Assembly (NCBI GenBank): GCA_937930845.1
Contig: CALHBJ010000001.1
Span: 744,001-808,000, forward strand
Direction of reading: 5' to 3'
Origin: an uncultured Rhizobiaceae group bacterium
GTDB taxonomy: Bacteria; Pseudomonadota; Alphaproteobacteria; Rhizobiales; Rhizobiaceae
DNA length: 64,000 nucleotides
The notes under the pieces were generated by a model. The model was given only the letters and a program-made list of their open reading frames with translations. It had not been told where the DNA came from and did no database searches. Of this stretch, positions 1 to 64,000 are shown one piece after another. Within the stretch, counting starts at the first letter, position 1; each line of letters begins with the position of its first letter. The position numbers and the translations under genes are program-made.

Positions 1-51
1 GCTTCTCGCAGCGAAGCCAATTCCCGCAATAATCAATTTTACATTTCGCAA
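1..51 (-). CDS. possible 5' end of a cobalamin-biosynthesis CobE/CbiG-like gene (partial)
   Basis: The minus strand reads 17 open codons to the window edge, including LIIAGIGFAARS, from a TTG at 51 or a second TTG at 36. The IAGIGF start resembles the N-terminus of CobE/CbiG C-terminal-like proteins. No ATG is available in this frame, and the two nearby minus-strand ATGs run into stops. Too little is visible to be sure; it could be chance. From here to 295 I see no other gene, only a perfect 10-bp palindrome CCCACGTGGG at 133-142. Confidence 0.25.
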   Translation of the reverse strand, partial: MRNVKLIIAGIGFAARS

Positions 52-295
52 TCGTCGGCCATGCTACCGCCAAGGCGCGCAAGTTCAGCCCGTGCCGAAT
101 ATTCCGTAACGTTAGGCGACTTTAGGGCCTTTCCCACGTGGGTCTAGTCTTGGGCCTGAATTATTTGAATTTTTTCCCCTGATGCGCGCAATTGTCGCCA
201 CCCACGAGGCAATTGGACACATGATGGGTTTGCAAGGACCGGATCGCGGCGAAATTAGGGGAAAATTGCGCGATTCCCCGGCGGAGATTTAAGAA

Positions 296-619
296 TCAGC
301 TCACAACCTGACATGGGCCCCATTTGTGGGGCATCCCATCCCCTACGGAAAGTTCCATCTCCTGGTCAGACAGTTGCTGGATCACAATGCGCTTTCCTGC
401 GTTCCAACTGCCGGGCGGTGCGATGTATACAAACCGGTGGCGGCCATAGTCGCCCTCCACCCGGTCGCCCGCCGGTGTGGTGATGATATTCCCATCAATT
501 GCCAGGCGGCCATCCTCATTGTTGCACCATTGTCCGTCCAGTGCATCGGCAAGAGATGGGCTGGCGCTGGCGCACAGTATCGCCGTTAATGTGAGTGAGC
601 AGATCGTTCTTCTACGCAT
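296..619 (-). CDS. small periplasmic protein of unknown function
   Basis: A 107-residue protein. It begins with a basic MRRR followed by a hydrophobic stretch and an AxA-like site (SPSLA-DA near residue 25), a classic Sec signal peptide. The mature part contains WCNNEDGRLAIDG and a late Cys (GPCQVV), so one disulfide between about residues 32 and 103 is possible. The pattern WC...DG.I.TP.GDRV.G.Y.RH resembles a conserved alphaproteobacterial family of unknown function (from memory). It ends the minus-strand run after hisG, separated by 36 bases. No function can be assigned. Confidence 0.75.
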   Translation of the reverse strand: MRRRTICSLTLTAILCASASPSLADALDGQWCNNEDGRLAIDGNIITTPAGDRVEGDYGRHRFVYIAPPGSWNAGKRIVIQQLSDQEMELSVGDGMPHKWGPCQVVS

Positions 620-655
620 GGGCGCAGAATATCACATTTGTTGGGTGATCAACAA

Positions 656-1357
656 TCAGGCGCGCGCGCCCTTGATCAGCGCGCTGATTTCGGCACTGGC
701 TATGCGCGTTTCATCGGACCAATTGGCACGAGTACTGGAAATCAAATTCGCCTGACTTTTCAAGACCACACCATCTTCAAGAACCTTGAGCCGGTTGGCA
801 CGAATGGTGCTGCCGGTGGATGTGATATCAACAATCGCATCGGCGCTGCCCGCCGCAGGTGCGCCTTCGGTGGCACCCAGACTTTCCACGATCCGGTAAA
901 CGCCAATGCCGTGATGGCCAAACCAGTTTTGAGTGAGTTGCCAATATTTCGTCGCCACGCGCAGCCTGCGCCCATAGCGGGCACGGTATTCAGCCGCCAC
1001 ATCGTCCAGATCCGCCATGGTTTCCACATCCACCCAGGCCTGGGGCACCGCCACCACCACATCGGCATGGCCAAAACCCAAGGGGGTTAAGAAATCAACG
1101 GTCTGGTCCACATGCGCTACGGTTTCACGCACCAGATCTTCGCCAGTAACACCCAAATGAACGGAGCCGCTGGCAAGTTCGCGGGCAATTTCGGAGGCCG
1201 ACAGGAACAGGATTTCCACATCGTCGCGCCCGGCAATGGTTGTTTGATAGGACCGCAGGTCTGCCGGGGGCAAGATGTTCAACCCGGCTTTGGTGAAGAC
1301 TTCAATGCAAGCTTCTTTCAGCCTTCCCTTGGAGGGAATTGCGATGGTGAGCGTCAT
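656..1357 (-). CDS. hisG: ATP phosphoribosyltransferase catalytic subunit, short form
   Basis: Catalyses the first step of histidine synthesis, joining ATP and PRPP. The 233-residue length and absence of a C-terminal regulatory domain mark the short form, which needs HisZ as regulatory partner; hisZ lies directly upstream. The N-terminus [15 protein letters not shown] and the segment [20 protein letters not shown] (PRPP-binding region) are diagnostic. A longer upstream reading frame exists, but ATG 1357 gives the family start and a 4-base overlap with the hisZ stop, suggesting translational coupling. It is the last gene of hisS-hisZ-hisG. Confidence 0.95.
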
Positions 1358-2475
1358 ACGGTTACTCCCCCCTTCGCTAATGTCTCCCCTGCGCTTTTCT
1401 CCACCACATCGAGACGATCCAGCGAGATGGAAAAGCCAACGGCAGGAACAGGGGTTTCGCTGCCCAAAAGACTGCACAGGCGGTCATAACGCCCGCCGCC
1501 TGCTATGCTGATGCCGGTGCGCATGTCGAGTGCCTCAAACAGCAGGCCGGAATAATATTCAAGCTTGCGGCCAAAAGAGGCACGGTAAACGACACGTTCG
1601 AGTTCTACTCCCAAACCGTGGGCCTGGGCCAGACGTCTGGCGAAAACGGTCAATGTCTCGCCAAAATCGACGCCCGATCGCACGGAGAACTCCTTCAATC
1701 GTGCCACGGCGTCGAGGGTTGGCGCTTCAATTGCCAGAAATCCGCGCAGAATGTCGGCCCGTTCCGGCGACAATTGAAAATCATTCAATCGTGTGGAGTC
1801 CATCATGCGCTTTGCCACATCGCGTGGTGCACGGCCGGATTTCGGGGAAATGCCGGCTTCGTCCATCAAGCCGCTCACATGGGCTTCCAGTGCAGCAAGA
1901 TCGCCAGATTTTGCCAGTTTCAACGCGGTGGCATCACCGCTGCGGCTGCCTTCTCCAGTCTCCAACCCGTCAATGATGGAGTGAAGCTTGTCGAGACTGC
2001 CGAAGGAGCGGATCAGGCGTTCCGTTATGGCGTCCGGCAATTCCAGATTGCCGACAACAGCCTTGAACAGATCCTGATCGCCCAGCACCACATTTACATT
2101 GCCAGCGCCTGCGATTTTAAGCGCGCTGAACATGTCGGCAATACACCGGGCATCAGCATCTGTGGTGTCTGTGTGGCCGAGATCTTCCAACCCGGCCTGC
2201 TGGAACTCGTCCACCCCATCACGGGCCTGGCGAAACACCACACCTCCATAAGCGTACCGATTAGTACTACCGCTCTGGATATGGTGTAGACACAGGGGAA
2301 TGGTGAATTCCGGACGCAGGCATTTGTCATCGCCATCGGCTGTCTGGGTCATGAAAATGCGGCGGCGCAGGTCTTCTCCGGCGGTTTCCAGAAACGGGTT
2401 GGCCGGTTGCAATATGGCAATATCTGCGCTGTCCGGCGCAACTGACTTTAGGAATTCGGCAAGCGCGTCAGCCAT
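1354..2475 (-). CDS. hisZ: ATP phosphoribosyltransferase regulatory subunit
   Basis: HisZ is a histidyl-tRNA-synthetase paralogue without aminoacylation activity. It forms a hetero-octamer with short HisG and confers histidine feedback control. The 373-residue protein keeps class II synthetase core signatures ([30 protein letters not shown]) but lacks the anticodon-binding domain. ATG 2475 overlaps the hisS end by 8 bases; a start at 2514 would add 13 residues within hisS. The overlaps on both sides indicate one transcript with hisS and hisG. Confidence 0.93.
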
Positions 2476-3949
2476 CACGGTCGGCTTTCTGGGCTGCAAG
2501 AATATCGCGGACAATGGCCACCATATCTTCCAGCTTCACCACCTGCTGGGCCGGGCGCGCAGCGCGCCATTCTTCGTTGTCAGTGATCTCTTCTGCCAAG
2601 CGTTTGCCCGCAATCAAATCCTTGATCTGCACTTCGCCGGCGGCACGTTCATCGCTGCCCTGAATGATGGCAACGGGCGATCCGCGCCTGTCGGCATATT
2701 GCAATTGCTTGCCAAACTGTTTGGGATTGCCCTGATACATTTCAGCCCGGATGCCCGCATTGCGCAGGCTTTGGACCATCTGCTGATATCCTGCCAGCGC
2801 TTGTGTTTCCCGGTCCATGACACACACAATAACCGGCGCCAGCACATCGTCGCTGTCCAGCTTACCCAGGTTTTTCAACGCGGTCATGAGGCGCGACACA
2901 CCGATGGAAAAGCCGGTGGCCGGTATATCCTGCCCGGTAAAGCGTTTCACCAGACCATCATAACGACCGCCGCCAGCAACCGAACCAAAAGTTACGGTTT
3001 CACCCTTTTCGTTGGTAACGGGGAAAGTGAGTTCGCATTCGTAGACAGGGCCGGTGTAATATTCGAGGCCACGGACTACGGATGGGTCAATCTTGATCTG
3101 GTCTTCGCCATATCCGCTCGCGTTGAGAATGGCTTGAACAATGCTCAATTCAGATTGACCCGCCACAAAACCAGCTTGGGAAGAAAGTGCTGCGTTTTCC
3201 TTGCCCGATATGTAGTCCAGTATTGTACTGGACTGGTCTGCCGACAGGCCTGCTCCCTTGGTGAAATCGCCGCTTTCATCCATGCGTCCCTCACTCAGGA
3301 GCAATCGCACCCCTTCGACACCGAATTTGTCCAGTTTGTCGATGGCGCGCAGAACTCCGAGCTTCTGGTCATCATCCTCGACGCCGATGGCTTCCATTAC
3401 GCCATCGAGCACTTTGCGGTTGTTGACCCGCACGATGTAATCGCCGCGCGCAACCCCCAGTGCTTCCATCGTGTCGGCCATCATCATGCACATTTCCGCA
3501 TCTGCGGATGGATTGGGGGCACCAACCGTATCGGCATCGAATTGCATAAACTGGCGGAAACGGCCCGGACCGGGCTTTTCGTTGCGGAACACATAGCCTG
3601 CCCGGTAAGTTCGATACGGTGTTTGCAACTCATTGATATTTTGTGCGAAATGCCGCGCCAACGGGGCTGTCAGGTCATAGCGCAGGCTCATCCATTGCTC
3701 GTCATCATCCTGCAAGGAAAACACCCCGGCATTGGGCCGGTCGGTGTCTGGCAGGAATTTTCCAAGCGCGTCTGTATATTCAAACATGGGGGTTTCGACC
3801 GGATCGAAACCATAGCGTTCGTAGACTTCTTTAATGGTCGCGAGCATTTTTTCTGTGGCGCGGATATCACTCGCCGAACGGTCGACAAATCCGCGGGGCT
3901 GGCGCGCTTTCAGGCGCTGGGGTTTCTTAGGTTTCTGCTTGCTGGACAT
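2468..3949 (-). CDS. hisS: histidyl-tRNA synthetase, alphaproteobacterial type
   Basis: Charges tRNA-His with histidine. The 493-residue protein has motif 2 as [17 protein letters not shown] (about residues 121-137), the histidine-binding [11 protein letters not shown] and a C-terminal anticodon-binding domain. Motif 2 differs from the RHERPQKGRYRQFHQL type of most bacteria (from memory) and matches the alphaproteobacterial form that charges tRNA-His lacking G-1 and carrying A73. The tRNA-His at 31100-31176 has exactly these features. I chose ATG 3949 over an in-frame ATG at 3964. In the 279 bases upstream, 4022-4035 is a small CCAGCA/TGCTGG hairpin; nothing else was recognised. Confidence 0.95.
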
Positions 3950-4228
3950 GGTGAGGTTCTTCAAAAACGGGAGGTCGATTTTGGCGTTTCAGCCGGTTTG
4001 AAAACACTTGAACCGGAACAGCCAGCAAGTGCTGGAAACGCAAATGCCTGTTGCCGGATCAAGCGCCGGTATGTCGGTGCAATTCGTGCCGATGCAATTT
4101 GGCGCTCACGCGGAGTTTCAGGCTTGAAATCATGGCCGCGTGATAGAGTCTTGAGGGCCGTGACGCAAGTTTTATCCGCTCACACAATCGCGCTATGATA
4201 TATCCATCGCAGCTCTTGGGGCGCATAT

Positions 4229-5140
4229 TTGGAGATGCATGTGCAGGAAACGGTGGATCATCGCGCTTTTATGGCCGCCCTTCCCGGTGCGGTTAAGGCC
4301 CAATTGACCCGTATTGATGACCGCGCATCGGCGTTGCATTTGCTGGTGCATCTGGCGGCCATTGCTCTGACGGGGGCTCTGATTGCCCTTCAAATTCCGT
4401 TCTGGCCGGTACTTTTGCTCCTCCAGGGGGTGTTGATCATCGCCCTGTTCACGGTTGAGCATGAATGCACCCATAAATCGACTTTCACCAGCACCATTTG
4501 GAATGACTGGATTGGGCGGTTTTGTGGCGTGTTGATCTTGCTGCCGTTTGAGTGGTTTCGCTATTTCCACATGGCGCACCACCGCTACACAAACGATCCT
4601 GTCAAAGACCCCGAACTGATGTATGGCGAGCGGCCCAATTCCTGGGTCACCTATCTGATACACCTTTCAGGATATGGCTATTGGACCGGCATGGCGCGGG
4701 TGTTGTTTGCCAATGGTTTGGGCCGCGCAAATGAAGGCTTTATTCCCAAACCCGCAATCCAGCGCATCCGCCGGGAGGCGCGGGGCATGATGGCGATTTA
4801 TTTTGCCGTGATTGCCAGTCTGTTTGTCACGCCGGTATTGTTGTGGGCCTGGATTGTTCCCGCCCTGATCGGGCAACCCTTCCTGCGCATGTTCCTGCTT
4901 GCCGAACACGGACAATGCCCGCCGGTGGCGAATATGTTTGAAAACACGCGCACCACATTCACATCATCCCTTGTGCGCTATTTGACCTGGAACGCTTCCT
5001 ACCATGTGGAACATCACACATTTCCGTCTGTTCCAGGCCACAATCTGCCTGCCCTGCACACCCATATGAAAGACCAGTTGCAGGTCACATCCCCCGGATA
5101 CCGGCAATTCATATCCAACTATCCAGACAAATTCTCTTGA
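4229..5140 (+). CDS. membrane fatty acid desaturase
   Basis: Integral-membrane di-iron desaturase of about 303 residues. All three histidine boxes are present: HECTH (about residue 92), HMAHHRYTN (about 118) and HVEHHTFP (about 260). Hydrophobic segments lie around residues 37-75, 105-115 and 195-225, as expected. The substrate (acyl lipid, beta-carotene-like or other) cannot be read from the sequence. The start may be TTG 4229 or ATG 4235; they differ by two residues, and neither has an ideal ribosome-binding site. It stands alone in its orientation, followed 67 bases later by the EamA transporter gene. Confidence 0.85.
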   Translation: MEMHVQETVDHRAFMAALPGAVKAQLTRIDDRASALHLLVHLAAIALTGALIALQIPFWPVLLLLQGVLIIALFTVEHECTHKSTFTSTIWNDWIGRFCGVLILLPFEWFRYFHMAHHRYTNDPVKDPELMYGERPNSWVTYLIHLSGYGYWTGMARVLFANGLGRANEGFIPKPAIQRIRREARGMMAIYFAVIASLFVTPVLLWAWIVPALIGQPFLRMFLLAEHGQCPPVANMFENTRTTFTSSLVRYLTWNASYHVEHHTFPSVPGHNLPALHTHMKDQLQVTSPGYRQFISNYPDKFS

Positions 5141-5207
5141 TTGGATAGACGTGCGGAACAGGTTAGAAGACCTTTCCATTTTATGCCAAAGGCTGATCGC
5201 TCTCCCT

Positions 5208-6087
5208 ATGCGCCTTTTCCTACTCGTATCCCTGTGCATGATTGCTTTTGGTGGCAATTCCGTGCTCGCCCGTTTGGCGCTGGTGGATGGGGCCATGGAC
5301 GCCGCCAGCTATTCCGGTGTCCGTTTGATCTCCGGGGCTGTGATGTTGTGCATTCTGGTGGGGTTTGGCCGCAATGGCTCAACGCTGACCAAACAGATTG
5401 CGGGCCATGGCAACTGGATTTCGGCTGCGGCCCTGTTTGGTTATGCGGCCGCATTTTCCTTCGCCTATCTCCAGATGGATACGGGCCTGGGCGCGCTTGT
5501 GCTGTTTGCTTGCGTACAGGCAACGATGATCGCGTGGGGGGTGGCACATGGTCAGCGGCCCAATCTGGCTGAATGGGCGGGCATTGTGCTTGCCTTTGGT
5601 GCGTTCACACAGCTTGTTGCACCCATATCCCTATCCGATGGCCCGTCCAGTTTTGTCGCGCCACCACTTGTGGCAACGTTGTTAATGGCGATTTCCGGCA
5701 TCGCCTGGGGCATATATACGTTGAGAGGTCGTGCCGCGCCTGATGCCTTGCTGGCAACCACGGGCAATTTCGTGCGTTCGGTTCCCATGGCGTTGGTGTT
5801 GAGCATCACGGCTGTACTGGCATTCGACCTGCTGACGATTTCCACGTCAGGCATGGTTCTGGCCATTGCCTCAGGTGCGATTACTTCGGCGCTGGGTTAT
5901 GCCCTGTGGTATGCCTGCCAGCCCAGTCTGTCGCCAACAACTTCCGCTGTCGTTCAACTCAGTGCTCCGGCAATCGCCACGCTGGGCGGTGTCATATTTG
6001 CCGGTGAAGCGCTGACCTTGCGTTTTGTGGTGTGCTCCGTGCTGATATTGGGCGGCATCGCATTGACGATATTAGCCAAGAACAAAC

Positions 6088-6101
<14 letters not shown>
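5208..6101 (+). CDS. EamA/DMT-superfamily transporter
   Basis: A 297-residue protein with about ten hydrophobic segments arranged as two EamA repeats, typical of drug/metabolite exporters. The substrate is unknown. The frame is open back to a GTG at 5151, but ATG 5208 (MRLFLLVSLCMIAFGGNS) starts just before the first membrane helix, as in the family. The reading frame converges on tag, and the 3' ends overlap by 14 bases. Confidence 0.82.
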
Positions 6102-6735
<634 letters not shown>

Positions 6736-6866
6736 CGTGCCACTTTCACCCTTGATTGAATTTACACAGGTCATGACGCGCATTTGATGACAATCGCGCC
6801 GCAACCGTTGTACGAGTATAGGGTGCAAATTTGGCCGGGACCATTGGTTCCTTTGCCGGGGACATC

Positions 6867-7586
6867 ATGTTCTTGAAAATATCTATTCGATGGCTTCTCA
6901 CACTTTCGCTTTGTATGGCAGCCACCCATTCTGCGCGGGCCTTTAGCGAGGCGGATGTCATTGATGGATTTCGCAAAACGGTGTTTGGCTCTGAATTCGG
7001 CCAATCCATATTTTATCCCAATTATGTGCGCAAATTTTCACGCCAGGTGCGTTTTCATGTGGTGTCCAGCGCCGGTGCCGATGCGCGTTCGAAAGTCGAA
7101 AAGTTTGTTTTGAGCCTGGAGCGGTTGATTGCAGGATTGGATGTTAAACTGGTCAATTCACGGAAACAGGCAAGCTTTGTCGTCCATGTGGTGAAGCGGC
7201 GCGATTATGAAAGCACAGTTCAAAAACAGATAAATGGCGGGCGCTCCAACCCACCGGCGCGGGGCCGTTGCATGGTACGTGCCATCTTTAGTCGCTCAGG
7301 CATTTCCCGTGCAGATGCGGTGATCGTTGCTGACGAAGGGCCGCGTTTGCTGTCGCGTTGCATGACGGAAGAGATTTTGCAGGGACTTGGGCCGCTCAAT
7401 GATGATGCAACGCTGCAATACAGCATGTTCAACGATACCAGCCCCTACCGTTCATTTCAGAGGTTTGATCGGTTGATCCTCAACATGCTTTACGACAGCC
7501 GCGTGAAAGCTGGCATGCGTGAAAGCGATGTGGCACCGCTTTTGCCCGCTTTATACAAGCGCGCGGCGGCCCGGATGGGGCACTAA
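6867..7586 (+). CDS. DUF2927-like secreted protein
   Basis: A 239-residue protein. MFLKISIRWLLTLSLCMAATHSARA is a signal peptide with a cleavage site after ARA. The C-terminal half contains LSRCMTEEILQGLGPLNDD and FDRLILNMLYDSRVKAGM, which I recognise as the DUF2927 pattern. Function is unknown; the exported location is inferred from the signal. ATG 6867 is preferred over an in-frame start at 6831 because it gives a standard signal peptide. The following 281 bases to 7867 contain no gene that I can support. Confidence 0.75.
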   Translation: MFLKISIRWLLTLSLCMAATHSARAFSEADVIDGFRKTVFGSEFGQSIFYPNYVRKFSRQVRFHVVSSAGADARSKVEKFVLSLERLIAGLDVKLVNSRKQASFVVHVVKRRDYESTVQKQINGGRSNPPARGRCMVRAIFSRSGISRADAVIVADEGPRLLSRCMTEEILQGLGPLNDDATLQYSMFNDTSPYRSFQRFDRLILNMLYDSRVKAGMRESDVAPLLPALYKRAAARMGH

Positions 7587-7867
7587 GGAAAGCTGGTTTT
7601 GGAAGATATGCTGCGCTTTTGCACGGCAACAATGTGGGCTGGTATTCCCAGTGTCAGGACAACGTGATTAACAAAATGTTGCGTTAACCATTGGCGTTAA
7701 AGCCTGTTTTACCACGGCCAAAAGTAAACAGAGACTTTAAGCATTCGTGCCAATTTGATTCACTTTTCGGTTTCCTTTCCCTCGCACTGTCTTTTGCAGG
7801 TGATCTTGTAAGCAAATGCAAGGTCGCGTCTTGCTGCCACGACGAATGTAACGAGTAGAGGCCGTCA

Positions 7868-8635
7868 ATGCTGAAGAAGTTTATCCAGACTTTCGCCGCC
7901 ACCGCCATTTTGTGCACCGGTATGATCGAAGCCAATGCCGGGAAGCGTTATGCCACGCCTCCGCCATTGACCTTAAGCCCTGATTTATCGTCCCCCTGGA
8001 CATTGCAGGTCTCTCCCCCAAAAAGGCGCGCCAGCCGGGCGGAGCGCAAACAGGCCAAACGGCCCGCAGGACTGCGGCGCTTGCGTAAACAGACCTACAA
8101 TGGTGTTAGAACCCGAAAGCGCAAACAATCTTCCATTGTAACAGCAACTTATCGCCGCCCGGCCAAACCGTCGATCGTGCAGCCCAGCCTGCGGCCAAAA
8201 GTGGTTTCCTATTCCGGAGAGGCCAGCCCGGGTACAGTGATCATCAATACGATTGAGCGCCGCCTCTATCTGGTTCTCCCAAATGGCAAGGCCCGCAAAT
8301 ATGCCGTGGGTGTGGGGAAACCTGGATTCGAATGGGCAGGCTCACACAAAGTGACCCGCAAAACGGAATGGCCATCGTGGACCCCGCCCAAGGAAATGAT
8401 CGTTCGCGAACGTGCCAAGGGCCGCGAATTACCCAATTTCATGCCCGGTGGACCTGAAAATCCCATGGGCGCACGCGCGCTCTATCTGGGTTCGACTCTG
8501 TATCGTATTCACGGGACAAATCAGGACTGGAGCATTGGCAAAGCCGTATCTTCAGGCTGTATTCGCATGCGCAATGTGGATGTGATGGACCTCTATGACC
8601 GGGTGCCTGTTGGGGCCCGTGTTAAGGTAATTTGA
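7868..8635 (+). CDS. L,D-transpeptidase (YkuD domain)
   Basis: Periplasmic enzyme that cross-links peptidoglycan stem peptides or anchors proteins to the wall. The 255-residue protein starts with a signal peptide (MLKKFIQTFAATAILCTGMIEANA). A basic Arg/Lys-rich linker runs from about residue 50 to 105, and a YkuD domain from about 125 to the end. The catalytic motif is visible: H of RIHGTNQ, then SSGCIRMRN with nucleophile Cys about 16 residues later. The serine before GC replaces the more common His of S/T-H-G-C. Single-gene unit. Confidence 0.9.
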   Translation: MLKKFIQTFAATAILCTGMIEANAGKRYATPPPLTLSPDLSSPWTLQVSPPKRRASRAERKQAKRPAGLRRLRKQTYNGVRTRKRKQSSIVTATYRRPAKPSIVQPSLRPKVVSYSGEASPGTVIINTIERRLYLVLPNGKARKYAVGVGKPGFEWAGSHKVTRKTEWPSWTPPKEMIVRERAKGRELPNFMPGGPENPMGARALYLGSTLYRIHGTNQDWSIGKAVSSGCIRMRNVDVMDLYDRVPVGARVKVI

Positions 8636-8834
8636 TTCGCATTCACTGCGCTCAACGGTGCCGGGGTCGTATCGGCCCTGGCCAAATCGGGAGTTATTGG
8701 CCACCGGTTTGTCTGTAAAAGGCGTCACATTTTGGCAACATGTTAGGACAAGTTGCGAATATCGCCGCAAAATCAGCCGTTCACGGACAAAAATTGAACA
8801 GGTTTGCGTCGACTCTGGATGAAGGAAACGAGTA

Positions 8835-9578
8835 TTGTCTGATCGAAATCATATGTACGCGCCCAGCGTTGGAGTCGTCGACTTGGCTTTTTCGACCAAA
8901 TTGAACCAGATCACTTGTACAGCCGCCCTCGCTGCAATCTTGTCGCTTGGTGGTTCTGTTGTTGCGCTAGACCGCGCTCAGGCGGAAGCAACGATTTCCG
9001 TATTTGGCGGCGCAAACTTTTCGCCCCACTCTGAAGTCGACTACGATTTCAATAATGGCACGTCTGGCGATACCACTGTTCAGTGGGATGGCGCTTCCTT
9101 TGAGATGCCGCCCTATTATGGTGTGCGCGCAACATGGTGGCTCGATCAGGCACCGAATTTCGGTATTGCTGCCGAATTCACCCATGCCAAGGTCAAGGCA
9201 GATCCCCTGCCCGCAGATTTCAGCGTTCTGGAATTCACGGATGGGATCAATTTCGTGACGTTGAACGGTATTTACCGCCGCGATATCGGAAATGGTTTCA
9301 CACCTTACATCGGCGTTGGTGCCGGGATCTCCGTTCCCCATGTGGAAGCGGATGACGGCCCTGGTGGCGCACCTGCCACGCTGGAATATCAGGTAACAGG
9401 ATTCGCAGCGCAGGCTTTTGTCGGCGTTGATTATTCGCTGACGGACAATTGGTCTGTGTTTGGCGAATTGAAAAGCACATACGGACAGGTTGAGGCTGAC
9501 CTGGAAGGTGGCGGTGAGCTGAGCACCGATATCATCAGCAATCAGATCATTTTGGGCATCACATACAAAGTGTTCTGA
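8835..9578 (+). CDS. outer-membrane beta-barrel protein
   Basis: A 247-residue protein with a signal-like hydrophobic stretch at about residues 30-45, then alternating strands ending in ...NQIILGITYKVF. The terminal Phe is the C-terminal signature of outer-membrane barrels. Family context: OmpW/Omp25-like porin-fold proteins with eight strands (ISVFGGANFSP..., YGVRATWW, PYIGVGAGI, AFVGVDYSL). TTG 8835 has a good AAGGAA eight bases upstream; ATG 8853 is the alternative. Function is unspecified (envelope stability or small-molecule passage). A terminator follows. Confidence 0.75.
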   Translation: MSDRNHMYAPSVGVVDLAFSTKLNQITCTAALAAILSLGGSVVALDRAQAEATISVFGGANFSPHSEVDYDFNNGTSGDTTVQWDGASFEMPPYYGVRATWWLDQAPNFGIAAEFTHAKVKADPLPADFSVLEFTDGINFVTLNGIYRRDIGNGFTPYIGVGAGISVPHVEADDGPGGAPATLEYQVTGFAAQAFVGVDYSLTDNWSVFGELKSTYGQVEADLEGGGELSTDIISNQIILGITYKVF

Positions 9579-9608
9579 TCAAACTAACGGAATTCTCCGG
9601 GGAAATTG

Positions 9609-9643
9609 ACGGGGTCTCTGCACATCTGCAGGGCCCCGTTTTC
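9609..9643 (+). terminator. intrinsic terminator after the beta-barrel gene
   Basis: ACGGGG (9609-9614) pairs with CCCCGT (9634-9639), with further pairs inside (CTCTGCA/TGCAGG region), followed by a T-rich tract. It lies 30 bases after the stop of the barrel gene and separates it from convergent glcF. Confidence 0.7.
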
Positions 9644-9658
9644 CGTTTTCGTCCTGAA

Positions 9659-11026
9659 TTATTCAGCCGCTTGTATGGCCGGTGACTGCGCGTGGGAAAG
9701 TTGACCAGCCCCGCCAGGCAAATCGCGCAGTTCATCGGGCATTTCGCCACCATGGGCCCAATTGAGCAGTTTGATTGTGTGGAGCACCGGCACACCGGTT
9801 CCACCGGCAATTTGGGTTAAGCACCCAATATTGCCTGCCGCGATCACCTGGGGTGCCGTGCCCAGGATGTTCTTGATCTTGCGGTCGCGCAATTGGCCCG
9901 CAATCTCCGGCTGGAGAATGTTGTAGGTGCCCGCAGACCCGCAGCACAGGTGACCTTCGGGTGCTTCGGCAACGCTGAACCCTGCCGCGCGGAGCAAATC
10001 CTTGGGTGCCGACTTGATCTGCTGGCCATGCTGCAAGGAACAGGCGGCGTGATAGGTCACGCGCAAATCGCCAGGCAGGTTGGCTGGAGGCAGATCGATG
10101 GTGGGCAGATATTCGCTGATGTCCATGGCCAGGGCCGATACTTTTGCCGCCCGGTCCGCCCAATCTGGGTCATGGCGCAACATGTAGCCGTAATCCTTGA
10201 TCGTCGTCCCACAACCCGATGTGGTGATGATGATGGCATCAAGTCCGCCATTTTCCATCTCTTTGGTCCACACACCGACCATGTGCCGGGCAGCCTCCAA
10301 GGCCTGCTCTTCCTTGCCCATATGATGAACCAGGGATCCGCAACAGGCTTCTCCCCGGGGCAACACGACTTCAACCCCTGCCCGGTTCAACAATTCAATT
10401 GTGGCCTTGTTGATACCATCATCGAGCACAGGCTGGGCACAACCGCTCAACAGGGCCACGCGGGCTTTGCTGCCCCCCTGCTGGGGTGCAAATCGTCCCG
10501 GAGTGGTATGGGGTTTTGGGCCGCTGACGCTGGAAGGCGCCAGGCGGATCATCGCCGCCAATGGGCGCAGAGCGTCAATTTTGTCCAACAAGGGTGCAAA
10601 AGGTTTGCCCAGGACGGACGCCCTGACCGCAAATCTGAAACGGTCCCGATAGGGCAAGACCATGGCCAGAAGACCGCGAATGGAGCGGCTGATCAGCGGT
10701 CGCTTATAGGTCTTGTCAATATGGGTTCGCGCATGATCGACCAGATGCATGTAATGCACCCCGGACGGGCATGTGGACATGCAAGACAAGCAAGACAGGC
10801 ATCTGTCGATATGTTTAACCACATGATCATCCGCCGGACGTTCGTTTTCCAGCATGTCCTTGATGAGATAAATGCGCCCGCGGGGCGAGTCCAATTCATT
10901 GCCAAGTGTCACATAGGTTGGACATGTGGCTGTGCAAAAGCCGCAATGAACGCAACTGCGCAGAATTGAATCCACGTCTTCAATTTGCGGATCAGCCAGT
11001 TGGGCAAGGGAAAAGTGAGTTTGCAT
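9659..11026 (-). CDS. glcF: glycolate (or D-lactate) oxidase iron-sulfur subunit
   Basis: Passes electrons from the flavoprotein subunits GlcD/GlcE to the respiratory chain. The 455-residue protein has two ferredoxin-type clusters, CVHCGFCTATCP (about residue 25) and CLSCLSCMSTCP (about 75), and two CCG domains (EACCGSLVHH; HLCCGSAGTYN) as in heterodisulfide-reductase-like proteins. It is third in glcD-glcE-glcF, eight bases after glcE. The substrate could be glycolate or D-lactate; the neighbouring lutABC and TRAP genes make lactate plausible. Confidence 0.92.
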   Translation of the reverse strand: MQTHFSLAQLADPQIEDVDSILRSCVHCGFCTATCPTYVTLGNELDSPRGRIYLIKDMLENERPADDHVVKHIDRCLSCLSCMSTCPSGVHYMHLVDHARTHIDKTYKRPLISRSIRGLLAMVLPYRDRFRFAVRASVLGKPFAPLLDKIDALRPLAAMIRLAPSSVSGPKPHTTPGRFAPQQGGSKARVALLSGCAQPVLDDGINKATIELLNRAGVEVVLPRGEACCGSLVHHMGKEEQALEAARHMVGVWTKEMENGGLDAIIITTSGCGTTIKDYGYMLRHDPDWADRAAKVSALAMDISEYLPTIDLPPANLPGDLRVTYHAACSLQHGQQIKSAPKDLLRAAGFSVAEAPEGHLCCGSAGTYNILQPEIAGQLRDRKIKNILGTAPQVIAAGNIGCLTQIAGGTGVPVLHTIKLLNWAHGGEMPDELRDLPGGAGQLSHAQSPAIQAAE

Positions 11027-11034
11027 GGCTTATC

Positions 11035-12240
11035 TCAATTCATCCGGCCGGGGTTCAACACGCCCTTGGGATCGAAATTTTCACGGTAGCGCTTGCTGAG
11101 CGCGGCGAGTGGTGCGGGCTGCGGTTGGAAAACGTCCGTGCTTTGTCGGGTGGCCACATCAGCACGGATGAGCGTTGCGTGCCCGCCCCCGTGCTGTTGG
11201 ATCGTGTTGCGCAAAATGGGTGCATTGGGGTTGCCATCATTCATTTGCATCCACACAAGCCCGCCCTGCCAGTCGTAATAGGCGCTCACATCCGTCTGGT
11301 TTTTCACCGCATGGACAATCGCATGGCCTTCACTAGGTGTGCAGGAAACCCGCCACACGGGCGCATCCCGTTGGGCAGCAAATGGCAGGCAATCGCGCAC
11401 ATTAATCCAGCACTTTCGCGAGGCTTCTTCGTCAAGGCGTTCTTGTGCGCCCATGGATTTTAACAGCGATGACAGGTTTTCAATGCGAGAGGCAACCGAG
11501 GGCGTAAAGCCTTCCAGCCTAAGATAGGTGTGCGCCTGTCCCTGATTAAGCTCTGCAGGCAGATGGGCTGCACCGGAAACCTCTGCATTTGATCCCATGG
11601 CGGTCGCCATGGCCTGGGCAGCGTCTGCGTCGGTCAGGCCGACGATCACCAGTGTCTGTTCGGTCTCCGCGCGGGGCAGAACTTTCACAATAATATCGGT
11701 CAATACGGCCAGTGTCCCATAAGCGCCGGTGAGCCCTTTCGACAAATCATATCCGGTGACATTTTTGACCACGCGACCGCCGGATTTAAACACTTCACCG
11801 CGCCCGGACACTGCGGTTACGCCCAATATGTGATCGCGCACCGAACCAGCTTTCAATCGGCGTGGGCCGCTAAGATTGGTGCTCACCAATCCACCCAATG
11901 TGCCCAATTTGGGTTTGTTGCCGAGCAATGGACCAATATCCATCGGCTCGAACTGAAGCTCCTGATTGTGCTGGTCGAGCAATTTTACGATCTCTTCCAG
12001 CGGCGTGCCTGCTTTGGCAGACAGAACCAATTCCTCCGGCTCAAACAGGGTCACCCCCGTCAATGCGGACATATCGAGCGTATGGGCCGTTTGCATGGGG
12101 CGGCCCAGGGCGCGTTTGCTGCCCTGGCCGATAATTTCCAACGGTACTTCTTCGCCTGCGGCCCATTTTACGGCGGCCAAAACATCGTCATTGGTCTGAG
12201 GGTGCAGGTCAGCCTGGGTTGATTGCTGTTTTTGGGTCAT
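11035..12240 (-). CDS. glcE: glycolate oxidase FAD-binding subunit
   Basis: A 401-residue accessory flavoprotein of the GlcDEF complex. It has an FAD-binding PCMH-type fold: IIGQGSKRALGRP, LGTLGGLVSTNLSGPRR and VKNVTGYDLSKGLTGAYGTL. The ORF is open to 12309, but ATG 12240 shares its A with the glcD stop (TGATG arrangement), so this start gives coupling and the family length. A Pro/Gly-rich C-terminus ends FDPKGVLNPGRMN, as in GlcE. Confidence 0.9.
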   Translation of the reverse strand: MTQKQQSTQADLHPQTNDDVLAAVKWAAGEEVPLEIIGQGSKRALGRPMQTAHTLDMSALTGVTLFEPEELVLSAKAGTPLEEIVKLLDQHNQELQFEPMDIGPLLGNKPKLGTLGGLVSTNLSGPRRLKAGSVRDHILGVTAVSGRGEVFKSGGRVVKNVTGYDLSKGLTGAYGTLAVLTDIIVKVLPRAETEQTLVIVGLTDADAAQAMATAMGSNAEVSGAAHLPAELNQGQAHTYLRLEGFTPSVASRIENLSSLLKSMGAQERLDEEASRKCWINVRDCLPFAAQRDAPVWRVSCTPSEGHAIVHAVKNQTDVSAYYDWQGGLVWMQMNDGNPNAPILRNTIQQHGGGHATLIRADVATRQSTDVFQPQPAPLAALSKRYRENFDPKGVLNPGRMN

Positions 12241-13736
12241 CAGAACCTCGGCAAATCGGGAAACGGCACATTGCCCCTGTGCACATGCATGCGGCCCAGT
12301 TCGGCGCATCTGTGCAGTTGAGGAAACACCTTGCCGGGGTTGAGCAATTGGTCGGGATCAAAGGCACATTTCACCCGCTGCTGTTGTTTGAGATCATCCT
12401 CGGTGAACATTTCCGGCATCAGATCGCGCTTTTCCACGCCAACACCGTGTTCGCCGGTGAGAACACCGCCCACTTCAACACACAGCTTGAGGATTTCCGC
12501 ACCAAATTCTTCGGTTTTCGCCAATTCACCGGGAATATTCGCATCGTAAAGAATGAGCGGATGAAGGTTGCCGTCGCCCGCATGGAACACATTGGCCACA
12601 CGTAAATTATAGTGGTTTGACAATTCTCGCATGCGCGCCAGAACCGTGGGCAATTCCTTGCGCGGAATGGTGCCGTCCATGCAATAATAGTCTGGCGAAA
12701 TGCGCCCGACCGCGGGAAATGCCGCCTTGCGCCCGGCCCAAAAGGACAGGCGCTCTTCTTCATTTGTGGAAATGCGAAGAGTGGAGGATTTGTTGTTGCG
12801 GGCGATTTTTTCAACCCGTTCGATGAGATAGTCCACTTCCGCTTCGGGACCATCCAGTTCAACGATCAGCAGGGCCTCAACGTCGAGGGGATAGCCGGCA
12901 TGAACGAAGTCTTCGGCCGCATGGATTGCAGGCCGGTCCATCATCTCCATGCCGCCGGGGATGATCCCGTCGGAAATGATGTCCGCAACACATTGTCCGC
13001 CATCTTCGGACGTTGGGAAGCCGATCAGCAGAGCGCGCGCCGTCTCCGGCTTTTGCAAGATTCTCACGGTTACTTCGGTGACAACACCCAACAGACCTTC
13101 CGATCCTGTGAGCACACCCAGCAGATCATAGCCCTCCGATTCCAGGTGCTTGCCACCCAGTCGCATGACCTCGCCTTCAATGGTCACGAACTCGATCCCG
13201 AGCACGTTATTGGCCGTGAGCCCATATTTCAGACAATGCACACCGCCGGAATTTTCAGCGACATTACCGCCAATTGAGCAGGCAATCTGGGAGGAAGGAT
13301 CGGGCGCATAGTAAAACCCCTCGCCCGCCACAGCATGAGTAATGCCCAAATTGGTGACACCGGGCTGAACCACCGCACAGCGGTTTGGATAATCGATGTC
13401 CAGCACCCGACTGAATTTCGACATGACCAGCAAGACCGCGTCTTCCAGTGGCAAAGCCCCACCGGATAAAGACGTTCCCGCCCCCCGGGGCACGACCTTG
13501 ATTCCCCCCGCGCTACAATATTTCAACACCGCGGCCACCTGTTCCACCGTTTCAGGCAAGACCACAATGAACGGCAGCGCCTTGTAGGCGGTCAGGCCAT
13601 CGGATTCAAAAACCCGCATGGCATGTTCGTCGGATACAACGCCTTCACCGGGCACAATGGCTGAAAGGTCTGCAACAATCCTGGCACGCCGGGCCAATAC
13701 GGATTGGTCAAGCGGTGGCATCATGAGGCCGGACAT
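12240..13736 (-). CDS. glcD: glycolate oxidase / D-lactate dehydrogenase flavoprotein subunit
   Basis: FAD-linked 2-hydroxy-acid oxidase of 498 residues. The FAD-binding half holds VPRGAGTSLSGGALP, PDPSSQIACSIGGNVAENSGG and VLTGSEGLLGVVTEVTVRI. The oxidase C-terminal half holds NVFHAGDGNLHPLILYD and GVLTGEHGVGVEKR, ending near FDPDQLLNPGKVFP. It oxidises glycolate or D-lactate to glyoxylate or pyruvate; the sequence does not decide between them. First gene of glcDEF; a 31-base inverted repeat sits just upstream. Confidence 0.92.
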   Translation of the reverse strand: MSGLMMPPLDQSVLARRARIVADLSAIVPGEGVVSDEHAMRVFESDGLTAYKALPFIVVLPETVEQVAAVLKYCSAGGIKVVPRGAGTSLSGGALPLEDAVLLVMSKFSRVLDIDYPNRCAVVQPGVTNLGITHAVAGEGFYYAPDPSSQIACSIGGNVAENSGGVHCLKYGLTANNVLGIEFVTIEGEVMRLGGKHLESEGYDLLGVLTGSEGLLGVVTEVTVRILQKPETARALLIGFPTSEDGGQCVADIISDGIIPGGMEMMDRPAIHAAEDFVHAGYPLDVEALLIVELDGPEAEVDYLIERVEKIARNNKSSTLRISTNEEERLSFWAGRKAAFPAVGRISPDYYCMDGTIPRKELPTVLARMRELSNHYNLRVANVFHAGDGNLHPLILYDANIPGELAKTEEFGAEILKLCVEVGGVLTGEHGVGVEKRDLMPEMFTEDDLKQQQRVKCAFDPDQLLNPGKVFPQLHRCAELGRMHVHRGNVPFPDLPRF

Positions 13737-13747
13737 GGCACATCTCC

Positions 13748-13778
13748 AATAAGTGGTAAAAAATGTTTACCACTTATT
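13748..13778. promoter_or_regulatory. operator: perfect inverted repeat before glcD
   Basis: Arms AATAAGTGGTAAA (13748-13760) and TTTACCACTTATT (13766-13778) are perfect reverse complements separated by AAATG. It lies 12 bases upstream of the glcD start. The core AGTGG-N13-CCACT occurs again at 17160-17182 beside gntR, so the GntR protein of this locus is the likely ligand. Confidence 0.75.
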
Positions 13779-13794
13779 CTTGACCCTGAAAAGC

Positions 13795-13823
13795 AAAAAC
13801 CCGCCCTGTATTCACAGGGCGGG
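13795..13823 (-). terminator. intrinsic terminator of the dctPQM operon
   Basis: On the minus strand CCCGCCCTG / CAGGGCGGG arms (13800-13808, 13815-13823) with a six-base loop are followed by TTTTT (13795-13799). It lies 40 bases after the dctM stop and insulates the TRAP genes from glcD. Confidence 0.85.
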
Positions 13824-13862
13824 CTTCAATTCGATTTTGCCCCTATCAAAGGAACATGCGGG

Positions 13863-15344
13863 TTAATCCAGCAATGTGCGTGGCAACCACAGGGCAAGTT
13901 CCGGGAACGTAAGAACAAGCCCAAGCCCTATCAGTTGGAGCAACACAAAGGGAATGATACCGCGATAGATCGATTGAATCTTAATCTCCGGCGGTGCCAC
14001 CGCCTTGAGGTAAAATAGTGCAAATCCAAAGGGCGGGGTTAAGAACGATGTCTGGAGATTGACCGCCAGCAGTATCGCAAACCAATAGACCAGTTCCACT
14101 TTGGCCACGTGATCGCCGAAGTCGAGCAATTCGATGATTGGCGAGAACACGGGCAACACGATTAACGTGATTTCGATCCAGTCGAAAAAGAAGCCGAGGA
14201 AAAACACAATTCCCATGATGAGGAACAGGAGGCCCCAGGATCCAAGGCCCATGGCTTCCACCAGTTCGATCACCAGTTCTTCGCCACCGATTGCGCGGAA
14301 CACGAAAGAGAACAGTGTGGCACCAATGAAGATGCCAAAGATCATCGCGTTGGTCAGCGCCGAGCGGTACATGACATCGGAAAGCACCGTCCAGAAATTG
14401 CGCAAGGTGCCGGCGAAGCTCTTATCATCCGGGTTGGGCACGCCAAGGTCGACATCGGCCTTACCTTCGAACTCCATTTCCTCCACGCCCATGGCAGGCA
14501 GCAGAACCAGATTGAAGAAACCCAGCAGAACCGCGCCGAACGCGCCAACACCGGCGGCTTCCGTTGGTGTGGCAAAGCCCGCAAGGATGGAACCCAGCAC
14601 CAAGCCAATCAAAACGATGGGCGGCACGAATGAACGCAACACCATGCCCCAGAATCCAGCGGTGGTTTGAGGACCAATGTCGGCGGGAAGTTTGGGGGCC
14701 ATCGAGGGCGAGATGGAAGTGCGGATCAAAATGTAGATCAGATACATTGCCGACAGCATGAAGCCTGGAATCACCGCAGCCACAAACAAATTACCCACCG
14801 AACGGGACAACAAATCGGCCATGATGACCAGCATGATTGATGGCGGGATGAGAATGCCCAGCGTGCCCGATGCGGCAATTGTGCCCGACGCGAGCGAGGG
14901 AGAATATCCCCGCGACATCATCACCGGCAACGCCAGCAGCGACATCATGACAACCGAAGCGCCAATAATGCCCGTTGTGGCGGCCAGGATGGTGCCCATC
15001 AGGGTCACCGCCATGGCAAGACCGCCTGGCACACGGCGCAGAAGCACTTGCAGGCAATTGAGCAGGTCGCGGGCGATGCCGGATTTTTCCAACATAGTGC
15101 CCATGAAAATAAACATGGGTATCGCCGTTAGAATTAGGTTTTCCGCGATGCCGCCAAATATGCGCGCCGGTATGGCGCCGAATTGCGGCCAGTCAAACAG
15201 GAAGTCGTCAATCTGAATGGTAATCAGGGCAAAGGCCAGGCCGATGCCGCCCAAAATGAAGGCAACCGGATAGCCGGAGAACAGGAAAATCGCCAATGCT
15301 GCAAACATCAGCAGTGGCAAAATCTCGGTGAGATGTTCCATCAT
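13863..15344 (-). CDS. dctM: TRAP transporter large permease (DctM family)
   Basis: Membrane channel subunit of a tripartite ATP-independent periplasmic transporter, driven by a sodium or proton gradient. A 493-residue, very hydrophobic protein with about 12-14 membrane helices. Signatures include AIPMFIFMGTMLEKSGIA and GTLGILIPPSIMLVIMADL. A hydrophilic insert at about residues 280-320 (EEMEFEGKADVDLGVPNPDD) is seen in 2-oxo-acid/lactate-type TRAP permeases (from memory). Its start overlaps the dctQ end by four bases. Confidence 0.9.
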   Translation of the reverse strand: MMEHLTEILPLLMFAALAIFLFSGYPVAFILGGIGLAFALITIQIDDFLFDWPQFGAIPARIFGGIAENLILTAIPMFIFMGTMLEKSGIARDLLNCLQVLLRRVPGGLAMAVTLMGTILAATTGIIGASVVMMSLLALPVMMSRGYSPSLASGTIAASGTLGILIPPSIMLVIMADLLSRSVGNLFVAAVIPGFMLSAMYLIYILIRTSISPSMAPKLPADIGPQTTAGFWGMVLRSFVPPIVLIGLVLGSILAGFATPTEAAGVGAFGAVLLGFFNLVLLPAMGVEEMEFEGKADVDLGVPNPDDKSFAGTLRNFWTVLSDVMYRSALTNAMIFGIFIGATLFSFVFRAIGGEELVIELVEAMGLGSWGLLFLIMGIVFFLGFFFDWIEITLIVLPVFSPIIELLDFGDHVAKVELVYWFAILLAVNLQTSFLTPPFGFALFYLKAVAPPEIKIQSIYRGIIPFVLLQLIGLGLVLTFPELALWLPRTLLD

Positions 15345-15913
15345 TTGTGATCCCCTCCAATGGTTTCGGGAATCATGTGGGCGGGCAATTCATTGCGCAG
15401 CCCGGCGATTGCCTTGAAAAGGATCGCAAGCCCTGCGAGCCCCAGCAAAACGAACATCAGGGGAATGGCAGCTTTGACGACCCAAATGTATGACAAGCCG
15501 ATGGTCGATTTGGACACCTCTCCCTCCAGGAAAGATGAATAGGTATAGAGCGTGCAATAGTAAGCACCGATAATCGTGTAGGGCAGCAGGAAAATGATGC
15601 AGCCCAGAATTTCGATCCAGTATTTAACGCGCAGGCCAAACTGCTCGCGTATCAGATCAATGCGCACATGGGATTGGCGCAGATAAGCCCATCCCAGTAC
15701 CAGCGCAAACAGGAAGGTGTGCAGCCAATATTCGGATTCCTGTATCTGGGTTGAATTGAACCCAAACACCTGTTCTTTGTTGACGCCCATTTTGCGGGTC
15801 ACAACATCGAACACGACGATGACGACAAGTATGCCGCCAAGCCACGCGCCCGTTTTGGCTAAAAGTGTCAGTAAGCGGTCGATTGCAATCGACGCTCGAA
15901 CCAGCGCAGACAT
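15341..15913 (-). CDS. dctQ: TRAP transporter small permease (DctQ family)
   Basis: A 190-residue membrane protein with four hydrophobic segments (about 22-40, 62-80, 100-125, 148-170), the DctQ layout. The loop SHVRIDLIRE matches the conserved R/H-x-R-x-D motif region of the family. It pairs with DctM in the inner membrane. It lies between dctP and dctM on one transcript. Confidence 0.88.
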   Translation of the reverse strand: MSALVRASIAIDRLLTLLAKTGAWLGGILVVIVVFDVVTRKMGVNKEQVFGFNSTQIQESEYWLHTFLFALVLGWAYLRQSHVRIDLIREQFGLRVKYWIEILGCIIFLLPYTIIGAYYCTLYTYSSFLEGEVSKSTIGLSYIWVVKAAIPLMFVLLGLAGLAILFKAIAGLRNELPAHMIPETIGGDHK

Positions 15914-16020
15914 CAGCTTCCCCGATCAAATATCAATAATTAAGTCATCGCCCATTGGGGCGATTTCAAAAGCATTGCGGCGCGGACATGAAATTGCACA
16001 CCCGCGCCGAAAACATTTGC

Positions 16021-17061
16021 TTATTTCAGGTAACCGAGGTCTTTCCACACGGCATATTCTGCGCGGAAGGCTTTCAGGTTCTCCCAGGTTTCCTTGAAGG
16101 TGGGATCGCCTGCGGCGATTTCCTCTGCAAGGCCTTCCCAGGTAACTTTGAGCTTGTCGAGGTCAGCCTGTTTCCACTTGTGGATGGTCACGCCTTTCGA
16201 CTTCAACTCAGCCAGCGCCTTGCCCTGAATCGCTTCTCCCTCGGCCATGCCGATGGTGAAATTGGCCTTACAGGCAATTTCAAGCTGGGCCTGCTGGGTT
16301 TCGTTCATCGCTTCCCATTTGCCCTTGTTGATAATCAACTCGAACGTTGTGGCCTGCTGGTGCCAGCCGGGGAAATAATAGTTCTTGGCAATCTGATAGA
16401 AGCCAAGATTGAGGTCGATGGCGGGCATTGAAAATTCGGTCGCGTCAATCGTGCCGCGCTCCAGGGCGGGGTAGATATCGGCGGCAGCCAAGAGCTGTGT
16501 ATCCACACCAAGCTTCTGCATCACCTTCGCGCCCAGGCCGAAGAAGCGCATTTTCTTGCCCTTCAGATCGTCAATGGAGTCAAGCGGCTCGCGGAACCAA
16601 CCGGATGCTTCGGGAGCGATCACGCCGCAAATCAGGGCATGCATGCCATTGCGCTCATAAATCTTTTGATACATTTCCTCGCCGCCGCCATTGTACAGCC
16701 AGGCTGCATATTCACCGGCGGCAGGGCCAAATGGAACAGCAGAGAAAAGCGCCAGCGCAGGCTCTTTGCCCTGCCAGTAACCAGATGTGGACCAACCGGC
16801 ATCAACCGCACCGGACTTTACAGCGTCAAACAATTCCAAAGCAGGAACCAGCGCACCCGGCTCAAAATATTTCAGCTGAATGTCACCGCCGGAAATGCGG
16901 GCCACGTTTTCCTCGAGCTTCTTACCCAGTGTACCCAGCTGTGTCAGCTTGGACGGGAATGTGGCACCCATTTTCAGGCGCACTTTTTCAGCCGATGCAG
17001 ACGTGGCCATAAGGCCTGCCGCAGCCGTTGCAAGGACAGCTGTTCTGAAGATTTTTTTCAT
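16021..17061 (-). CDS. dctP: TRAP transporter substrate-binding protein (DctP family)
   Basis: Periplasmic receptor of 346 residues. MKKIFRTAVLATAAAGLMATSASA is a signal peptide. The conserved region KKMRFFGLGAKVMQKLGV...ALERGTIDATEFSMP carries the Arg and the polar residues that hold the substrate carboxylate. PGWHQQATTFELIINK matches the receptors for 2-oxo acids and lactate better than succinate DctP, so a monocarboxylate ligand is inferred. ATG 17061 has GGGAGG about eight bases upstream; the longer frame to 17181 crosses the operator and is rejected. Confidence 0.9.
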   Translation of the reverse strand: MKKIFRTAVLATAAAGLMATSASAEKVRLKMGATFPSKLTQLGTLGKKLEENVARISGGDIQLKYFEPGALVPALELFDAVKSGAVDAGWSTSGYWQGKEPALALFSAVPFGPAAGEYAAWLYNGGGEEMYQKIYERNGMHALICGVIAPEASGWFREPLDSIDDLKGKKMRFFGLGAKVMQKLGVDTQLLAAADIYPALERGTIDATEFSMPAIDLNLGFYQIAKNYYFPGWHQQATTFELIINKGKWEAMNETQQAQLEIACKANFTIGMAEGEAIQGKALAELKSKGVTIHKWKQADLDKLKVTWEGLAEEIAAGDPTFKETWENLKAFRAEYAVWKDLGYLK

Positions 17062-17159
17062 TTGGTTTTCCTCCCTGGAAACACGCTCATGTTTTGCGCC
17101 ACCGGTCCTCCCGACCCATATGCGCCATGTTGCCTCGCCCACCGGAATAACGGTACAAT

Positions 17160-17182
17160 AGTGGACAACATTATTGACCACT
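17160..17182. promoter_or_regulatory. operator between dctP and gntR
   Basis: AGTGG (17160-17164), 13 bases, CCACT (17178-17182). Inside, ACAA/TTGA continue the dyad with one mismatch. The spacing and outer arms equal those of the site before glcD. A further small dyad, GTGGG-N7-CCCAC at 17225-17241, abuts the gntR start and may serve autoregulation. Confidence 0.65.
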
Positions 17183-17244
17183 TACAACATCGACCGATAC
17201 CCTGCAACCGAGCAGGCAAAACGTGTGGGTAATTTGCCCACCAA

Positions 17245-18078
17245 ATGAGTAGGCAATTTTTGGCCAACATGATTTTTACCAGCATTGAACATGGCCGCAC
17301 GGCACGGGAAGTTGAGCGCCAGATTGAACGGCTGGTACTGGAAGGCGTGTTGCGGGTGGGTGATCGGTTGCCCGGTGAACGGGAGCTTTCCAAGAAGCTT
17401 AACGTGTCCCGCCCCATCCTGCGCGAGGCTCTTTCCAGCCTGGAAGAACGCGGTTTGCTGGTGGCGCGCCATGGGGGCGGCACCTTTGTGGCTGATGTGA
17501 TTGGCACAATATTTGCGCCCCCCATTGTTGAAATCATTTCCAACACCCCGAAGGCAAAATCAGACTATCTGGAATATCGCCGCGAAATCGAAGGCATGAC
17601 TGCCGCCCTGGCTGCTCAACGGGCAACGGCGGCTGACCGTAAATTACTGGCCGATGTGATGGCAAAAATGGTTGCTGCGCACGAGAAGGAAGACCCGGCA
17701 ACGGAAGCGGAAATCGATGTGGAATTCCACAGCACCGTTTGTGAATGTGCCCACAACATCATTTTGTTGCACACATTGCGCTCTTGCTACCGATTGCTTG
17801 CAGATGACGTGTTTTTCAACCGTTCCCATGTCTATAACGGCCCGTCCCAACGTCTGGCTCTGCTGGATCAGCACCGGGCAATCTATGACGCGATCATTGC
17901 CGGTGATGCGGACAAGGCAGCCCAGGCGGCGCGTCATCACATCACCTATGTGGAACAAGCCACCCGCGACGCTGAACGGCAGCAGGACTGGAATTCCATA
18001 TCGACATTGCGACTGGAACAGCGCGATGAACGTTCAAACCCACGCGCCAGACGCAAGTCACAAGCCGCACAAACCTAG
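17245..18078 (+). CDS. GntR-family transcriptional regulator, FadR subfamily (FCD domain)
   Basis: A 277-residue regulator. The N-terminal winged helix (about residues 17-80) contains LVLEGVLRVGDRLPGERELSKKLNVSRPILREALSSLEERG. An FCD ligand-binding domain follows (about 105-235) with the metal-binding His/Asp pattern (IDVEFHSTV, HRAIYDAIIAGD, AARHHI). LldR, LutR-like and DctR-type FCD proteins respond to lactate or related acids; here it sits between the TRAP genes and lutABC, so the ligand is probably lactate or glycolate. The start could be ATG 17245 or 17269. lutABC follows 32 bases on, so they are probably co-transcribed. Confidence 0.9.
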   Translation: MSRQFLANMIFTSIEHGRTAREVERQIERLVLEGVLRVGDRLPGERELSKKLNVSRPILREALSSLEERGLLVARHGGGTFVADVIGTIFAPPIVEIISNTPKAKSDYLEYRREIEGMTAALAAQRATAADRKLLADVMAKMVAAHEKEDPATEAEIDVEFHSTVCECAHNIILLHTLRSCYRLLADDVFFNRSHVYNGPSQRLALLDQHRAIYDAIIAGDADKAAQAARHHITYVEQATRDAERQQDWNSISTLRLEQRDERSNPRARRKSQAAQT

Positions 18079-18110
18079 GTTTAAGACCCTAAGATCAAGG
18101 AACCACCCCA

Positions 18111-18869
18111 TTGAGCAATCCCTCTGTCGGCCTATTCGTCACCTGCCTCGTGGACCTGTTTCGGCCCAATGTGGGCTTTGCAGCAGTGGACTTGTTGGAA
18201 AAGGCCGGTTGCGTTGTCAGTGTGCCACCGGCGCAAACCTGTTGCGGACAACCTGCCTATAATTCCGGTGATCGGGCGGACACGCGCGCGATTGCCGAAC
18301 AGGTGATCGCCGCGTTTGAAAAATTTGACTATGTGGTAGCGCCTTCGGGTTCGTGCGCGGCGATGCTGAAAAAGCATTATCCTGAACTGTTTGCCGGTGA
18401 TGCGGCCTGGGAAGAACGCGCCAATGCGTTTTCCGGCAAAGTATTTGAGTTGGTCAGTTTCCTGACCGACGTGATGTTTGTGAGTGATGTTGATGCCCAT
18501 TTTGACGGTTCGGTGACCTATCACGACAGTTGTTCGGGCCTGCGGGAGTTGGGTATATCGCGACAACCGCGCAAACTGCTTGCCCAGGTAGATGGGCTGG
18601 AGTTGAAAGAGATGAAAGACCCGGACGTGTGTTGCGGATTTGGCGGCACGTTTTGCGTTAAATATTCCGACATCTCCAACGCCATTGTTGCAAAGAAAAC
18701 CGACAATGTGGAAGCGGCTCAGGCTGATCTGTTGCTGGCGGGCGATTTGGGATGCCTGATGAACATGTCCGGCAAACTGCACCGGGAGGGCCGAAACACC
18801 AAAGCGCGACACGTGGCCGAAGTGCTGGCCGGTCGGCTGGATGTGCCTGCGATTGGAGATTCCAAATGA
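18111..18869 (+). CDS. lutA: L-lactate oxidation protein LutA (CCG-domain Fe-S protein)
   Basis: LutA (YkgE) works with LutB and LutC in cytochrome-independent L-lactate oxidation to pyruvate. The 252-residue protein has two CCG cysteine-rich domains: QTCCGQPAYNSG (about residue 43) and DVCCGFGGTFCVKY (about 172), with additional Cys at SGSCAAML and HDSCSGLREL. Translation starts at TTG 18111, with AAGG ten bases upstream; no ATG fits. Its stop overlaps the lutB start by four bases. Confidence 0.92.
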   Translation: MSNPSVGLFVTCLVDLFRPNVGFAAVDLLEKAGCVVSVPPAQTCCGQPAYNSGDRADTRAIAEQVIAAFEKFDYVVAPSGSCAAMLKKHYPELFAGDAAWEERANAFSGKVFELVSFLTDVMFVSDVDAHFDGSVTYHDSCSGLRELGISRQPRKLLAQVDGLELKEMKDPDVCCGFGGTFCVKYSDISNAIVAKKTDNVEAAQADLLLAGDLGCLMNMSGKLHREGRNTKARHVAEVLAGRLDVPAIGDSK

Positions 18870-20290
18870 AGATCACCACACCGGAATTCAAGGAAAATGC
18901 CGTAAAGGCGCTGGCCAATGACAATTTGCAAAAAGCCCTTGGCAATGTGGAAAAGGGTTTTATCGGCAAACGCCAGGCGGCTGCCGATGCCTTGCCGGAA
19001 TTTGAAGCCCTGCGCGATAAGGCGCGGGACATCAAAGACCACACCCTGGCGCATCTCGACCTCTATCTTAAAGCTTATGAGGAAAAGGTGGTCGAATCCG
19101 GTGGACACGTGCATTGGGCCCAGACCGCAGAAGATGCACGCAATATCGTGCTCGACATTTGTCGTACAGCCAATGCCAAGACGGTGACAAAAGGGAAATC
19201 AATGATCTCCGAAGAAATGGGGATCAACGAATTTCTGGAAGAAAAAGGCATTCAGCCCATCGAGACGGACCTGGGTGAATACATCATTCAATTGCGTGGT
19301 GAAGCTCCCAGCCACATTATCGCACCGGCAGTGCATGTGTTGAAGGAACAGGTGGAAGCCGATTTCCGCGAGGAACATGACCATCTGCCCGAAGGCCGCA
19401 ATCTAGATGAACCTGAAACCCTGTTGGACGAGGCCCGCACGGTTTTGCGGCAGAAATTCATCGACGCTGATGTGGGCATCACCGGGGCTAATTTCCTTGT
19501 GGCGGAAACCGGCACCTCAATCATCGTGACCAATGAGGGCAATGGCGATCTCACCCAGACATTGCCGCGCGTGCACATCGTGCTTGCGTCCATCGAAAAG
19601 ATTGCCCCCACGCTTGAGGATGTCAGTCAGATCCTGCGCGTATTGGCGCGTTCCGCCACCGGGCAAGATATGTCTGTCTATACAACCTTTTCCACCGGCC
19701 CGCGCCGCGAAGGGGACGTGGATGGGCCGGAAGAATATCATGTTGTCTTATTGGACAATGGCCGCACCAATATGATCGGCACGGAATTTCAGGACATGTT
19801 GCGCTGCATCCGTTGTGGTGCCTGTATGAACCATTGCCCGGTATATCATGCGGTGGGAGGCCACGCCTATGGCTGGGTTTATCCCGGCCCCATGGGTGCT
19901 GTGCTGACACCTTCTTTGAAGGGTGTCGAGGATGGCGGCAATCTGCCCAATGCCTCGACGTTTTGCGGGCGTTGTGAAGCGGTGTGCCCCATGCGCATTC
20001 CCCTGCCGAAAATGATGCGGCATTGGCGCGAACGGGAGTTTGAGAAAAACCTCAATCCTGCTGTCCAACGTTGGGGGTTGAAAACCTGGGCCTGGTTTGC
20101 CCAACGCCCCAGGCTCTATCAATTGGGTGCCCGTGTGGCCATGCGCGGACTTTCCATAATGGGCGGTAAAAAAGGGCGTCTTGCCAAAATGCCCCTGGGC
20201 AGTGGGTGGACCAAATATCGCGACATGCCCGCACCAGAAGGCGAAACATTTCAGGCACAATGGGCAGCCCACAAAGGACGTGCAAAATGA
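18866..20290 (+). CDS. lutB: L-lactate oxidation iron-sulfur protein LutB
   Basis: A 474-residue protein with an N-terminal LUD domain (TVTKGKSMISEEMGINEFLE, ITGANFLVAETGTSIIVTNEGN) and a ferredoxin-like C-terminal domain with CIRCGACMNHCPVY and CGRCEAVCPMRIPLP for two 4Fe-4S clusters. ATG 18866 is selected; the frame is open upstream within lutA. Both ends overlap neighbours by four bases, so lutABC is translationally coupled. Confidence 0.93.
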   Translation: MKITTPEFKENAVKALANDNLQKALGNVEKGFIGKRQAAADALPEFEALRDKARDIKDHTLAHLDLYLKAYEEKVVESGGHVHWAQTAEDARNIVLDICRTANAKTVTKGKSMISEEMGINEFLEEKGIQPIETDLGEYIIQLRGEAPSHIIAPAVHVLKEQVEADFREEHDHLPEGRNLDEPETLLDEARTVLRQKFIDADVGITGANFLVAETGTSIIVTNEGNGDLTQTLPRVHIVLASIEKIAPTLEDVSQILRVLARSATGQDMSVYTTFSTGPRREGDVDGPEEYHVVLLDNGRTNMIGTEFQDMLRCIRCGACMNHCPVYHAVGGHAYGWVYPGPMGAVLTPSLKGVEDGGNLPNASTFCGRCEAVCPMRIPLPKMMRHWREREFEKNLNPAVQRWGLKTWAWFAQRPRLYQLGARVAMRGLSIMGGKKGRLAKMPLGSGWTKYRDMPAPEGETFQAQWAAHKGRAK

Positions 20291-20961
20291 GCGGGCGCGA
20301 GGCTATTCTTGGCAAAATCCGCAGCCAGGTCGGAGCTGACCAAGACCCGGCCACACGTCGCACAACTGTTGCCGATCGTCTGGCGAAAGCGCCCAGGGGC
20401 ATTATTCCCAAACGCGGCCAGTTGGACCCGCGCGCCCAATTGAAACTGTTTTGTGATCGCGCCGAAGCCGTTCAGACGACGACCACGGTTGTGAAAGATT
20501 ATTCGCAAGTCGCTGAAGCGGTGAGCGATTATCTGCGGTCACGCAATTTGCCCCAGGCGGTGCGGATGGGAACCGACCCACGCCTTGAGGGTGCCGACTG
20601 GTCGAAAGCCCCCAATCTCACAAGGGATGTGGGGCCCAGCGATGGCAGTGATCCGGTTGGACTGAGCCACGCAACTGCCGGGGTGGCCGAGACCGGCACG
20701 CTGGTGCTGACATCGGGAAGCGACAATCCAACAACGGTCAATTTCTTGCCGGAGAACCATATCATTGTCATCGATGCCGCCGATATTAAAGGCGATTATG
20801 AGAGCGCGCTTGATCAGGTGCGTTCCATGGCTGGTAAAGGGTTGATGCCGCGCACAGTCAATATGATCACCGGCCCTTCCCGCTCTGGCGATATCGAACA
20901 AACGATCTTGCTTGGCGCCCATGGACCACGAAGCCTTCATGTCATTGTTGTTGAAGGATAG
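20287..20961 (+). CDS. lutC: L-lactate oxidation protein LutC (LUD domain)
   Basis: A 224-residue LUD-domain protein and last gene of the lutABC set. Conserved elements are GLSHATAGVAETGTLVL, NFLPENHIIVI and TGPSRSGDIEQTILLGAHGP, the last being the family signature near the C-terminus. ATG 20287 overlaps the lutB stop by four bases; the longer upstream frame lies inside lutB and is rejected. Confidence 0.92.
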   Translation: MSGREAILGKIRSQVGADQDPATRRTTVADRLAKAPRGIIPKRGQLDPRAQLKLFCDRAEAVQTTTTVVKDYSQVAEAVSDYLRSRNLPQAVRMGTDPRLEGADWSKAPNLTRDVGPSDGSDPVGLSHATAGVAETGTLVLTSGSDNPTTVNFLPENHIIVIDAADIKGDYESALDQVRSMAGKGLMPRTVNMITGPSRSGDIEQTILLGAHGPRSLHVIVVEG

Positions 20962-21014
20962 GGTTCAAACTTGGCATACTATCCCGGCATTTTGACGCTG
21001 TTTGAGGGACAGTG

Positions 21015-21677
21015 ATGCATCCAGGCGAAACAACAAACCGCCCTTCCCCGCTTCACAATCGTGTGCGCCCGGACGGTGAAATTGTCGCCGTTTCCGCACG
21101 CGGAACTTTGATGGGCAATCGTGGCGGCCGGTTGCACGATAATGAAACCAAATTGCTCCACCCCTCACGGCGTTGGGCGTCCAGACAGTGGATAAGCTGT
21201 GTGACGCAATTTAAACAGCGACAGCGCGAGTTGATGGCACCCAACCGATATACGGAACTGTTTTTTCTAGATGAGATTACCGCACTAGCGGCTGGTCATC
21301 GCCCCTGTTTCGAATGTCGCCGCACGGATGCCAAGGCTTTTGCCAATGCCTGGCGCCGAGCCATGGCATTGAGCAAGCCACCACGTGCAGGGGAGATGGA
21401 CGCGGTTTTGCATGGGGAACGCCTTTCCCAGCGGACAAAACGGCTGCACGGGGCGGCATATTCATCACTCCCCGATGGGGCCGTCTTTCAACTGGACGAT
21501 GCCTTACTCACCCGATGTGAAGGTGCGGTGTATGAATGGCACTTTACCGGGTGGGAAATGGCTGAGTGCACTGCGCCTTCGCAAGTGAAGGTACTCACCC
21601 CTCCCACTATCTGCAAAATCCTGGATGCTGGTTATCAGCCCCTGTGGCATCACAGCGCCGAAACGGATGCCGCCTGA
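21015..21677 (+). CDS. conserved hypothetical protein with a CxxC motif
   Basis: A 220-residue soluble protein that I do not recognise by name. It contains RYTELFFLDEITALAAGHRPCFECRRTDA at about residues 79-107, where the CFEC pair recalls the zinc-binding start of Ada-like proteins; this is only a resemblance. It ends two bases before the rsmE start, so the two genes are likely co-transcribed. ATG 21015 has GAGGGA five bases upstream; a GTG at 21012 is immediately adjacent. Possible nucleic-acid or metal binding is inference. Confidence 0.65.
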   Translation: MHPGETTNRPSPLHNRVRPDGEIVAVSARGTLMGNRGGRLHDNETKLLHPSRRWASRQWISCVTQFKQRQRELMAPNRYTELFFLDEITALAAGHRPCFECRRTDAKAFANAWRRAMALSKPPRAGEMDAVLHGERLSQRTKRLHGAAYSSLPDGAVFQLDDALLTRCEGAVYEWHFTGWEMAECTAPSQVKVLTPPTICKILDAGYQPLWHHSAETDAA

Positions 21678-21679
21678 CC

Positions 21680-22435
21680 ATGCCGCGTTATGATTTCACC
21701 AGCCCTCGCCTGTATATGGACCTTCCGCTGAGCGCCAATCAGTCGGTCGACCTTGACCGTGCCCAGGCCAATTATCTGCTCAATGTCTTACGGTTACGCG
21801 ATGGTGCGATGGTGTTGTTGTTCAACGGGCGAGACGGGGAATGGCACGCCCAGCTTGCGCAGGCAGGGCGCAAAAAGGCCAGCCTTACTCTCATCGAACA
21901 AACCCGTGCCCAGCCTACCCCAGGTTCCAGGAACGCCGATATTCAATATCTGTTTGCGCCCATCAAACAGGCGCGCATGGAATATATGGTCCAAAAGGCA
22001 GTTGAGATGGGAGTGAGCCATATTCAACCGGTGCTTACCCAGTTCACACAGGTGCGCAAGGTGAATACCGAACGGATGGAACATTATGTGGTGGAGGCAG
22101 CCGAACAGTGCGGAATTCTAACGCTGCCGGGCATATCGGAACCGGTGGAACTGATGCACGCGGTTGACGCGCTGGCTCAAGACGGACGGCACCTGATCTT
22201 TTGTGATGAAGGGGAAGGCAGCCAAAACCCCGCAATGGCACTGGCCGATGTCCCCGACACCCCGTTGGCGGTTTTGATTGGCCCGGAGGGCGGTTTTTCA
22301 GAACCTGAACGTGCCATGTTGCGCGCAGCATCCCATGTCACACCCATTCCGCTTGGCCCGCGCGTGTTGCGCGCCGATACCGCCGCAGTCTCTGCTCTTA
22401 GCATTGTGCAATCCACACTGGGCGACTGGCGCTGA
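21680..22435 (+). CDS. rsmE: 16S rRNA (uracil-1498-N3)-methyltransferase
   Basis: Methylates U1498 of 16S rRNA using S-adenosylmethionine; SPOUT (knotted) methyltransferase. The 251-residue protein has an N-terminal PUA-like domain and the SAM-knot motifs LIGPEGGFSEPE (about 205) and PLGPRVLRADTAAVSAL (about 227). ATG 21680 is the family start; an upstream open frame lies inside the previous gene. The rsmE-gshA order is common in Hyphomicrobiales (from memory). Confidence 0.92.
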   Translation: MPRYDFTSPRLYMDLPLSANQSVDLDRAQANYLLNVLRLRDGAMVLLFNGRDGEWHAQLAQAGRKKASLTLIEQTRAQPTPGSRNADIQYLFAPIKQARMEYMVQKAVEMGVSHIQPVLTQFTQVRKVNTERMEHYVVEAAEQCGILTLPGISEPVELMHAVDALAQDGRHLIFCDEGEGSQNPAMALADVPDTPLAVLIGPEGGFSEPERAMLRAASHVTPIPLGPRVLRADTAAVSALSIVQSTLGDWR

Positions 22436-22539
22436 CCCATTTGCGCAAACATTCCAGCAAAATAGGATGAATAGGTACTTGCACCGGGCTACTGACGGGG
22501 TTAGCGCTTTTATCAGAAGTTCCACCGGATGCCTTCAGC

Positions 22540-23901
22540 ATGGCCCGCGATACCACTAACGACACCCCTATCGAAACCCGCGCACAATTGCTGGATGCCC
22601 TGGAAAGTGGCTGCAAGCCTAAATCCCAATGGCGCATTGGCACCGAGCATGAGAAATTTGGCTTCTACAAAGCTGATAACTCCCCTGTGCCCTATGAGGG
22701 CGACAACGGCATCAAAGCCCTGCTGGAAGGCATGCAGGCCCGCACCGGCTGGGAGCCTATTATGGACGCGGGCAACATAATCGGCCTGGCCGCATCCGAT
22801 GGCATGGGCGCGATTTCACTGGAACCAGGCGGCCAGTTTGAACTGTCGGGCGCGCCATTGCGCACGATCCACGAAACCTGTCGAGAATCCAACAAACACC
22901 TGGCCCAGGTGCGCGATGTGGCCGAACCCATGGGGATGGGATTTTTAGGCCTTGGTGGCAGTCCCAAATGGACATTTGCTGAAACCCCACAAATGCCCAA
23001 GAGCCGCTATGACATCATGCGCGCCTATATGCCCAAGGTTGGCTCCCAGGGCCTCGACATGATGCACCGTACCTGCACCATTCAGGTCAATCTGGACTTT
23101 GCATCCGAACAGGACATGCGCACCAAAATGCAGGTGTCCACCAAACTTCAATCTGTGGCCGCCGCCCTGTTTGCCAATTCGCCCTTTAGCGATGGCAAGC
23201 CAAACGGCTTGTTGTCCTGGCGGGCCAATATCTGGCGCGATACAGACAACCAGCGCGCAGGCCTGCACGAATTCATGGTCACCGATGAAATGAGCTTTGA
23301 GCGTTATGTGGATTGGGCGCTCAGCGTTCCCATGTATTTCATCTTGCGTGACGGGCGCTATATCGACTGCACCCACATCACATTCCAGCAGTTTCTGGAT
23401 GAAGGCCTTGATGGCCACCGGGCCAATGAGGGCGACTGGACAAACCATATTGGCACGCTGTTCCCCGATGTACGGTTGAAGAAATTTCTTGAAATGCGCC
23501 TGGCCGACGGTGGCCCCTGGCGGCGCATCTGCGCCCTGCCCGCATTATGGGTAGGCCTGCTTTATGATGAGGCTGCCCTGGCAGATGCCAAGACACTGGC
23601 GGACGAGCTGGATTTTGATGCGGTTGTGGCCATGCGTGATGCGGTGCCATCAAAGGGACTGGCTGCACCGGCGGGAAGCCGCACTGTGCTTGAACTGGCC
23701 AAAGACGTTGTGGCCATTGCCCATAAAGGCTTAACCGCACGGGCGGAATTTAATGATCAGGGTGTTGATGAAAATAACTTCCTGGGCCCGCTCGACGAAG
23801 TTGTCGCGCTTGGCGAAACCCAGGCTGAACGCCTGCTAAAGCAATATCACAGCAATTGGGATGGCGATATTGACCACATATTTGAAGAATATGCCTATTG
23901 A
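22540..23901 (+). CDS. gshA: glutamate-cysteine ligase, plant/alphaproteobacterial type
   Basis: Makes gamma-glutamylcysteine, the first step of glutathione synthesis. The 453-residue length and motifs WRIGTEHEKFGF, SLEPGGQFELSGAP and MHRTCTIQVNLDF fit the GshA group shared by plants and alphaproteobacteria. C-terminal FEEYAY is typical. It starts at ATG 22540, 104 bases after rsmE. The convergent AEC transporter gene ends six bases away. Confidence 0.93.
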   Translation: MARDTTNDTPIETRAQLLDALESGCKPKSQWRIGTEHEKFGFYKADNSPVPYEGDNGIKALLEGMQARTGWEPIMDAGNIIGLAASDGMGAISLEPGGQFELSGAPLRTIHETCRESNKHLAQVRDVAEPMGMGFLGLGGSPKWTFAETPQMPKSRYDIMRAYMPKVGSQGLDMMHRTCTIQVNLDFASEQDMRTKMQVSTKLQSVAAALFANSPFSDGKPNGLLSWRANIWRDTDNQRAGLHEFMVTDEMSFERYVDWALSVPMYFILRDGRYIDCTHITFQQFLDEGLDGHRANEGDWTNHIGTLFPDVRLKKFLEMRLADGGPWRRICALPALWVGLLYDEAALADAKTLADELDFDAVVAMRDAVPSKGLAAPAGSRTVLELAKDVVAIAHKGLTARAEFNDQGVDENNFLGPLDEVVALGETQAERLLKQYHSNWDGDIDHIFEEYAY

Positions 23902-23907
23902 GTTTCG

Positions 23908-24849
23908 TTAACCTTGACTCAGCCCCATCCATTGCAGGGCCAGGGCAACACTGACGACCGCCACAATTGTTGAAAACAAGATCGCTGCCGACAGACGGCG
24001 CACCATTGTGCCATATGCGGCGGCAATCACGTAAACATTGCCTGCGATTGGCATGGCCGCCAGAACCACGCCGACAGTGAGGAATGTGCCCGATACGCCA
24101 AAGGCACTCAGAACAAACCAGGCCAATACCGGATGGGCGACTAGTTTGAGCAGTGTCATGACTGCAATCGGGGCGGTATCCCCGTTCGACGCGCGACCGG
24201 CCAGAGACGCGCCGAGCGAGAACAAGGCTGTGGGCCCGGCTGCACCTGCCAGAAAGCTGGCGAATCTATCAGTTGGTCCCGGCAGGCCAATACCGGATGC
24301 GGAAAGAGCAACCCCGGATGCAATCGCAATAAAGAACGGGTTTGCAATTGCCCCCTTGAGCGACGTGGCCAGGGACGCAAAAATGCCCCCTGCGTTGGTA
24401 CGCACTGATTCCAGCAGCGCGATCGACAGGGGAATGATCAGGACCAGGTCGACAATCAACGCGGCCGATACCGGGGCCGCCACTTCGTTGCCCACCACGG
24501 CCAGCAGCAAGGGCAACGCCAGAAAACCCAGATTGCCAATCGACGCTGCCTGCCCAAAAAGGGCCGCCTCTGCCCTGTCTCCTTTGAACCAGAGCGTGGA
24601 AATGAGTGCGCCCAATGCATAGACAATCAACGCGCAAACCAGCCAGCCCCCTAAAAAAGCAGGATTGATCAACTGGCCAAATTCCTGCCGCGCCAGCGCA
24701 TTGATGATGAGAGCAGGCATGGCAAAGTTGAAAACGAAAACATTGATGGCCTGCACCCCATCCTTTGGCAGCCAATTGGCGCGGGCAGCAAAATAGCCAA
24801 ACCCCACCAGGGCAAAAAACGGCAGGGTCAGATTGAGGATCAGTGACAT
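23908..24849 (-). CDS. AEC-family transporter (auxin efflux carrier-like)
   Basis: A 313-residue inner-membrane protein with about ten helices in two five-helix halves. It opens with LPFFALVGFGYFAARANWLP, and the N-terminal helices carry FVFNFAMPALI, the conserved AEC signature. In bacteria such proteins export or import organic acids such as malate; the substrate here is unknown. Divergent from the DUF937 gene with a 118-base gap. Confidence 0.85.
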   Translation of the reverse strand: MSLILNLTLPFFALVGFGYFAARANWLPKDGVQAINVFVFNFAMPALIINALARQEFGQLINPAFLGGWLVCALIVYALGALISTLWFKGDRAEAALFGQAASIGNLGFLALPLLLAVVGNEVAAPVSAALIVDLVLIIPLSIALLESVRTNAGGIFASLATSLKGAIANPFFIAIASGVALSASGIGLPGPTDRFASFLAGAAGPTALFSLGASLAGRASNGDTAPIAVMTLLKLVAHPVLAWFVLSAFGVSGTFLTVGVVLAAMPIAGNVYVIAAAYGTMVRRLSAAILFSTIVAVVSVALALQWMGLSQG

Positions 24850-24967
24850 TTGTTCAACAATCTCATTGAAGGGGCTGGAACTTTGGCTCCCAACTCATAG
24901 CCCGATTGATTGGGGCGCGGCCAACTGTCATTGTGGGGCAAGAAAGTTTTGCACGGAGTTTGAAACG

Positions 24968-25924
24968 ATGAACCTCACACAATTGCTGGTGACACAAAAA
25001 AACGTTGATGCGCTGAGCGCCCAGTTTGGATTGAACGAGGAACAAACCCTGGAAGCGCTGGACGCTTTGATACCCGCATTTTCCACCGGTCTAAGGCGCA
25101 ATACCAGTTCTCCACAGGGCGCGGCTGGTTTGATCCAGGCACTGGCGACAGGGCGTCACGGCCATTATGTGGACGATCCGGTCAACGCCATGTCTTCCTA
25201 TGGGGTGAGTGAAGGCAATGCGATTTTGGGTCATTTGTTCGGCAACAAAGATGTCAGCCGGGCTGTCGCTGGCCATGCGGCGGCTTCTTCGGGGATCAGT
25301 TCTTCCATATTGAAAAGCATGTTGCCGGTCATTGCATCCATGGTGATGGGCTCGTTGTTTAAAGGGGCCAAAAATAGTGCGCGCGGCGGCGGCTTGGGCG
25401 GTGCGCTTGGACAAGCCGCTGGAGGAGGCATATTGGGCCAGCTCATAGAAGGACTGGCTGGCGGCATGTTGGGCGGTGGCGGCCCACAGCATCGGCAACG
25501 CCGGGCACCACGCCGCCGCACCAGCCAGCGGCCACAGGGCGGCGGGCTTGAGGATTTGCTGGGCGATCTGTTGGGCGGAGGCCAGCGCACACGCCAGCGG
25601 CCAACTCGTCACCAGCCACGGCAGGCTGACCCGATCATGCCCACCCCTCGCCGCCGCCACGGCGGCGGATCGCGCGGGCGCAATGCCGGTGGCAGTGTGT
25701 TTGATGAATTTTTGGGACAGGCCCCCACAAACCAGCCCCAAAGACGGCGCCAAAATCCCTATGCCCAGCAGGAAACGCCGCGCAGGCGGGCCCCACGCAC
25801 GCCCCGTGGTGGCGGTGGTTTGGGCGACATATTTGGCGAAATGCTCAATTCAGGAAGCCGTCGCGGCAGCGAGTATGAACAAGAGACCGGCAGCGTATTT
25901 GACGAATTTCTGGGCCGCAATTGA
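24968..25924 (+). CDS. DUF937-domain protein with repetitive basic C-terminal half
   Basis: A 318-residue protein. Residues 1-165 form a DUF937-like helical domain (MNLTQLLVTQKNVDALSAQF start, Gly-rich helix at 135-165). The rest is Arg/Gln/Gly-rich low complexity with short acidic-hydrophobic modules: GGLEDLLGDLLGGG, GGSVFDEFLGQ (about 241), GGLGDIFGEMLNSG and TGSVFDEFLGRN at the C-terminus. The repeated FDEFLG tails suggest short linear binding motifs; this is inference. ATG 24968 is chosen with GGAG upstream. Confidence 0.75.
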   Translation: MNLTQLLVTQKNVDALSAQFGLNEEQTLEALDALIPAFSTGLRRNTSSPQGAAGLIQALATGRHGHYVDDPVNAMSSYGVSEGNAILGHLFGNKDVSRAVAGHAAASSGISSSILKSMLPVIASMVMGSLFKGAKNSARGGGLGGALGQAAGGGILGQLIEGLAGGMLGGGGPQHRQRRAPRRRTSQRPQGGGLEDLLGDLLGGGQRTRQRPTRHQPRQADPIMPTPRRRHGGGSRGRNAGGSVFDEFLGQAPTNQPQRRRQNPYAQQETPRRRAPRTPRGGGGLGDIFGEMLNSGSRRGSEYEQETGSVFDEFLGRN

Positions 25925-25936
25925 ACGGAAATCGCC

Positions 25937-26872
25937 TCAGGCTTTGCCGCCACCCAGAACCAGCACATTGCCAGCCATCACACAGACAAGTCCAAATATT
26001 GCAACGGGCGGAAATCCATAGCCTTCAAAAACACTGGAAATCACCAGGGCAAGGACCGGGAACATAACGGTGGCATAACCGGACCGCCCTGCCCCAATGC
26101 GGCCAATCAATGTGAGATAGGCCCAAAACGCGATGACCGACGATATGACAGCGAGAAAGATGAGCGATCCCAGGTAAACCGGGGAGAATTCCGGTGCCAG
26201 CGAATGGCCCAGGGCCAAAGCGCCCAGGCCGCTGAACATCGCCCCATAGCTCATTCCCCAGGCGCTTGCTGAAAGCACCGGCACATTCTGGCGTTGCAGA
26301 AACGCGGAAATCTGGCTGCCTATGCAAAAGGAAATCGTGCCCGAAACGCATAGGGCGAGCCCAATCAACCCCTGGCTGGCGATGGAGTGTCCCTGCAATT
26401 CCGGCAGGAACATCAAAGTGATGCCAGCAACACCAATGCAAGCACCAACAACCACGCGCAGGCGCGGTTTGCGCCCACCAAAGACCAGGCCAAACAATAG
26501 ATTGAACACCGATGCCAGCGAGAAAACCACCGATAGCAGGCCGGATATGAGATAGATGGAGCCGTAGTAGAACAGCGTGAAATTGAGGCAGAATATGAAC
26601 AGGCCCATGCCCGCAAAAGCCAGATGCCGGTTGCGCGCAAAGCGCATGGGCTGTCCCTTTAAGGCAACCCAGCCCCACATGATGAGTGCGGCGATCACAA
26701 AGCGCCAGAACAGCGACGTTTGAACCGCCACATTGCCCACCTGCAATGCCAGCGCGTACCAGCTGCCGCTCCATGAGAGAACCAGCGCCACGTAAAGCAC
26801 GTAGTCAAACAGCGTGAGCCGGTTCTCATTTTGGATATCAGTGGATTGCACCGGGATTGACGCCGAATTCAA
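25937..26872 (-). CDS. EamA/DMT-superfamily transporter
   Basis: A 311-residue protein with about ten hydrophobic helices in two EamA halves, related in fold to the gene at 5208. The substrate is not evident. Its start overlaps the preceding DUF1127 gene by four bases. The divergent LysR gene beyond DUF1127 is the probable regulator, as is common for exporters of amino acids or metabolites. Confidence 0.85.
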   Translation of the reverse strand: MNSASIPVQSTDIQNENRLTLFDYVLYVALVLSWSGSWYALALQVGNVAVQTSLFWRFVIAALIMWGWVALKGQPMRFARNRHLAFAGMGLFIFCLNFTLFYYGSIYLISGLLSVVFSLASVFNLLFGLVFGGRKPRLRVVVGACIGVAGITLMFLPELQGHSIASQGLIGLALCVSGTISFCIGSQISAFLQRQNVPVLSASAWGMSYGAMFSGLGALALGHSLAPEFSPVYLGSLIFLAVISSVIAFWAYLTLIGRIGAGRSGYATVMFPVLALVISSVFEGYGFPPVAIFGLVCVMAGNVLVLGGGKA

Positions 26873-27117
26873 AGGACGCGGCGACGGGCCGCCTGTGATT
26901 TCAGATAGAGACCCGGATTTTGATGTTTGGCAAGTGCAACCTCAACATCTTCACGAGTGATTCCAAGATCAATCAGAATGTGATCTTCCTTGTTCAGCAA
27001 TTCAGCCAACTGGCGGCGCTTGCGCGCAATTGCCACCCGGCGCTGAAGGTTGAAAAATACTTCAATTGGCGAAGGAATCGAAATCAGGGCGTGGGCGCTG
27101 CGATCGGTAAATGCCAT
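26869..27117 (-). CDS. DUF1127-domain small protein
   Basis: An 82-residue protein whose C-terminal part (RRQLAELLNKEDHILIDLGITREDVEVAL) is the DUF1127 motif, including the conserved L-D-L-G-I-T/S-R core. Small DUF1127 proteins are RNA-linked regulators in Agrobacterium and Rhodobacter (established for some members). Here the protein has an extra N-terminal segment of about 25 residues. It is transcribed with the EamA gene (four-base overlap) from the region holding the LysR palindrome. Confidence 0.8.
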   Translation of the reverse strand: MAFTDRSAHALISIPSPIEVFFNLQRRVAIARKRRQLAELLNKEDHILIDLGITREDVEVALAKHQNPGLYLKSQAARRRVL

Positions 27118-27197
27118 CTTCTTTCTCCGAATGGATTATTGATGGCAGATCACTATCGATCTTTAATTCATTTATCCAACGAATGTTTTTTATGCTT

Positions 27198-27218
27198 TTC
27201 ATTCGAAATTCGAATGAA
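27198..27218. promoter_or_regulatory. perfect 21-base palindrome, probable LysR operator
   Basis: TTCATTCGA (27198-27206), spacer AAT, TCGAATGAA (27210-27218). It sits 12 bases before the lysR start and about 80 bases before the divergent DUF1127-EamA operon. The inner TTCGAA/TTCGAA is of the kind LysR proteins recognise, so autoregulation and control of the exporter are likely. Confidence 0.7.
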
Positions 27219-27230
27219 TAAGATGATATC

Positions 27231-28214
27231 ATGTATAGTCTCGATATTGATCAGTTGCGCACCTTTCTGGCCGTGGTGGAAAGCTTGAGTTTCACCCGCG
27301 CCGCGGATCGGGTTGCCCGCACCCAGTCTGCCGTTTCCATGCAAATGAAACGGCTGGAGGAAACGCTGGGAAAGAAGCTCTTCATCCGCCAGGGCCGGGG
27401 AATCATTGTCAGCCCGGACGGACACCGGTTTGTGGGCTATGCCCGCGACATTGTTGAACGCTCTAATGAGGCGCTGGCTGCATTTGATGACAAGGCGCTG
27501 CGCGGCAGCGTGTTTTTGGGCACCGCCGATGATTATGCAGAGCGATTTTTGCCCACCATTCTTGCCGGATTTTCCGCTTCAAATCCGTTTGTTGAGGTCA
27601 GTGTTGTTTGTGAAAACACCTTTGGCCTGTCCCAGCGCATTGAATCCGGTGAACTGGACATGGCAATTGTGACCCACAATGAAACCCGGCTGCATTCGCA
27701 ATTGATCCGCCGCGAGCCCCTGCTTTGGGTGACTTCGGAAAAGCATACCGCCCACCAAACCTCACCTTTGCCGCTGGCGCTGGGCAGTCCCCATTGCATC
27801 TGGCGCAAAGCGGCTGTTGAGGAATTGGCAAATCGCGGCGTTGAATATCGTATGCTGTATACCAGCTTTTCTGCCACAGTTGTGGGAGCCGCTGTGACAG
27901 CTGGACTGGCGGTATCTGTTCAGCCCGAATCCGCCCTGCGCCGGGGCATGCGCATATTGACGGAAAAAGACGGATTTCCAAAATTGCCCGAATGTGAAAT
28001 CGGCCTGTTGCAGGGAACACGCGAGGAAACCGACGTGACGCGGGCACTGGCGGACCATATCCGCCACAGTCTGGAAGTAATGCAGACACCCGATTTTGGG
28101 TTGAGTCACCTGCCGGTCAATGTGGACACAATCGGCCGCCCACCGCGCATCCGTGATCAGATGGAAATCCCAGACCAGGGTATTGAACAGGGTGTTATCG
28201 CGGACAGTGCGTGA
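27231..28214 (+). CDS. LysR-family transcriptional regulator
   Basis: A 327-residue regulator. The N-terminal winged helix has LDIDQLRTFLAVVESLSFTRAADRVARTQSAVSMQMKRLEETLG, and the effector-binding fold follows (residues 95-290). The C-terminus extends about 30 residues beyond the usual length (after HIRHSLE). Effector unknown. Divergent from the DUF1127-EamA operon, which it probably controls. Confidence 0.9.
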   Translation: MYSLDIDQLRTFLAVVESLSFTRAADRVARTQSAVSMQMKRLEETLGKKLFIRQGRGIIVSPDGHRFVGYARDIVERSNEALAAFDDKALRGSVFLGTADDYAERFLPTILAGFSASNPFVEVSVVCENTFGLSQRIESGELDMAIVTHNETRLHSQLIRREPLLWVTSEKHTAHQTSPLPLALGSPHCIWRKAAVEELANRGVEYRMLYTSFSATVVGAAVTAGLAVSVQPESALRRGMRILTEKDGFPKLPECEIGLLQGTREETDVTRALADHIRHSLEVMQTPDFGLSHLPVNVDTIGRPPRIRDQMEIPDQGIEQGVIADSA

Positions 28215-28226
28215 TAGAAAAATCCC

Positions 28227-29819
28227 ATGAGTGATTCCGCACCTTCTAATGCGCTGGAAGTCTCGGTTACCGAACTTTCAAGCAAGCTGAAACGCACCGT
28301 CGAAGACACGTTCGGCCATGTGCGCGTGCGGGGCGAGATTTCCGGGTTTCGCGGCCCCCATTCATCGGGCCATTGCTATTTTTCCCTCAAGGACGAGCGC
28401 GCACGACTGGAAGCTGTGATCTGGCGCGGACAGGCTGCCAAACTGCGCCATATGCCCGAAGAAGGGCTTGAGGTTATCGCGTCCGGCAAGCTGACCACCT
28501 ATCCCGGTTCGTCAAAATATCAAATTGTGATTGATGATCTGGAGCCCGCCGGTGCCGGGGCGCTCATGGCGTTGCTGGAGGAGCGGCGCAAAAAGCTGGC
28601 CGCTGAAGGCCTGTTTGATGACGCCCGCAAGCAATTGGTGCCGTTCATGCCAAAAGTCATTGGCGTAATCACCTCACCGACCGGCGCTGTGATCCGAGAT
28701 ATTCTGCACCGTATCGCTGACCGATTTCCGGTCCATGTCATTGTCTGGCCGGTACGGGTTCAGGGGGAAAGCACCGGGCCAGAAGTGGCCAATGGCATTC
28801 ACAGGTTCAATACATTGCCGGAAGATGGCCCGATTGCGCGCCCCGATGTGATTATTGTTGCCCGTGGCGGCGGGTCGCTGGAGGATCTTTGGGGCTTCAA
28901 TGATGAGGCGCTGGTGCGCGCTGCTGCCAATTCTATGATCCCGCTGATCTCGGCTGTGGGCCATGAAACTGACTGGACGCTGATCGATTATGCATCGGAC
29001 TGGCGGGCGCCCACGCCCACAGCAGCGGCAGAACGCGCTGTGCCGGTTAAAGCCGAACTGGAGGCGACGCTAGCCGACCTGGGCGCGCGGCTGCGCGGTT
29101 CCATGAGCCGGTTGAGTGAAACCCGCCGCAACCATTTGCGCGCCGCCATGCGCGGACTGCAAAGCCCGGACATGTTGCTGGCGCTCCCGCGGCGGCGGTT
29201 TGATGAGGCGGCTGGGCGATTGGGGCGCGCGCTTTCAGGGCGTGTGGAAAAACAATCCCTGCGGTTTGCACAATCCCGCTCGCGGCTTAACCCGCACCTT
29301 CTTACGCGTAAACTGACCCAGTCGAACGAACGCCTTAAACCAATGGCAGAACGCCATGCGCGGTCCCTTGCAGGCATGATGCAGGCACGGCGGGCACGTT
29401 TTGATGCATCCGCCGCACGGGTTTCCCCTTTGCGCATTGCAACCAGCATTGCGTCCGCGCGGCGTGAATTGGAAGTGCAAAAAACGCAGATGCGCGCGGG
29501 CCTGGACGCGCGGCTGCAAAACGCCAGACAACGATTGAACAGCAATGCGCGGGTGCTGGAAAGCGTCTCCTATACCAGCGTGCTGGCACGGGGTTTCGCC
29601 GTTATTCGTGACCATGAAAACCGCCCGATCAATCGTGTTGCAGGACTGAACCCGGCCGATCTGCTGAACGTTCAAATGCAGGATGGGTCCGTATTGGTTA
29701 CAGTGACAGGCGAGACCGGCGCTGAGCCAAAATCACCCAGCAAACCGGCAGCGCGGCCACAAAAAGCCCCGTCGCACAAAACGCAAAAGCCGCCCGAAGG
29801 TCAGGGCCAGCTGTTCTAA
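28227..29819 (+). CDS. xseA: exodeoxyribonuclease VII large subunit
   Basis: Large subunit of the ssDNA-specific nuclease. The 530-residue protein has an N-terminal OB fold ([45 protein letters not shown]), the catalytic domain with [42 protein letters not shown] and [29 protein letters not shown], and a helical C-terminal part. The tail (about 485-530) is basic and Pro-rich, longer than in E. coli. After it, CCGCTAAA/TTTAGCGG (29821-29828, 29858-29865) with a later T run may end the transcript. Confidence 0.95.
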
Positions 29820-29996
29820 GCCGCTAAAAACTGGGTTTTGCAGCAATTGGCTAAAAGTTTAGCGGCATTATCAAGCTCTCTTTTTTGAAACCCTGCCAGA
29901 CTGTCAGGTGATTATGCGCGCAACTGCCGCAAACAAGCACAAAAGAGATCGAGCGCGTTCACTCCTGTGGTGAGCCAGGCGCGCTGTAGGTGAGCC

Positions 29997-31049
29997 ATGC
30001 AAAGCCAAACCGATGCACCAAATGCAGCCCCAGCCAGCGCCGGGCCAACCTCCTCAACAACCCGCCCTATAAGCCGAGCCGGTTCGGGCAAGCTCATAGA
30101 GCGCGACTATGCAATCCTGCTCATGCTGCCAGAGGGCGTGTTCGTGGCCAAGCGCAATGACGATGGAGACCAATTCCATTTCACCTTTTGCAACCCGGCA
30201 TTTTGCAATCTCATAACCCTGCGCGCCAATCAGTTGGAGCACATGTCGATTGACGATCATCTAACGACACATGATGGGGGATCTATCGCGGAACAGATTG
30301 CACAATCCGCCACATCAACTGAAAAAATGGCGTTGCGGGGGCATGTCATACCGGCAAATGCCCCCCGGCGCAGGGTGCCCGTTCACATCAAAATCGCCCG
30401 CCTGGACGATCATATCATCTGCACCGTGGTCGATCGATCAGCGGAGGAGACGCGGCAAAGCTATTTGACCAAACGTGCCACGAAACTGATCGACCATGCC
30501 AATGTTCTGGAAAGCACGCGGCGTGATCTTGAGAATGAAATTCTGCGACTGCGAGACAGGATCAAATCGCTTGAACGCGCCGCCAAATTTGATGCAGCCT
30601 CCGGGCTGCCCAACAGGCTGCATTTCATGGAACGCGCCAGTGCCGAATTTGAACGCGCCAAGCGATATGAACATCCCATGGCCCTGGTCATCGCGGGAAT
30701 TGTGGGCTTTGATGACATCATAGCGGCCAATGGGCCCAATGGGGAATCCACGCTCATGACCGCACTGGGGCAGGTTTGCGAATCCGTCAGCCGGGCGGGT
30801 GTCGATCTCGTTGGCCGCACGGGTCGCGATCAGGTTGCCATATTGCTGCCTGAAACCAATCTCACCGGGGCTTTGGTCTTCATCGACCGATTGCGCAGTC
30901 AGATTGGGCAAACCCCGATCAATATCGATGATGGATTTGTACGCCTGGGCGTGCGCGCAGGGGTCGATTGCCCCCAAAGCGACGACACATCATTCATTCA
31001 AAGCTTCGGGCGGGCGCAAGACAGTCTTGAGTTTCGAGGCGGTCAGTGA
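29997..31049 (+). CDS. PAS domain plus degenerate GGDEF-domain protein
   Basis: A 350-residue protein with an N-terminal disordered stretch, a PAS-like domain (about 35-150), a coiled coil (about 160-200, RRDLENEILRLRDRIKSLERAA) and a GGDEF-type domain (about 200-340, FDAASGLPNRLHFMERA). The catalytic signature is replaced by GRDQV in GRTGRDQVAILLPET, so diguanylate cyclase activity is unlikely; a c-di-GMP- or partner-binding role is inference. It lies upstream of tRNA-His and the large histidine kinase. Confidence 0.75.
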   Translation: MQSQTDAPNAAPASAGPTSSTTRPISRAGSGKLIERDYAILLMLPEGVFVAKRNDDGDQFHFTFCNPAFCNLITLRANQLEHMSIDDHLTTHDGGSIAEQIAQSATSTEKMALRGHVIPANAPRRRVPVHIKIARLDDHIICTVVDRSAEETRQSYLTKRATKLIDHANVLESTRRDLENEILRLRDRIKSLERAAKFDAASGLPNRLHFMERASAEFERAKRYEHPMALVIAGIVGFDDIIAANGPNGESTLMTALGQVCESVSRAGVDLVGRTGRDQVAILLPETNLTGALVFIDRLRSQIGQTPINIDDGFVRLGVRAGVDCPQSDDTSFIQSFGRAQDSLEFRGGQ

Positions 31050-31099
31050 TCAACCGAACCCGACGCTTTGGAGACGGCATTTAGTCAAATTGAGTGAAA

Positions 31100-31176
31100 T
31101 GGTACGGCTGGAGGGCTTCGAACCTTCGACCTCTGGCTCCACAAACCAGCGCTCTAACCAACTGAGCTACAGCCGC
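31100..31176 (-). tRNA. tRNA-His (anticodon GTG)
   Basis: A 77-base cloverleaf including encoded CCA. Acceptor 5' GCGGCTG pairs with 3' CAGCCGT (first pair G-U). D-arm TAGCTCAGTTGGTTAGAGC; anticodon stem CTGGT/GCCAG around loop TTGTGGA gives GTG. T-arm contains GGTTCGAAGCC. The discriminator is A73 and the base before position 1 is T, so no G-1 is encoded and the usual C73 is missing, as in many alphaproteobacteria. This fits the alpha-type HisRS at 2468-3949. Confidence 0.95.
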
Positions 31177-31517
31177 ACATTTCGAACCGGACGGTCATTG
31201 CCCGCCCAATTCGATGCCTGCCTTAAAACCAATTTCGCGCTTGAGCAAGGGGGTAAGCGCGATTGTTATGCCGGGAACCCAATTCACGGCCTGTTTGAGG
31301 ATCGACAGTTAACCCTGCGCACCGAATTTGCCACAGAATGCGCCTTATATATGGATTGCGCTGCTGAAACTCTGTATTTACATTTTATTAACGATGGTTG
31401 CGCGTGCCCGCGAGGAATTAAAAATCGCGGTATCAATTCGTCCATATGGGTGGAGTTGCGGAACTGCTGGCAGTAGATGCACGGCAAACCTGCCGCGTGG
31501 ATGAGTAGAGTTGAAAC
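31177..31517. other. gene-free stretch between tRNA-His and the kinase gene
   Basis: About 340 bases. I find no supported gene or strong hairpin. It presumably carries the tRNA-His promoter (minus strand, near 31177-31230) and the promoter of the kinase. The A/T-rich segment at 31375-31400 (TATTTACATTTTATTAACG) is a candidate promoter or CtrA-like region, but the TTAA-N7-TTAA consensus is not present. Confidence 0.5.
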
Positions 31518-34500
31518 ATGGTGCAGGCACAATATCCCTATCTTGATCTGACGGTTCTTCCCGAAGTTCGCGGTCACGTCATTGCCTCCAACGCTGCCAT
31601 CTTGTTTGACCGCGACATGGCGCGCATTTTGTGGGCCAATGGTGAAGCCGCTGGCTTTATCGGCTCGCCAACCCTTCGCATGGCACTGGAAGGTGATTTT
31701 CAGCTGAATCCCGCGATGGTGCGCCAAATCCGCACCGCCGTTGATCGGCTTGACCACGAACAGTCCTCTTCGGCCATCATGCGGGTGCGCCGCGGGTTCA
31801 AGACCCAGCTTGTTGGCTTTGCCGTAACCGAAATCAAATTGCCCGATGGCGCAAAAGGCCTGTTGCTCACCACCGAGAGCCTGCATGGCCGCGGCCACAG
31901 CCAGGCCGATATGGCACGTGTGGCTGTTGAATGCCTGGATGGTTACAGCCACGCATCTGCCATTGTCGATGGCAATGGCGGCGTGGTTGCAGCTTCAACC
32001 CATTTTTCCGAGCTGGCTGTGTCCACCGACGATCTGGCCGACATGGCACGTGTGGGCAACAGGGAAGATGACCGATTGGTCAAACGCCCGTTGCTTGCCG
32101 GTTCACACAGTATTCCCTCCGGGCTGGCGCGTTTGAGCGACGATCCGCTGATGCATCTGTTGGTGATTGCAAACCCCGATGCGATGACCGATGCACCATC
32201 CGATCCGGTTTCAGACGGTCGGTCCGATACTGCCCAATCCATGGCAGATGCCGCTGCGGCTGCAAAAACGCAGCTTGATGAGGGCACGTCGGCGGACCTG
32301 GAAGAAGAAGCCCCCTCGCCTGCCGTGGGCGCGTTTTCCAACAAACGCAGTTCCACGTCCGGTGCTGGAAGATGGTATTACAAGGCAAATATTCAGCAGG
32401 CCTCTAACGGAGAAGCTCCCGCTGACGAAGATGGCGATGAGATCTCCGATATAGAAGCCCAGGACACTTTGGGTGAAGACAGCGAGACTTCCGGCGCTGA
32501 ACTGGTTCAGGTGACCCATCAAAACACCGATGTGCCAGCTGCCCCGGACGGTTCAGAGCAGGCCCAACCGGTGGTTGATCCAACTGCCAATGATGAGTTT
32601 CGCGCAACCGGAGAATCAAGTCCCGTCCGTTTTGTATGGGAAATGGATACGGATCAGATTTTCCGCTCCGTCTCGCCTGAATTTGCCCGTGTTGTGGGCG
32701 AGAAATCGGCGCAAATTGAGGGTCTGGGCTGGTCCCAGGTATCTCAGTCACGGGGACTGACCAACGGACATGAGATTGGCAGCCTGCTGGAAAAGGGTGA
32801 CACCTGGTCGGGCAAAACCGTCCTCTGGCCGGTTGAGGGCACCGATTTGCGTGTACCGGTTGATCTTGCAGGTTTACCGACTTTTGGCCGCAATCGCGAA
32901 TTTGCAGGCTTTAACGGGTTCGGCATCGTGCGCATGGCCGATGCTATGGTTGATCCCCAGGGGGCTGCGTTTGATTTTGACCAACCCGCCGACGGCCCAG
33001 GGTTGGACGAAGATGAGTCCGGCAATCGTGACGGGCTGGCTGCACCGGTGGGCTTTATCGTACCTGGTTCCGCCCATGCAGACATGGATACCCCAGCCGA
33101 TCAGCCTTTGGACGAAGCGGCAGAGGAGAACGGCAATGTGGTTGATCTGCGTCGCCTGCGGGATGAACGCACGGGGGATCAAAATCAACAGCGCAGCCTT
33201 TCCAATGACGAGAAAGAGGCATTTGAAGAAATCGGGGAAAAACTCGCCGACGAACAAACCTCAGATGCGGCACCGGACGATTCAGGCAGCAAGGATGCTG
33301 CCGGTTCCAAGTCGAAGGAAACAGACAGAGACGTTGATTCCGAGCCGGAACAGGCATTCATCCCTTCCGCCTTTGCCGGATCCCGCCGCCGTTCCGCCCG
33401 CGATCATCTGCATGACCGCGATGGCAATGCCATTGGATCACATGATGTGGCCGACAACGATGTCACAACCGACAAGAAAATTCTGACACCCGACCATGAT
33501 GTCGATACCTCAATTCTCGCCCGCCTTCCGATTCCGGTTCTGGTTTATCGCGACAATGAATTGCTGTTTGGCAATGAGGAATTCTTTTCCTTAACCGGAT
33601 ATGAGCATCTGGCAGAACTGGCGGACGCTGGTGGTGTTGAAGCGCTGTTTGGCGAACAATTGGCCGATGAACACGGGGCCGATTTGCGCATTATCCATTG
33701 TGATGGGGATGAACTGGACGTGCGGGCCCATGTTCAAAGGGTGCCGTGGGATGAAGATAAAGCCATGTTGCTGACCCTGCGCAGTGACCCCGATGCCGAT
33801 GACGGGGATGATGACGACGATGGTGCCCGGCTGTTTGATGCGCCCGATGCGCACGAGCCAACTGACAGTGCCCAGGATTCAAGCCCTGGCGCGACCACTG
33901 GTTCAGGGCGCGGCTCTCCGGAAATGCGTGTGGTGCGCGGTGGGCGCGATGGCGGCACGGTGCCGTCTCAAAGCGAATCCGTAGAACCTTTTGGCGGGCT
34001 TGGTGCCGAAGATTTGCGCAACATTCTCGACACGGCAACCGATGGGGTGATTATCCTGTCCGACGAAGGTGTGGTGAAAGCCATTAACCGTTCGGCCGAG
34101 GCGCTGTTTGATGTGGATGCCGACGATATCGCCGGGCGCTCACTCACCCGGTTCCTGGCGCCAGAAAGCCATCGTGTGGCGATGGATTATCTGTCTGGTA
34201 TTTCCGGCACTGGCGTTGCCAGCCTGTTGAACGATGGCCGTGAAGTGATCGGCAAAACCGCCAAGGGCGGCTTGCTGCCCCTTTTCATGACGATTGGAAA
34301 GCTAGAGAAGACCAACGGATGTTGTGCCGTAATGCGCGACATTACCCATTGGAAAAAAGCCGAGGAAGAGCTTTTGTCCGCCAAGGCCGTGGCTGAGCGG
34401 GCGAGCGAGCAAAAAACAGAGTTTCTCGCCAAAGTCAGCCATGAAGTGCGCACGCCGCTCAATGCAATTATCGGTTTTTCCGACATGATGATTGAAGAAC

Positions 34501-35114
34501 GTTTCGGCAAGATCGACAATGACCGGTATCGCGGATATCTGCGCGATATTCAAAAATCCGGCAGCCATGTGCTGGACCTGATCAATGATTTGCTGGACAT
34601 CTCAAAAATCGAAGCGGGCAAGATGGAACTGGCCTTTGATGCCTGCGACCTGAACACGGTGGTGTCTGAAACCGTTGCCATGACCCAACCTGATGCCAAC
34701 AAAGAACGGGTGATCATCCGCACAAGCCTTTCCACGGTGGTGCCCAAAGTGGTGGCGGATCTGCGCAGCCTGAAACAGATTATTTTGAATCTGGTGTCCA
34801 ACAGCATCAAATATACCAAGTCCGGTGGCCAGGTGATCGTTTCCACCGTCTATGACGAAAGCGGTGAAGTGGTCTTGCGGGTGCGGGATACCGGCATTGG
34901 CATGAGCGAAGACGAATTGGAAACCGCGCTGCGGCCATTTGAACAAATCAGCACTTCCAGCAGTGTCAACAAGCAGGGAACGGGTCTTGGCCTGCCTTTG
35001 ACCAAAGCCATGGTTGAAGCCAACCGCGCGAGCTTCCATATAGAAAGCAAGCCGGACGATGGCACGCTTGTTGAAGTTCATTTCCCCCCCCAACGGGTTC
35101 TTGCCGACCGTTAG
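31518..35114 (+). CDS. large multi-PAS sensor histidine kinase, PdhS/PleC/DivJ-like
   Basis: A 1198-residue cytosolic-looking kinase with no clear membrane helices. PAS-like domains lie at about residues 1-200, 372-470, 666-760 and 831-945. HisKA has FLAKVSHEVRTPLNAIIGFSDMM with phospho-acceptor His975. HATPase motifs are N1095 (NLVSNSIKYTKSGG), DTGIGM (D1124) and GTGLGLPL. Acidic, Ser/Asp-rich linkers separate the domains, such as DDGDDDDDG near 756. The H-box matches PleC/DivJ/PdhS kinases that act on DivK in alphaproteobacterial cell-cycle control; assignment to PdhS is inference. Confidence 0.85.
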   Translation: MVQAQYPYLDLTVLPEVRGHVIASNAAILFDRDMARILWANGEAAGFIGSPTLRMALEGDFQLNPAMVRQIRTAVDRLDHEQSSSAIMRVRRGFKTQLVGFAVTEIKLPDGAKGLLLTTESLHGRGHSQADMARVAVECLDGYSHASAIVDGNGGVVAASTHFSELAVSTDDLADMARVGNREDDRLVKRPLLAGSHSIPSGLARLSDDPLMHLLVIANPDAMTDAPSDPVSDGRSDTAQSMADAAAAAKTQLDEGTSADLEEEAPSPAVGAFSNKRSSTSGAGRWYYKANIQQASNGEAPADEDGDEISDIEAQDTLGEDSETSGAELVQVTHQNTDVPAAPDGSEQAQPVVDPTANDEFRATGESSPVRFVWEMDTDQIFRSVSPEFARVVGEKSAQIEGLGWSQVSQSRGLTNGHEIGSLLEKGDTWSGKTVLWPVEGTDLRVPVDLAGLPTFGRNREFAGFNGFGIVRMADAMVDPQGAAFDFDQPADGPGLDEDESGNRDGLAAPVGFIVPGSAHADMDTPADQPLDEAAEENGNVVDLRRLRDERTGDQNQQRSLSNDEKEAFEEIGEKLADEQTSDAAPDDSGSKDAAGSKSKETDRDVDSEPEQAFIPSAFAGSRRRSARDHLHDRDGNAIGSHDVADNDVTTDKKILTPDHDVDTSILARLPIPVLVYRDNELLFGNEEFFSLTGYEHLAELADAGGVEALFGEQLADEHGADLRIIHCDGDELDVRAHVQRVPWDEDKAMLLTLRSDPDADDGDDDDDGARLFDAPDAHEPTDSAQDSSPGATTGSGRGSPEMRVVRGGRDGGTVPSQSESVEPFGGLGAEDLRNILDTATDGVIILSDEGVVKAINRSAEALFDVDADDIAGRSLTRFLAPESHRVAMDYLSGISGTGVASLLNDGREVIGKTAKGGLLPLFMTIGKLEKTNGCCAVMRDITHWKKAEEELLSAKAVAERASEQKTEFLAKVSHEVRTPLNAIIGFSDMMIEERFGKIDNDRYRGYLRDIQKSGSHVLDLINDLLDISKIEAGKMELAFDACDLNTVVSETVAMTQPDANKERVIIRTSLSTVVPKVVADLRSLKQIILNLVSNSIKYTKSGGQVIVSTVYDESGEVVLRVRDTGIGMSEDELETALRPFEQISTSSSVNKQGTGLGLPLTKAMVEANRASFHIESKPDDGTLVEVHFPPQRVLADR

Positions 35115-35224
35115 TCCAATTGCTATCTCACCAATCCCAGCCCGATTGAGGACATCCATTCCATGGCATCAACTGCCCCGGCATTTGCAGCGGTTGACGC
35201 TTTCCATGATTTGATGGATCAGCC

Positions 35225-36904
35225 ATGTTGACGGGTGGCATCAAGCCGCCAGCGCTCCCTACAAACGGTATCGCCACCACATCGGCACCGGCCAATGGGG
35301 TTGTTATGGTGATTGCTGCTTTGGCGATACTGCCAATTCTTGCCCTTGTGTGGATTGCCTTTTTCAGCACCGTGACCACGGCCAGCGCCTGGCCCCATCT
35401 GGTGCAATATGTGTTGCCGGGTATTGCCTGGCAAACGATCAGCCTGCTCCTGCTTGTTGCCCTTGGCACCACTGTGTTTGGCACGGTGATTGCCTGGCTG
35501 ACCAGCATGTGCGAATTCCGCGGGCGCGGCATGCTGTCGTGGCTGGCCGTATTGCCGTTGGCCGTTCCTGCCTATATCGCCGCCTATAGTCAGCTGGAAT
35601 TTCTTGATTTCACCGGCCCTGTTCAATCGGCACTGCGCGATTTTGGCGGCTATACAAGCTCGCGCGATTACTGGTTCCCCGATCTTCGGTCCATTGGTGG
35701 TGCCGCGCTGGTCTTCACCTCGGTTTTGTATCCTTATGTTTACATGACATCGCGATTGGTATTTGCCCGGCAGGGCGCGACCGCGCTGGACGCATGCCGT
35801 TCGCTCGGCGCCGGGCCGATGCGCATGTTCACGCAAATTGGGCTGCCATTGGCGCGTCCTGCAATCGCAGCCGGCCTTGCCCTGGTGATGATGGAAACTC
35901 TCAACGACATTGGTGCGGTGGAAATTCTGGGCGTTAAAACATTAACCTACGCCGTGTTCGAAACCTGGTTGAACCGCGACAGCCTGGTCACTGCGGTGCA
36001 ATTGGCGATCATTGTTTTGCTGGTTGTGGCCTTGCTGGTTTGGCTGGAACGTGCCGCCCGTGGCGGGCGCAGCTACCACACGGGCAGCCGCGAAAAAATG
36101 CCGGCGCGCATCACCTTGACAAAAGCACAGTCGGTCGGCGCGGTGAGTTTTTGCCTGCTTCCCATCGGGTTTGGGCTTGGCATTCCCGTCTACATCTTGA
36201 GCGTATACGCTTGGCGGCGGGCTGGCGATGGTCTGACCAGCGAGGGTTGGGTTGCCATGGGCAATAGCCTTTTGGTTTCCTGCTCCAGCGCCTTTCTAGC
36301 CGCCCTTATTGCGTTTGGCCTTTTGCAATATGCCCGTCTGGCGCGCAGCAATCGCATTTCAGCGACCTGCCGGGTGTCGGGATTTGGCTATGCGGTTCCC
36401 GGCACGATTATCGCCATTGGTTTGCTGGTTCCCCTTGCAGCTTTCGACAATTGGATCGATGGCCTGTTTCGTGCGCAGTTTGATATCTCCACCGGCTTGC
36501 TGCTCAGCGGTTCCATAGCTGTGCTTGTTTATGCCTATGTTCTGCGCTTCCTTGCCGTGGCTCTTGGCGCGATGGACACAGGATTTGGCCGCTTGTCCCC
36601 TCACATGGACATGGCCGCCCGCTCTTTGGGACGGACACCCTGGCAGGTGGCATGGCAGGTACATTTGCCCAGCCTCAAAGGCGCGCTGGCAACGGCGTTC
36701 CTCTTGGTATTTGTGGACAGTATGAAAGAGCTTTCAGCCACATTGCTGTTGCGCCCCTTTGATTTTGAAACGCTGGCAACGTTTGTTTATGACCGGGCGT
36801 CCCAATCAGCCCTCGAAGACGCCTCACTGGCTGCCCTGTTGATTGTGGCGATTGGGCTTATTCCCACGTTCCTGTTGGCCCGGGGGGAAACAGCCGCCCC
36901 CTAA
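35225..36904 (+). CDS. fused iron(III)-type ABC transporter permease (FbpB/SfuB-like)
   Basis: A 559-residue inner-membrane protein with two binding-protein-dependent permease domains in one chain (about 12 helices). EAA-type loops occur in both halves: ALDACRSLGAGPMRMFTQIGLPLARPAI (about 180) and MAARSLGRTPWQVAWQVHLPSLKGAL (about 460). This two-domain layout is that of ferric-iron permeases (FbpB, SfuB, AfuB). No binding protein or ATPase gene is next to it, so the partners lie elsewhere. GTG/ATG choices near 35225 are uncertain. The P450 gene converges five bases after the stop. Confidence 0.85.
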   Translation: MLTGGIKPPALPTNGIATTSAPANGVVMVIAALAILPILALVWIAFFSTVTTASAWPHLVQYVLPGIAWQTISLLLLVALGTTVFGTVIAWLTSMCEFRGRGMLSWLAVLPLAVPAYIAAYSQLEFLDFTGPVQSALRDFGGYTSSRDYWFPDLRSIGGAALVFTSVLYPYVYMTSRLVFARQGATALDACRSLGAGPMRMFTQIGLPLARPAIAAGLALVMMETLNDIGAVEILGVKTLTYAVFETWLNRDSLVTAVQLAIIVLLVVALLVWLERAARGGRSYHTGSREKMPARITLTKAQSVGAVSFCLLPIGFGLGIPVYILSVYAWRRAGDGLTSEGWVAMGNSLLVSCSSAFLAALIAFGLLQYARLARSNRISATCRVSGFGYAVPGTIIAIGLLVPLAAFDNWIDGLFRAQFDISTGLLLSGSIAVLVYAYVLRFLAVALGAMDTGFGRLSPHMDMAARSLGRTPWQVAWQVHLPSLKGALATAFLLVFVDSMKELSATLLLRPFDFETLATFVYDRASQSALEDASLAALLIVAIGLIPTFLLARGETAAP

Positions 36905-36909
36905 CGTGG

Positions 36910-38199
36910 TTAAACCGGCAAGCGTTTTTCAACGCGGATGCTGCTGTCTTTGCCTGGCACAAACACCACCGCAAAATTTTCCTGTGGCGCTGGTTTCTCA
37001 CGTGACAATTGCAGATTGTTGGCGACTTCATCAATCATCGTTTCCAGTAATGTGGAGGACCAGATGGCGGCAATGCAGGCATGATGCCCAACGCCGAAGG
37101 GGCGATAAATTGATGGGGATACTTTCTGGGCAATGAAGCGGTGGGGGCGAAACTCGGTTGGGTTTTCAAAGTTCTCCGAGGTGTTGTGCCCTTCCCAATT
37201 GCACCAGCGCACATAGGTTTTGCGCGGGAATGTGAATCCCTCAAACGTGAAATCCCGCATCACTTCACGAATCATGAAACCACCGGAATGCAATCGGAGA
37301 ACTTCTTTAGCGGTTGCGCGTACCAACTCACGCCGGTCGGAGGGTTCGGTCGCAAATATCTGTGCAACCAATTCAGGGTGGTCGGCCAATTCGCTGATGC
37401 ACCATTGCCACATTACTGCAAATTCCAACCGGGCCGATTCAATGCTGAAAATGAGGTTGCCGAGAACCGTTTCGTCCCAGGTGTCATGCGACTTAAGGTG
37501 GCTCAAATCACTTTCCCGCGCCTGCTCCTCAGGGCGAAGATATGCCGGAAGCTGGCACACTAACTGGCGAAATTGCTGATATCGTTCTTTATATTCCGGG
37601 GTAATTCGACGCTTCCGGTCATGAACAATAAGCGCGTCATACGCGGTCTTTAACTGCATCATTTCATCTGTGTCCGGTTCCACCCCCAGGAACGCGGCAA
37701 ATACCAGATCATCTGCAAGTTTCGTCATAAGGTTCGCCACAACCTCAGCTGTCACAACGGGCCCTTGCCGCACTAGTTCGTCAAAACAGGATTTGAACAG
37801 CGACCGCGCAAATTCAGTGTTTTGACGACTGTTCATCGCCTGGATTCCCCCTGAGAGGATTTTGCGATAATGGGCGTGTGGTTTTCCGTCCATGCCCCGC
37901 ATGGCGCCTTTGGGAAAAATGGAAGCGTAATCGACCAAGGGCACTTTGAACCGGTTATCGTGGCGCTTGAGAAGCTCATTTCCCCGCAATTGGCCGTCGA
38001 CACAAATCATCACCTTGTTGTTCCACCACACTTTGTAGATGGGGCCATGCTTGCGTGCTTTTTGCTGGAAGTAGTCTTGTGAGTCCGTTCCGGAATTCAT
38101 TGGCTTGCGCAGTGAACCGGGCGGGAGGCGTTTGCGACACCGAAATGCTGCCAATTGAGCATGGAGAATTGCTGGAATTTTTGTGCCGCCAAAACGCAA
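36910..38199 (-). CDS. cytochrome P450-like protein 1 (putative peptide tailoring)
   Basis: A 429-residue cytosolic P450. Haem loop YRPFGVGHHACIA puts the ligand Cys at about residue 375; the usual Arg two before Cys is His. The ExxR motif is EVLR in AKEVLRLHSGG. In helix I the A-G-x-D/E-T-T oxygen-activation motif is absent (SIESARLEFAVMW). C-helix HAHYRKIL. The start is TTG 38199 with AAGGGAG about nine bases upstream; this gives nearly the same length as its paralogue at 38757. It is divergent from small peptide genes A and B. Function is unproven. Confidence 0.8.
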   Translation of the reverse strand: MRFGGTKIPAILHAQLAAFRCRKRLPPGSLRKPMNSGTDSQDYFQQKARKHGPIYKVWWNNKVMICVDGQLRGNELLKRHDNRFKVPLVDYASIFPKGAMRGMDGKPHAHYRKILSGGIQAMNSRQNTEFARSLFKSCFDELVRQGPVVTAEVVANLMTKLADDLVFAAFLGVEPDTDEMMQLKTAYDALIVHDRKRRITPEYKERYQQFRQLVCQLPAYLRPEEQARESDLSHLKSHDTWDETVLGNLIFSIESARLEFAVMWQWCISELADHPELVAQIFATEPSDRRELVRATAKEVLRLHSGGFMIREVMRDFTFEGFTFPRKTYVRWCNWEGHNTSENFENPTEFRPHRFIAQKVSPSIYRPFGVGHHACIAAIWSSTLLETMIDEVANNLQLSREKPAPQENFAVVFVPGKDSSIRVEKRLPV

Positions 38200-38276
38200 A
38201 GATCTTCACTCCCTTAGTCATTGCTTAACGTTAGTCACAACAAAAACGCTGCATAATCAATGGACGAGTGATTCAA

Positions 38277-38360
38277 ATGGTGGACAATTGGTATCATTTG
38301 GAACTATACAGTCCACTGGGGCACCTTAAAACTCATGTAGAAAACCTGCTTGGGTACTAA
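38277..38360 (+). CDS. possible 27-residue aromatic-rich peptide ORF
   Basis: ATG 38277 opens a 27-codon frame containing WYHLELYSPLGHLK and ending GY, unusually rich in Trp/Tyr. A GAGTG lies six bases before the ATG. It sits in the divergent promoter region of P450 1 and peptide A and may be chance; no leader-like MKKxYxxP is present. Confidence 0.2.
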   Translation: MVDNWYHLELYSPLGHLKTHVENLLGY

Positions 38361-38390
38361 AAAAGTAGTTTGTATGGATGGGGATGCATC

Positions 38391-38522
38391 ATGAAGAAAA
38401 CTTACCAAACTCCGGACTTTATTCGACAAAAAGCGCTTGGCGATATCACGGCCATTTACCAGTCACCCGCCAGTGGAATGACACTGACTTGGGTGAGACC
38501 TGTTGAAGAAGCTGGAGATTAA
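38391..38522 (+). CDS. putative RiPP-like precursor peptide A
   Basis: A 43-residue peptide. Start MKKTYQTPDF, then L16-G17-D18-I19-T20-A21; the C-terminal part has Y23, P26, W34 and an acidic EEAGD end. Y5-x2-P8 and T20 have the spacing of the YxxP...T leader of lasso-class precursors. GGGGA sits about seven bases upstream of ATG 38391. Peptide B starts six bases after the stop, so the two form an operon. The core may be what follows residue 21; that is inference. Conserved alignment with peptides B and C supports a real gene. Confidence 0.65.
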   Translation: MKKTYQTPDFIRQKALGDITAIYQSPASGMTLTWVRPVEEAGD

Positions 38523-38528
38523 TCGATC

Positions 38529-38651
38529 ATGAAAAAGCAATATGAAATGCCAATTTTGGCGCATAATGAACGTTTAAGCGACGTGGCGGCTAAGTTGACT
38601 GCCAGCGGCGTACCGATCCAGCATCGCTTTGTTGAGGTTGGAGAAGGCTAA
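38529..38651 (+). CDS. putative RiPP-like precursor peptide B
   Basis: A 40-residue peptide beginning MKKQYEMPIL with L16-S17-D18-V19-A20. The rest holds P29, H32, F34 and ends VEVGEG. It shares M1-K2-K3-x-Y5-x-x-P8, L16 and V/I19 with peptides A and C. A GGAG lies about eleven bases before the ATG. The A-B operon ends at a strong terminator (38683-38716). It converges on the second P450 gene. Confidence 0.65.
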   Translation: MKKQYEMPILAHNERLSDVAAKLTASGVPIQHRFVEVGEG

Positions 38652-38682
38652 GTGTTGTTAGGAATGCTTAGTCCAGAATTTT

Positions 38683-38716
38683 GGGGCCTGTGAATGTTAT
38701 TCGCAGGCCCCTTTTT
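38683..38716 (+). terminator. intrinsic terminator of the peptide A-B operon
   Basis: GGGGCCTGTGAAT (38683-38695), loop GTT, ATTCGCAGGCCCC (38699-38711) form a 13-pair stem with one G-U, followed by TTTTT (38712-38716). It lies 31 bases after peptide B and marks a discrete short transcript. Confidence 0.9.
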
Positions 38717-38756
38717 CGTTCAGGCAGGGTCTTTCACGTTGGATTTTTGAAGATAT

Positions 38757-40049
38757 TCAGGCTTTGCGCCGGTGCGTCCACCTGGTCGCGCTTTCATTAC
38801 CGGGTATGAAATCCACTTGGCGAATGGTCGGCTCTGCGCGGTGAACGCGCTCAATTTGAGCAGAATCAGCCAGTTCGCTGACAAACAGTTCCAACATGGC
38901 CTGCGCCCACCGACCGGCGATACACCCGTGATGGCCAAAGCCAAATGGCCGAAACACGCTGGGATCGTGTTCAGGGTTCAAGAAGCGTTCAAGATTGAAT
39001 GTTCTGGGATCTGCAAAATTTTCCGGATCATTATGCCCCTCCCAGTTGCAGAAATGGACATAGGCACCGCGCGGAAAGGTGAAGCTGGAAAACGTGAAGG
39101 ATTTGGTCACCTGGCGCAAAATGAAAGTTGCCTGGTGCAAACGCAATATTTCCATAACTGTCGCGCGGACAAGACTTTTCTTTTCATCCGCCGATGTGCA
39201 AGTGGCAATGCGCTCCAACACGTCCGGATGGTCAGCCAATTCTTCGATAGCCCACAGGAACAGGCCAAATATGTCGCCACGGGCTGCATCGACATTGAGT
39301 ATGAGGTTGCCCAGCACCGTTTCGTCCAGCAGATCATTGCCCGCAAAATGGGCCAGTTGGCTGGGTATTTCCTGAGAGTGAGGGTCGGTGCAGGCAGGCA
39401 GGCTGGTGACGATAGTCCTGATCTCGTCAAATACCTTTTTTTGTTCAGTGCTAATATTTCGCTGAAGTTCATGCATCAGATAGTCTCGATACAATTCCCA
39501 TAGTTCATCATATTGGGGCTGATCAGGGCGGATGCCAAAGAATTGCAGAACAATGGAGCGATAGGAAAACCTTTGACCATGTTCGCGCAGGACAGTGCCG
39601 TTTACAGGGCCATCTGTGGCGACGATATCATTGATGATTTGCTTCACTTCGGCGCTCAGTTCCGCCGCATGTCGCGAAACCGGCACGGAGGCAATACCCT
39701 CGGCCAATATCTTGCGATAATGGCTGTGCATTTCGCCTTCCATGCCGCGCAGCGCACCGCCTTTGAACAACAAGGAATAGTTCAGTAATGGTGCCCGCAT
39801 GGTAGAGGAATGTTCCCGCAATAATTGGGCACCCAAATCCTGCCCATCGACACAGATCAGAACTCTGGTTCTGAACCACATCTTGTAAATGGGACCATAG
39901 GTCTTCTTCAGGTCTTGCAGAGTAGTAAGCTTGAAACTGTCGACGCTAACAGCATTATTCAAACTGCCGGGCGGCAAAGGGCGCACCGTTTTCAGTCTGC
40001 GGGCATTTGCGCGAAACAGTGCTGAAAGCTTTTTCTTCGTATAAATCAT
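38757..40049 (-). CDS. cytochrome P450-like protein 2 (putative peptide tailoring)
   Basis: A 430-residue paralogue of the P450 at 36910. Haem loop FRPFGFGHHGCIAG has Cys at about residue 376, again with His-His where most P450s have x-Arg. ExxR is EILR in VMEILRLHQA. Helix I carries DAARGDIFGLF instead of AGxDTT. Shared blocks with P450 1 include LPPGSL, GPIYKxW, xxICVDGQ, HYRKIL and CNWEGHN. ATG 40049 has GGGGAG about five bases upstream and is preferred over 40070. It is divergent from peptide C. Confidence 0.82.
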   Translation of the reverse strand: MIYTKKKLSALFRANARRLKTVRPLPPGSLNNAVSVDSFKLTTLQDLKKTYGPIYKMWFRTRVLICVDGQDLGAQLLREHSSTMRAPLLNYSLLFKGGALRGMEGEMHSHYRKILAEGIASVPVSRHAAELSAEVKQIINDIVATDGPVNGTVLREHGQRFSYRSIVLQFFGIRPDQPQYDELWELYRDYLMHELQRNISTEQKKVFDEIRTIVTSLPACTDPHSQEIPSQLAHFAGNDLLDETVLGNLILNVDAARGDIFGLFLWAIEELADHPDVLERIATCTSADEKKSLVRATVMEILRLHQATFILRQVTKSFTFSSFTFPRGAYVHFCNWEGHNDPENFADPRTFNLERFLNPEHDPSVFRPFGFGHHGCIAGRWAQAMLELFVSELADSAQIERVHRAEPTIRQVDFIPGNESATRWTHRRKA

Positions 40050-40115
40050 CCAACTCCCCTGCACCCGCATTCAACAAGACAACGTTAACAAAGTTATTAA
40101 TCAGCGTAATCAGTG

Positions 40116-40131
40116 AATTGATATATCAATT
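40116..40131. promoter_or_regulatory. 16-base palindrome between P450 2 and peptide C
   Basis: AATTGATATATCAATT is a perfect palindrome in the 165-base divergent region. The corresponding region before peptide A has AATTGGTATC at 38286-38295, similar to the left half (AATTGRTAT). A shared regulator is possible but only weakly supported. Confidence 0.4.
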
Positions 40132-40214
40132 GTTCCATGTTAATTCGCTCACACGGGGCAAACATAATCGCAACAACTGCCTTTAAGTAGCAGTATTGAG
40201 TACCGGGGAATATG

Positions 40215-40340
40215 ATGAAAAAAGAATATATCAAGCCAGTGGCACTTTCGTCTGCCATGCTGGGTGCTGTGACCAGTCAGACGGTCGTTAGCGGCGAAAT
40301 GATGGATCAAGGCGTCAGCAATGGCCACTCAACTACTTAA
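40215..40340 (+). CDS. putative RiPP-like precursor peptide C
   Basis: A 41-residue peptide from ATG 40215 (ATG 40212 is also possible) beginning MKKEYIKPVA, then L16-G17-A18-V19-T20. The remainder is Ser/Thr/Gly-rich with M29-M30 and ends GHSTT. It aligns without gaps to peptides A and B at Y5, P8, L16 and I/V19. GGGGAA sits just upstream. It is followed by its own terminator at 40382-40413. Divergent from P450 2. Confidence 0.62.
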   Translation: MKKEYIKPVALSSAMLGAVTSQTVVSGEMMDQGVSNGHSTT

Positions 40341-40381
40341 GGTCTTCGTTGAAGGCTCATAGTTTGAGCTCATGATTTTGA

Positions 40382-40413
40382 AAAGCCATCGGGTTCGCCC
40401 GATGGCTTTTTTT
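40382..40413 (+). terminator. intrinsic terminator after peptide C
   Basis: AAAGCCATCGGG, UUCG tetraloop, CCCGATGGCTTT, then a run of T (40407-40413). It lies 41 bases after the peptide C stop. The region 40414-40715 holds a second, opposite terminator and one tiny frame, and no larger gene. Confidence 0.92.
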
Positions 40414-40453
40414 GTGCCACCCAACAGATTGAGCATCCCGTGCCCGCTGGCCC

Positions 40454-40480
40454 AAAAAAAACGCGGGCTCAAGGCCCGCG
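40454..40480 (-). terminator. intrinsic terminator on the minus strand
   Basis: Minus strand: CGCGGGC-CTTGA-GCCCGCG followed by TTTTTTTT (40454-40461). It lies about 235 bases after the acetoacetyl-CoA synthetase stop, so it either ends that transcript or serves a short RNA encoded between. Confidence 0.85.
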
Positions 40481-40502
40481 CTAGAAGTTGGTTAAGAGGC
40501 TG

Positions 40503-40565
40503 TCAGATCGTGAGTAGATACTCGGAAATCCGGGGGAGGCAGTTTTCACAAACTTTGCGCTTCAT
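40503..40565 (-). ncRNA. possible short RNA or 20-residue CxxC peptide
   Basis: The minus strand encodes MKRKVCENCLPRISEYLLTI from ATG 40565, ending 23 bases before the terminator at 40480. GGAGG lies only one base before the ATG, too close for good initiation, and pairs with TGCCTCC downstream, so the stretch may instead be a structured small RNA or 3' UTR fragment. Unsupported by anything else. Confidence 0.2.
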
Positions 40566-40715
40566 GCCTCCGATATCAGCATTTTGCCCGTGATTTCTTA
40601 ACCTGTACTTGCCGAATTTGTTAAAATTTTAGCATATCGCCCTTGTTGGTTGGGAAGGTAAATATTTCGGTGACTCTTTCTTAACCATGGATGTTAGGAA
40701 ATGGGGGCCAAAAAC

Positions 40716-42674
<1,959 letters not shown>

Positions 42675-42965
42675 GGGGGACTGCCTCATCGGACCAGATC
42701 AATAATCTAGACTGTAATTTCGCACGACACAGGCATTTTGAAAACGCCGGATGGCGGGAATTAACCTAATGGGAGATTGGTTGTGCACCAAAATCGCATC
42801 AATACCCAATTTGGCCACATTGGAGTTCTCAAACAGGGGCCGTACATGTATCCTGCTCATGCATAGAACTGGCATATCACGCTGTTTCGACCCTGTGCCG
42901 GTCGGGCAGGTTTTTTGGCAAATGCCATTTGGGTTGTGGCACGTCTTTTGGGGGGTGCAGACGGT

Positions 42966-44792
42966 ATGAACCGTTTCACCAGGATTGGCATCGCTGTTGC
43001 AGTTTTAGCCGGCATTTGGTTTGTTGCCGTGCCGCAACTGCTGTCGAGTGCTTCGGTTAAAGAGCGCATTGCCGCTCAGCTGACTCACATGACCGGCCGG
43101 GCGGTTGCGCTGGACGGCCCAAGCTCTGTGGAATGGACACCCTATCCAGGCGTTGCTTATTTCAACGTGACGCTGGGTAATAAGGACGCAGAACCGCTGG
43201 CGCGTATTGAAAAGCTGGAAGCGCGTCTGAGCCTTCTGTCTGCCCTATGGGGACAGGCCAATGTCTCCGAAGTCACGCTCACCCGCCCAAAATTCAATTT
43301 GCGTGTGGACCGAAATGGCGTGGCCAATTGGGCTGTTAGCACGGGTCCGCTGGCCGACATTGTGTCGGCATCTGCCGGGACTGCGGCACCTGGATATAAA
43401 CTTGGGTCCGCCAAGATTATCGAAGGCCAGTTGTTCCTTAAAAATGAGCGCACCGACACCACTTTTGAAGCCACATCCCTAAACGGCGTGGTGGAATGGC
43501 AGAACCTTAATGCAAGCGCACATATAGATGTGAGTGGCATCTGGTCTGGTGAAGTTGTGCAACTGACTGCGGCGGCGTCATCGCCTTACGATCTGATACG
43601 AGGCGGCAGTTCGGAGGCCAGTATATCCATCAATGGCCAGTCGCTTGAAGCGTCGTTCAGCGGAACAATCGACAGTTCGCAATCCACTGCGCTTGGCACT
43701 TTTTCGGCCCAATCACCATCAATTGCCCGCTTGATCGATTGGATGGGGTTGGGAGCGCAAGCGTCTGCCCTGTCCATGAATTTTGCCGTATCCGGTGAAC
43801 TTAACGCCAGCGACAGCCGCCTGGAACTGACCAGTGCTGCAGCGGTGCTTGGCGACCAAAAGGGCGCTGGCCAGCTTGAAGTTGCGTTTCTGGAAGACAT
43901 GCCACCCCGGCTAAGCGGCACGCTGGACTTCGGGCCGATGGAATTGCCGGATGTTGTCGGTGCTGTTCTGGCAAGTGCCACCGGTGAAACCGACGCACCA
44001 AGCGATATTTCGCTACTCGATATTATTGGACTGGATTTGCGGGTTTCCAGCCCAAGCGTTCAAAGCGGGGCATTTCAGTTTGACAATGTTGCCGCCACAA
44101 TTCTGGCACGCCAAAAGCGCGTCAGCATTGATATTGGACAGGCTGGCTTTGAAGGGGGGACGTTGAGTGGTGCCATGACGGCGGCCCGGGATGGTGACGC
44201 CCTTAACATTTCTACCAACGCCGTTTTCGATGCCGTCAACCTTGAGCGGCTGACCGGCATGGTGCTGGGTGCGGATAATGGCATTGCCGGCACGGGCACA
44301 TCCAACATCATGCTCAAAACAAAAATTGGTCCTGCCAGTTCCTGGCTGGATACGCTTGATGGCAAAGCATCAATTACCAGCACGGATGGCGCTGTGCGGG
44401 GCATCGATATTGGCGGCATATACGGCTCCGTCAGCGAAGAAGAGGATATTGCCATTGGTGATTTCGTCGCCGGCGAAACCCGGTTTGACCAGCTCAATCT
44501 GGGGTTCTTCATTGCCGATGGGCGGATTTATCTACGCAACAGTGAAATGACCGCGCCTAATTTCAAGGTAAATCTGTCAGGACGCGGTGACCTGCGCGGG
44601 GGCGCGCTGGCGCTGCGCGGCGATATTATGCCAGTTGCCGACAATTCGACCGGCGGTCTGGTATCGCTGCCATTCTTTGTGGGGGGCACCACCCGCTCAC
44701 CATTATTCGTGCCCTTGCCTACCCCAAAACCAGCGCAGTCTGATGGGTCACAAACCGGCGATAAAGAACAATCAGCCCTCCCCTCTCAGTGA
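42966..44792 (+). CDS. AsmA-family protein
   Basis: A 608-residue inner-membrane-anchored periplasmic protein. One N-terminal helix (RIGIAVAVLAGIWFVAVPQLL) is followed by the AsmA-type start (VKERIAAQLTHMTGRAVALDGPSSVEWTPYPGVAYFNVTLGN) and long beta-rich repeats, ending in the AsmA_2-like region (NLGFFIADGRIYLRNSEMTAPNFKVNLSGRGDL). AsmA-like proteins are linked to phospholipid transfer or outer-membrane assembly. The C-terminal tail is hydrophilic. It converges on the cyclase gene with a seven-base overlap. Confidence 0.85.
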   Translation: MNRFTRIGIAVAVLAGIWFVAVPQLLSSASVKERIAAQLTHMTGRAVALDGPSSVEWTPYPGVAYFNVTLGNKDAEPLARIEKLEARLSLLSALWGQANVSEVTLTRPKFNLRVDRNGVANWAVSTGPLADIVSASAGTAAPGYKLGSAKIIEGQLFLKNERTDTTFEATSLNGVVEWQNLNASAHIDVSGIWSGEVVQLTAAASSPYDLIRGGSSEASISINGQSLEASFSGTIDSSQSTALGTFSAQSPSIARLIDWMGLGAQASALSMNFAVSGELNASDSRLELTSAAAVLGDQKGAGQLEVAFLEDMPPRLSGTLDFGPMELPDVVGAVLASATGETDAPSDISLLDIIGLDLRVSSPSVQSGAFQFDNVAATILARQKRVSIDIGQAGFEGGTLSGAMTAARDGDALNISTNAVFDAVNLERLTGMVLGADNGIAGTGTSNIMLKTKIGPASSWLDTLDGKASITSTDGAVRGIDIGGIYGSVSEEEDIAIGDFVAGETRFDQLNLGFFIADGRIYLRNSEMTAPNFKVNLSGRGDLRGGALALRGDIMPVADNSTGGLVSLPFFVGGTTRSPLFVPLPTPKPAQSDGSQTGDKEQSALPSQ

Positions 44793-46048
44793 GCGGTGAC
44801 AGCTGCCTTTTTATTTGCCTTCATCGTGTCAACGGCGACTTGAGTTTCTGGCAAGGGTGCAAATAGTTCACATTCCGATGCCACGCCTTCCAGACGATGC
44901 ATGCCCATCGATGTCCAACGTTCTGGTTCTGCCAGCGTGACATCGCGGGAAACCAAAACTCTTGATTCCACCGTTTTGGTAAGCGTTTCGATCCGCTCCG
45001 CTTCATTGATGGTCGGACCGATGACAGAAAAAGCCAGCCGCGAAGGCACGCCGATATTGCCAAATGTCAGGCGACCAATGTTGATGCCAATACCAAAATC
45101 GAAGGCCACTTTGCCCTGTTGTCGCCGCCGTTCATTGACAATTTCCACCTGTTCCAACGCCATGTCCATTGCCATTGTTGCACAACGGATGGCCTGATTG
45201 ACGCCCTGCTCTTCATCATAGGGGAATATGGCGAGAACCGCGTCACCAATAAAATCGAGAACCTCGCCGCCAAACGTAATTGCGGGACCGGCGGTCACCT
45301 CAAAATAATCATTGAGCAGTTCCAGGAACTGGCTTGGATCCATCGTGTCTGCAAGAGCGGTGGAACAGCGCATATCAGTATACCAGACGACCGCATCCGT
45401 TTCGCGCCCGTCTCCAAGTTTGATGGCACCTTCCAACACTTCCTGACCTGCCTGGATGCCCAGATAGGTTTGAGTGATGTTGGTAGCGATGCGGTGTTGC
45501 ACGATGTTCTTGCAAGCCACAGCGAAGCGGCGCTGAATTTTGCGCAGTGCCATGACATCATCATCCGAAAAGCCGCCAATACGATCACTTGACCACATGA
45601 CTAAAATGCCACTTGTCATTCGGGCATCGCGCACTCTTGACCCATCGAAGCCTGTTGCGATCAGCATGTAATCGGTGTGCCCTTCGGCGGCGAGTTCTTC
45701 CAATATTGGAAAATCGAGAATCTTGTTGGGACCGTCGAGATTGCGCCTGAACACTTCAAGCTTGTTCTCGATCACATGGGCAATCGGGCTGGCTTTCCAT
45801 TCATCGGACACTTCGTCCTGATGCTTGAACTGTTCGAATTCAGTTCCCCGCCCCTTCATCCAGATCACCGTTTCAGCCTGAAACAGAGGGTGCAGGGTTG
45901 GCCACATCAACCGTGCCCGACTGATCGGCAAGCCAACGGCGCTCAGCCGTGTGCACAATTCGTCAAACAATTCCACAATGTCAGATTGGCGCAAGGCCTG
46001 ATCGATCAACCACTCACCGATTTCATTGACTAGTGTTACGCGACTCAT
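44786..46048 (-). CDS. class III adenylate/guanylate cyclase
   Basis: A 420-residue soluble protein. An N-terminal sensor-like domain (about 1-195) precedes the class III catalytic domain (about 215-385). Metal-binding Asp residues are seen in WYTDMRCST and VLDFIGDAVLAIFP; the transition-state Asn/Arg are in VIGPTINEAERIETL. The N-terminal arrangement resembles rhizobial adenylate cyclases. Substrate preference (ATP or GTP) is inferred as ATP from family habit. It lies 90 bases downstream of potI on the same strand and may be read through. Confidence 0.88.
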   Translation of the reverse strand: MSRVTLVNEIGEWLIDQALRQSDIVELFDELCTRLSAVGLPISRARLMWPTLHPLFQAETVIWMKGRGTEFEQFKHQDEVSDEWKASPIAHVIENKLEVFRRNLDGPNKILDFPILEELAAEGHTDYMLIATGFDGSRVRDARMTSGILVMWSSDRIGGFSDDDVMALRKIQRRFAVACKNIVQHRIATNITQTYLGIQAGQEVLEGAIKLGDGRETDAVVWYTDMRCSTALADTMDPSQFLELLNDYFEVTAGPAITFGGEVLDFIGDAVLAIFPYDEEQGVNQAIRCATMAMDMALEQVEIVNERRRQQGKVAFDFGIGINIGRLTFGNIGVPSRLAFSVIGPTINEAERIETLTKTVESRVLVSRDVTLAEPERWTSMGMHRLEGVASECELFAPLPETQVAVDTMKANKKAAVTAH

Positions 46049-46138
46049 GGACCCGTTCCTTCCAATACCATTCGCATTGGAACATTAAATCCAACTGCGT
46101 CCAGACAGTCTCTTAGATCGGCATTATTGATCGGTTTT

Positions 46139-46957
46139 TCAAGCCTGTGCGGCAAGTTGTTGAGCGCGCTGACGCGCAATTTCCTGCCGCTTCATGGAAA
46201 TGGAAGCGATGACAACACCCGTGGTCACGATGGCGACCAAAATTGTGCAAACGGCATTGATTTCTGGTGTTACGCCCAGCCGCACCTGGGAGAAAATTTT
46301 CATCGGCAACGTTGTGGCACCGGGGCCGGAATTGAACTGGGCGATGACAAGGTCATCCAGGGACAATGTAAAAGCCAGCATCCAGCCTGCCAGAACCGCC
46401 GGCAGGATCAGGGGAAGTGTGACGGAGAAAAACGCCCGCGTGGGCGTTGCCCCAAGGTCCAGGGCGGCTTCTTCCAGTGACGCATCCATTGTGGACAGGC
46501 GCGACTGAACAACCACAGCAACAAAACACATTGAAAAGGTGATGTGCGCCAGGATTACCGTCAACATGCCCCGATCCAGACCAATGGCGACGAACAGCAG
46601 CAAAAGGGAAAGCCCGGTGATTACCTCTGGCATGACCAAAGGCGCGTAGATCATGCCTGAAAACAGGAACCGGCCGTTAAATCGCGTATAGCGCACCAGT
46701 GCCATGGCCGCCATTGTGCCCAGCACTGTGGCGATACTGGCAGAGATAAAGGCCACCTGAAACGTCACCCATGCAGCATCCACCAATGCCTGATTTGCAA
46801 ACGCCGCCGCATACCATTTTGTCGAAAAGCCCGCCCATACCGTCACCAGTTTGGACTCGTTAAACGAGTAAATGATGAGCAACAGGATGGGAATGTACAA
46901 AAATGCAAACCCGAAAACGACTGACGTGATGTTGAAGGCAGTCCAATTGCGGTTCAT
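46139..46957 (-). CDS. potI: putrescine ABC transporter permease PotI
   Basis: A 272-residue permease with six membrane helices. The EAA loop is visible as LEEAALDLGATPTRAFFSVTLPLILPAV (about 165-190). It pairs with PotH; the start overlaps the potH stop by four bases. C-terminal sequence is basic (MKRQEIARQRAQQ). Assignment to putrescine rather than spermidine follows from puuA and a PotF-type binding protein in the operon. Confidence 0.9.
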   Translation of the reverse strand: MNRNWTAFNITSVVFGFAFLYIPILLLIIYSFNESKLVTVWAGFSTKWYAAAFANQALVDAAWVTFQVAFISASIATVLGTMAAMALVRYTRFNGRFLFSGMIYAPLVMPEVITGLSLLLLFVAIGLDRGMLTVILAHITFSMCFVAVVVQSRLSTMDASLEEAALDLGATPTRAFFSVTLPLILPAVLAGWMLAFTLSLDDLVIAQFNSGPGATTLPMKIFSQVRLGVTPEINAVCTILVAIVTTGVVIASISMKRQEIARQRAQQLAAQA

Positions 46958-47877
46958 GGGCCCACCCCTTTGGCCATTTCACGGGCCCGCGCTTCACTGC
47001 GCTGGAATAACATGATCGGCACAATCAATATGAGCAGCAGAAGCACGGCAACCGCCGAAGAAATGGGCCAATCTCTGTTCAGGAAAAATTCGTCAAACAG
47101 AATGCGGCCAATCATCAAGGTGGAGGATCCGCCCAACAGGGATGGAATGACAAACTCACCCACTGCCGGGATGAAAACGAGAAAGCATCCGGCAATCACC
47201 CCGGGCCGAGACAACGGCCAAGTGATCTGCCAGAAGGCGGAGAAACGATTGCATCCAAGGTCACTGGCGGCTTCCAGCAAGGTCCCATCCTGGCGTTCCA
47301 GATTGGCGTAAAGCGGCAGGACCATGAATGGCAGATAGGAATAGACAATGCCTATATACACCGCCACATCGGTGTTCAGCACCGTCAGCGGCTCGCTGAT
47401 AAGCCCCAACCACAGCAGGAACTGGTTGAGCAATCCCTCCTTCTTTAGGATGCCGATCCACGCATAAACGCGGATCAGGAACGATGTCCAAAACGGCAGG
47501 ATCACCAGCATCAGCAATAATGGGCGCATGGTGCGCGGCGCTCGTGCCATGCCATAGGCCAGCGGATACCCGATCACGAGTGTCAGCAATGTCGAGATGA
47601 AGGCGATTTGCAGGCTGGAAAGATAGCCTTTCCAGTACAGCGAATCCGTGGCCAGAAATGCGTAATTGTCGAATGCAAAGGTTTTGAAATCCGCCCACCA
47701 GCCTGACAGGCCTTCGCCCATGGTCAGGACCGGCAGATAAGGCGGCTGGGCAATTGCCGTTTGCGATACCGACAGTTTGGCCACCAGGAAAAATGGGGCC
47801 AGAAAGAAGATCAACAGCCACAAATAGGGCAGCCAGATTATGGCGCGGCCCATGACGGCTTTGAACACGCCGCTCAC
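46954..47877 (-). CDS. potH: putrescine ABC transporter permease PotH
   Basis: A 307-residue permease with six helices. LPYLWLLIFFLAPFFLVAKLSVS is the first, and the EAA loop is LLEAASDLGCNRFSAFWQITWPLSRPGV (about 195-222). FTSFLIR-type segment PFWTSFLIRVYAWIGIL is typical of PotB/PotH. It overlaps the small membrane gene upstream by four bases and potI downstream by four bases. Confidence 0.92.
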   Translation of the reverse strand: MSGVFKAVMGRAIIWLPYLWLLIFFLAPFFLVAKLSVSQTAIAQPPYLPVLTMGEGLSGWWADFKTFAFDNYAFLATDSLYWKGYLSSLQIAFISTLLTLVIGYPLAYGMARAPRTMRPLLLMLVILPFWTSFLIRVYAWIGILKKEGLLNQFLLWLGLISEPLTVLNTDVAVYIGIVYSYLPFMVLPLYANLERQDGTLLEAASDLGCNRFSAFWQITWPLSRPGVIAGCFLVFIPAVGEFVIPSLLGGSSTLMIGRILFDEFFLNRDWPISSAVAVLLLLILIVPIMLFQRSEARAREMAKGVGP

Positions 47878-48284
47878 AGCTCACCACCCCGCATCATATG
47901 GAATGCCAAAAATACCAGGCCAACCACAATCAATGTTCCGCATACGGGCAAGACCAATGGCGGAACAGCCCAGGCCAGCAACACAAACAGCGCGATTGCC
48001 ACCGGCGTTGTGGCCAGGGTGGTGATGCGCGTTAAAGGAGCGATGCCGAACAATTCACCAGCGCTTCTGCTGCCTGCTGCCAGCAGGAAAGGCAAAACGC
48101 ACATGATAATGAGATACCAAAGGGCAAAGGGCTTCATCCACATGGCGACGGGGACAAATACCACCATGACCATGGCCGCAATTGGCAAAGTATGGGTGCG
48201 CTGAAAATAGACATTACGCGCCACCCGGCGCTGGGCCCGGTGTTCTGGATTGAGCGGATCATGGGGATGCAGATTGTTGCTCAA
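47874..48284 (-). CDS. small membrane protein of unknown function inside the pot operon
   Basis: A 136-residue protein with four hydrophobic segments (about 32-50, 53-68, 85-105, 108-128) after an amphipathic polar N-terminus. It is not part of canonical potFGHI. The start is read as TTG 48284, which overlaps the potG stop TGA (TTGA); the longer frame to 48326 lies inside potG. It overlaps potH by four bases, so it is fully embedded in the operon. A transporter accessory role is inferred only from position. Confidence 0.7.
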   Translation of the reverse strand: MSNNLHPHDPLNPEHRAQRRVARNVYFQRTHTLPIAAMVMVVFVPVAMWMKPFALWYLIIMCVLPFLLAAGSRSAGELFGIAPLTRITTLATTPVAIALFVLLAWAVPPLVLPVCGTLIVVGLVFLAFHMMRGGEL

Positions 48285-49495
48285 GCACTTAACGCGAAAG
48301 CGCCCTCCGTTGGGCAAGAGAGCCATACACGTTCTTCCCAGGTGATGGGATCATGGGCGTCAATGGTTGCATTGAGCACCGCAACTTTGACCATTTCACC
48401 GCTGTCGAGCCGCACTTTATAGGTGGTCTGGCCGCCCAGATAGGCAATGTCCCAAACTTCGCCTTCCAACGCATTTAATTTGGCTGCCGGTTTGGCGCGG
48501 GATATGGCGAGCTTCTCCGGGCGGGTGGCAAACCAGACATTGCCATTTCCTAGATCAACGCCATCATCATTGGCGCGCAACCGTTGGCCAGCCGGTGTTT
48601 CCAGCGTCACAACGCCTTTGGACTGGCTCTTAACCCGGCCCGCGATCAAATTGATATCGCCCAGAAAGTCCGCGACATAGCGATTTGTCGGGCGTTCATA
48701 CATTTCCACTGGCGGGGCAACCTGGACCAATTTGCCCGCATTCATGACCGCAATGCGGTCTGCCACGGTCATGGCTTCTTCCTGATCGTGGGTCACAATC
48801 ATGAACGTGATACCGAGCTTTTCCTGCAGGTCCACCAATTCAAACTGGGTCTCTTCACGCAGTTTGCGATCAAGCGCGCCCAGCGGTTCATCCAGCAGCA
48901 ACAGTTTTGGCTGTTTGGCAAGGGAGCGAGCCAGCGCAACCCGCTGGCGCTGACCACCGGAAAGCTGGTCAGGTTTGCGGCTGCCAAAATCCTGCATCTT
49001 CACCAGTGCCAGCATTGCCGCGACCCGGTCCGTAATTTCCCCCTTGGCCATGCCCTCCTGTTTCAGACCGAAGGCAATATTATTGGCCACACTCATATGG
49101 GGAAACAGCGCATAGGACTGGAACATCATGTTGACGGGCCGCCTGTAAGGCGGGACGCCAGAGAGGTCTTCACCTGCAAGATAGATCGCGCCGCTGGAAA
49201 TTTCTTCAAAGCCCGCCAACATACGCATCAGGGTCGTTTTCCCACAGCCAGAAGGTCCAAGCAGGGCAAAAAATTCCCGTTCGAATATGGAAAGAGACAA
49301 TTGATCCACTGCTGTCACGGCGCCGTAGCGTTTGGTGACATTGCGAAATTCGATGAATGGGGCGGTATCGGGTTCGAGCCAGGGCTGAAAGGATTTGCGG
49401 AAATTCGCAACCGCTTTGGCTGTGCTGGGCTTGGATCCACCAGCTTCAGCTTTGCCTGATGGAGCGCCCGCCTGTTTCGGTGGGGAAGATGGCAC
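48281..49495 (-). CDS. potG: putrescine ABC transporter ATPase PotG
   Basis: A 404-residue ATPase. Walker A LLGPSGCGKTTL (about 81), signature LSGGQRQRVALARSLA (about 178), Walker B LLLLDEPLGALD and the H-loop VTHDQEEAM are complete. A TOBE-type regulatory domain follows (about 290-400, RPEKLAISR). An N-terminal extension of about 45 residues (Ser/Pro/Lys-rich) precedes the ABC domain. Confidence 0.93.
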   Translation of the reverse strand: MPSSPPKQAGAPSGKAEAGGSKPSTAKAVANFRKSFQPWLEPDTAPFIEFRNVTKRYGAVTAVDQLSLSIFEREFFALLGPSGCGKTTLMRMLAGFEEISSGAIYLAGEDLSGVPPYRRPVNMMFQSYALFPHMSVANNIAFGLKQEGMAKGEITDRVAAMLALVKMQDFGSRKPDQLSGGQRQRVALARSLAKQPKLLLLDEPLGALDRKLREETQFELVDLQEKLGITFMIVTHDQEEAMTVADRIAVMNAGKLVQVAPPVEMYERPTNRYVADFLGDINLIAGRVKSQSKGVVTLETPAGQRLRANDDGVDLGNGNVWFATRPEKLAISRAKPAAKLNALEGEVWDIAYLGGQTTYKVRLDSGEMVKVAVLNATIDAHDPITWEERVWLSCPTEGAFALSA

Positions 49496-49531
49496 GGACC
49501 GACTTTCAGTTTTTCAAGAGTGCAGGCCGGA

Positions 49532-49550
49532 CCAGCGCACGGGACGCTGG
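49532..49550 (-). other. hairpin between potF and potG
   Basis: CCAGCG (49532-49537) pairs with CGCTGG (49545-49550), with outer GGACC/GGTCC pairs at 49529-49533 and 49554-49558 as an alternative extension. Such stem-loops after binding-protein genes stabilise the upstream mRNA or reduce read-through. No T run. Confidence 0.4.
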
Positions 49551-49569
49551 CCCGGTCCAGATAGCAGAC

Positions 49570-50697
49570 TTACTGGCCGGTTTTAACCTTGGTCCAGGCG
49601 CGGGTTACGATGCGTTGAATTTTCGCATCATAGGGCGTGGTGATGTAGGTTTTGGCAAGAGTTGCCGCGTCCGGGTAGATGGCTGGATCTTCCAGCACGT
49701 CTTTTTCCAGAAGCGGCTGGGACGCCTTGTTGCCATTGGCATAATAAACATAGTTCGATGCCTTGGCGATCACGTCGGGACGCATGATGTAATTGAGAAA
49801 CTCATGGGCTTCCGCAACATTTCTAGCGTCAGAAGGAACAGCCATCTGGTCGAACCACATGAGTGCGCCTTCTTTGGGGATGGCATAACCAACTTCAACA
49901 CCGGCCTTGGCTTCGGCTGCGCGGTCACGGGCCTGAAAGATGTCGCCGGACCAGCCAACGGCGAGACAGATGTCGCCATTTGCCAGGGCATTGATGTATT
50001 CGGAAGAATGGAACTTTTGAACATTTGGCGTTAGCTTGGCGAGCAATGTTGATGCTTCGGCAATGTCACCGGCGTCCTTGCTGTCAGGGTTTTTGCCCAG
50101 GTAATTCAGTGCAGCGGGCACAAGTTCCGCGGGTGCATCAAGAACATGAATGCCGCATTCTTTGAATTTTGCCAGTTTCTGTGGATCAAAAACCACATCC
50201 CAGGACACAACAGGGCCACCGAGAATTTCTTTGGCCTTGCTCACATTATAGCCGATGCCCGTGGTGCCCCACATGTAGTTTATGGAATATTTGCTGTCTG
50301 GGTCATACGTATTGGTGCGCTCGGTAATCGTGCTCCACATATTGGACAGATTGCTGAGTTTGCTCTTGTCCAGGGGCTGAAAAACACCGGCAGTGATCTG
50401 GCGGGAAAGGAACGTCCCGGAAGGCACAACAATGTCGTATCCGGTGCCACCGGCCAGCAATTTCGTTTCCAGAATCTCGTTGGAATCGAACACGTCATAA
50501 GTGACTTTGATACCGGTTTCTTTGGTGAAGTCGGTCAGAATGCTCTCGTCGATATAATCCGACCAGTTATAAACGTTCAGCGTGCGGCTCTGTGCTGAAA
50601 TCTGGCTTACGCCAGCCATCACCACGGCGGTCGTTAGGAGACCGGCTGCCAAAGTTTTCCCAATAAGGGGTCCAAAAGAAGTTGAATTCGGTTTCAT
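49570..50697 (-). CDS. potF: putrescine-binding periplasmic protein PotF
   Basis: A 375-residue binding protein. The signal peptide ends at about residue 38 (VVMAGVSQISAQS). The mature start TLNVYNWSDYIDESIL is the PotD/PotF signature; the ligand-pocket Trp/Asp residues (NWSDYI, VPSGTFL, GWSGDIFQARDRA) are present. ATG 50697 has AGGTGGG just upstream. It lies 153 bases after puuA and is probably expressed most highly in the operon. Confidence 0.92.
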   Translation of the reverse strand: MKPNSTSFGPLIGKTLAAGLLTTAVVMAGVSQISAQSRTLNVYNWSDYIDESILTDFTKETGIKVTYDVFDSNEILETKLLAGGTGYDIVVPSGTFLSRQITAGVFQPLDKSKLSNLSNMWSTITERTNTYDPDSKYSINYMWGTTGIGYNVSKAKEILGGPVVSWDVVFDPQKLAKFKECGIHVLDAPAELVPAALNYLGKNPDSKDAGDIAEASTLLAKLTPNVQKFHSSEYINALANGDICLAVGWSGDIFQARDRAAEAKAGVEVGYAIPKEGALMWFDQMAVPSDARNVAEAHEFLNYIMRPDVIAKASNYVYYANGNKASQPLLEKDVLEDPAIYPDAATLAKTYITTPYDAKIQRIVTRAWTKVKTGQ

Positions 50698-50850
50698 GCC
50701 CACCTGTTCCTATTGTTCAAAGTGTTGTTTTCAGCCACGTGGCTTTCGCGGGAAAGTCTACGGCACTTGGCGGCAATTGCGCAAACAGAATTCTTGGTCA
50801 AAGTGCAATCGGGTTAACCGGCACGTTAGCAGGCTGGAACCCCGCCTCTG

Positions 50851-52287
50851 TCACAAATAGGTGGCGCGTTCAAAGGGCGAAATATCATTGGCAAAAGCAG
50901 CGATTTCTGCCCGTTTGATCGCGCTGAGTATTTCGACCATTTGTTCACCCAGCGCGCGCTTGGCAAACCCACTGGTTTCAAAAATATTCAATGCAGAAGA
51001 CATATTGTCCGGTAGCAGCGCACCGCGATTTGGCGTGGCATCGTCATAGGCATTGCCTATCAGGGCAGGCAAAGCGGGCTCGGCTGCGTTTTGCAGCCCC
51101 TGGGACATGCCCGTCAAAATGGCGGCGGCGACCAGATAGGGATTGGCATCTGCACCGGCAACCCGGTGCTCCAGACGGCGGGCCTTGGGTTCTGCTGCGG
51201 GCAATCGCACGGCGACGGATCGATTGTTCTCGCCCCAATTGGCCCGTGTTGGCGCATAGGAACCGGGTGCCATGCGCCGAAAACCATTCATCGAATTTAT
51301 GAAAACCAGCGTCATTTCCTGCATGGTCCCAACCAGCCCGGCGGCCGCATGGCGCAAAACTAATTCGCCGTCATCACCGGCAAAAATGTTGTGACTTTTG
51401 TCGTTGAGCAGACTTGCATGGACATGCATGCCATTGCCGGGTTGATCGATGAACGGCTTGGCCATAAAGGTGGCCGTTAATCCGTTGGCGCGGGCGGATT
51501 CGCGGATAATCCGTTTGAGCAAGATCACATCATCTGCAGCGCGCAGGGCATCATCACGGTGCATGAGATTGACCTCAAACTGCCCCGGACCGGCTTCTTT
51601 GACCAGCGTATCTACAGGCAGTCCGGCCCATTGGGCGGCACGGCGAATGTCGTCAAACACCGCAGCTTTATCTGCCAAGGCGTCGAGGCCATACATAAAT
51701 TGTGCATCGGCAATTCCCTTGTTGTCGGCGACTGCAAAGGGCGCATGGCCATTGCCGGTATCTTCCAGCAGATGAAACTCCAATTCAAATGCGCATACCG
51801 CTTTCAAACCCGAGGCGGCCAATTGATCCACGGTTTGGCACAGGACTGTGCGGGCGCACCCACCAAAAGGGGAGCCATCGGGATTGCGGGTTTGCAACAA
51901 AACCTGCGCTGTTTCGGCCGAACCCTCATCATCTATTCGACGCCTTCCAGAACCGCCCCAGGGCACAAGTGTAAGGGAATGGGGAACAGCCACACAAAAG
52001 CCGTCAAGATCGCCACTTTCAATGTGCAGGCTGGTAGAAGGAACTTCATTGCCCCAAACGTCCAATCCATGCAGGGACAAGGGAAAATTCACGCCGGAAC
52101 CCAGCGCTTTTGCCAGTGTTGAAGCCGGGGCCCATTTGCCCCGCGTGATGCCGGAAGGGTCGGTCAGCACAAGCTCAACGGATTTCAATTCGCGATGGGC
52201 TGACAAAAAGGCAGGGAGATCGAACACAGATTTCAGTTCCGGTAAGTGGGCTGACTTTCTATTGGAGCCATGGATGTAGAGGGTCAA
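50851..52287 (-). CDS. puuA: gamma-glutamylputrescine synthetase-like enzyme
   Basis: Glutamine-synthetase fold of 478 residues that couples glutamate to putrescine in the Puu route. N-terminal beta-grasp (LVLTDPSGITRGKWAP) and catalytic domain (CAFELEFHLLED; GPGQFEVNL; FMAKPFIDQPGNGMHVHASLL; NRSVAVRLP; EHRVAGADANPYLVAAAIL) are complete. It neighbours potFGHI. A related polyamine or amine substrate cannot be excluded. A second family member begins at 63614. Confidence 0.85.
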   Translation of the reverse strand: MTLYIHGSNRKSAHLPELKSVFDLPAFLSAHRELKSVELVLTDPSGITRGKWAPASTLAKALGSGVNFPLSLHGLDVWGNEVPSTSLHIESGDLDGFCVAVPHSLTLVPWGGSGRRRIDDEGSAETAQVLLQTRNPDGSPFGGCARTVLCQTVDQLAASGLKAVCAFELEFHLLEDTGNGHAPFAVADNKGIADAQFMYGLDALADKAAVFDDIRRAAQWAGLPVDTLVKEAGPGQFEVNLMHRDDALRAADDVILLKRIIRESARANGLTATFMAKPFIDQPGNGMHVHASLLNDKSHNIFAGDDGELVLRHAAAGLVGTMQEMTLVFINSMNGFRRMAPGSYAPTRANWGENNRSVAVRLPAAEPKARRLEHRVAGADANPYLVAAAILTGMSQGLQNAAEPALPALIGNAYDDATPNRGALLPDNMSSALNIFETSGFAKRALGEQMVEILSAIKRAEIAAFANDISPFERATYL

Positions 52288-52332
52288 GGACCGTTGTTTA
52301 AATGCCCTGTATCAGTGTGCCATTGCTGGCAT

Positions 52333-52360
52333 AAAAAAGCCCGGACTTTTGCCCGGGCCG
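52333..52360 (-). terminator. intrinsic terminator after the transglycosylase gene
   Basis: Minus strand GCCCGG/CCGGGC stem (52353-52358 with 52339-52344) followed by TTTTTT (52333-52338). It ends the transcript of the lytic transglycosylase upstream of puuA. Confidence 0.75.
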
Positions 52361-52402
52361 TTTCATCATTGTGCGATCTAAAATCGCTGATTTGGGCGCA
52401 AT

Positions 52403-53221
52403 CTACAAAGTGCCAGCGAATTTCGCGATGGCATTTTGATAGGCAGTAGAAGCGTTCCACTCTTTCAGCACACGGAAATTATTGGTGCCGGGCTTATAGC
52501 TGCCCATGCGCTGCCAACCGTGGGCGCGCAGGTAGTTTGCTGTCGACGCCAGAACATCGGGCACTGAGCGCAACAGATCACGGCCACGGCCATCAAAATC
52601 GACGCCATAATTGATGTAGTTTTTGGCCATGAACTGGGTCTGTCCGATTTCGCCATGGGCAGCACCACGGAATTTGGAACGCGGTATCCAGCCCTTATCG
52701 ACGATCTTCAGCGCCGCAAGCAGATTGGGCTTGAAAAAGCCCGAACGACGGCAATCATGGGTAAGCGAAGCAAGTGATGTGACAATATCCTGTTTGCCCG
52801 TGTAGCGGCCAAAACCGGTTTCCATACCCCATATGGTGGCCAAAATCTCACGCTGGACGCCATATTTCTTTTCGATCTGGCCAAACAGGCGCTTGTGCTT
52901 ATTCAGCTTGCCCTTGGTAGGGCTGCGCAAACCGGCGGTTTTCTTGGCGTAGAATTTGTTAAACGAGCCTTTTGAGCTGGCCGCACGCTTAAAACTGCGA
53001 TTCACACGACGGTCATAGGCGATGACCTTGGACGAATATTTTGTGCTGGCCAGTGCCGCAAGGCCGCGTTTGCCAATACCAGCAGCCCGCGCTTCCTTGG
53101 CGAAATCACGTTTGAATGCATCAAAGCCTGCGCCTGTATTGCTGCATTTGGCGGCAATGGCGGGCGTTGCAAAAAGAGTAACTGCAAAAGCAGCCATCGT
53201 TAGACGAAGGGTTCTTGACAT
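52403..53221 (-). CDS. lytic murein transglycosylase (MltB-like)
   Basis: A 272-residue secreted enzyme that cleaves peptidoglycan glycan strands. Signal peptide MSRTLRLTMAAFAVTLFATPAIAA, then an SLT_2-type domain. Catalytic Glu lies in IWGMETGFGRYTG (about 132); GEIGQTQFMAKNYINYGVDFDG and LASTANYLRAHGW follow as in MltB. No lipobox, so it is probably soluble periplasmic. No C-terminal peptidoglycan-binding repeat. Confidence 0.88.
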   Translation of the reverse strand: MSRTLRLTMAAFAVTLFATPAIAAKCSNTGAGFDAFKRDFAKEARAAGIGKRGLAALASTKYSSKVIAYDRRVNRSFKRAASSKGSFNKFYAKKTAGLRSPTKGKLNKHKRLFGQIEKKYGVQREILATIWGMETGFGRYTGKQDIVTSLASLTHDCRRSGFFKPNLLAALKIVDKGWIPRSKFRGAAHGEIGQTQFMAKNYINYGVDFDGRGRDLLRSVPDVLASTANYLRAHGWQRMGSYKPGTNNFRVLKEWNASTAYQNAIAKFAGTL

Positions 53222-53349
53222 CTATAGTCCTCACAAAATTGGCATGCGTGAAATGAGCATATGAGTTTTTAATAGCTGCCCCATGGTTAATTTTTTCAGA
53301 TATATGCCGCGCGTGCAACGTTTTTTAAAAACGGTTATTTGTCACAATA

Positions 53350-54846
53350 CTAGGCCAGCCCATAAGCACCAAACCCTTGCACAAGATCGTCCAGTCCTAA
53401 AGGTTTGGTCAGCGGCGGTGCCGAACGGGCGGCACAATCATGGCGCTCGCACAGGCGGCACGAGGGACCAATCGGCAAGGGCGCAACGGACAGGGCATCC
53501 GGTAATAAGCTTGCATGGGCAAGGGTTAGCGCACCTTCACGGGCCACCCGCAGCCCGGCTTCTCCCGTTTTTGACGCCAATAAGTCGGTGGAATGTCGGT
53601 CGACCAGCCCCAAAAGAACAGCGGTTCTGCGCGGACGATCACCGGCGCCACCAAGGGCCCCGTCAACCGTTTTTGACAGGGTAAAGAACACAGTGCCATC
53701 AGCATCCACAACCCGTTCAGCGACAACCTCGTCCGGCTTGGCAAATGCGGCAAAAACGCCCAATTTCGGACACCCGCCACCGAATCGCGCCACGGGAAAG
53801 CCCCCTGCCCCGATTCGGCGCAACACACTGCCGGCCTGGTCCACCTCCATGGCAAAGAACGGATGGCTGGCCCGTCTCGTGCCGCTTTTGTCCTGGAGAC
53901 ACACAAGCCGTTCGGCAACTTGCGCAAAGCCGGTTTCAAATCGGGTGGCCAGAATCAACGGATCGAAGGCAACGCGCTCGGCGGTGCGCAAGAATTTGTC
54001 ATAGGGCATCAGCAATGCCAGCGCGGCATAACGGGCGAGTTCCATACGGGCCAATCGTTGGGCTTCATCGCCGGTAATGCCCAGCAATTCTATTTCCTCA
54101 TCCAAAACCTTGGCTTCCCTGCGCAGCACAAGTTCCTGCGCCAACAGTTCTGCCCGCCCGGCCCGGGGCAATCGTTCGGAGATGAACAAACGCCCGGAAT
54201 GGCGGTCAAACCGTTTGCGCCAAACCGGCATGGTTTCAACCGGCAAAACCTGAACCGCAATGCCATGGTCCGCCCGCAAGAGTGCATACAGGGATGCCAT
54301 GCGCCCCTGATTTTCGTTCATCGCCGCGTCAATCCGCTCGGCTGCCCGCTCAAGTGCTGGAAAACACCAGGGGATTGTCTCGAATTTGGTGCGCACAACA
54401 TCCACGGGCAATTGCCGCGCCCCCGCGTCAGCCCCTTCTCCGCTCTCTCCCATTAATCGTGACAGGTCGCTCAACCGTTCCTGTTGTTCGCGATAGGCGC
54501 GGTAGAGTTTGACAATTCCGATGGCGGCATTGGGCGCACCGTCGGACAATTCCAGCAATTCATCTGGCCCCGGCAATTCGCCCGACAATAGCGGGTCGGC
54601 AAAAACCTGCCGCAATGCCACCACCGACCCGGCCTCTCCAGCGGGCTGCAATTCTTCAGGGTCGATCTTGAAGTGCGTTACCAGTTTGAGGACCAATTGC
54701 GCCGTCAAGGGCCGCTGGTTGCGTTCAATCAGGTTAAGATAGCTGGGTGAAATATCAAGTTCTGCCGCCATCGCGGTCTGGGACAATTCAAGCCCCGTGC
54801 GAATGCGGCGAATGCGCGGGCCCGCAAAAAGCTTGTTGTCGGCCAT
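53350..54846 (-). CDS. XRE-family regulator with ImmA/IrrE and short-chain acyl-CoA-type domains (RamB/ScfR-like)
   Basis: A 498-residue regulator. N-terminal HTH (RIRRIRTGLELSQTAMAAELDISPSYLNLIERNQRPL), an IrrE-like middle region (RLFISERLPRAGRAELLAQELVLRREAK) and a DUF2083-type C-terminal domain (HPFFAMEVDQAGSVLRRIGAGGFPVARFGGGCPKLGVF) ending in CRLCERHDCAARSAPPL. Such proteins sense acyl-CoA and control isocitrate lyase or propionate genes. It is divergent from the aceA operon; three palindromes lie between them. ATG 54846 is chosen (54858 also possible). Confidence 0.85.
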   Translation of the reverse strand: MADNKLFAGPRIRRIRTGLELSQTAMAAELDISPSYLNLIERNQRPLTAQLVLKLVTHFKIDPEELQPAGEAGSVVALRQVFADPLLSGELPGPDELLELSDGAPNAAIGIVKLYRAYREQQERLSDLSRLMGESGEGADAGARQLPVDVVRTKFETIPWCFPALERAAERIDAAMNENQGRMASLYALLRADHGIAVQVLPVETMPVWRKRFDRHSGRLFISERLPRAGRAELLAQELVLRREAKVLDEEIELLGITGDEAQRLARMELARYAALALLMPYDKFLRTAERVAFDPLILATRFETGFAQVAERLVCLQDKSGTRRASHPFFAMEVDQAGSVLRRIGAGGFPVARFGGGCPKLGVFAAFAKPDEVVAERVVDADGTVFFTLSKTVDGALGGAGDRPRRTAVLLGLVDRHSTDLLASKTGEAGLRVAREGALTLAHASLLPDALSVAPLPIGPSCRLCERHDCAARSAPPLTKPLGLDDLVQGFGAYGLA

Positions 54847-54898
54847 GGGCTTGTCCAATTTTACAAAACAATCGATTTAGCCAGAAAATTCTATGACA

Positions 54899-54909
54899 AT
54901 TGTTACAAA
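54899..54909. promoter_or_regulatory. operator site 1 (WTTGTNACAAW)
   Basis: ATTGTTACAAA, an 11-base near-palindrome about 53 bases before the regulator start. It is one of three copies between the RamB-like gene and the aceA operon. Confidence 0.6.
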
Positions 54910-54931
54910 ATGACAAATTCAAACTGTCAGC

Positions 54932-54942
54932 TTTGTGACAAT
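54932..54942. promoter_or_regulatory. operator site 2 (WTTGTNACAAW)
   Basis: TTTGTGACAAT, 33 bases from site 1, i.e. about three helical turns (same face of the DNA). Confidence 0.6.
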
Positions 54943-55035
54943 TCGACTGCAAATTTCGCATTTTTTTGCGGTTTCCCGTAGAAATTCATGGATGGAATTG
55001 AAATATTGGCCTTGTCGATCTGCAAGACGCTTACA

Positions 55036-55046
55036 TTTGTAACAAA
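55036..55046. promoter_or_regulatory. operator site 3 (WTTGTNACAAW)
   Basis: TTTGTAACAAA, a perfect palindrome around a central A. It lies 78 bases before the small gene upstream of aceA. A further dyad, GCAAATTTGC, is at 55081-55090. Confidence 0.6.
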
Positions 55047-55123
55047 TTTACAGATCATGCCTTTCATCCCTGCGGGGGATGCAAATTTGCTCCGCAGCCC
55101 ATCTTATCCAAGGGAAATGCACC

Positions 55124-55378
55124 ATGTCTGAGACCGTTACCCCCATCAAAAGAGCTAAACAGCGCGCCAGCGAACTTTCCAATGACCGCCAGAGTTCAGT
55201 GTCATCGGATCAGGAATCGGCGATCCGTCAACTGGCCAATGATCTGCACCGCCTCAACCATGCCGTGATGAATGCCGTTGATGCGGGCGTGAGTGTCGAA
55301 CTGGTGCGTTCTGCACGCCATCACGGCGGCAATGGCAATTGGGGCGACATGATGGTCCCCGTCATTGTGAAGGGTTAA
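55124..55378 (+). CDS. small conserved hypothetical protein upstream of aceA
   Basis: An 84-residue protein from ATG 55124 with AAGGGA eight bases upstream. The N-terminus is Ser/Lys/Arg-rich and likely disordered; the middle is helical (AIRQLANDLHRLNHAVMNAVDAG); the C-terminus has HHGGNGNWGDMMVPVIVKG. It is read in the aceA direction; the 168-base gap to aceA contains the inverted repeat listed next. Function unknown; the start could be 55079 but the RBS favours 55124. Confidence 0.7.
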   Translation: MSETVTPIKRAKQRASELSNDRQSSVSSDQESAIRQLANDLHRLNHAVMNAVDAGVSVELVRSARHHGGNGNWGDMMVPVIVKG

Positions 55379-55396
55379 CAAACTTCTTCCCAGAGC

Positions 55397-55466
55397 CTCG
55401 AAGCACCCACATCCCAAACCGGGCCAAACCGGGCCAAACCGGCCAACACCCGCAGGGTGCTTCGAG
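55397..55466 (+). repeat. long inverted repeat with tandem decamers in the aceA leader
   Basis: CTCGAAGCACCC (55397-55408) and GGGTGCTTCGAG (55455-55466) are perfect 12-base arms around a 46-base loop. The loop carries AAACCGGGCC twice and then AAACCGGCC (55427-55444). No T run follows, so it is not a simple terminator; mRNA structure or a binding element is possible. Confidence 0.8.
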
Positions 55467-55546
55467 AGGGAACACCACCCGCCATTTAAATTCTGCGTGC
55501 CTTTCAATTGGCACGCTTTTTCTCAACAAAAACTCAGGAAACGAAA

Positions 55547-57139
55547 ATGTCCTATTCTCACGAAACCCTCGCGGCTGCCCGATTGATCAACAGCAATGGC
55601 ACACCATGGTCTGCCATCGACCCGGAAAGCGTTGCCCGGATGCGGTTGCAAAACCGCTTTCAAAGCGGCTTGGATATTGCCCGCTATACGGCGGCCATCA
55701 TGCGCAAGGATATGGCCGCCTATGATGCCGATCCTTCAAAATACACCCAGTCACTGGGCTGCTGGCACGGATTTATCGGCCAGCAAAAACTGATCTCCAT
55801 TAAGAAACATTTCGGCACCACGGACCGCAGCTATCTGTATCTTTCCGGCTGGATGGTTGCTGCCTTGCGTTCAGAATTCGGCCCCCTGCCCGACCAGTCC
55901 ATGCATGAAAAAACATCCGTTCCGGCTCTCATCGAAGAATTGTACACATTCCTGCGCCAGGCAGACGCACGGGAATTGGGCGGATTGTTTCGTGAGCTTG
56001 ATGCCGCCCGTGAACGGGGCGACGAACTGGCCGCCAAGCGTATGGAAACACAGATTGATGACTACCAGACCCATGTGGTTCCGGTGATTGCCGACATTGA
56101 CGCCGGTTTCGGCAATGCGGAGGCCACTTATCTGTTGGCCAAGAAGATGATCGAAGCCGGAGCCTGCGCCCTGCAGATTGAAAATCAGGTGTCTGACGAA
56201 AAACAATGCGGCCATCAGGACGGCAAAGTGACGGTTCCCCACGAGGATTTCATCGCAAAAATCCGCGCCTGCCGTTATGCCTTTCTGGAACTGGGTGTGG
56301 ACGATGGCATCATCGTTACACGCACCGATTCCCTTGGGGCCGGCCTGACCAAGCAGATCGCGGTCTCAAAGGAGCCGGGTGATCTTGGTGACCAATATAA
56401 TTCCTATTTGGATTGCGAAGAGATCACGCCGGAGAATGCCACCAATGGGGACGTGATCCTCAACCGCGATGGCAAAATGGTGCGCCCAAAGCGCTTACCG
56501 AGCAATCTCTATCAGTTCCGTGCAGGCACCGGTGAAGCACGCTGTGTGCTCGACAGCATCACGTCCCTGCAAAATGGCGCAGACCTGTTGTGGATCGAAA
56601 CCGAAAAGCCGCATATCGAGCAAATTGCTGGCATGGTGGATGAAATCCGCAAAGTCATTCCCAATGCCAAGCTGGTGTACAATAACTCCCCGTCGTTCAA
56701 CTGGACATTAAACTTCCGCCAGCAAGTGTTCGATGCATGGAGCGAAGAGGGGCGTGACGTGGCGGGCTATGACCGGGCTCAACTGATGAATGCTGAATAT
56801 GATGAAAGCGATCTGGCAATTGAGGCCGATGAACGTATCCGCACATTCCAGGCCGATGCTGCCAAGCGTGCAGGTATTTTCCACCACCTCATCACCCTGC
56901 CGACCTATCACACGGCCGCTTTGTCGACCGACAATCTGGCCAAGGAATATTTCGGCGACCAGGGCATGCTTGGCTATGTTGCAGGTGTTCAGCGCAAGGA
57001 AATCCGCCAGGGTATTGCCTGTGTGAAACACCAAAACATGGCAGGCTCCGACATGGGCGATGACCACAAGGAATATTTTGCAGGCGACGCAGCGCTCAAG
57101 GCTGCTGGCGAAGATAATACGATGAACCAGTTCGGATAA
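55547..57139 (+). CDS. aceA: isocitrate lyase
   Basis: Glyoxylate-shunt enzyme splitting isocitrate to glyoxylate and succinate. The 530-residue length is that of the larger isocitrate lyase group. The catalytic Cys is in SDEKQCGHQDGKVTVPHEDF (the KKCGH equivalent is KQCGH); SPSFNWTLNF and LPTYHTAALST are conserved. AGGAA lies upstream of ATG 55547; a start at 55508 would add 13 residues. Likely under control of the divergent RamB-like regulator. Confidence 0.95.
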   Translation: MSYSHETLAAARLINSNGTPWSAIDPESVARMRLQNRFQSGLDIARYTAAIMRKDMAAYDADPSKYTQSLGCWHGFIGQQKLISIKKHFGTTDRSYLYLSGWMVAALRSEFGPLPDQSMHEKTSVPALIEELYTFLRQADARELGGLFRELDAARERGDELAAKRMETQIDDYQTHVVPVIADIDAGFGNAEATYLLAKKMIEAGACALQIENQVSDEKQCGHQDGKVTVPHEDFIAKIRACRYAFLELGVDDGIIVTRTDSLGAGLTKQIAVSKEPGDLGDQYNSYLDCEEITPENATNGDVILNRDGKMVRPKRLPSNLYQFRAGTGEARCVLDSITSLQNGADLLWIETEKPHIEQIAGMVDEIRKVIPNAKLVYNNSPSFNWTLNFRQQVFDAWSEEGRDVAGYDRAQLMNAEYDESDLAIEADERIRTFQADAAKRAGIFHHLITLPTYHTAALSTDNLAKEYFGDQGMLGYVAGVQRKEIRQGIACVKHQNMAGSDMGDDHKEYFAGDAALKAAGEDNTMNQFG

Positions 57140-57172
57140 CACCGTAGGACGTTCGAAACTATCAAAAATGTG

Positions 57173-57205
57173 AAAGGCCGTCCGACTGTTCGGGCGGCCT
57201 TTTTC
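57173..57205 (+). terminator. intrinsic terminator after aceA
   Basis: AAAGGCCGTCCGA (57173-57185), loop CTGT, TCGGGCGGCCTTT (57190-57202), then TTC. Thirteen pairs with one G-U. Confidence 0.9.
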
Positions 57206-57243
57206 TTGGCATGGTGGCTGGTGACTGTTTCATGGACCCTGCG

Positions 57244-57780
57244 ATGACCATCCCCTTTCCCATTAAAATGCTTACCTGCCTTTTCGCCAGTTTGTTTTGG
57301 GCGCAAAGCGCTGCTGCCCAATTGGCCAATCCCGATGATCCGCTGGCGCTGCACTTGCTCGAGGTCCGCGATGGCAAATCATCGAAACTGATGAGCGATG
57401 CGCTGCCGGATGGCCCGGTGATTATTCACCTTTGGGCCACATGGTGCGGGCCGTGCCGCGAAGAACTCCCAGAAGTGGAGGAATTTGCCAAGCTGCTGGA
57501 TGAAAAAGGCGCCAGTGACCGGTTCATGGTCGTGTCCGTGGACAGCATCGAATTTGACGATGTGGAAAATTTCCTGCGCGAACGGCTGGGACTGCAAGAT
57601 TTGAAAACACTGCAAACCGCACCTGAACTGGCGCCAGCCGTATTCCCCATTCGAGGTTATCCGGTCACATTCATGCTCAATGACGCACGCCAGATCCTGC
57701 GCAAACAGGACGGCCCCATCGCATGGGCCCGACCCAATATCCGAAAGCTGCTATTGGGGCATCTTCAGGTAACCCCTTAA
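57244..57780 (+). CDS. TlpA-like thioredoxin-fold protein
   Basis: A 178-residue exported thiol-disulfide protein. A signal-like hydrophobic N-terminus (MTIPFPIKMLTCLFASLFWAQSAAAQ) is followed by a TlpA/ResA fold with active site WATWCGPCREELPEVEEF at about residue 63. PVTFMLNDARQ supplies the cis-Pro segment. It could be a cytochrome-maturation or periplasmic reductase; no partner is adjacent. ATG 57244 is preferred; ATG 57232 and a start at 57211 are possible. Confidence 0.82.
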   Translation: MTIPFPIKMLTCLFASLFWAQSAAAQLANPDDPLALHLLEVRDGKSSKLMSDALPDGPVIIHLWATWCGPCREELPEVEEFAKLLDEKGASDRFMVVSVDSIEFDDVENFLRERLGLQDLKTLQTAPELAPAVFPIRGYPVTFMLNDARQILRKQDGPIAWARPNIRKLLLGHLQVTP

Positions 57781-57831
57781 AACACGATACCCAACAGGTC
57801 TCTTGTCAGTTGCATAGAATTACATGCAAGA

Positions 57832-60800
57832 TTGAATTTGTTGCCCGGTTTGATGGGGCGTATTTGGGGCCTGCCGGGGATTACTTTGGACTTCACAAAA
57901 TTTGAACTGGAATTCATCGACAGCGTACGCAATGGAAATTCCACGAAATCACCTGCCGCTTCCAGCCCGTCCAAGGCGCGCATAAAGGCGTCTCTCCTGC
58001 GCAAACTCATCCTGGGGCTGCCTATTTCAGGCGTGGATGAAGCTGGATCACGCGCGCCCGTTCCTGACCGCATTGTGCTCCGTGATTGCCACATTGAAGG
58101 GGATGAATTGGACTTGGAATTTGGCCGCCATATTGTTGGCGTGGAAATTCCGGCCCTGCATTTTTCGGGGGTGTCTTGCCACAGGATCAATTTGCGCGAA
58201 GCTGATCTGCGGGCTTTGGAGATGGAAGAGTGCCAGTTCGAATTGCTTGACCTTGAAGGGGCCAGAGTTAGCGGCGGTATCCGGATAAACAGATGCCAGG
58301 CAATTGGTTCCAACAATGTGTGCAGGATTATTGGATCAGGTGCTGAATTCAAAGGCACCGTGGAAATTTCGAAAACGACCTTGCGCACACTTACGCGCGA
58401 TCCTTTGCCGCGAGAAGGCAGACCCAATTACGCACTGCAATTTAATGATGCCCGCGTCGACGGCGAACTCATATTGTTTCCTGATTTCAGTGCCCATGGT
58501 GGCGTATCCTTGCGCGATACCGAGCTTGCCAGCGATCTGAATCTTTGCGGTGCAAGACTCTATCGTGGCGAAAACTATGCACTGCTCATGCAATCCTGCA
58601 TCGTTGGTGGCAGCCTGCTTGCGCTTCCTATCAATTCCAGCGACCGTTCTGCCCAGCGTTTTCACGCCATTGGCCGCGTGGACATGATAGGTGCGCGGTT
58701 TGGCGGCGGCATTTACATGAACAGTTGCCTGTTGGAAAAACCTGCCATGCTCAACCGCGTTGAGGCCGCAGATGGCAGCTATGTTGCCCTTCGGATTGCC
58801 GAATGCGTGATGAATGCCAGCTTGCATGTCCATACCCAATCACACGAACAGGTCTTCTTGCAAACGCGCATTGAAGGTATTTTGCAATTGGGTAACACCA
58901 AGGTTGGCGGCGATGTTAATCTGACCGGAACCGAGATAATTGGCGACGTCAAACATTCCATATTTGGACAGCGACTGAACATTGGTGGAAGTCTGCAACT
59001 CGATGGCACGATGTCTCCATCCGGCAATCTCTTTCCATTTCATGCGCATAAAAGCGTTGACTTTAGCGGCTCTACGATTGCCCAGCATTTGTCCATGAAC
59101 TGCACTTTGATTGGAGATAAAGAAAAAGCTTCCCTTGATCTTGCGCGGGCAACGCTTAGCGGGCTTTTCACAAATTGTGCTGCTGGCAATGACGGCAAAA
59201 TTGTTCAATCCCGTATCACTGGTGGGTTGTATCTGAGTGCCGCCACGATCAACGGGCCAGCCTTGTTGCAGGGCATTCTTATCAACGGTGAAAACGGCAC
59301 GGCTCTATCGGCAAGCCATGCCAACGTTCGTGGAGAATTTTTCATTGGCATCACCAGCCCAAACGGCAAAACCATGCGCAGCGAATTTCATGGCGATCTG
59401 GACTTCAGCGGAATGCAGGTCGGGCAAAATTTACGCATCGCCGCGGCAATTATCAAAGGCAGTCAGGGTTCGGCCATAAAAGGCACTGGCTTACAGATCA
59501 ACGGCGCACTAACGCTTCATGGGGCGGTGATAAAAGACGAGAATCAATGTCTGGAAATCACCGGGGCGGTGGATTTCAGCGGAATACGTGTGGACAAAGG
59601 TGTTTTGTTCACCGGCATTCGCCTTTCAAACCCTGGTGGAAAAGCACTTGATATGTCCGATGCGACGATTGGCGGATATATGCAGTTTTTTCAAAACTCC
59701 ATACCGGGGCAAGACAACCCCGTCGACATTTCGGGGCAGATCGACTGTTCCACCATGACCGTTACACGCGATTTCTTCTTCATCGGCGGCTCCTATAAAG
59801 TGGATGATGTGCGGCAGGTCGCGATAAATCTGGCACGCACCATTGTTGGTGGTGCTCTGAGTTTCACGGGCCGAAAACCTGAATCGGGCACCAAAATCGA
59901 GATAAAAGGTGTGCTGGATGCAAGCGCCGCGCGCATTGATGCGGGGTTCGAGGTCGTCCAGACGCATCTTTCAGGCGTACCTGCTTTACGCGCATCGTCA
60001 CTACGGGCAACTGGCGATTGTTGGATTTCACCAACCACGGAAGGCGCCATCAATCTGTTTGGACTTCAGGTCCAGGGCACACTTTTGATGCACGATCTGG
60101 AGATTATTCAGGATGTGCCGCTGAGTTTTGATATGGCGATATTGGATGACCCCGAAAAGCTGGCCGTGTTGTGCGAATATCTCGATTGGTATCGGGAAAA
60201 CGACCTGGAGGAAGACGAAAGCAAGGCCATATCTGACTTCTATTTCAAGCGCCCAAGAGCTATCGACCGGGCGGAAATCGAACGATTGGACCGACAGAGC
60301 AGATCAGGGCGTATTACACTTTCACACGCCAATATTGAACGCACGCTTAGCGTCAGCGATTTAAAGGTGACGCAGACACCCGATTTCAAAAGATATTACA
60401 AGACGATCTATGGTGCGGATGCCGACAACTACAATACCGCAGATTTTGACCTGACTCAGGCGAACTGCGATGCGCTGGATGATGGCGGGGGAAGAGCCTG
60501 GGGTGATAAGATCACACTTAGCCTACAGGGGTTCCAATATAAGCGGCTTTACAATTATCGATCCCGGCGTCGCTCTTATGTTCCCTATGAGCGTATCGAA
60601 GGCAAAGAGATACGCACCCGTTTAAAAACCCGCTTTAGGGAAATGTCGACGCGGAGAAACCGTTGGCTGCGGCTGCAATATGCAAATGGGAAACCGACTT
60701 CCACAACATTTTTCAATCAGCCTTACGAGCAACTTGCACTCACCCTTCGAAACCAGGGGGACATAAGGGCGTCCCGTACAGTCCTTGCAGAGAAATTTCA

Positions 60801-61287
60801 CATTGAGACAAGCCTGATGACGCATCCACGCAAACTGCTTTGGATGTTACATGGCTTGTTGTTTCGCTATGGGCTTTCGCCTCAGCGGGCGCTGGCGACA
60901 TTTGCTGTGTTTGTTTTGTTGGGAACTTTGCTCACAGGCATTGCTGACAATCGTGGTTTTCTTGTCGCCAACAGCAAAAGTACTGATGCATCGCAGTCGC
61001 AACAATGTGGAGACCGGGTGATCCCATGGATTTATGCGATGGATACGGCGGTGCCGATTTTGACATTTCAACAGGAACAAAGATGCCACCTGCGCAGTGC
61101 GCATCCAGAAGATGCCGTGTTGGCGCGTGTGGGGTCTGCAGAAAATTCCTGGATTGGACACACAGAGATTAAAGAAAGCCACCTTTGGCGGTCTGGCCGC
61201 GGCCTTTATGCCATTATAGGATGGGTCATCACATCTATGATGATCCTGACATTTGCCGGTGTCTTCCGCCGCGCCGCGGAGGCTTGA
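57832..61287 (+). CDS. giant beta-helix-like repeat protein with C-terminal membrane segments
   Basis: An 1151-residue protein. Residues 60-840 carry irregular repeats of the form L-x-G-x-x-I-x-G-x-L/V (for example GDLDFSGMQVGQNLRIAAA, LTLHGAVI, NPGGKALDMSDATIGGYMQ), suggesting a long beta-solenoid. The last 230 residues have a basic segment, then QPYEQLALTLRNQGDIRASRTVLAEK, RALATFAVFVLLGTLLTGIAD, an extramembrane stretch with IPWIYAMDTAVPIL, and a final helix GWVITSMMILTFAGVFRR. This tail resembles actinobacterial 'membrane-associated' repeat proteins (from memory). Start could be TTG 57832 or ATG 57853. Confidence 0.7.
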   Translation: MNLLPGLMGRIWGLPGITLDFTKFELEFIDSVRNGNSTKSPAASSPSKARIKASLLRKLILGLPISGVDEAGSRAPVPDRIVLRDCHIEGDELDLEFGRHIVGVEIPALHFSGVSCHRINLREADLRALEMEECQFELLDLEGARVSGGIRINRCQAIGSNNVCRIIGSGAEFKGTVEISKTTLRTLTRDPLPREGRPNYALQFNDARVDGELILFPDFSAHGGVSLRDTELASDLNLCGARLYRGENYALLMQSCIVGGSLLALPINSSDRSAQRFHAIGRVDMIGARFGGGIYMNSCLLEKPAMLNRVEAADGSYVALRIAECVMNASLHVHTQSHEQVFLQTRIEGILQLGNTKVGGDVNLTGTEIIGDVKHSIFGQRLNIGGSLQLDGTMSPSGNLFPFHAHKSVDFSGSTIAQHLSMNCTLIGDKEKASLDLARATLSGLFTNCAAGNDGKIVQSRITGGLYLSAATINGPALLQGILINGENGTALSASHANVRGEFFIGITSPNGKTMRSEFHGDLDFSGMQVGQNLRIAAAIIKGSQGSAIKGTGLQINGALTLHGAVIKDENQCLEITGAVDFSGIRVDKGVLFTGIRLSNPGGKALDMSDATIGGYMQFFQNSIPGQDNPVDISGQIDCSTMTVTRDFFFIGGSYKVDDVRQVAINLARTIVGGALSFTGRKPESGTKIEIKGVLDASAARIDAGFEVVQTHLSGVPALRASSLRATGDCWISPTTEGAINLFGLQVQGTLLMHDLEIIQDVPLSFDMAILDDPEKLAVLCEYLDWYRENDLEEDESKAISDFYFKRPRAIDRAEIERLDRQSRSGRITLSHANIERTLSVSDLKVTQTPDFKRYYKTIYGADADNYNTADFDLTQANCDALDDGGGRAWGDKITLSLQGFQYKRLYNYRSRRRSYVPYERIEGKEIRTRLKTRFREMSTRRNRWLRLQYANGKPTSTTFFNQPYEQLALTLRNQGDIRASRTVLAEKFHIETSLMTHPRKLLWMLHGLLFRYGLSPQRALATFAVFVLLGTLLTGIADNRGFLVANSKSTDASQSQQCGDRVIPWIYAMDTAVPILTFQQEQRCHLRSAHPEDAVLARVGSAENSWIGHTEIKESHLWRSGRGLYAIIGWVITSMMILTFAGVFRRAAEA

Positions 61288-61292
61288 TGCGT

Positions 61293-61326
61293 GTATCGTT
61301 TGTTCGTCCTTACGAATGAGCGATAC
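61293..61326. other. strong stem-loop between convergent genes
   Basis: GTATCGTTTGTTCG (61293-61306) and CGAATGAGCGATAC (61313-61326) pair over 14 bases with three G-U wobbles; the loop is TCCTTA. No T run follows on the plus strand, so a factor-independent terminator is not assured. Confidence 0.55.
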
Positions 61327-61386
61327 AGACCCGCAAACAAAACAGCTCAAGCGCGTTCCGGTGAAACCTGTTAAACGAAACGCGCT

Positions 61387-63477
61387 TTAAGCAGAAAGTT
61401 CGCCGCGCCATTGGTGGAAGACGCGGGCGCAGCTTTGGGCATCGCGCACGGGTTGGGAATTGCCGAAGACATCGGCTTCCGCACCGGGCAGCCATTGCTT
61501 TGGCAGGTTGCGGAAACGCATGCGCATGGGGGTGCTCATGCCTTCCCCAAAGGCGATGCATTCACGGTTCGACAGGGACGAGATGAATGCAATCGTACTG
61601 GCCGAAGACGAAGATATCGCGCGGCGGATGATGTCCTGGTCAAAATCATTGGTCAGGCGCAGGGAGAACACGGTCGAACACTGGGACAGGATCGTCGGGT
61701 CCAGCTCCGAGGGACGCTGGGAAATGATCGCCATGAAGGACCCATATTTACGGCCCTCTTTGGCGATGCGCGCAATTGCACGGCGGGTGGGTTCAAATCC
61801 ATCCTTGCCTGCGGGCACATAGCGGTGGGCCTCTTCACACACCACGAGCACTTTGAGATTGCCCTTGGCGGCAATGGCCAGTTCGAACGACAGGCGACAC
61901 AAGACCGATGCGACCGAATTCACGACCTCTGCGGGCATGCCGGCCATTTGAATGATGGTGTTGAGCGACCCGGTGCCGGGCAGGCCAAAGAAATTGCCTA
62001 TGATCTTGGCGGCAATGTCTTCAATCGTGCGGTGGCGGAACATGAAGGCGTAACGACGATCGCTGCAATGGGCATTGATACGCGCTTTCAGGGACTTCAG
62101 TGTGGTTTTCTCATAGCGCGATTCCAGCAGGCCCATTTCTTCGTCAATCAAGGCCAACAGGTCAGCCATCCGGTAGGGCACAGCCGTATCAGCGGTGAAC
62201 CCGCCCGAAGTTGAATCCTGGCGCAGTTTCACCCGGTCTTCGCTGTCGCGGAACTTTACTTTGGCGTCTGGAATGAATTCCCGCAGGGCATCCACTTCCT
62301 CGTGGACAATGGGCTTACCGCGAAACAGCACTTCCACATATTCTTCCAGTTGGAACAGCCAGAATGGCAGGTCCAGATTGATCTGGGAAATTGTGTTCGC
62401 TTCGGGAAAGGCACGGGAATATTCATTGTGGGGGTCAAGGATGATCGTGCGCAAATCCGGCACCAATTCCTGGGCTGCATGAAGCAGCAATGATACGGAT
62501 GCGGATTTACCACAACCGGTGGATCCCAACACTGCAAAATGCTTCGACAGCATGTCGGGGATGTCTACGAAGGCAGGAATTGAATCGTCCTGGGACAAGT
62601 GCCCGATCACAGCATTGGTGTCGCCGGTTGCAGCGTAAATAGATGCCAGATCGGCGGCGCGGATCTGGTGAACCACGGAGCCAACACCGGGATAACGGGT
62701 GATGCCCTTTACAAATTTGGGTTTGCCCGTGTCTGAATCTTCATTGACCTCACCCTGAAGCTCGACCTGAAAACGCAACACAGATCTGTCTTCAGGGGTA
62801 AATTCGCCATTCGGCATTTCCACATCGCAGATCATGCCGACCACGCGGCTGTCGCCGACAACAATGGACAACATGCGCCCAACTGCCCAGGTCAAGCCTG
62901 TCACTGTGTCCACGCAGCCCGTATCCCCCTGAACGACCGCCATATTGCCATTACACGCAATCACAAAGGCTTCGGGCCGTTCTTCCTTACGCATGGGCCG
63001 TGGCCCGTCTTTCAAAACAGGCTCGGCTACTGGTGTGACAGGTCTGAAACTCATCAAAGGTGCGTTGCTGCTGGCCGGCGCTGACTGGGGTGCTGCCTGG
63101 GGAGCAGTTTGTGGCGGCACGACTGGTGGCACCTGCGACTGTTGGGCGGTTGCATGGGAAGGTTGAACCGGCGCTGCTGCCGGTTGCACTGCTGCTGGCG
63201 CCGCCCGTGGGACCACTGCTGAAACCGGTTGAGGAATTGGTTGGGCCGGTGCGGGCTGAGGTGTGGCGCGCGCTACCTGGGGTGCGGCCGGTGCGGCTGT
63301 TGGCTGAGGAGCGACCGGGGGCGGGTTTGTGGGAATGGCCGTGGACTGACGTAAAACCGGCGATTGGCGCATCGGTTGAGCCGCAGCCACCGTTGGCGCA
63401 GTTGTGCGTTGCGCAGCTGCAGCCTTTTTCGCGTCCGTCGCAGCGTTGATCCGCCGCATCAGTGCTTCGTTGTCCAT
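61387..63477 (-). CDS. HerA-like ATPase with long Pro/Ala/Gln-rich linker
   Basis: A 696-residue protein. Residues 1-25 are helical; about 25-150 is a Pro/Ala/Gln-rich disordered linker. A HAS-barrel-like domain follows (about 170-300, GNMAVVQGDTGCV). The FtsK/HerA-type motor has Walker A LGSTGCGKSASVSLLL (about 320) and Walker B LVVCEEAHRYVP (about 560), plus the ISQRPSELDPTILSQCSTVFSLRLTND sensor region. HerA proteins translocate DNA, often with NurA nuclease; none is seen here. ATG 63477 is preferred over 63552. Confidence 0.85.
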   Translation of the reverse strand: MDNEALMRRINAATDAKKAAAAQRTTAPTVAAAQPMRQSPVLRQSTAIPTNPPPVAPQPTAAPAAPQVARATPQPAPAQPIPQPVSAVVPRAAPAAVQPAAAPVQPSHATAQQSQVPPVVPPQTAPQAAPQSAPASSNAPLMSFRPVTPVAEPVLKDGPRPMRKEERPEAFVIACNGNMAVVQGDTGCVDTVTGLTWAVGRMLSIVVGDSRVVGMICDVEMPNGEFTPEDRSVLRFQVELQGEVNEDSDTGKPKFVKGITRYPGVGSVVHQIRAADLASIYAATGDTNAVIGHLSQDDSIPAFVDIPDMLSKHFAVLGSTGCGKSASVSLLLHAAQELVPDLRTIILDPHNEYSRAFPEANTISQINLDLPFWLFQLEEYVEVLFRGKPIVHEEVDALREFIPDAKVKFRDSEDRVKLRQDSTSGGFTADTAVPYRMADLLALIDEEMGLLESRYEKTTLKSLKARINAHCSDRRYAFMFRHRTIEDIAAKIIGNFFGLPGTGSLNTIIQMAGMPAEVVNSVASVLCRLSFELAIAAKGNLKVLVVCEEAHRYVPAGKDGFEPTRRAIARIAKEGRKYGSFMAIISQRPSELDPTILSQCSTVFSLRLTNDFDQDIIRRAISSSSASTIAFISSLSNRECIAFGEGMSTPMRMRFRNLPKQWLPGAEADVFGNSQPVRDAQSCARVFHQWRGELSA

Positions 63478-63613
63478 TGCCCGGTTCGCTCCCAATTTGT
63501 AAGCGGGCAGTTTAGGAAACAAAGCGTTAATTTTCCGTGTTTTGCTAACCATTTGCCATGTGGGTCGGCTCTGCTAGTTTGCGGCGAAATTTCCTCTCAT
63601 TCAGCAGCACTCC

Positions 63614-64000
63614 ATGTCATCCGGCGGCCCCAAAATACCTTCCGAAAAACCCAATGCTAATCGCGGGGTGGACAGCATCGAAGACGCCGCCACATGGCTG
63701 GCGGAACGCCGCATTGAAGACATTGAATGCATCACACCGGATATTGCCGGGGTGGCGCGCGGAAAAATGATGCCTTCGGCCAAATTTCTCAATGATTCCA
63801 CACTGGCACTGCCAAGCTCGGTTTTCATGCAAACCATTTCCGGCGATTATCCTGAAGAAAGCGATATGTTCAGCTACCCGCCCAATGACGGGGATCTGCG
63901 GCTCATTCCTGATCTTTCCACACTGTCGGCGGTACCTTGGGAAAGTGATCCAACCGCGCAAGTGATCTGCGATATGTATGATCATACCGGCGCGCCAACT
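63614..64000 (+). CDS. glutamine-synthetase-family protein, 5' part (partial)
   Basis: The frame is open from ATG 63614 to the window edge (129 codons). TWLAERRIEDIECITPDIAG is followed by VARGKMMPSAKFLND and SSVFMQTISGDYPEES, the N-terminal beta-grasp of PuuA/GlnA-like ligases. It is divergent from the HerA-like gene with 136 bases between. The catalytic domain lies beyond the window, so the substrate is open; amines such as putrescine are plausible given puuA and potFGHI about 11 kb away. Confidence 0.82.
   Translation, partial: MSSGGPKIPSEKPNANRGVDSIEDAATWLAERRIEDIECITPDIAGVARGKMMPSAKFLNDSTLALPSSVFMQTISGDYPEESDMFSYPPNDGDLRLIPDLSTLSAVPWESDPTAQVICDMYDHTGAPT

What the first reader, a model, noticed from the sequence alone, without database searches (positions are those of the whole stretch)
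36910..40413. Candidate new peptide/P450 system: three lasso-like-leader peptides beside twin P450s
Three tiny genes (A 38391-38522, B 38529-38651, C 40215-40340) encode 40-43-residue peptides that align gaplessly: M1-K2-K3-x-Y5-x-x-P8, L16, I/V19, T/A20. Two paralogous P450 genes (36910-38199 and 38757-40049) are each divergent from one peptide unit, giving two copies of a peptide+P450 module. Both peptide units end in strong intrinsic terminators. Y-x-x-P with T fifteen residues later is the leader pattern of lasso-class RiPP precursors, bound by PqqD-like RRE domains; that part is established knowledge for lasso peptides. No cyclase, protease or RRE gene is here, so the class would be different or its partners unlinked. 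P450-modified RiPPs are known in actinobacteria but I recall no such pairing with this leader.
Basis: partly seen in the sequence, partly recalled or inferred. Interest (0 to 1): 0.92.

Follow-up and report, generated by a model that had tools for sequence, protein, structure and literature searches.

The report
P450-tailored cyclase-free lasso-like peptides
A bacterium appears to make small modified peptides from precursor genes scattered over its genome: one shared recognition-and-cutting cassette lies at a distant site, and some precursors carry their own oxidising enzyme (a P450) next door.

Summary
In detail: three 40-43-residue MKKxYxxP peptides, two paralogous P450s, two strong terminators. 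A genome search found five more such peptides (eight on four contigs) and a third P450 of the family 174 bp divergent from one of them. The missing partners exist, unlinked: contig C10 carries two of the peptides with a PqqD-type RRE, a lasso B2 leader peptidase, an HprK-like P-loop protein, a nucleotidyltransferase and a formyltransferase, and no lasso cyclase. In another genus (G038) a P450 lies 0.3 kb from a similar peptide and the same gene run. Peptides track B2: 10/10 peptide-positive genomes vs 4/189 others (family sample), 16/16 vs 11/381 (order sample). Seven of eight own cores contain Ser-Gly, a candidate kinase site. Best reading: a cyclase-free, linear lasso-leader RiPP system of Hyphomicrobiales, with P450s as accessory tailoring of dedicated precursors. 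Closest known: Linear Polyphosphorylated Peptides (2026, Bacillota, other peptidase). Against: in the order sample, none of the six other P450 loci read had a MKKxYxxP peptide beside it, and four lie beside glycosyltransferases; no reaction or product is shown. New variant of a known kind.

The parts
36910..38199 (-). P450-1, divergent from peptide A
   Evidence: PF00067 76.9 bits; best NCBIfam model ApyO 65.7 bits, far below its 525 cut-off
38200..38390 (.). 191-bp divergent intergenic region P450-1 / peptide A
38391..38522 (+). precursor peptide A (43 aa), core with SPASG
38529..38651 (+). precursor peptide B (40 aa), core with TASG
38683..38716 (+). intrinsic terminator of the A-B unit
   Evidence: -24.4 kcal/mol, z -7.06, 0 of 200 shuffles; also listed
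38757..40049 (-). P450-2 (alternative ATG at 40070), divergent from peptide C
   Evidence: PF00067 90.2 bits; ApyO 55.8 bits, cut-off 525
40050..40214 (.). 165-bp divergent intergenic region P450-2 / peptide C
40215..40340 (+). precursor peptide C (41 aa; ATG also at 40212), core with VVSG
40380..40413 (+). intrinsic terminator of the C unit
   Evidence: -22.5 kcal/mol, z -6.39, 0 of 200 shuffles; not listed by the scan

Best explanation
The three peptides are precursors of a cyclase-free, lasso-leader RiPP system whose shared maturation cassette is encoded in trans on contig C10. Likely course: the PqqD-type RRE (B1) binds the Y5xxP8 leader; the HprK-like kinase phosphorylates the conserved core Ser and the NTP_transf_5 protein extends that phosphate; the formyltransferase formylates the product or its appended group; the B2 cysteine peptidase cuts near V-T-A, about residue 21. 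The P450 encoded divergently from each precursor unit oxidises that unit's core, so P450-linked precursors (A/B, C, D) get an extra modification that sister precursors (E1, E2, F1, F2) lack. Shown by sequence: the leader family, the recurring core Ser, the cassette and its content, the peptide/B2 co-occurrence, and P450/peptide adjacency at three loci here and one in another genus. Inferred: every enzymatic step, the cleavage site, the phosphorylation site and what the P450 does.
For: Eight MKKxYxxP peptides in the genome. C10 cassette beside peptides F1/F2: NTP_transf_5 81.3 bits, Formyl_trans_N 54.4, B2 (NF033537 57.4 bits, cut-off 33), PqqD (PF05402 49.4, cut-off 23.4), a P-loop protein with AESGTGKT. 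B2 over its Pfam cut-off in 10/10 peptide-positive vs 4/189 other genomes of the family sample (Fisher 5e-14) and 16/16 vs 11/381 of the order sample (1e-21); at E<=0.001 regardless of cut-off the others are 12/189 and 16/381. B1-B2-HprK-NTase run in 10 of 10 peptide-positive family genomes. Third P450 (found by the Pfam search) 174 bp divergent from peptide D (found by pattern). G038: P450, peptide MKRVYSKP.., PqqD-like, B2, HprK-like, NTase, formyltransferase and two more peptides in 6 kb. Core SG in 7 of 8 own peptides vs 1.7 after shuffling (0 of 5000); in 66 peptides of other genomes SG 18 vs 7.7 (1 of 5000) and S[GNDEQHR] 41 vs 18.1 (0 of 5000). Congener G162 has the flanking genes 269 bp apart without the module.
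Against: In the order sample the P450 profile hits 8 of 397 genomes at E<=1e-20. Of the seven besides G000, six were read beyond the P450 (G437, G569, G500, G275, G234; G309 on its 3.4-kb contig) and none has a MKKxYxxP peptide beside it; four of these (G437, G569, G500, G309) have a glycosyltransferase neighbour. G516, the weakest hit, was seen with 1.5 kb flanks only. G038's second P450 has an in-frame TAG and no peptide in its 18 kb. G038's peptide next to the P450 was found by a looser text pattern, not by the profile at E<=0.01; the two profile hits there lie 4.4-4.8 kb from the P450. The own kinase has no Pfam hit and only a weak TIGR04352 hit, E 0.0015; G038's PqqD-like and kinase hits are below curated cut-offs. 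The penultimate leader Thr is absent in B, E1, E2. The core Ser motifs were chosen after seeing the sequences; [ST]G in the own cores is reached in 19 of 5000 shuffles. Sequences and genomes are related and the samples overlap, so the tests overstate independence; profile A4 was built partly from G000, G073 and G155, which are in the order sample. No expression or product data.
Confidence: 0.72

Rival explanations
1. Ordinary lasso peptides whose cyclase is elsewhere in the genome; the P450s are lasso tailoring enzymes.
For: Lasso-type leader, B1 and B2; weak lasso_cyano hits, all below the 33-bit cut-off (own A E 0.0059, own D 0.0056, a G177 peptide 0.001).
Against: The one full-length Asn_synthase protein of the genome (C8, 660 aa) passes the asparagine synthase model (458 bits, cut-off 267), scores 545 against 817 for the XrtA amidotransferase model and only 194 against 525 for the lasso cyclase model; two further genome hits are short matches at 25-30 bits. 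Its neighbours look like glycosyltransferases by their N-termini, not searched. G131 (95% complete) and G164 (99%) have peptides and cassette, yet their PF00733 hits are short stretches of at most 32.1 bits in 401-443-aa ORFs, over the 21-bit cut-off but not full-length. If cleavage follows residue 21, only C of eight own cores has Asp/Glu at core 7-9 (sequences).
Confidence: 0.08
2. The P450s belong to a separate (for example glycan-related) pathway and their closeness to peptides is incidental or regulatory.
For: Four of six other P450 loci read in the order sample lie beside glycosyltransferases, and none beside a MKKxYxxP peptide.
Against: All three P450s of this family in the genome are 165-191 bp divergent from a peptide; a random gene start falls within 200 bp of one of the five peptide clusters with chance about 5e-4. 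G038 repeats the link in another arrangement. P450 and peptide genomes overlap in the order sample: 3 of 8 vs 13 of 389, Fisher 0.003; without the window genome 2 of 7, 0.025.
Confidence: 0.15
3. The short ORFs are not RiPP precursors but a repeated regulatory or signalling peptide family.
For: Dispersed small transcription units, and E1/E2 lie next to pyrH.
Against: Tie to B2-bearing genomes and closeness to RRE/B2 cassettes in several genomes; variable cores after a conserved leader.
Confidence: 0.05

Closest known systems
Linear Polyphosphorylated Peptides (LPP), PMC13381572, Nat Commun 2026 (abstract, discussion section and passages seen)
   Same: YxxP leader bound by a discrete RRE, HprK-like kinase, NTP transferase, no macrolactam cyclase, one core Ser phosphorylated, one to three precursors per cluster
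   Different: LPP leaders carry YxxPxVLxHQxIxFETxxS and are cut by a SipW-like signal peptidase; ours go with B2. The paper says LPPs are restricted to Bacillota; ours is in Hyphomicrobiales, with formyltransferase or AMP-ligase/ACP/GNAT genes and, in two genera, P450s
Paeninodin-type lasso peptides (as described in PMC13381572)
   Same: discrete RRE, B2, HprK-like kinase, nucleotidyltransferase
   Different: no cyclase here; YxxP instead of WxxP
Discrete lasso-type RREs without a cyclase, noted in the RRE-Finder paper PMC7470986 (passages seen)
   Same: that paper reports almost 8,000 hits of its discrete lasso RRE model, of which only about 4,000 co-occur with leader peptidase and cyclase, and says some may come from uncharacterised RiPP classes
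   Different: no class, precursor or P450 is described for them in the passages seen
Aminopyruvatide P450 ApyO, PMC11117315 (passages seen)
   Same: P450 acting on a RiPP precursor; ApyO is the top NCBIfam model for both window P450s and for one G038 P450
   Different: 54-66 bits against a cut-off of 525; no YLY motif in A-D; no MNIO or B12-rSAM gene recognised among the listed ORFs (not searched by profile)
Biarylitides and atropopeptides (search listing only; otherwise recalled)
   Same: small precursor plus P450
   Different: not compared by sequence here

Membership tests
Lasso peptides | YxxP leader | tested here: met
   8 of 8 own peptides; they were found by this pattern
Lasso peptides | Thr at penultimate leader position | tested here: inconclusive
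   Thr in A, C, D, F1, F2; not in B, E1, E2
Lasso peptides | RRE (B1) and B2 leader peptidase | tested here: met
   C10: PF05402 49.4 bits over 23.4; NF033537 57.4 over 33; the lasso-specific PqqD model NF033530 is below its cut-off, 28.4 vs 70
Lasso peptides | Asn-synthase-type macrolactam cyclase with the cluster | tested here: not met
   no PF00733 hit lies in the ten cassettes; the genome's one full-length homologue passes the asparagine synthase model and not the lasso cyclase model
Lasso peptides | Asp/Glu acceptor at core 7-9 | tested here: not met
   only C of 8, if cleavage follows residue 21 (an inference); read
LPP | RRE + HprK-like kinase + NTP transferase, no cyclase | tested here: met
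   the kinase call is weak by itself
LPP | SipW-like leader peptidase | tested here: inconclusive
   the cassettes carry B2; a SipW-like gene was not searched for
LPP | leader motif YxxPxVLxHQxIxFETxxS | tested here: not met
   28-peptide consensus MKKxYEKPxxxKRxKLxxVTA
LPP | polyphosphorylated core Ser | not testable with these tools
   Ser recurs; chemistry unknown
LPP | MsbA-like transporter in the cluster | not tested
   no search made
Aminopyruvatide P450 (ApyO, NF050147) | score above the equivalog cut-off | tested here: not met
   65.7 and 55.8 vs 525
Cytochrome P450 | Pfam match and Cys heme-ligand motif | tested here: met
   76.9 and 90.2 bits over 22.8; FGVGHHAC and FGFGHHGC. IFSIESAR / ILNVDAAR stand where the usual I-helix Thr motif is expected (that motif is recalled)

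The most novel reading that the evidence does not exclude
A cyclase-free RiPP system in which one trans-acting RRE/B2/kinase/NTase/formyltransferase cassette serves at least eight precursors dispersed over the genome, and subsets of precursors are routed to their own divergently encoded P450, so that product diversity grows by plug-in peptide+P450 modules inserted at unrelated sites.
Probability: 0.5. Interest if true: 0.82.

Novelty: new variant of a known kind. Interest (0 to 1): 0.74.

Why it matters
It would extend linear, kinase-modified lasso-leader RiPPs from Bacillota to Alphaproteobacteria with a different leader peptidase, add P450 and formyl/acyl tailoring, and show that precursors and tailoring genes can lie far from the maturation cassette, where cluster-based genome mining would miss them. 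It makes a direct test possible: one small cassette against eight known cores, four of them (A-D) beside a P450.

Tried and rejected
Chance short ORFs: rejected by the 9-versus-0 pattern control and the profile hits in other genomes. Standard lasso reading: rejected as the main reading for want of a cyclase. P450 relatives in viral contigs: 21 stretches matched a pattern, none confirmed. In genome contigs only Kaistia defluvii and one Hyphomicrobiales MAG at 30% identity, no MKKxYxxP peptide in the DNA fetched. Text-pattern hits near other P450s were set aside: one in G569 lies inside the P450 gene, one in G234 (MSTGRYNWP..) is 1.9 kb away, and neither begins MKKxYxxP. The structure model of P450-2 from four sequences was weak (mean pLDDT 60.2) and matched only generic P450s at TM about 0.5-0.6, so it says nothing on chemistry; the sequence search of PDB gave weak, generic P450s too. 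A shared promoter box upstream of A, C and D: only C and D share a TTGAKTACCGG stretch; not claimed. A second PqqD + NTP_transf_5 pair at C1:35-39 kb and two PqqD-bearing ORFs on C6 were read: no B2 similarity and no MKKxYxxP peptide there, one weak 40-residue kinase-like match on C6. Literature searches that showed me no description of this system: (listings, capped at 15-25 rows in some); the library holds open-licence PMC papers only, so absence there is weak.
Full report
OBSERVATION. A and B form one unit ended by a 13-pair hairpin, C a second unit with its own. Each P450 is divergent from one unit, 191 and 165 bp away. The P450s are 37-38% identical, carry FGxGHHxC, and lack the usual Thr motif of the I helix (the usual motif is recalled). 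Promoter-like sites were no more frequent than in shuffles.

A GENOME-WIDE PEPTIDE FAMILY. The pattern ATGAARAARNNNTAYNNNNNNCC hits nine places in the 3.76-Mb genome and none for the reversed control; one hit holds a stop and is dropped. The eight peptides are A, B, C (window, contig C1), D (C13), E1 and E2 (C7), F1 and F2 (C10). They share MKKxYxxP; most then have V/I-T/A-A near residue 21 and a variable core. Seven of eight cores contain Ser-Gly against 1.7 expected after shuffling each core, 0 of 5000 shuffles; the motif was picked after looking, and the looser [ST]G is reached in 19 of 5000.

A THIRD PEPTIDE/P450 PAIR. The Pfam search finds ten P450 ORFs in the genome. Three of them form this family; the profile built from those three gives its next genome hit only 43 bits, against 761-777 for its own rows. 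All three lie 165-191 bp divergent from a MKKxYxxP peptide.

THE UNLINKED CASSETTE. Beside F1/F2 on C10 lie, within about 5 kb, a formyltransferase (PF00551, 54.4 bits), NTP_transf_5 (81.3 bits), an HprK-like P-loop protein (AESGTGKT; no Pfam hit, TIGR04352 only at E 0.0015, but similar to relatives one of which reaches E 3.7e-07), the B2 leader peptidase (NF033537 57.4 bits, cut-off 33) and a PqqD-type RRE (49.4 bits, cut-off 23.4). No Asn_synthase hit lies there. It is the one PF13471 match of the genome. The genome has three more PqqD matches and one more NTP_transf_5 match, read and found without B2 similarity or such peptides.

OTHER GENOMES. In G038, another genus of the same family, a P450 is followed 296 bp downstream by MKRVYSKP... 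(found by a looser text pattern), then PqqD-like, B2, HprK-like, NTP_transf_5, formyltransferase, two more peptides (the profile hits) and a flavin amine oxidase. Of 199 genomes in the family sample 10 have the peptides at E<=0.01; all 10 have B2 over the Pfam cut-off, against 4 of the other 189. In the order sample it is 16 of 16 against 11 of 381; Fisher 5e-14 and 1e-21. Counting every B2 hit at E<=0.001 the others are 12 of 189 and 16 of 381. The samples overlap, genomes are related, and three of the 16 (G000, G073, G155) gave rows to the profile A4; leaving out the window genome alone gives 7e-13 and 1e-20. All 10 family genomes hold a B1-B2-HprK-NTase run. Five of the ten also have an AMP-binding enzyme, GNAT and ACP (G151, G131, G025, G085, G164), two the formyltransferase (G000, G038), and for G155, G073 and G177 I saw neither set; G240 of the order sample has a formyltransferase relative beside three peptides. 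Precursors far from B2 recur: in G085, G240 and G580 the B2 gene lies hundreds of kilobases or more from listed peptides, and in G437 and G569 some peptides lie near B2 and others on other contigs or far away. No PF00733 hit lies in these cassettes; in G131 and G164 the only hits are short stretches of at most 32.1 bits, though over the 21-bit cut-off. G155 and G073 hold in addition a separate B2 next to an Asn_synthase gene, as in canonical lasso clusters.

THE CORE SERINE. I collected 66 peptides from 14 other genomes with a leader pattern (one, from G177, looks spurious but was kept). All 66 cores have Ser or Thr, 60 have Ser; SG occurs in 18 against 7.7 after shuffling (1 of 5000) and S[GNDEQHR], a class chosen after looking, in 41 against 18.1 (0 of 5000). 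In LPP the kinase adds several phosphates to one core Ser (PMC13381572, passages and discussion seen). I infer, and have not shown, the same here.

WHAT SPEAKS AGAINST A P450-CENTRED CLASS. In the order sample 8 of 397 genomes have a P450 match at E<=1e-20. Of the seven besides the window genome I read five with up to 10 kb on each side (G437, G569, G500, G275, G234; G500 has 4.9 kb before its contig starts), G309 on its whole 3.4-kb contig, and G516 with 1.5 kb only. None has a MKKxYxxP peptide beside the P450. G437, G569, G500 and G309 have glycosyltransferase neighbours; G275 has a PhyH oxygenase and a Hint-domain ORF; G234's neighbours were not classified. G437 and G569 have 9 and 15 peptide hits elsewhere. 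In the family sample 9 of 199 genomes pass E<=1e-10, but seven of these are generic matches of 42-58 bits; G000 and G038 remain. So the P450 is an accessory. In the congener G162 the flanking permease and acetoacetyl-CoA synthetase genes (the last name is recalled) lie 269 bp apart, without the module. G082 and G162, the two congeners sampled, have no peptide and no B2 hit, and no P450 match beyond one generic 42-bit hit.

MECHANISM AND PLACE AMONG KNOWN SYSTEMS. The parts point to RRE capture of YxxP, modification of the core Ser by kinase and nucleotidyltransferase, formylation, B2 cleavage near V-T-A, and P450 oxidation of dedicated cores. Each step is inferred. It works like LPP but differs in leader motif and, by the cassette content, in leader peptidase (a SipW-like gene was not searched for); LPP is stated in print to be restricted to Bacillota. 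It fails the lasso test on the cyclase. The RRE-Finder paper (passages seen) already noted that about half of its discrete lasso-type RRE hits lack peptidase and cyclase, so cyclase-free relatives as such were foreseen. I saw no description of this system in the searched open-access library.

Noticed in passing
L019:9608-9956 (G000 C7): Two MKKxYxxP peptides with a strong terminator (-30.7 kcal/mol) lie between pyrH (AA_kinase) and the presumed tsf-rpsB genes (those two names are recalled from the sequence).
   Followed up: partly
L201:8182-11870 (G000 C1:35-39 kb): A second NTP_transf_5 ORF and a PqqD-like ORF; neighbours look like glycosyltransferases by their N-termini (not searched); no B2 similarity and no MKKxYxxP peptide.
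   Followed up: partly
L202:1091-2386 and the open frame around 8008-8190 (G000 C6): Two PqqD matches in longer open frames, with a weak HprK-like stretch at 4557-4676.
   Followed up: partly
L080:8518-9663 (G038 C12): A second P450 of the family with an in-frame TAG, possibly a pseudogene, no peptide in the 18 kb read.
   Followed up: no
L073:6355-13463 (G151): Array of ten peptide profile hits beside a B1-B2-HprK run with AMP-binding enzyme, GNAT, ACP and NTP_transf_5: a possible acylated branch of the same class.
   Followed up: partly
L079:12081-13565 (G038): Flavin amine oxidase (PF01593; best NCBIfam model VioA, below cut-off) at the end of the P450/RRE/B2 run.
   Followed up: no
L193:3760-4028 (G162): Empty site: the flanking genes of the window module lie 269 bp apart in a congener.
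   Followed up: yes
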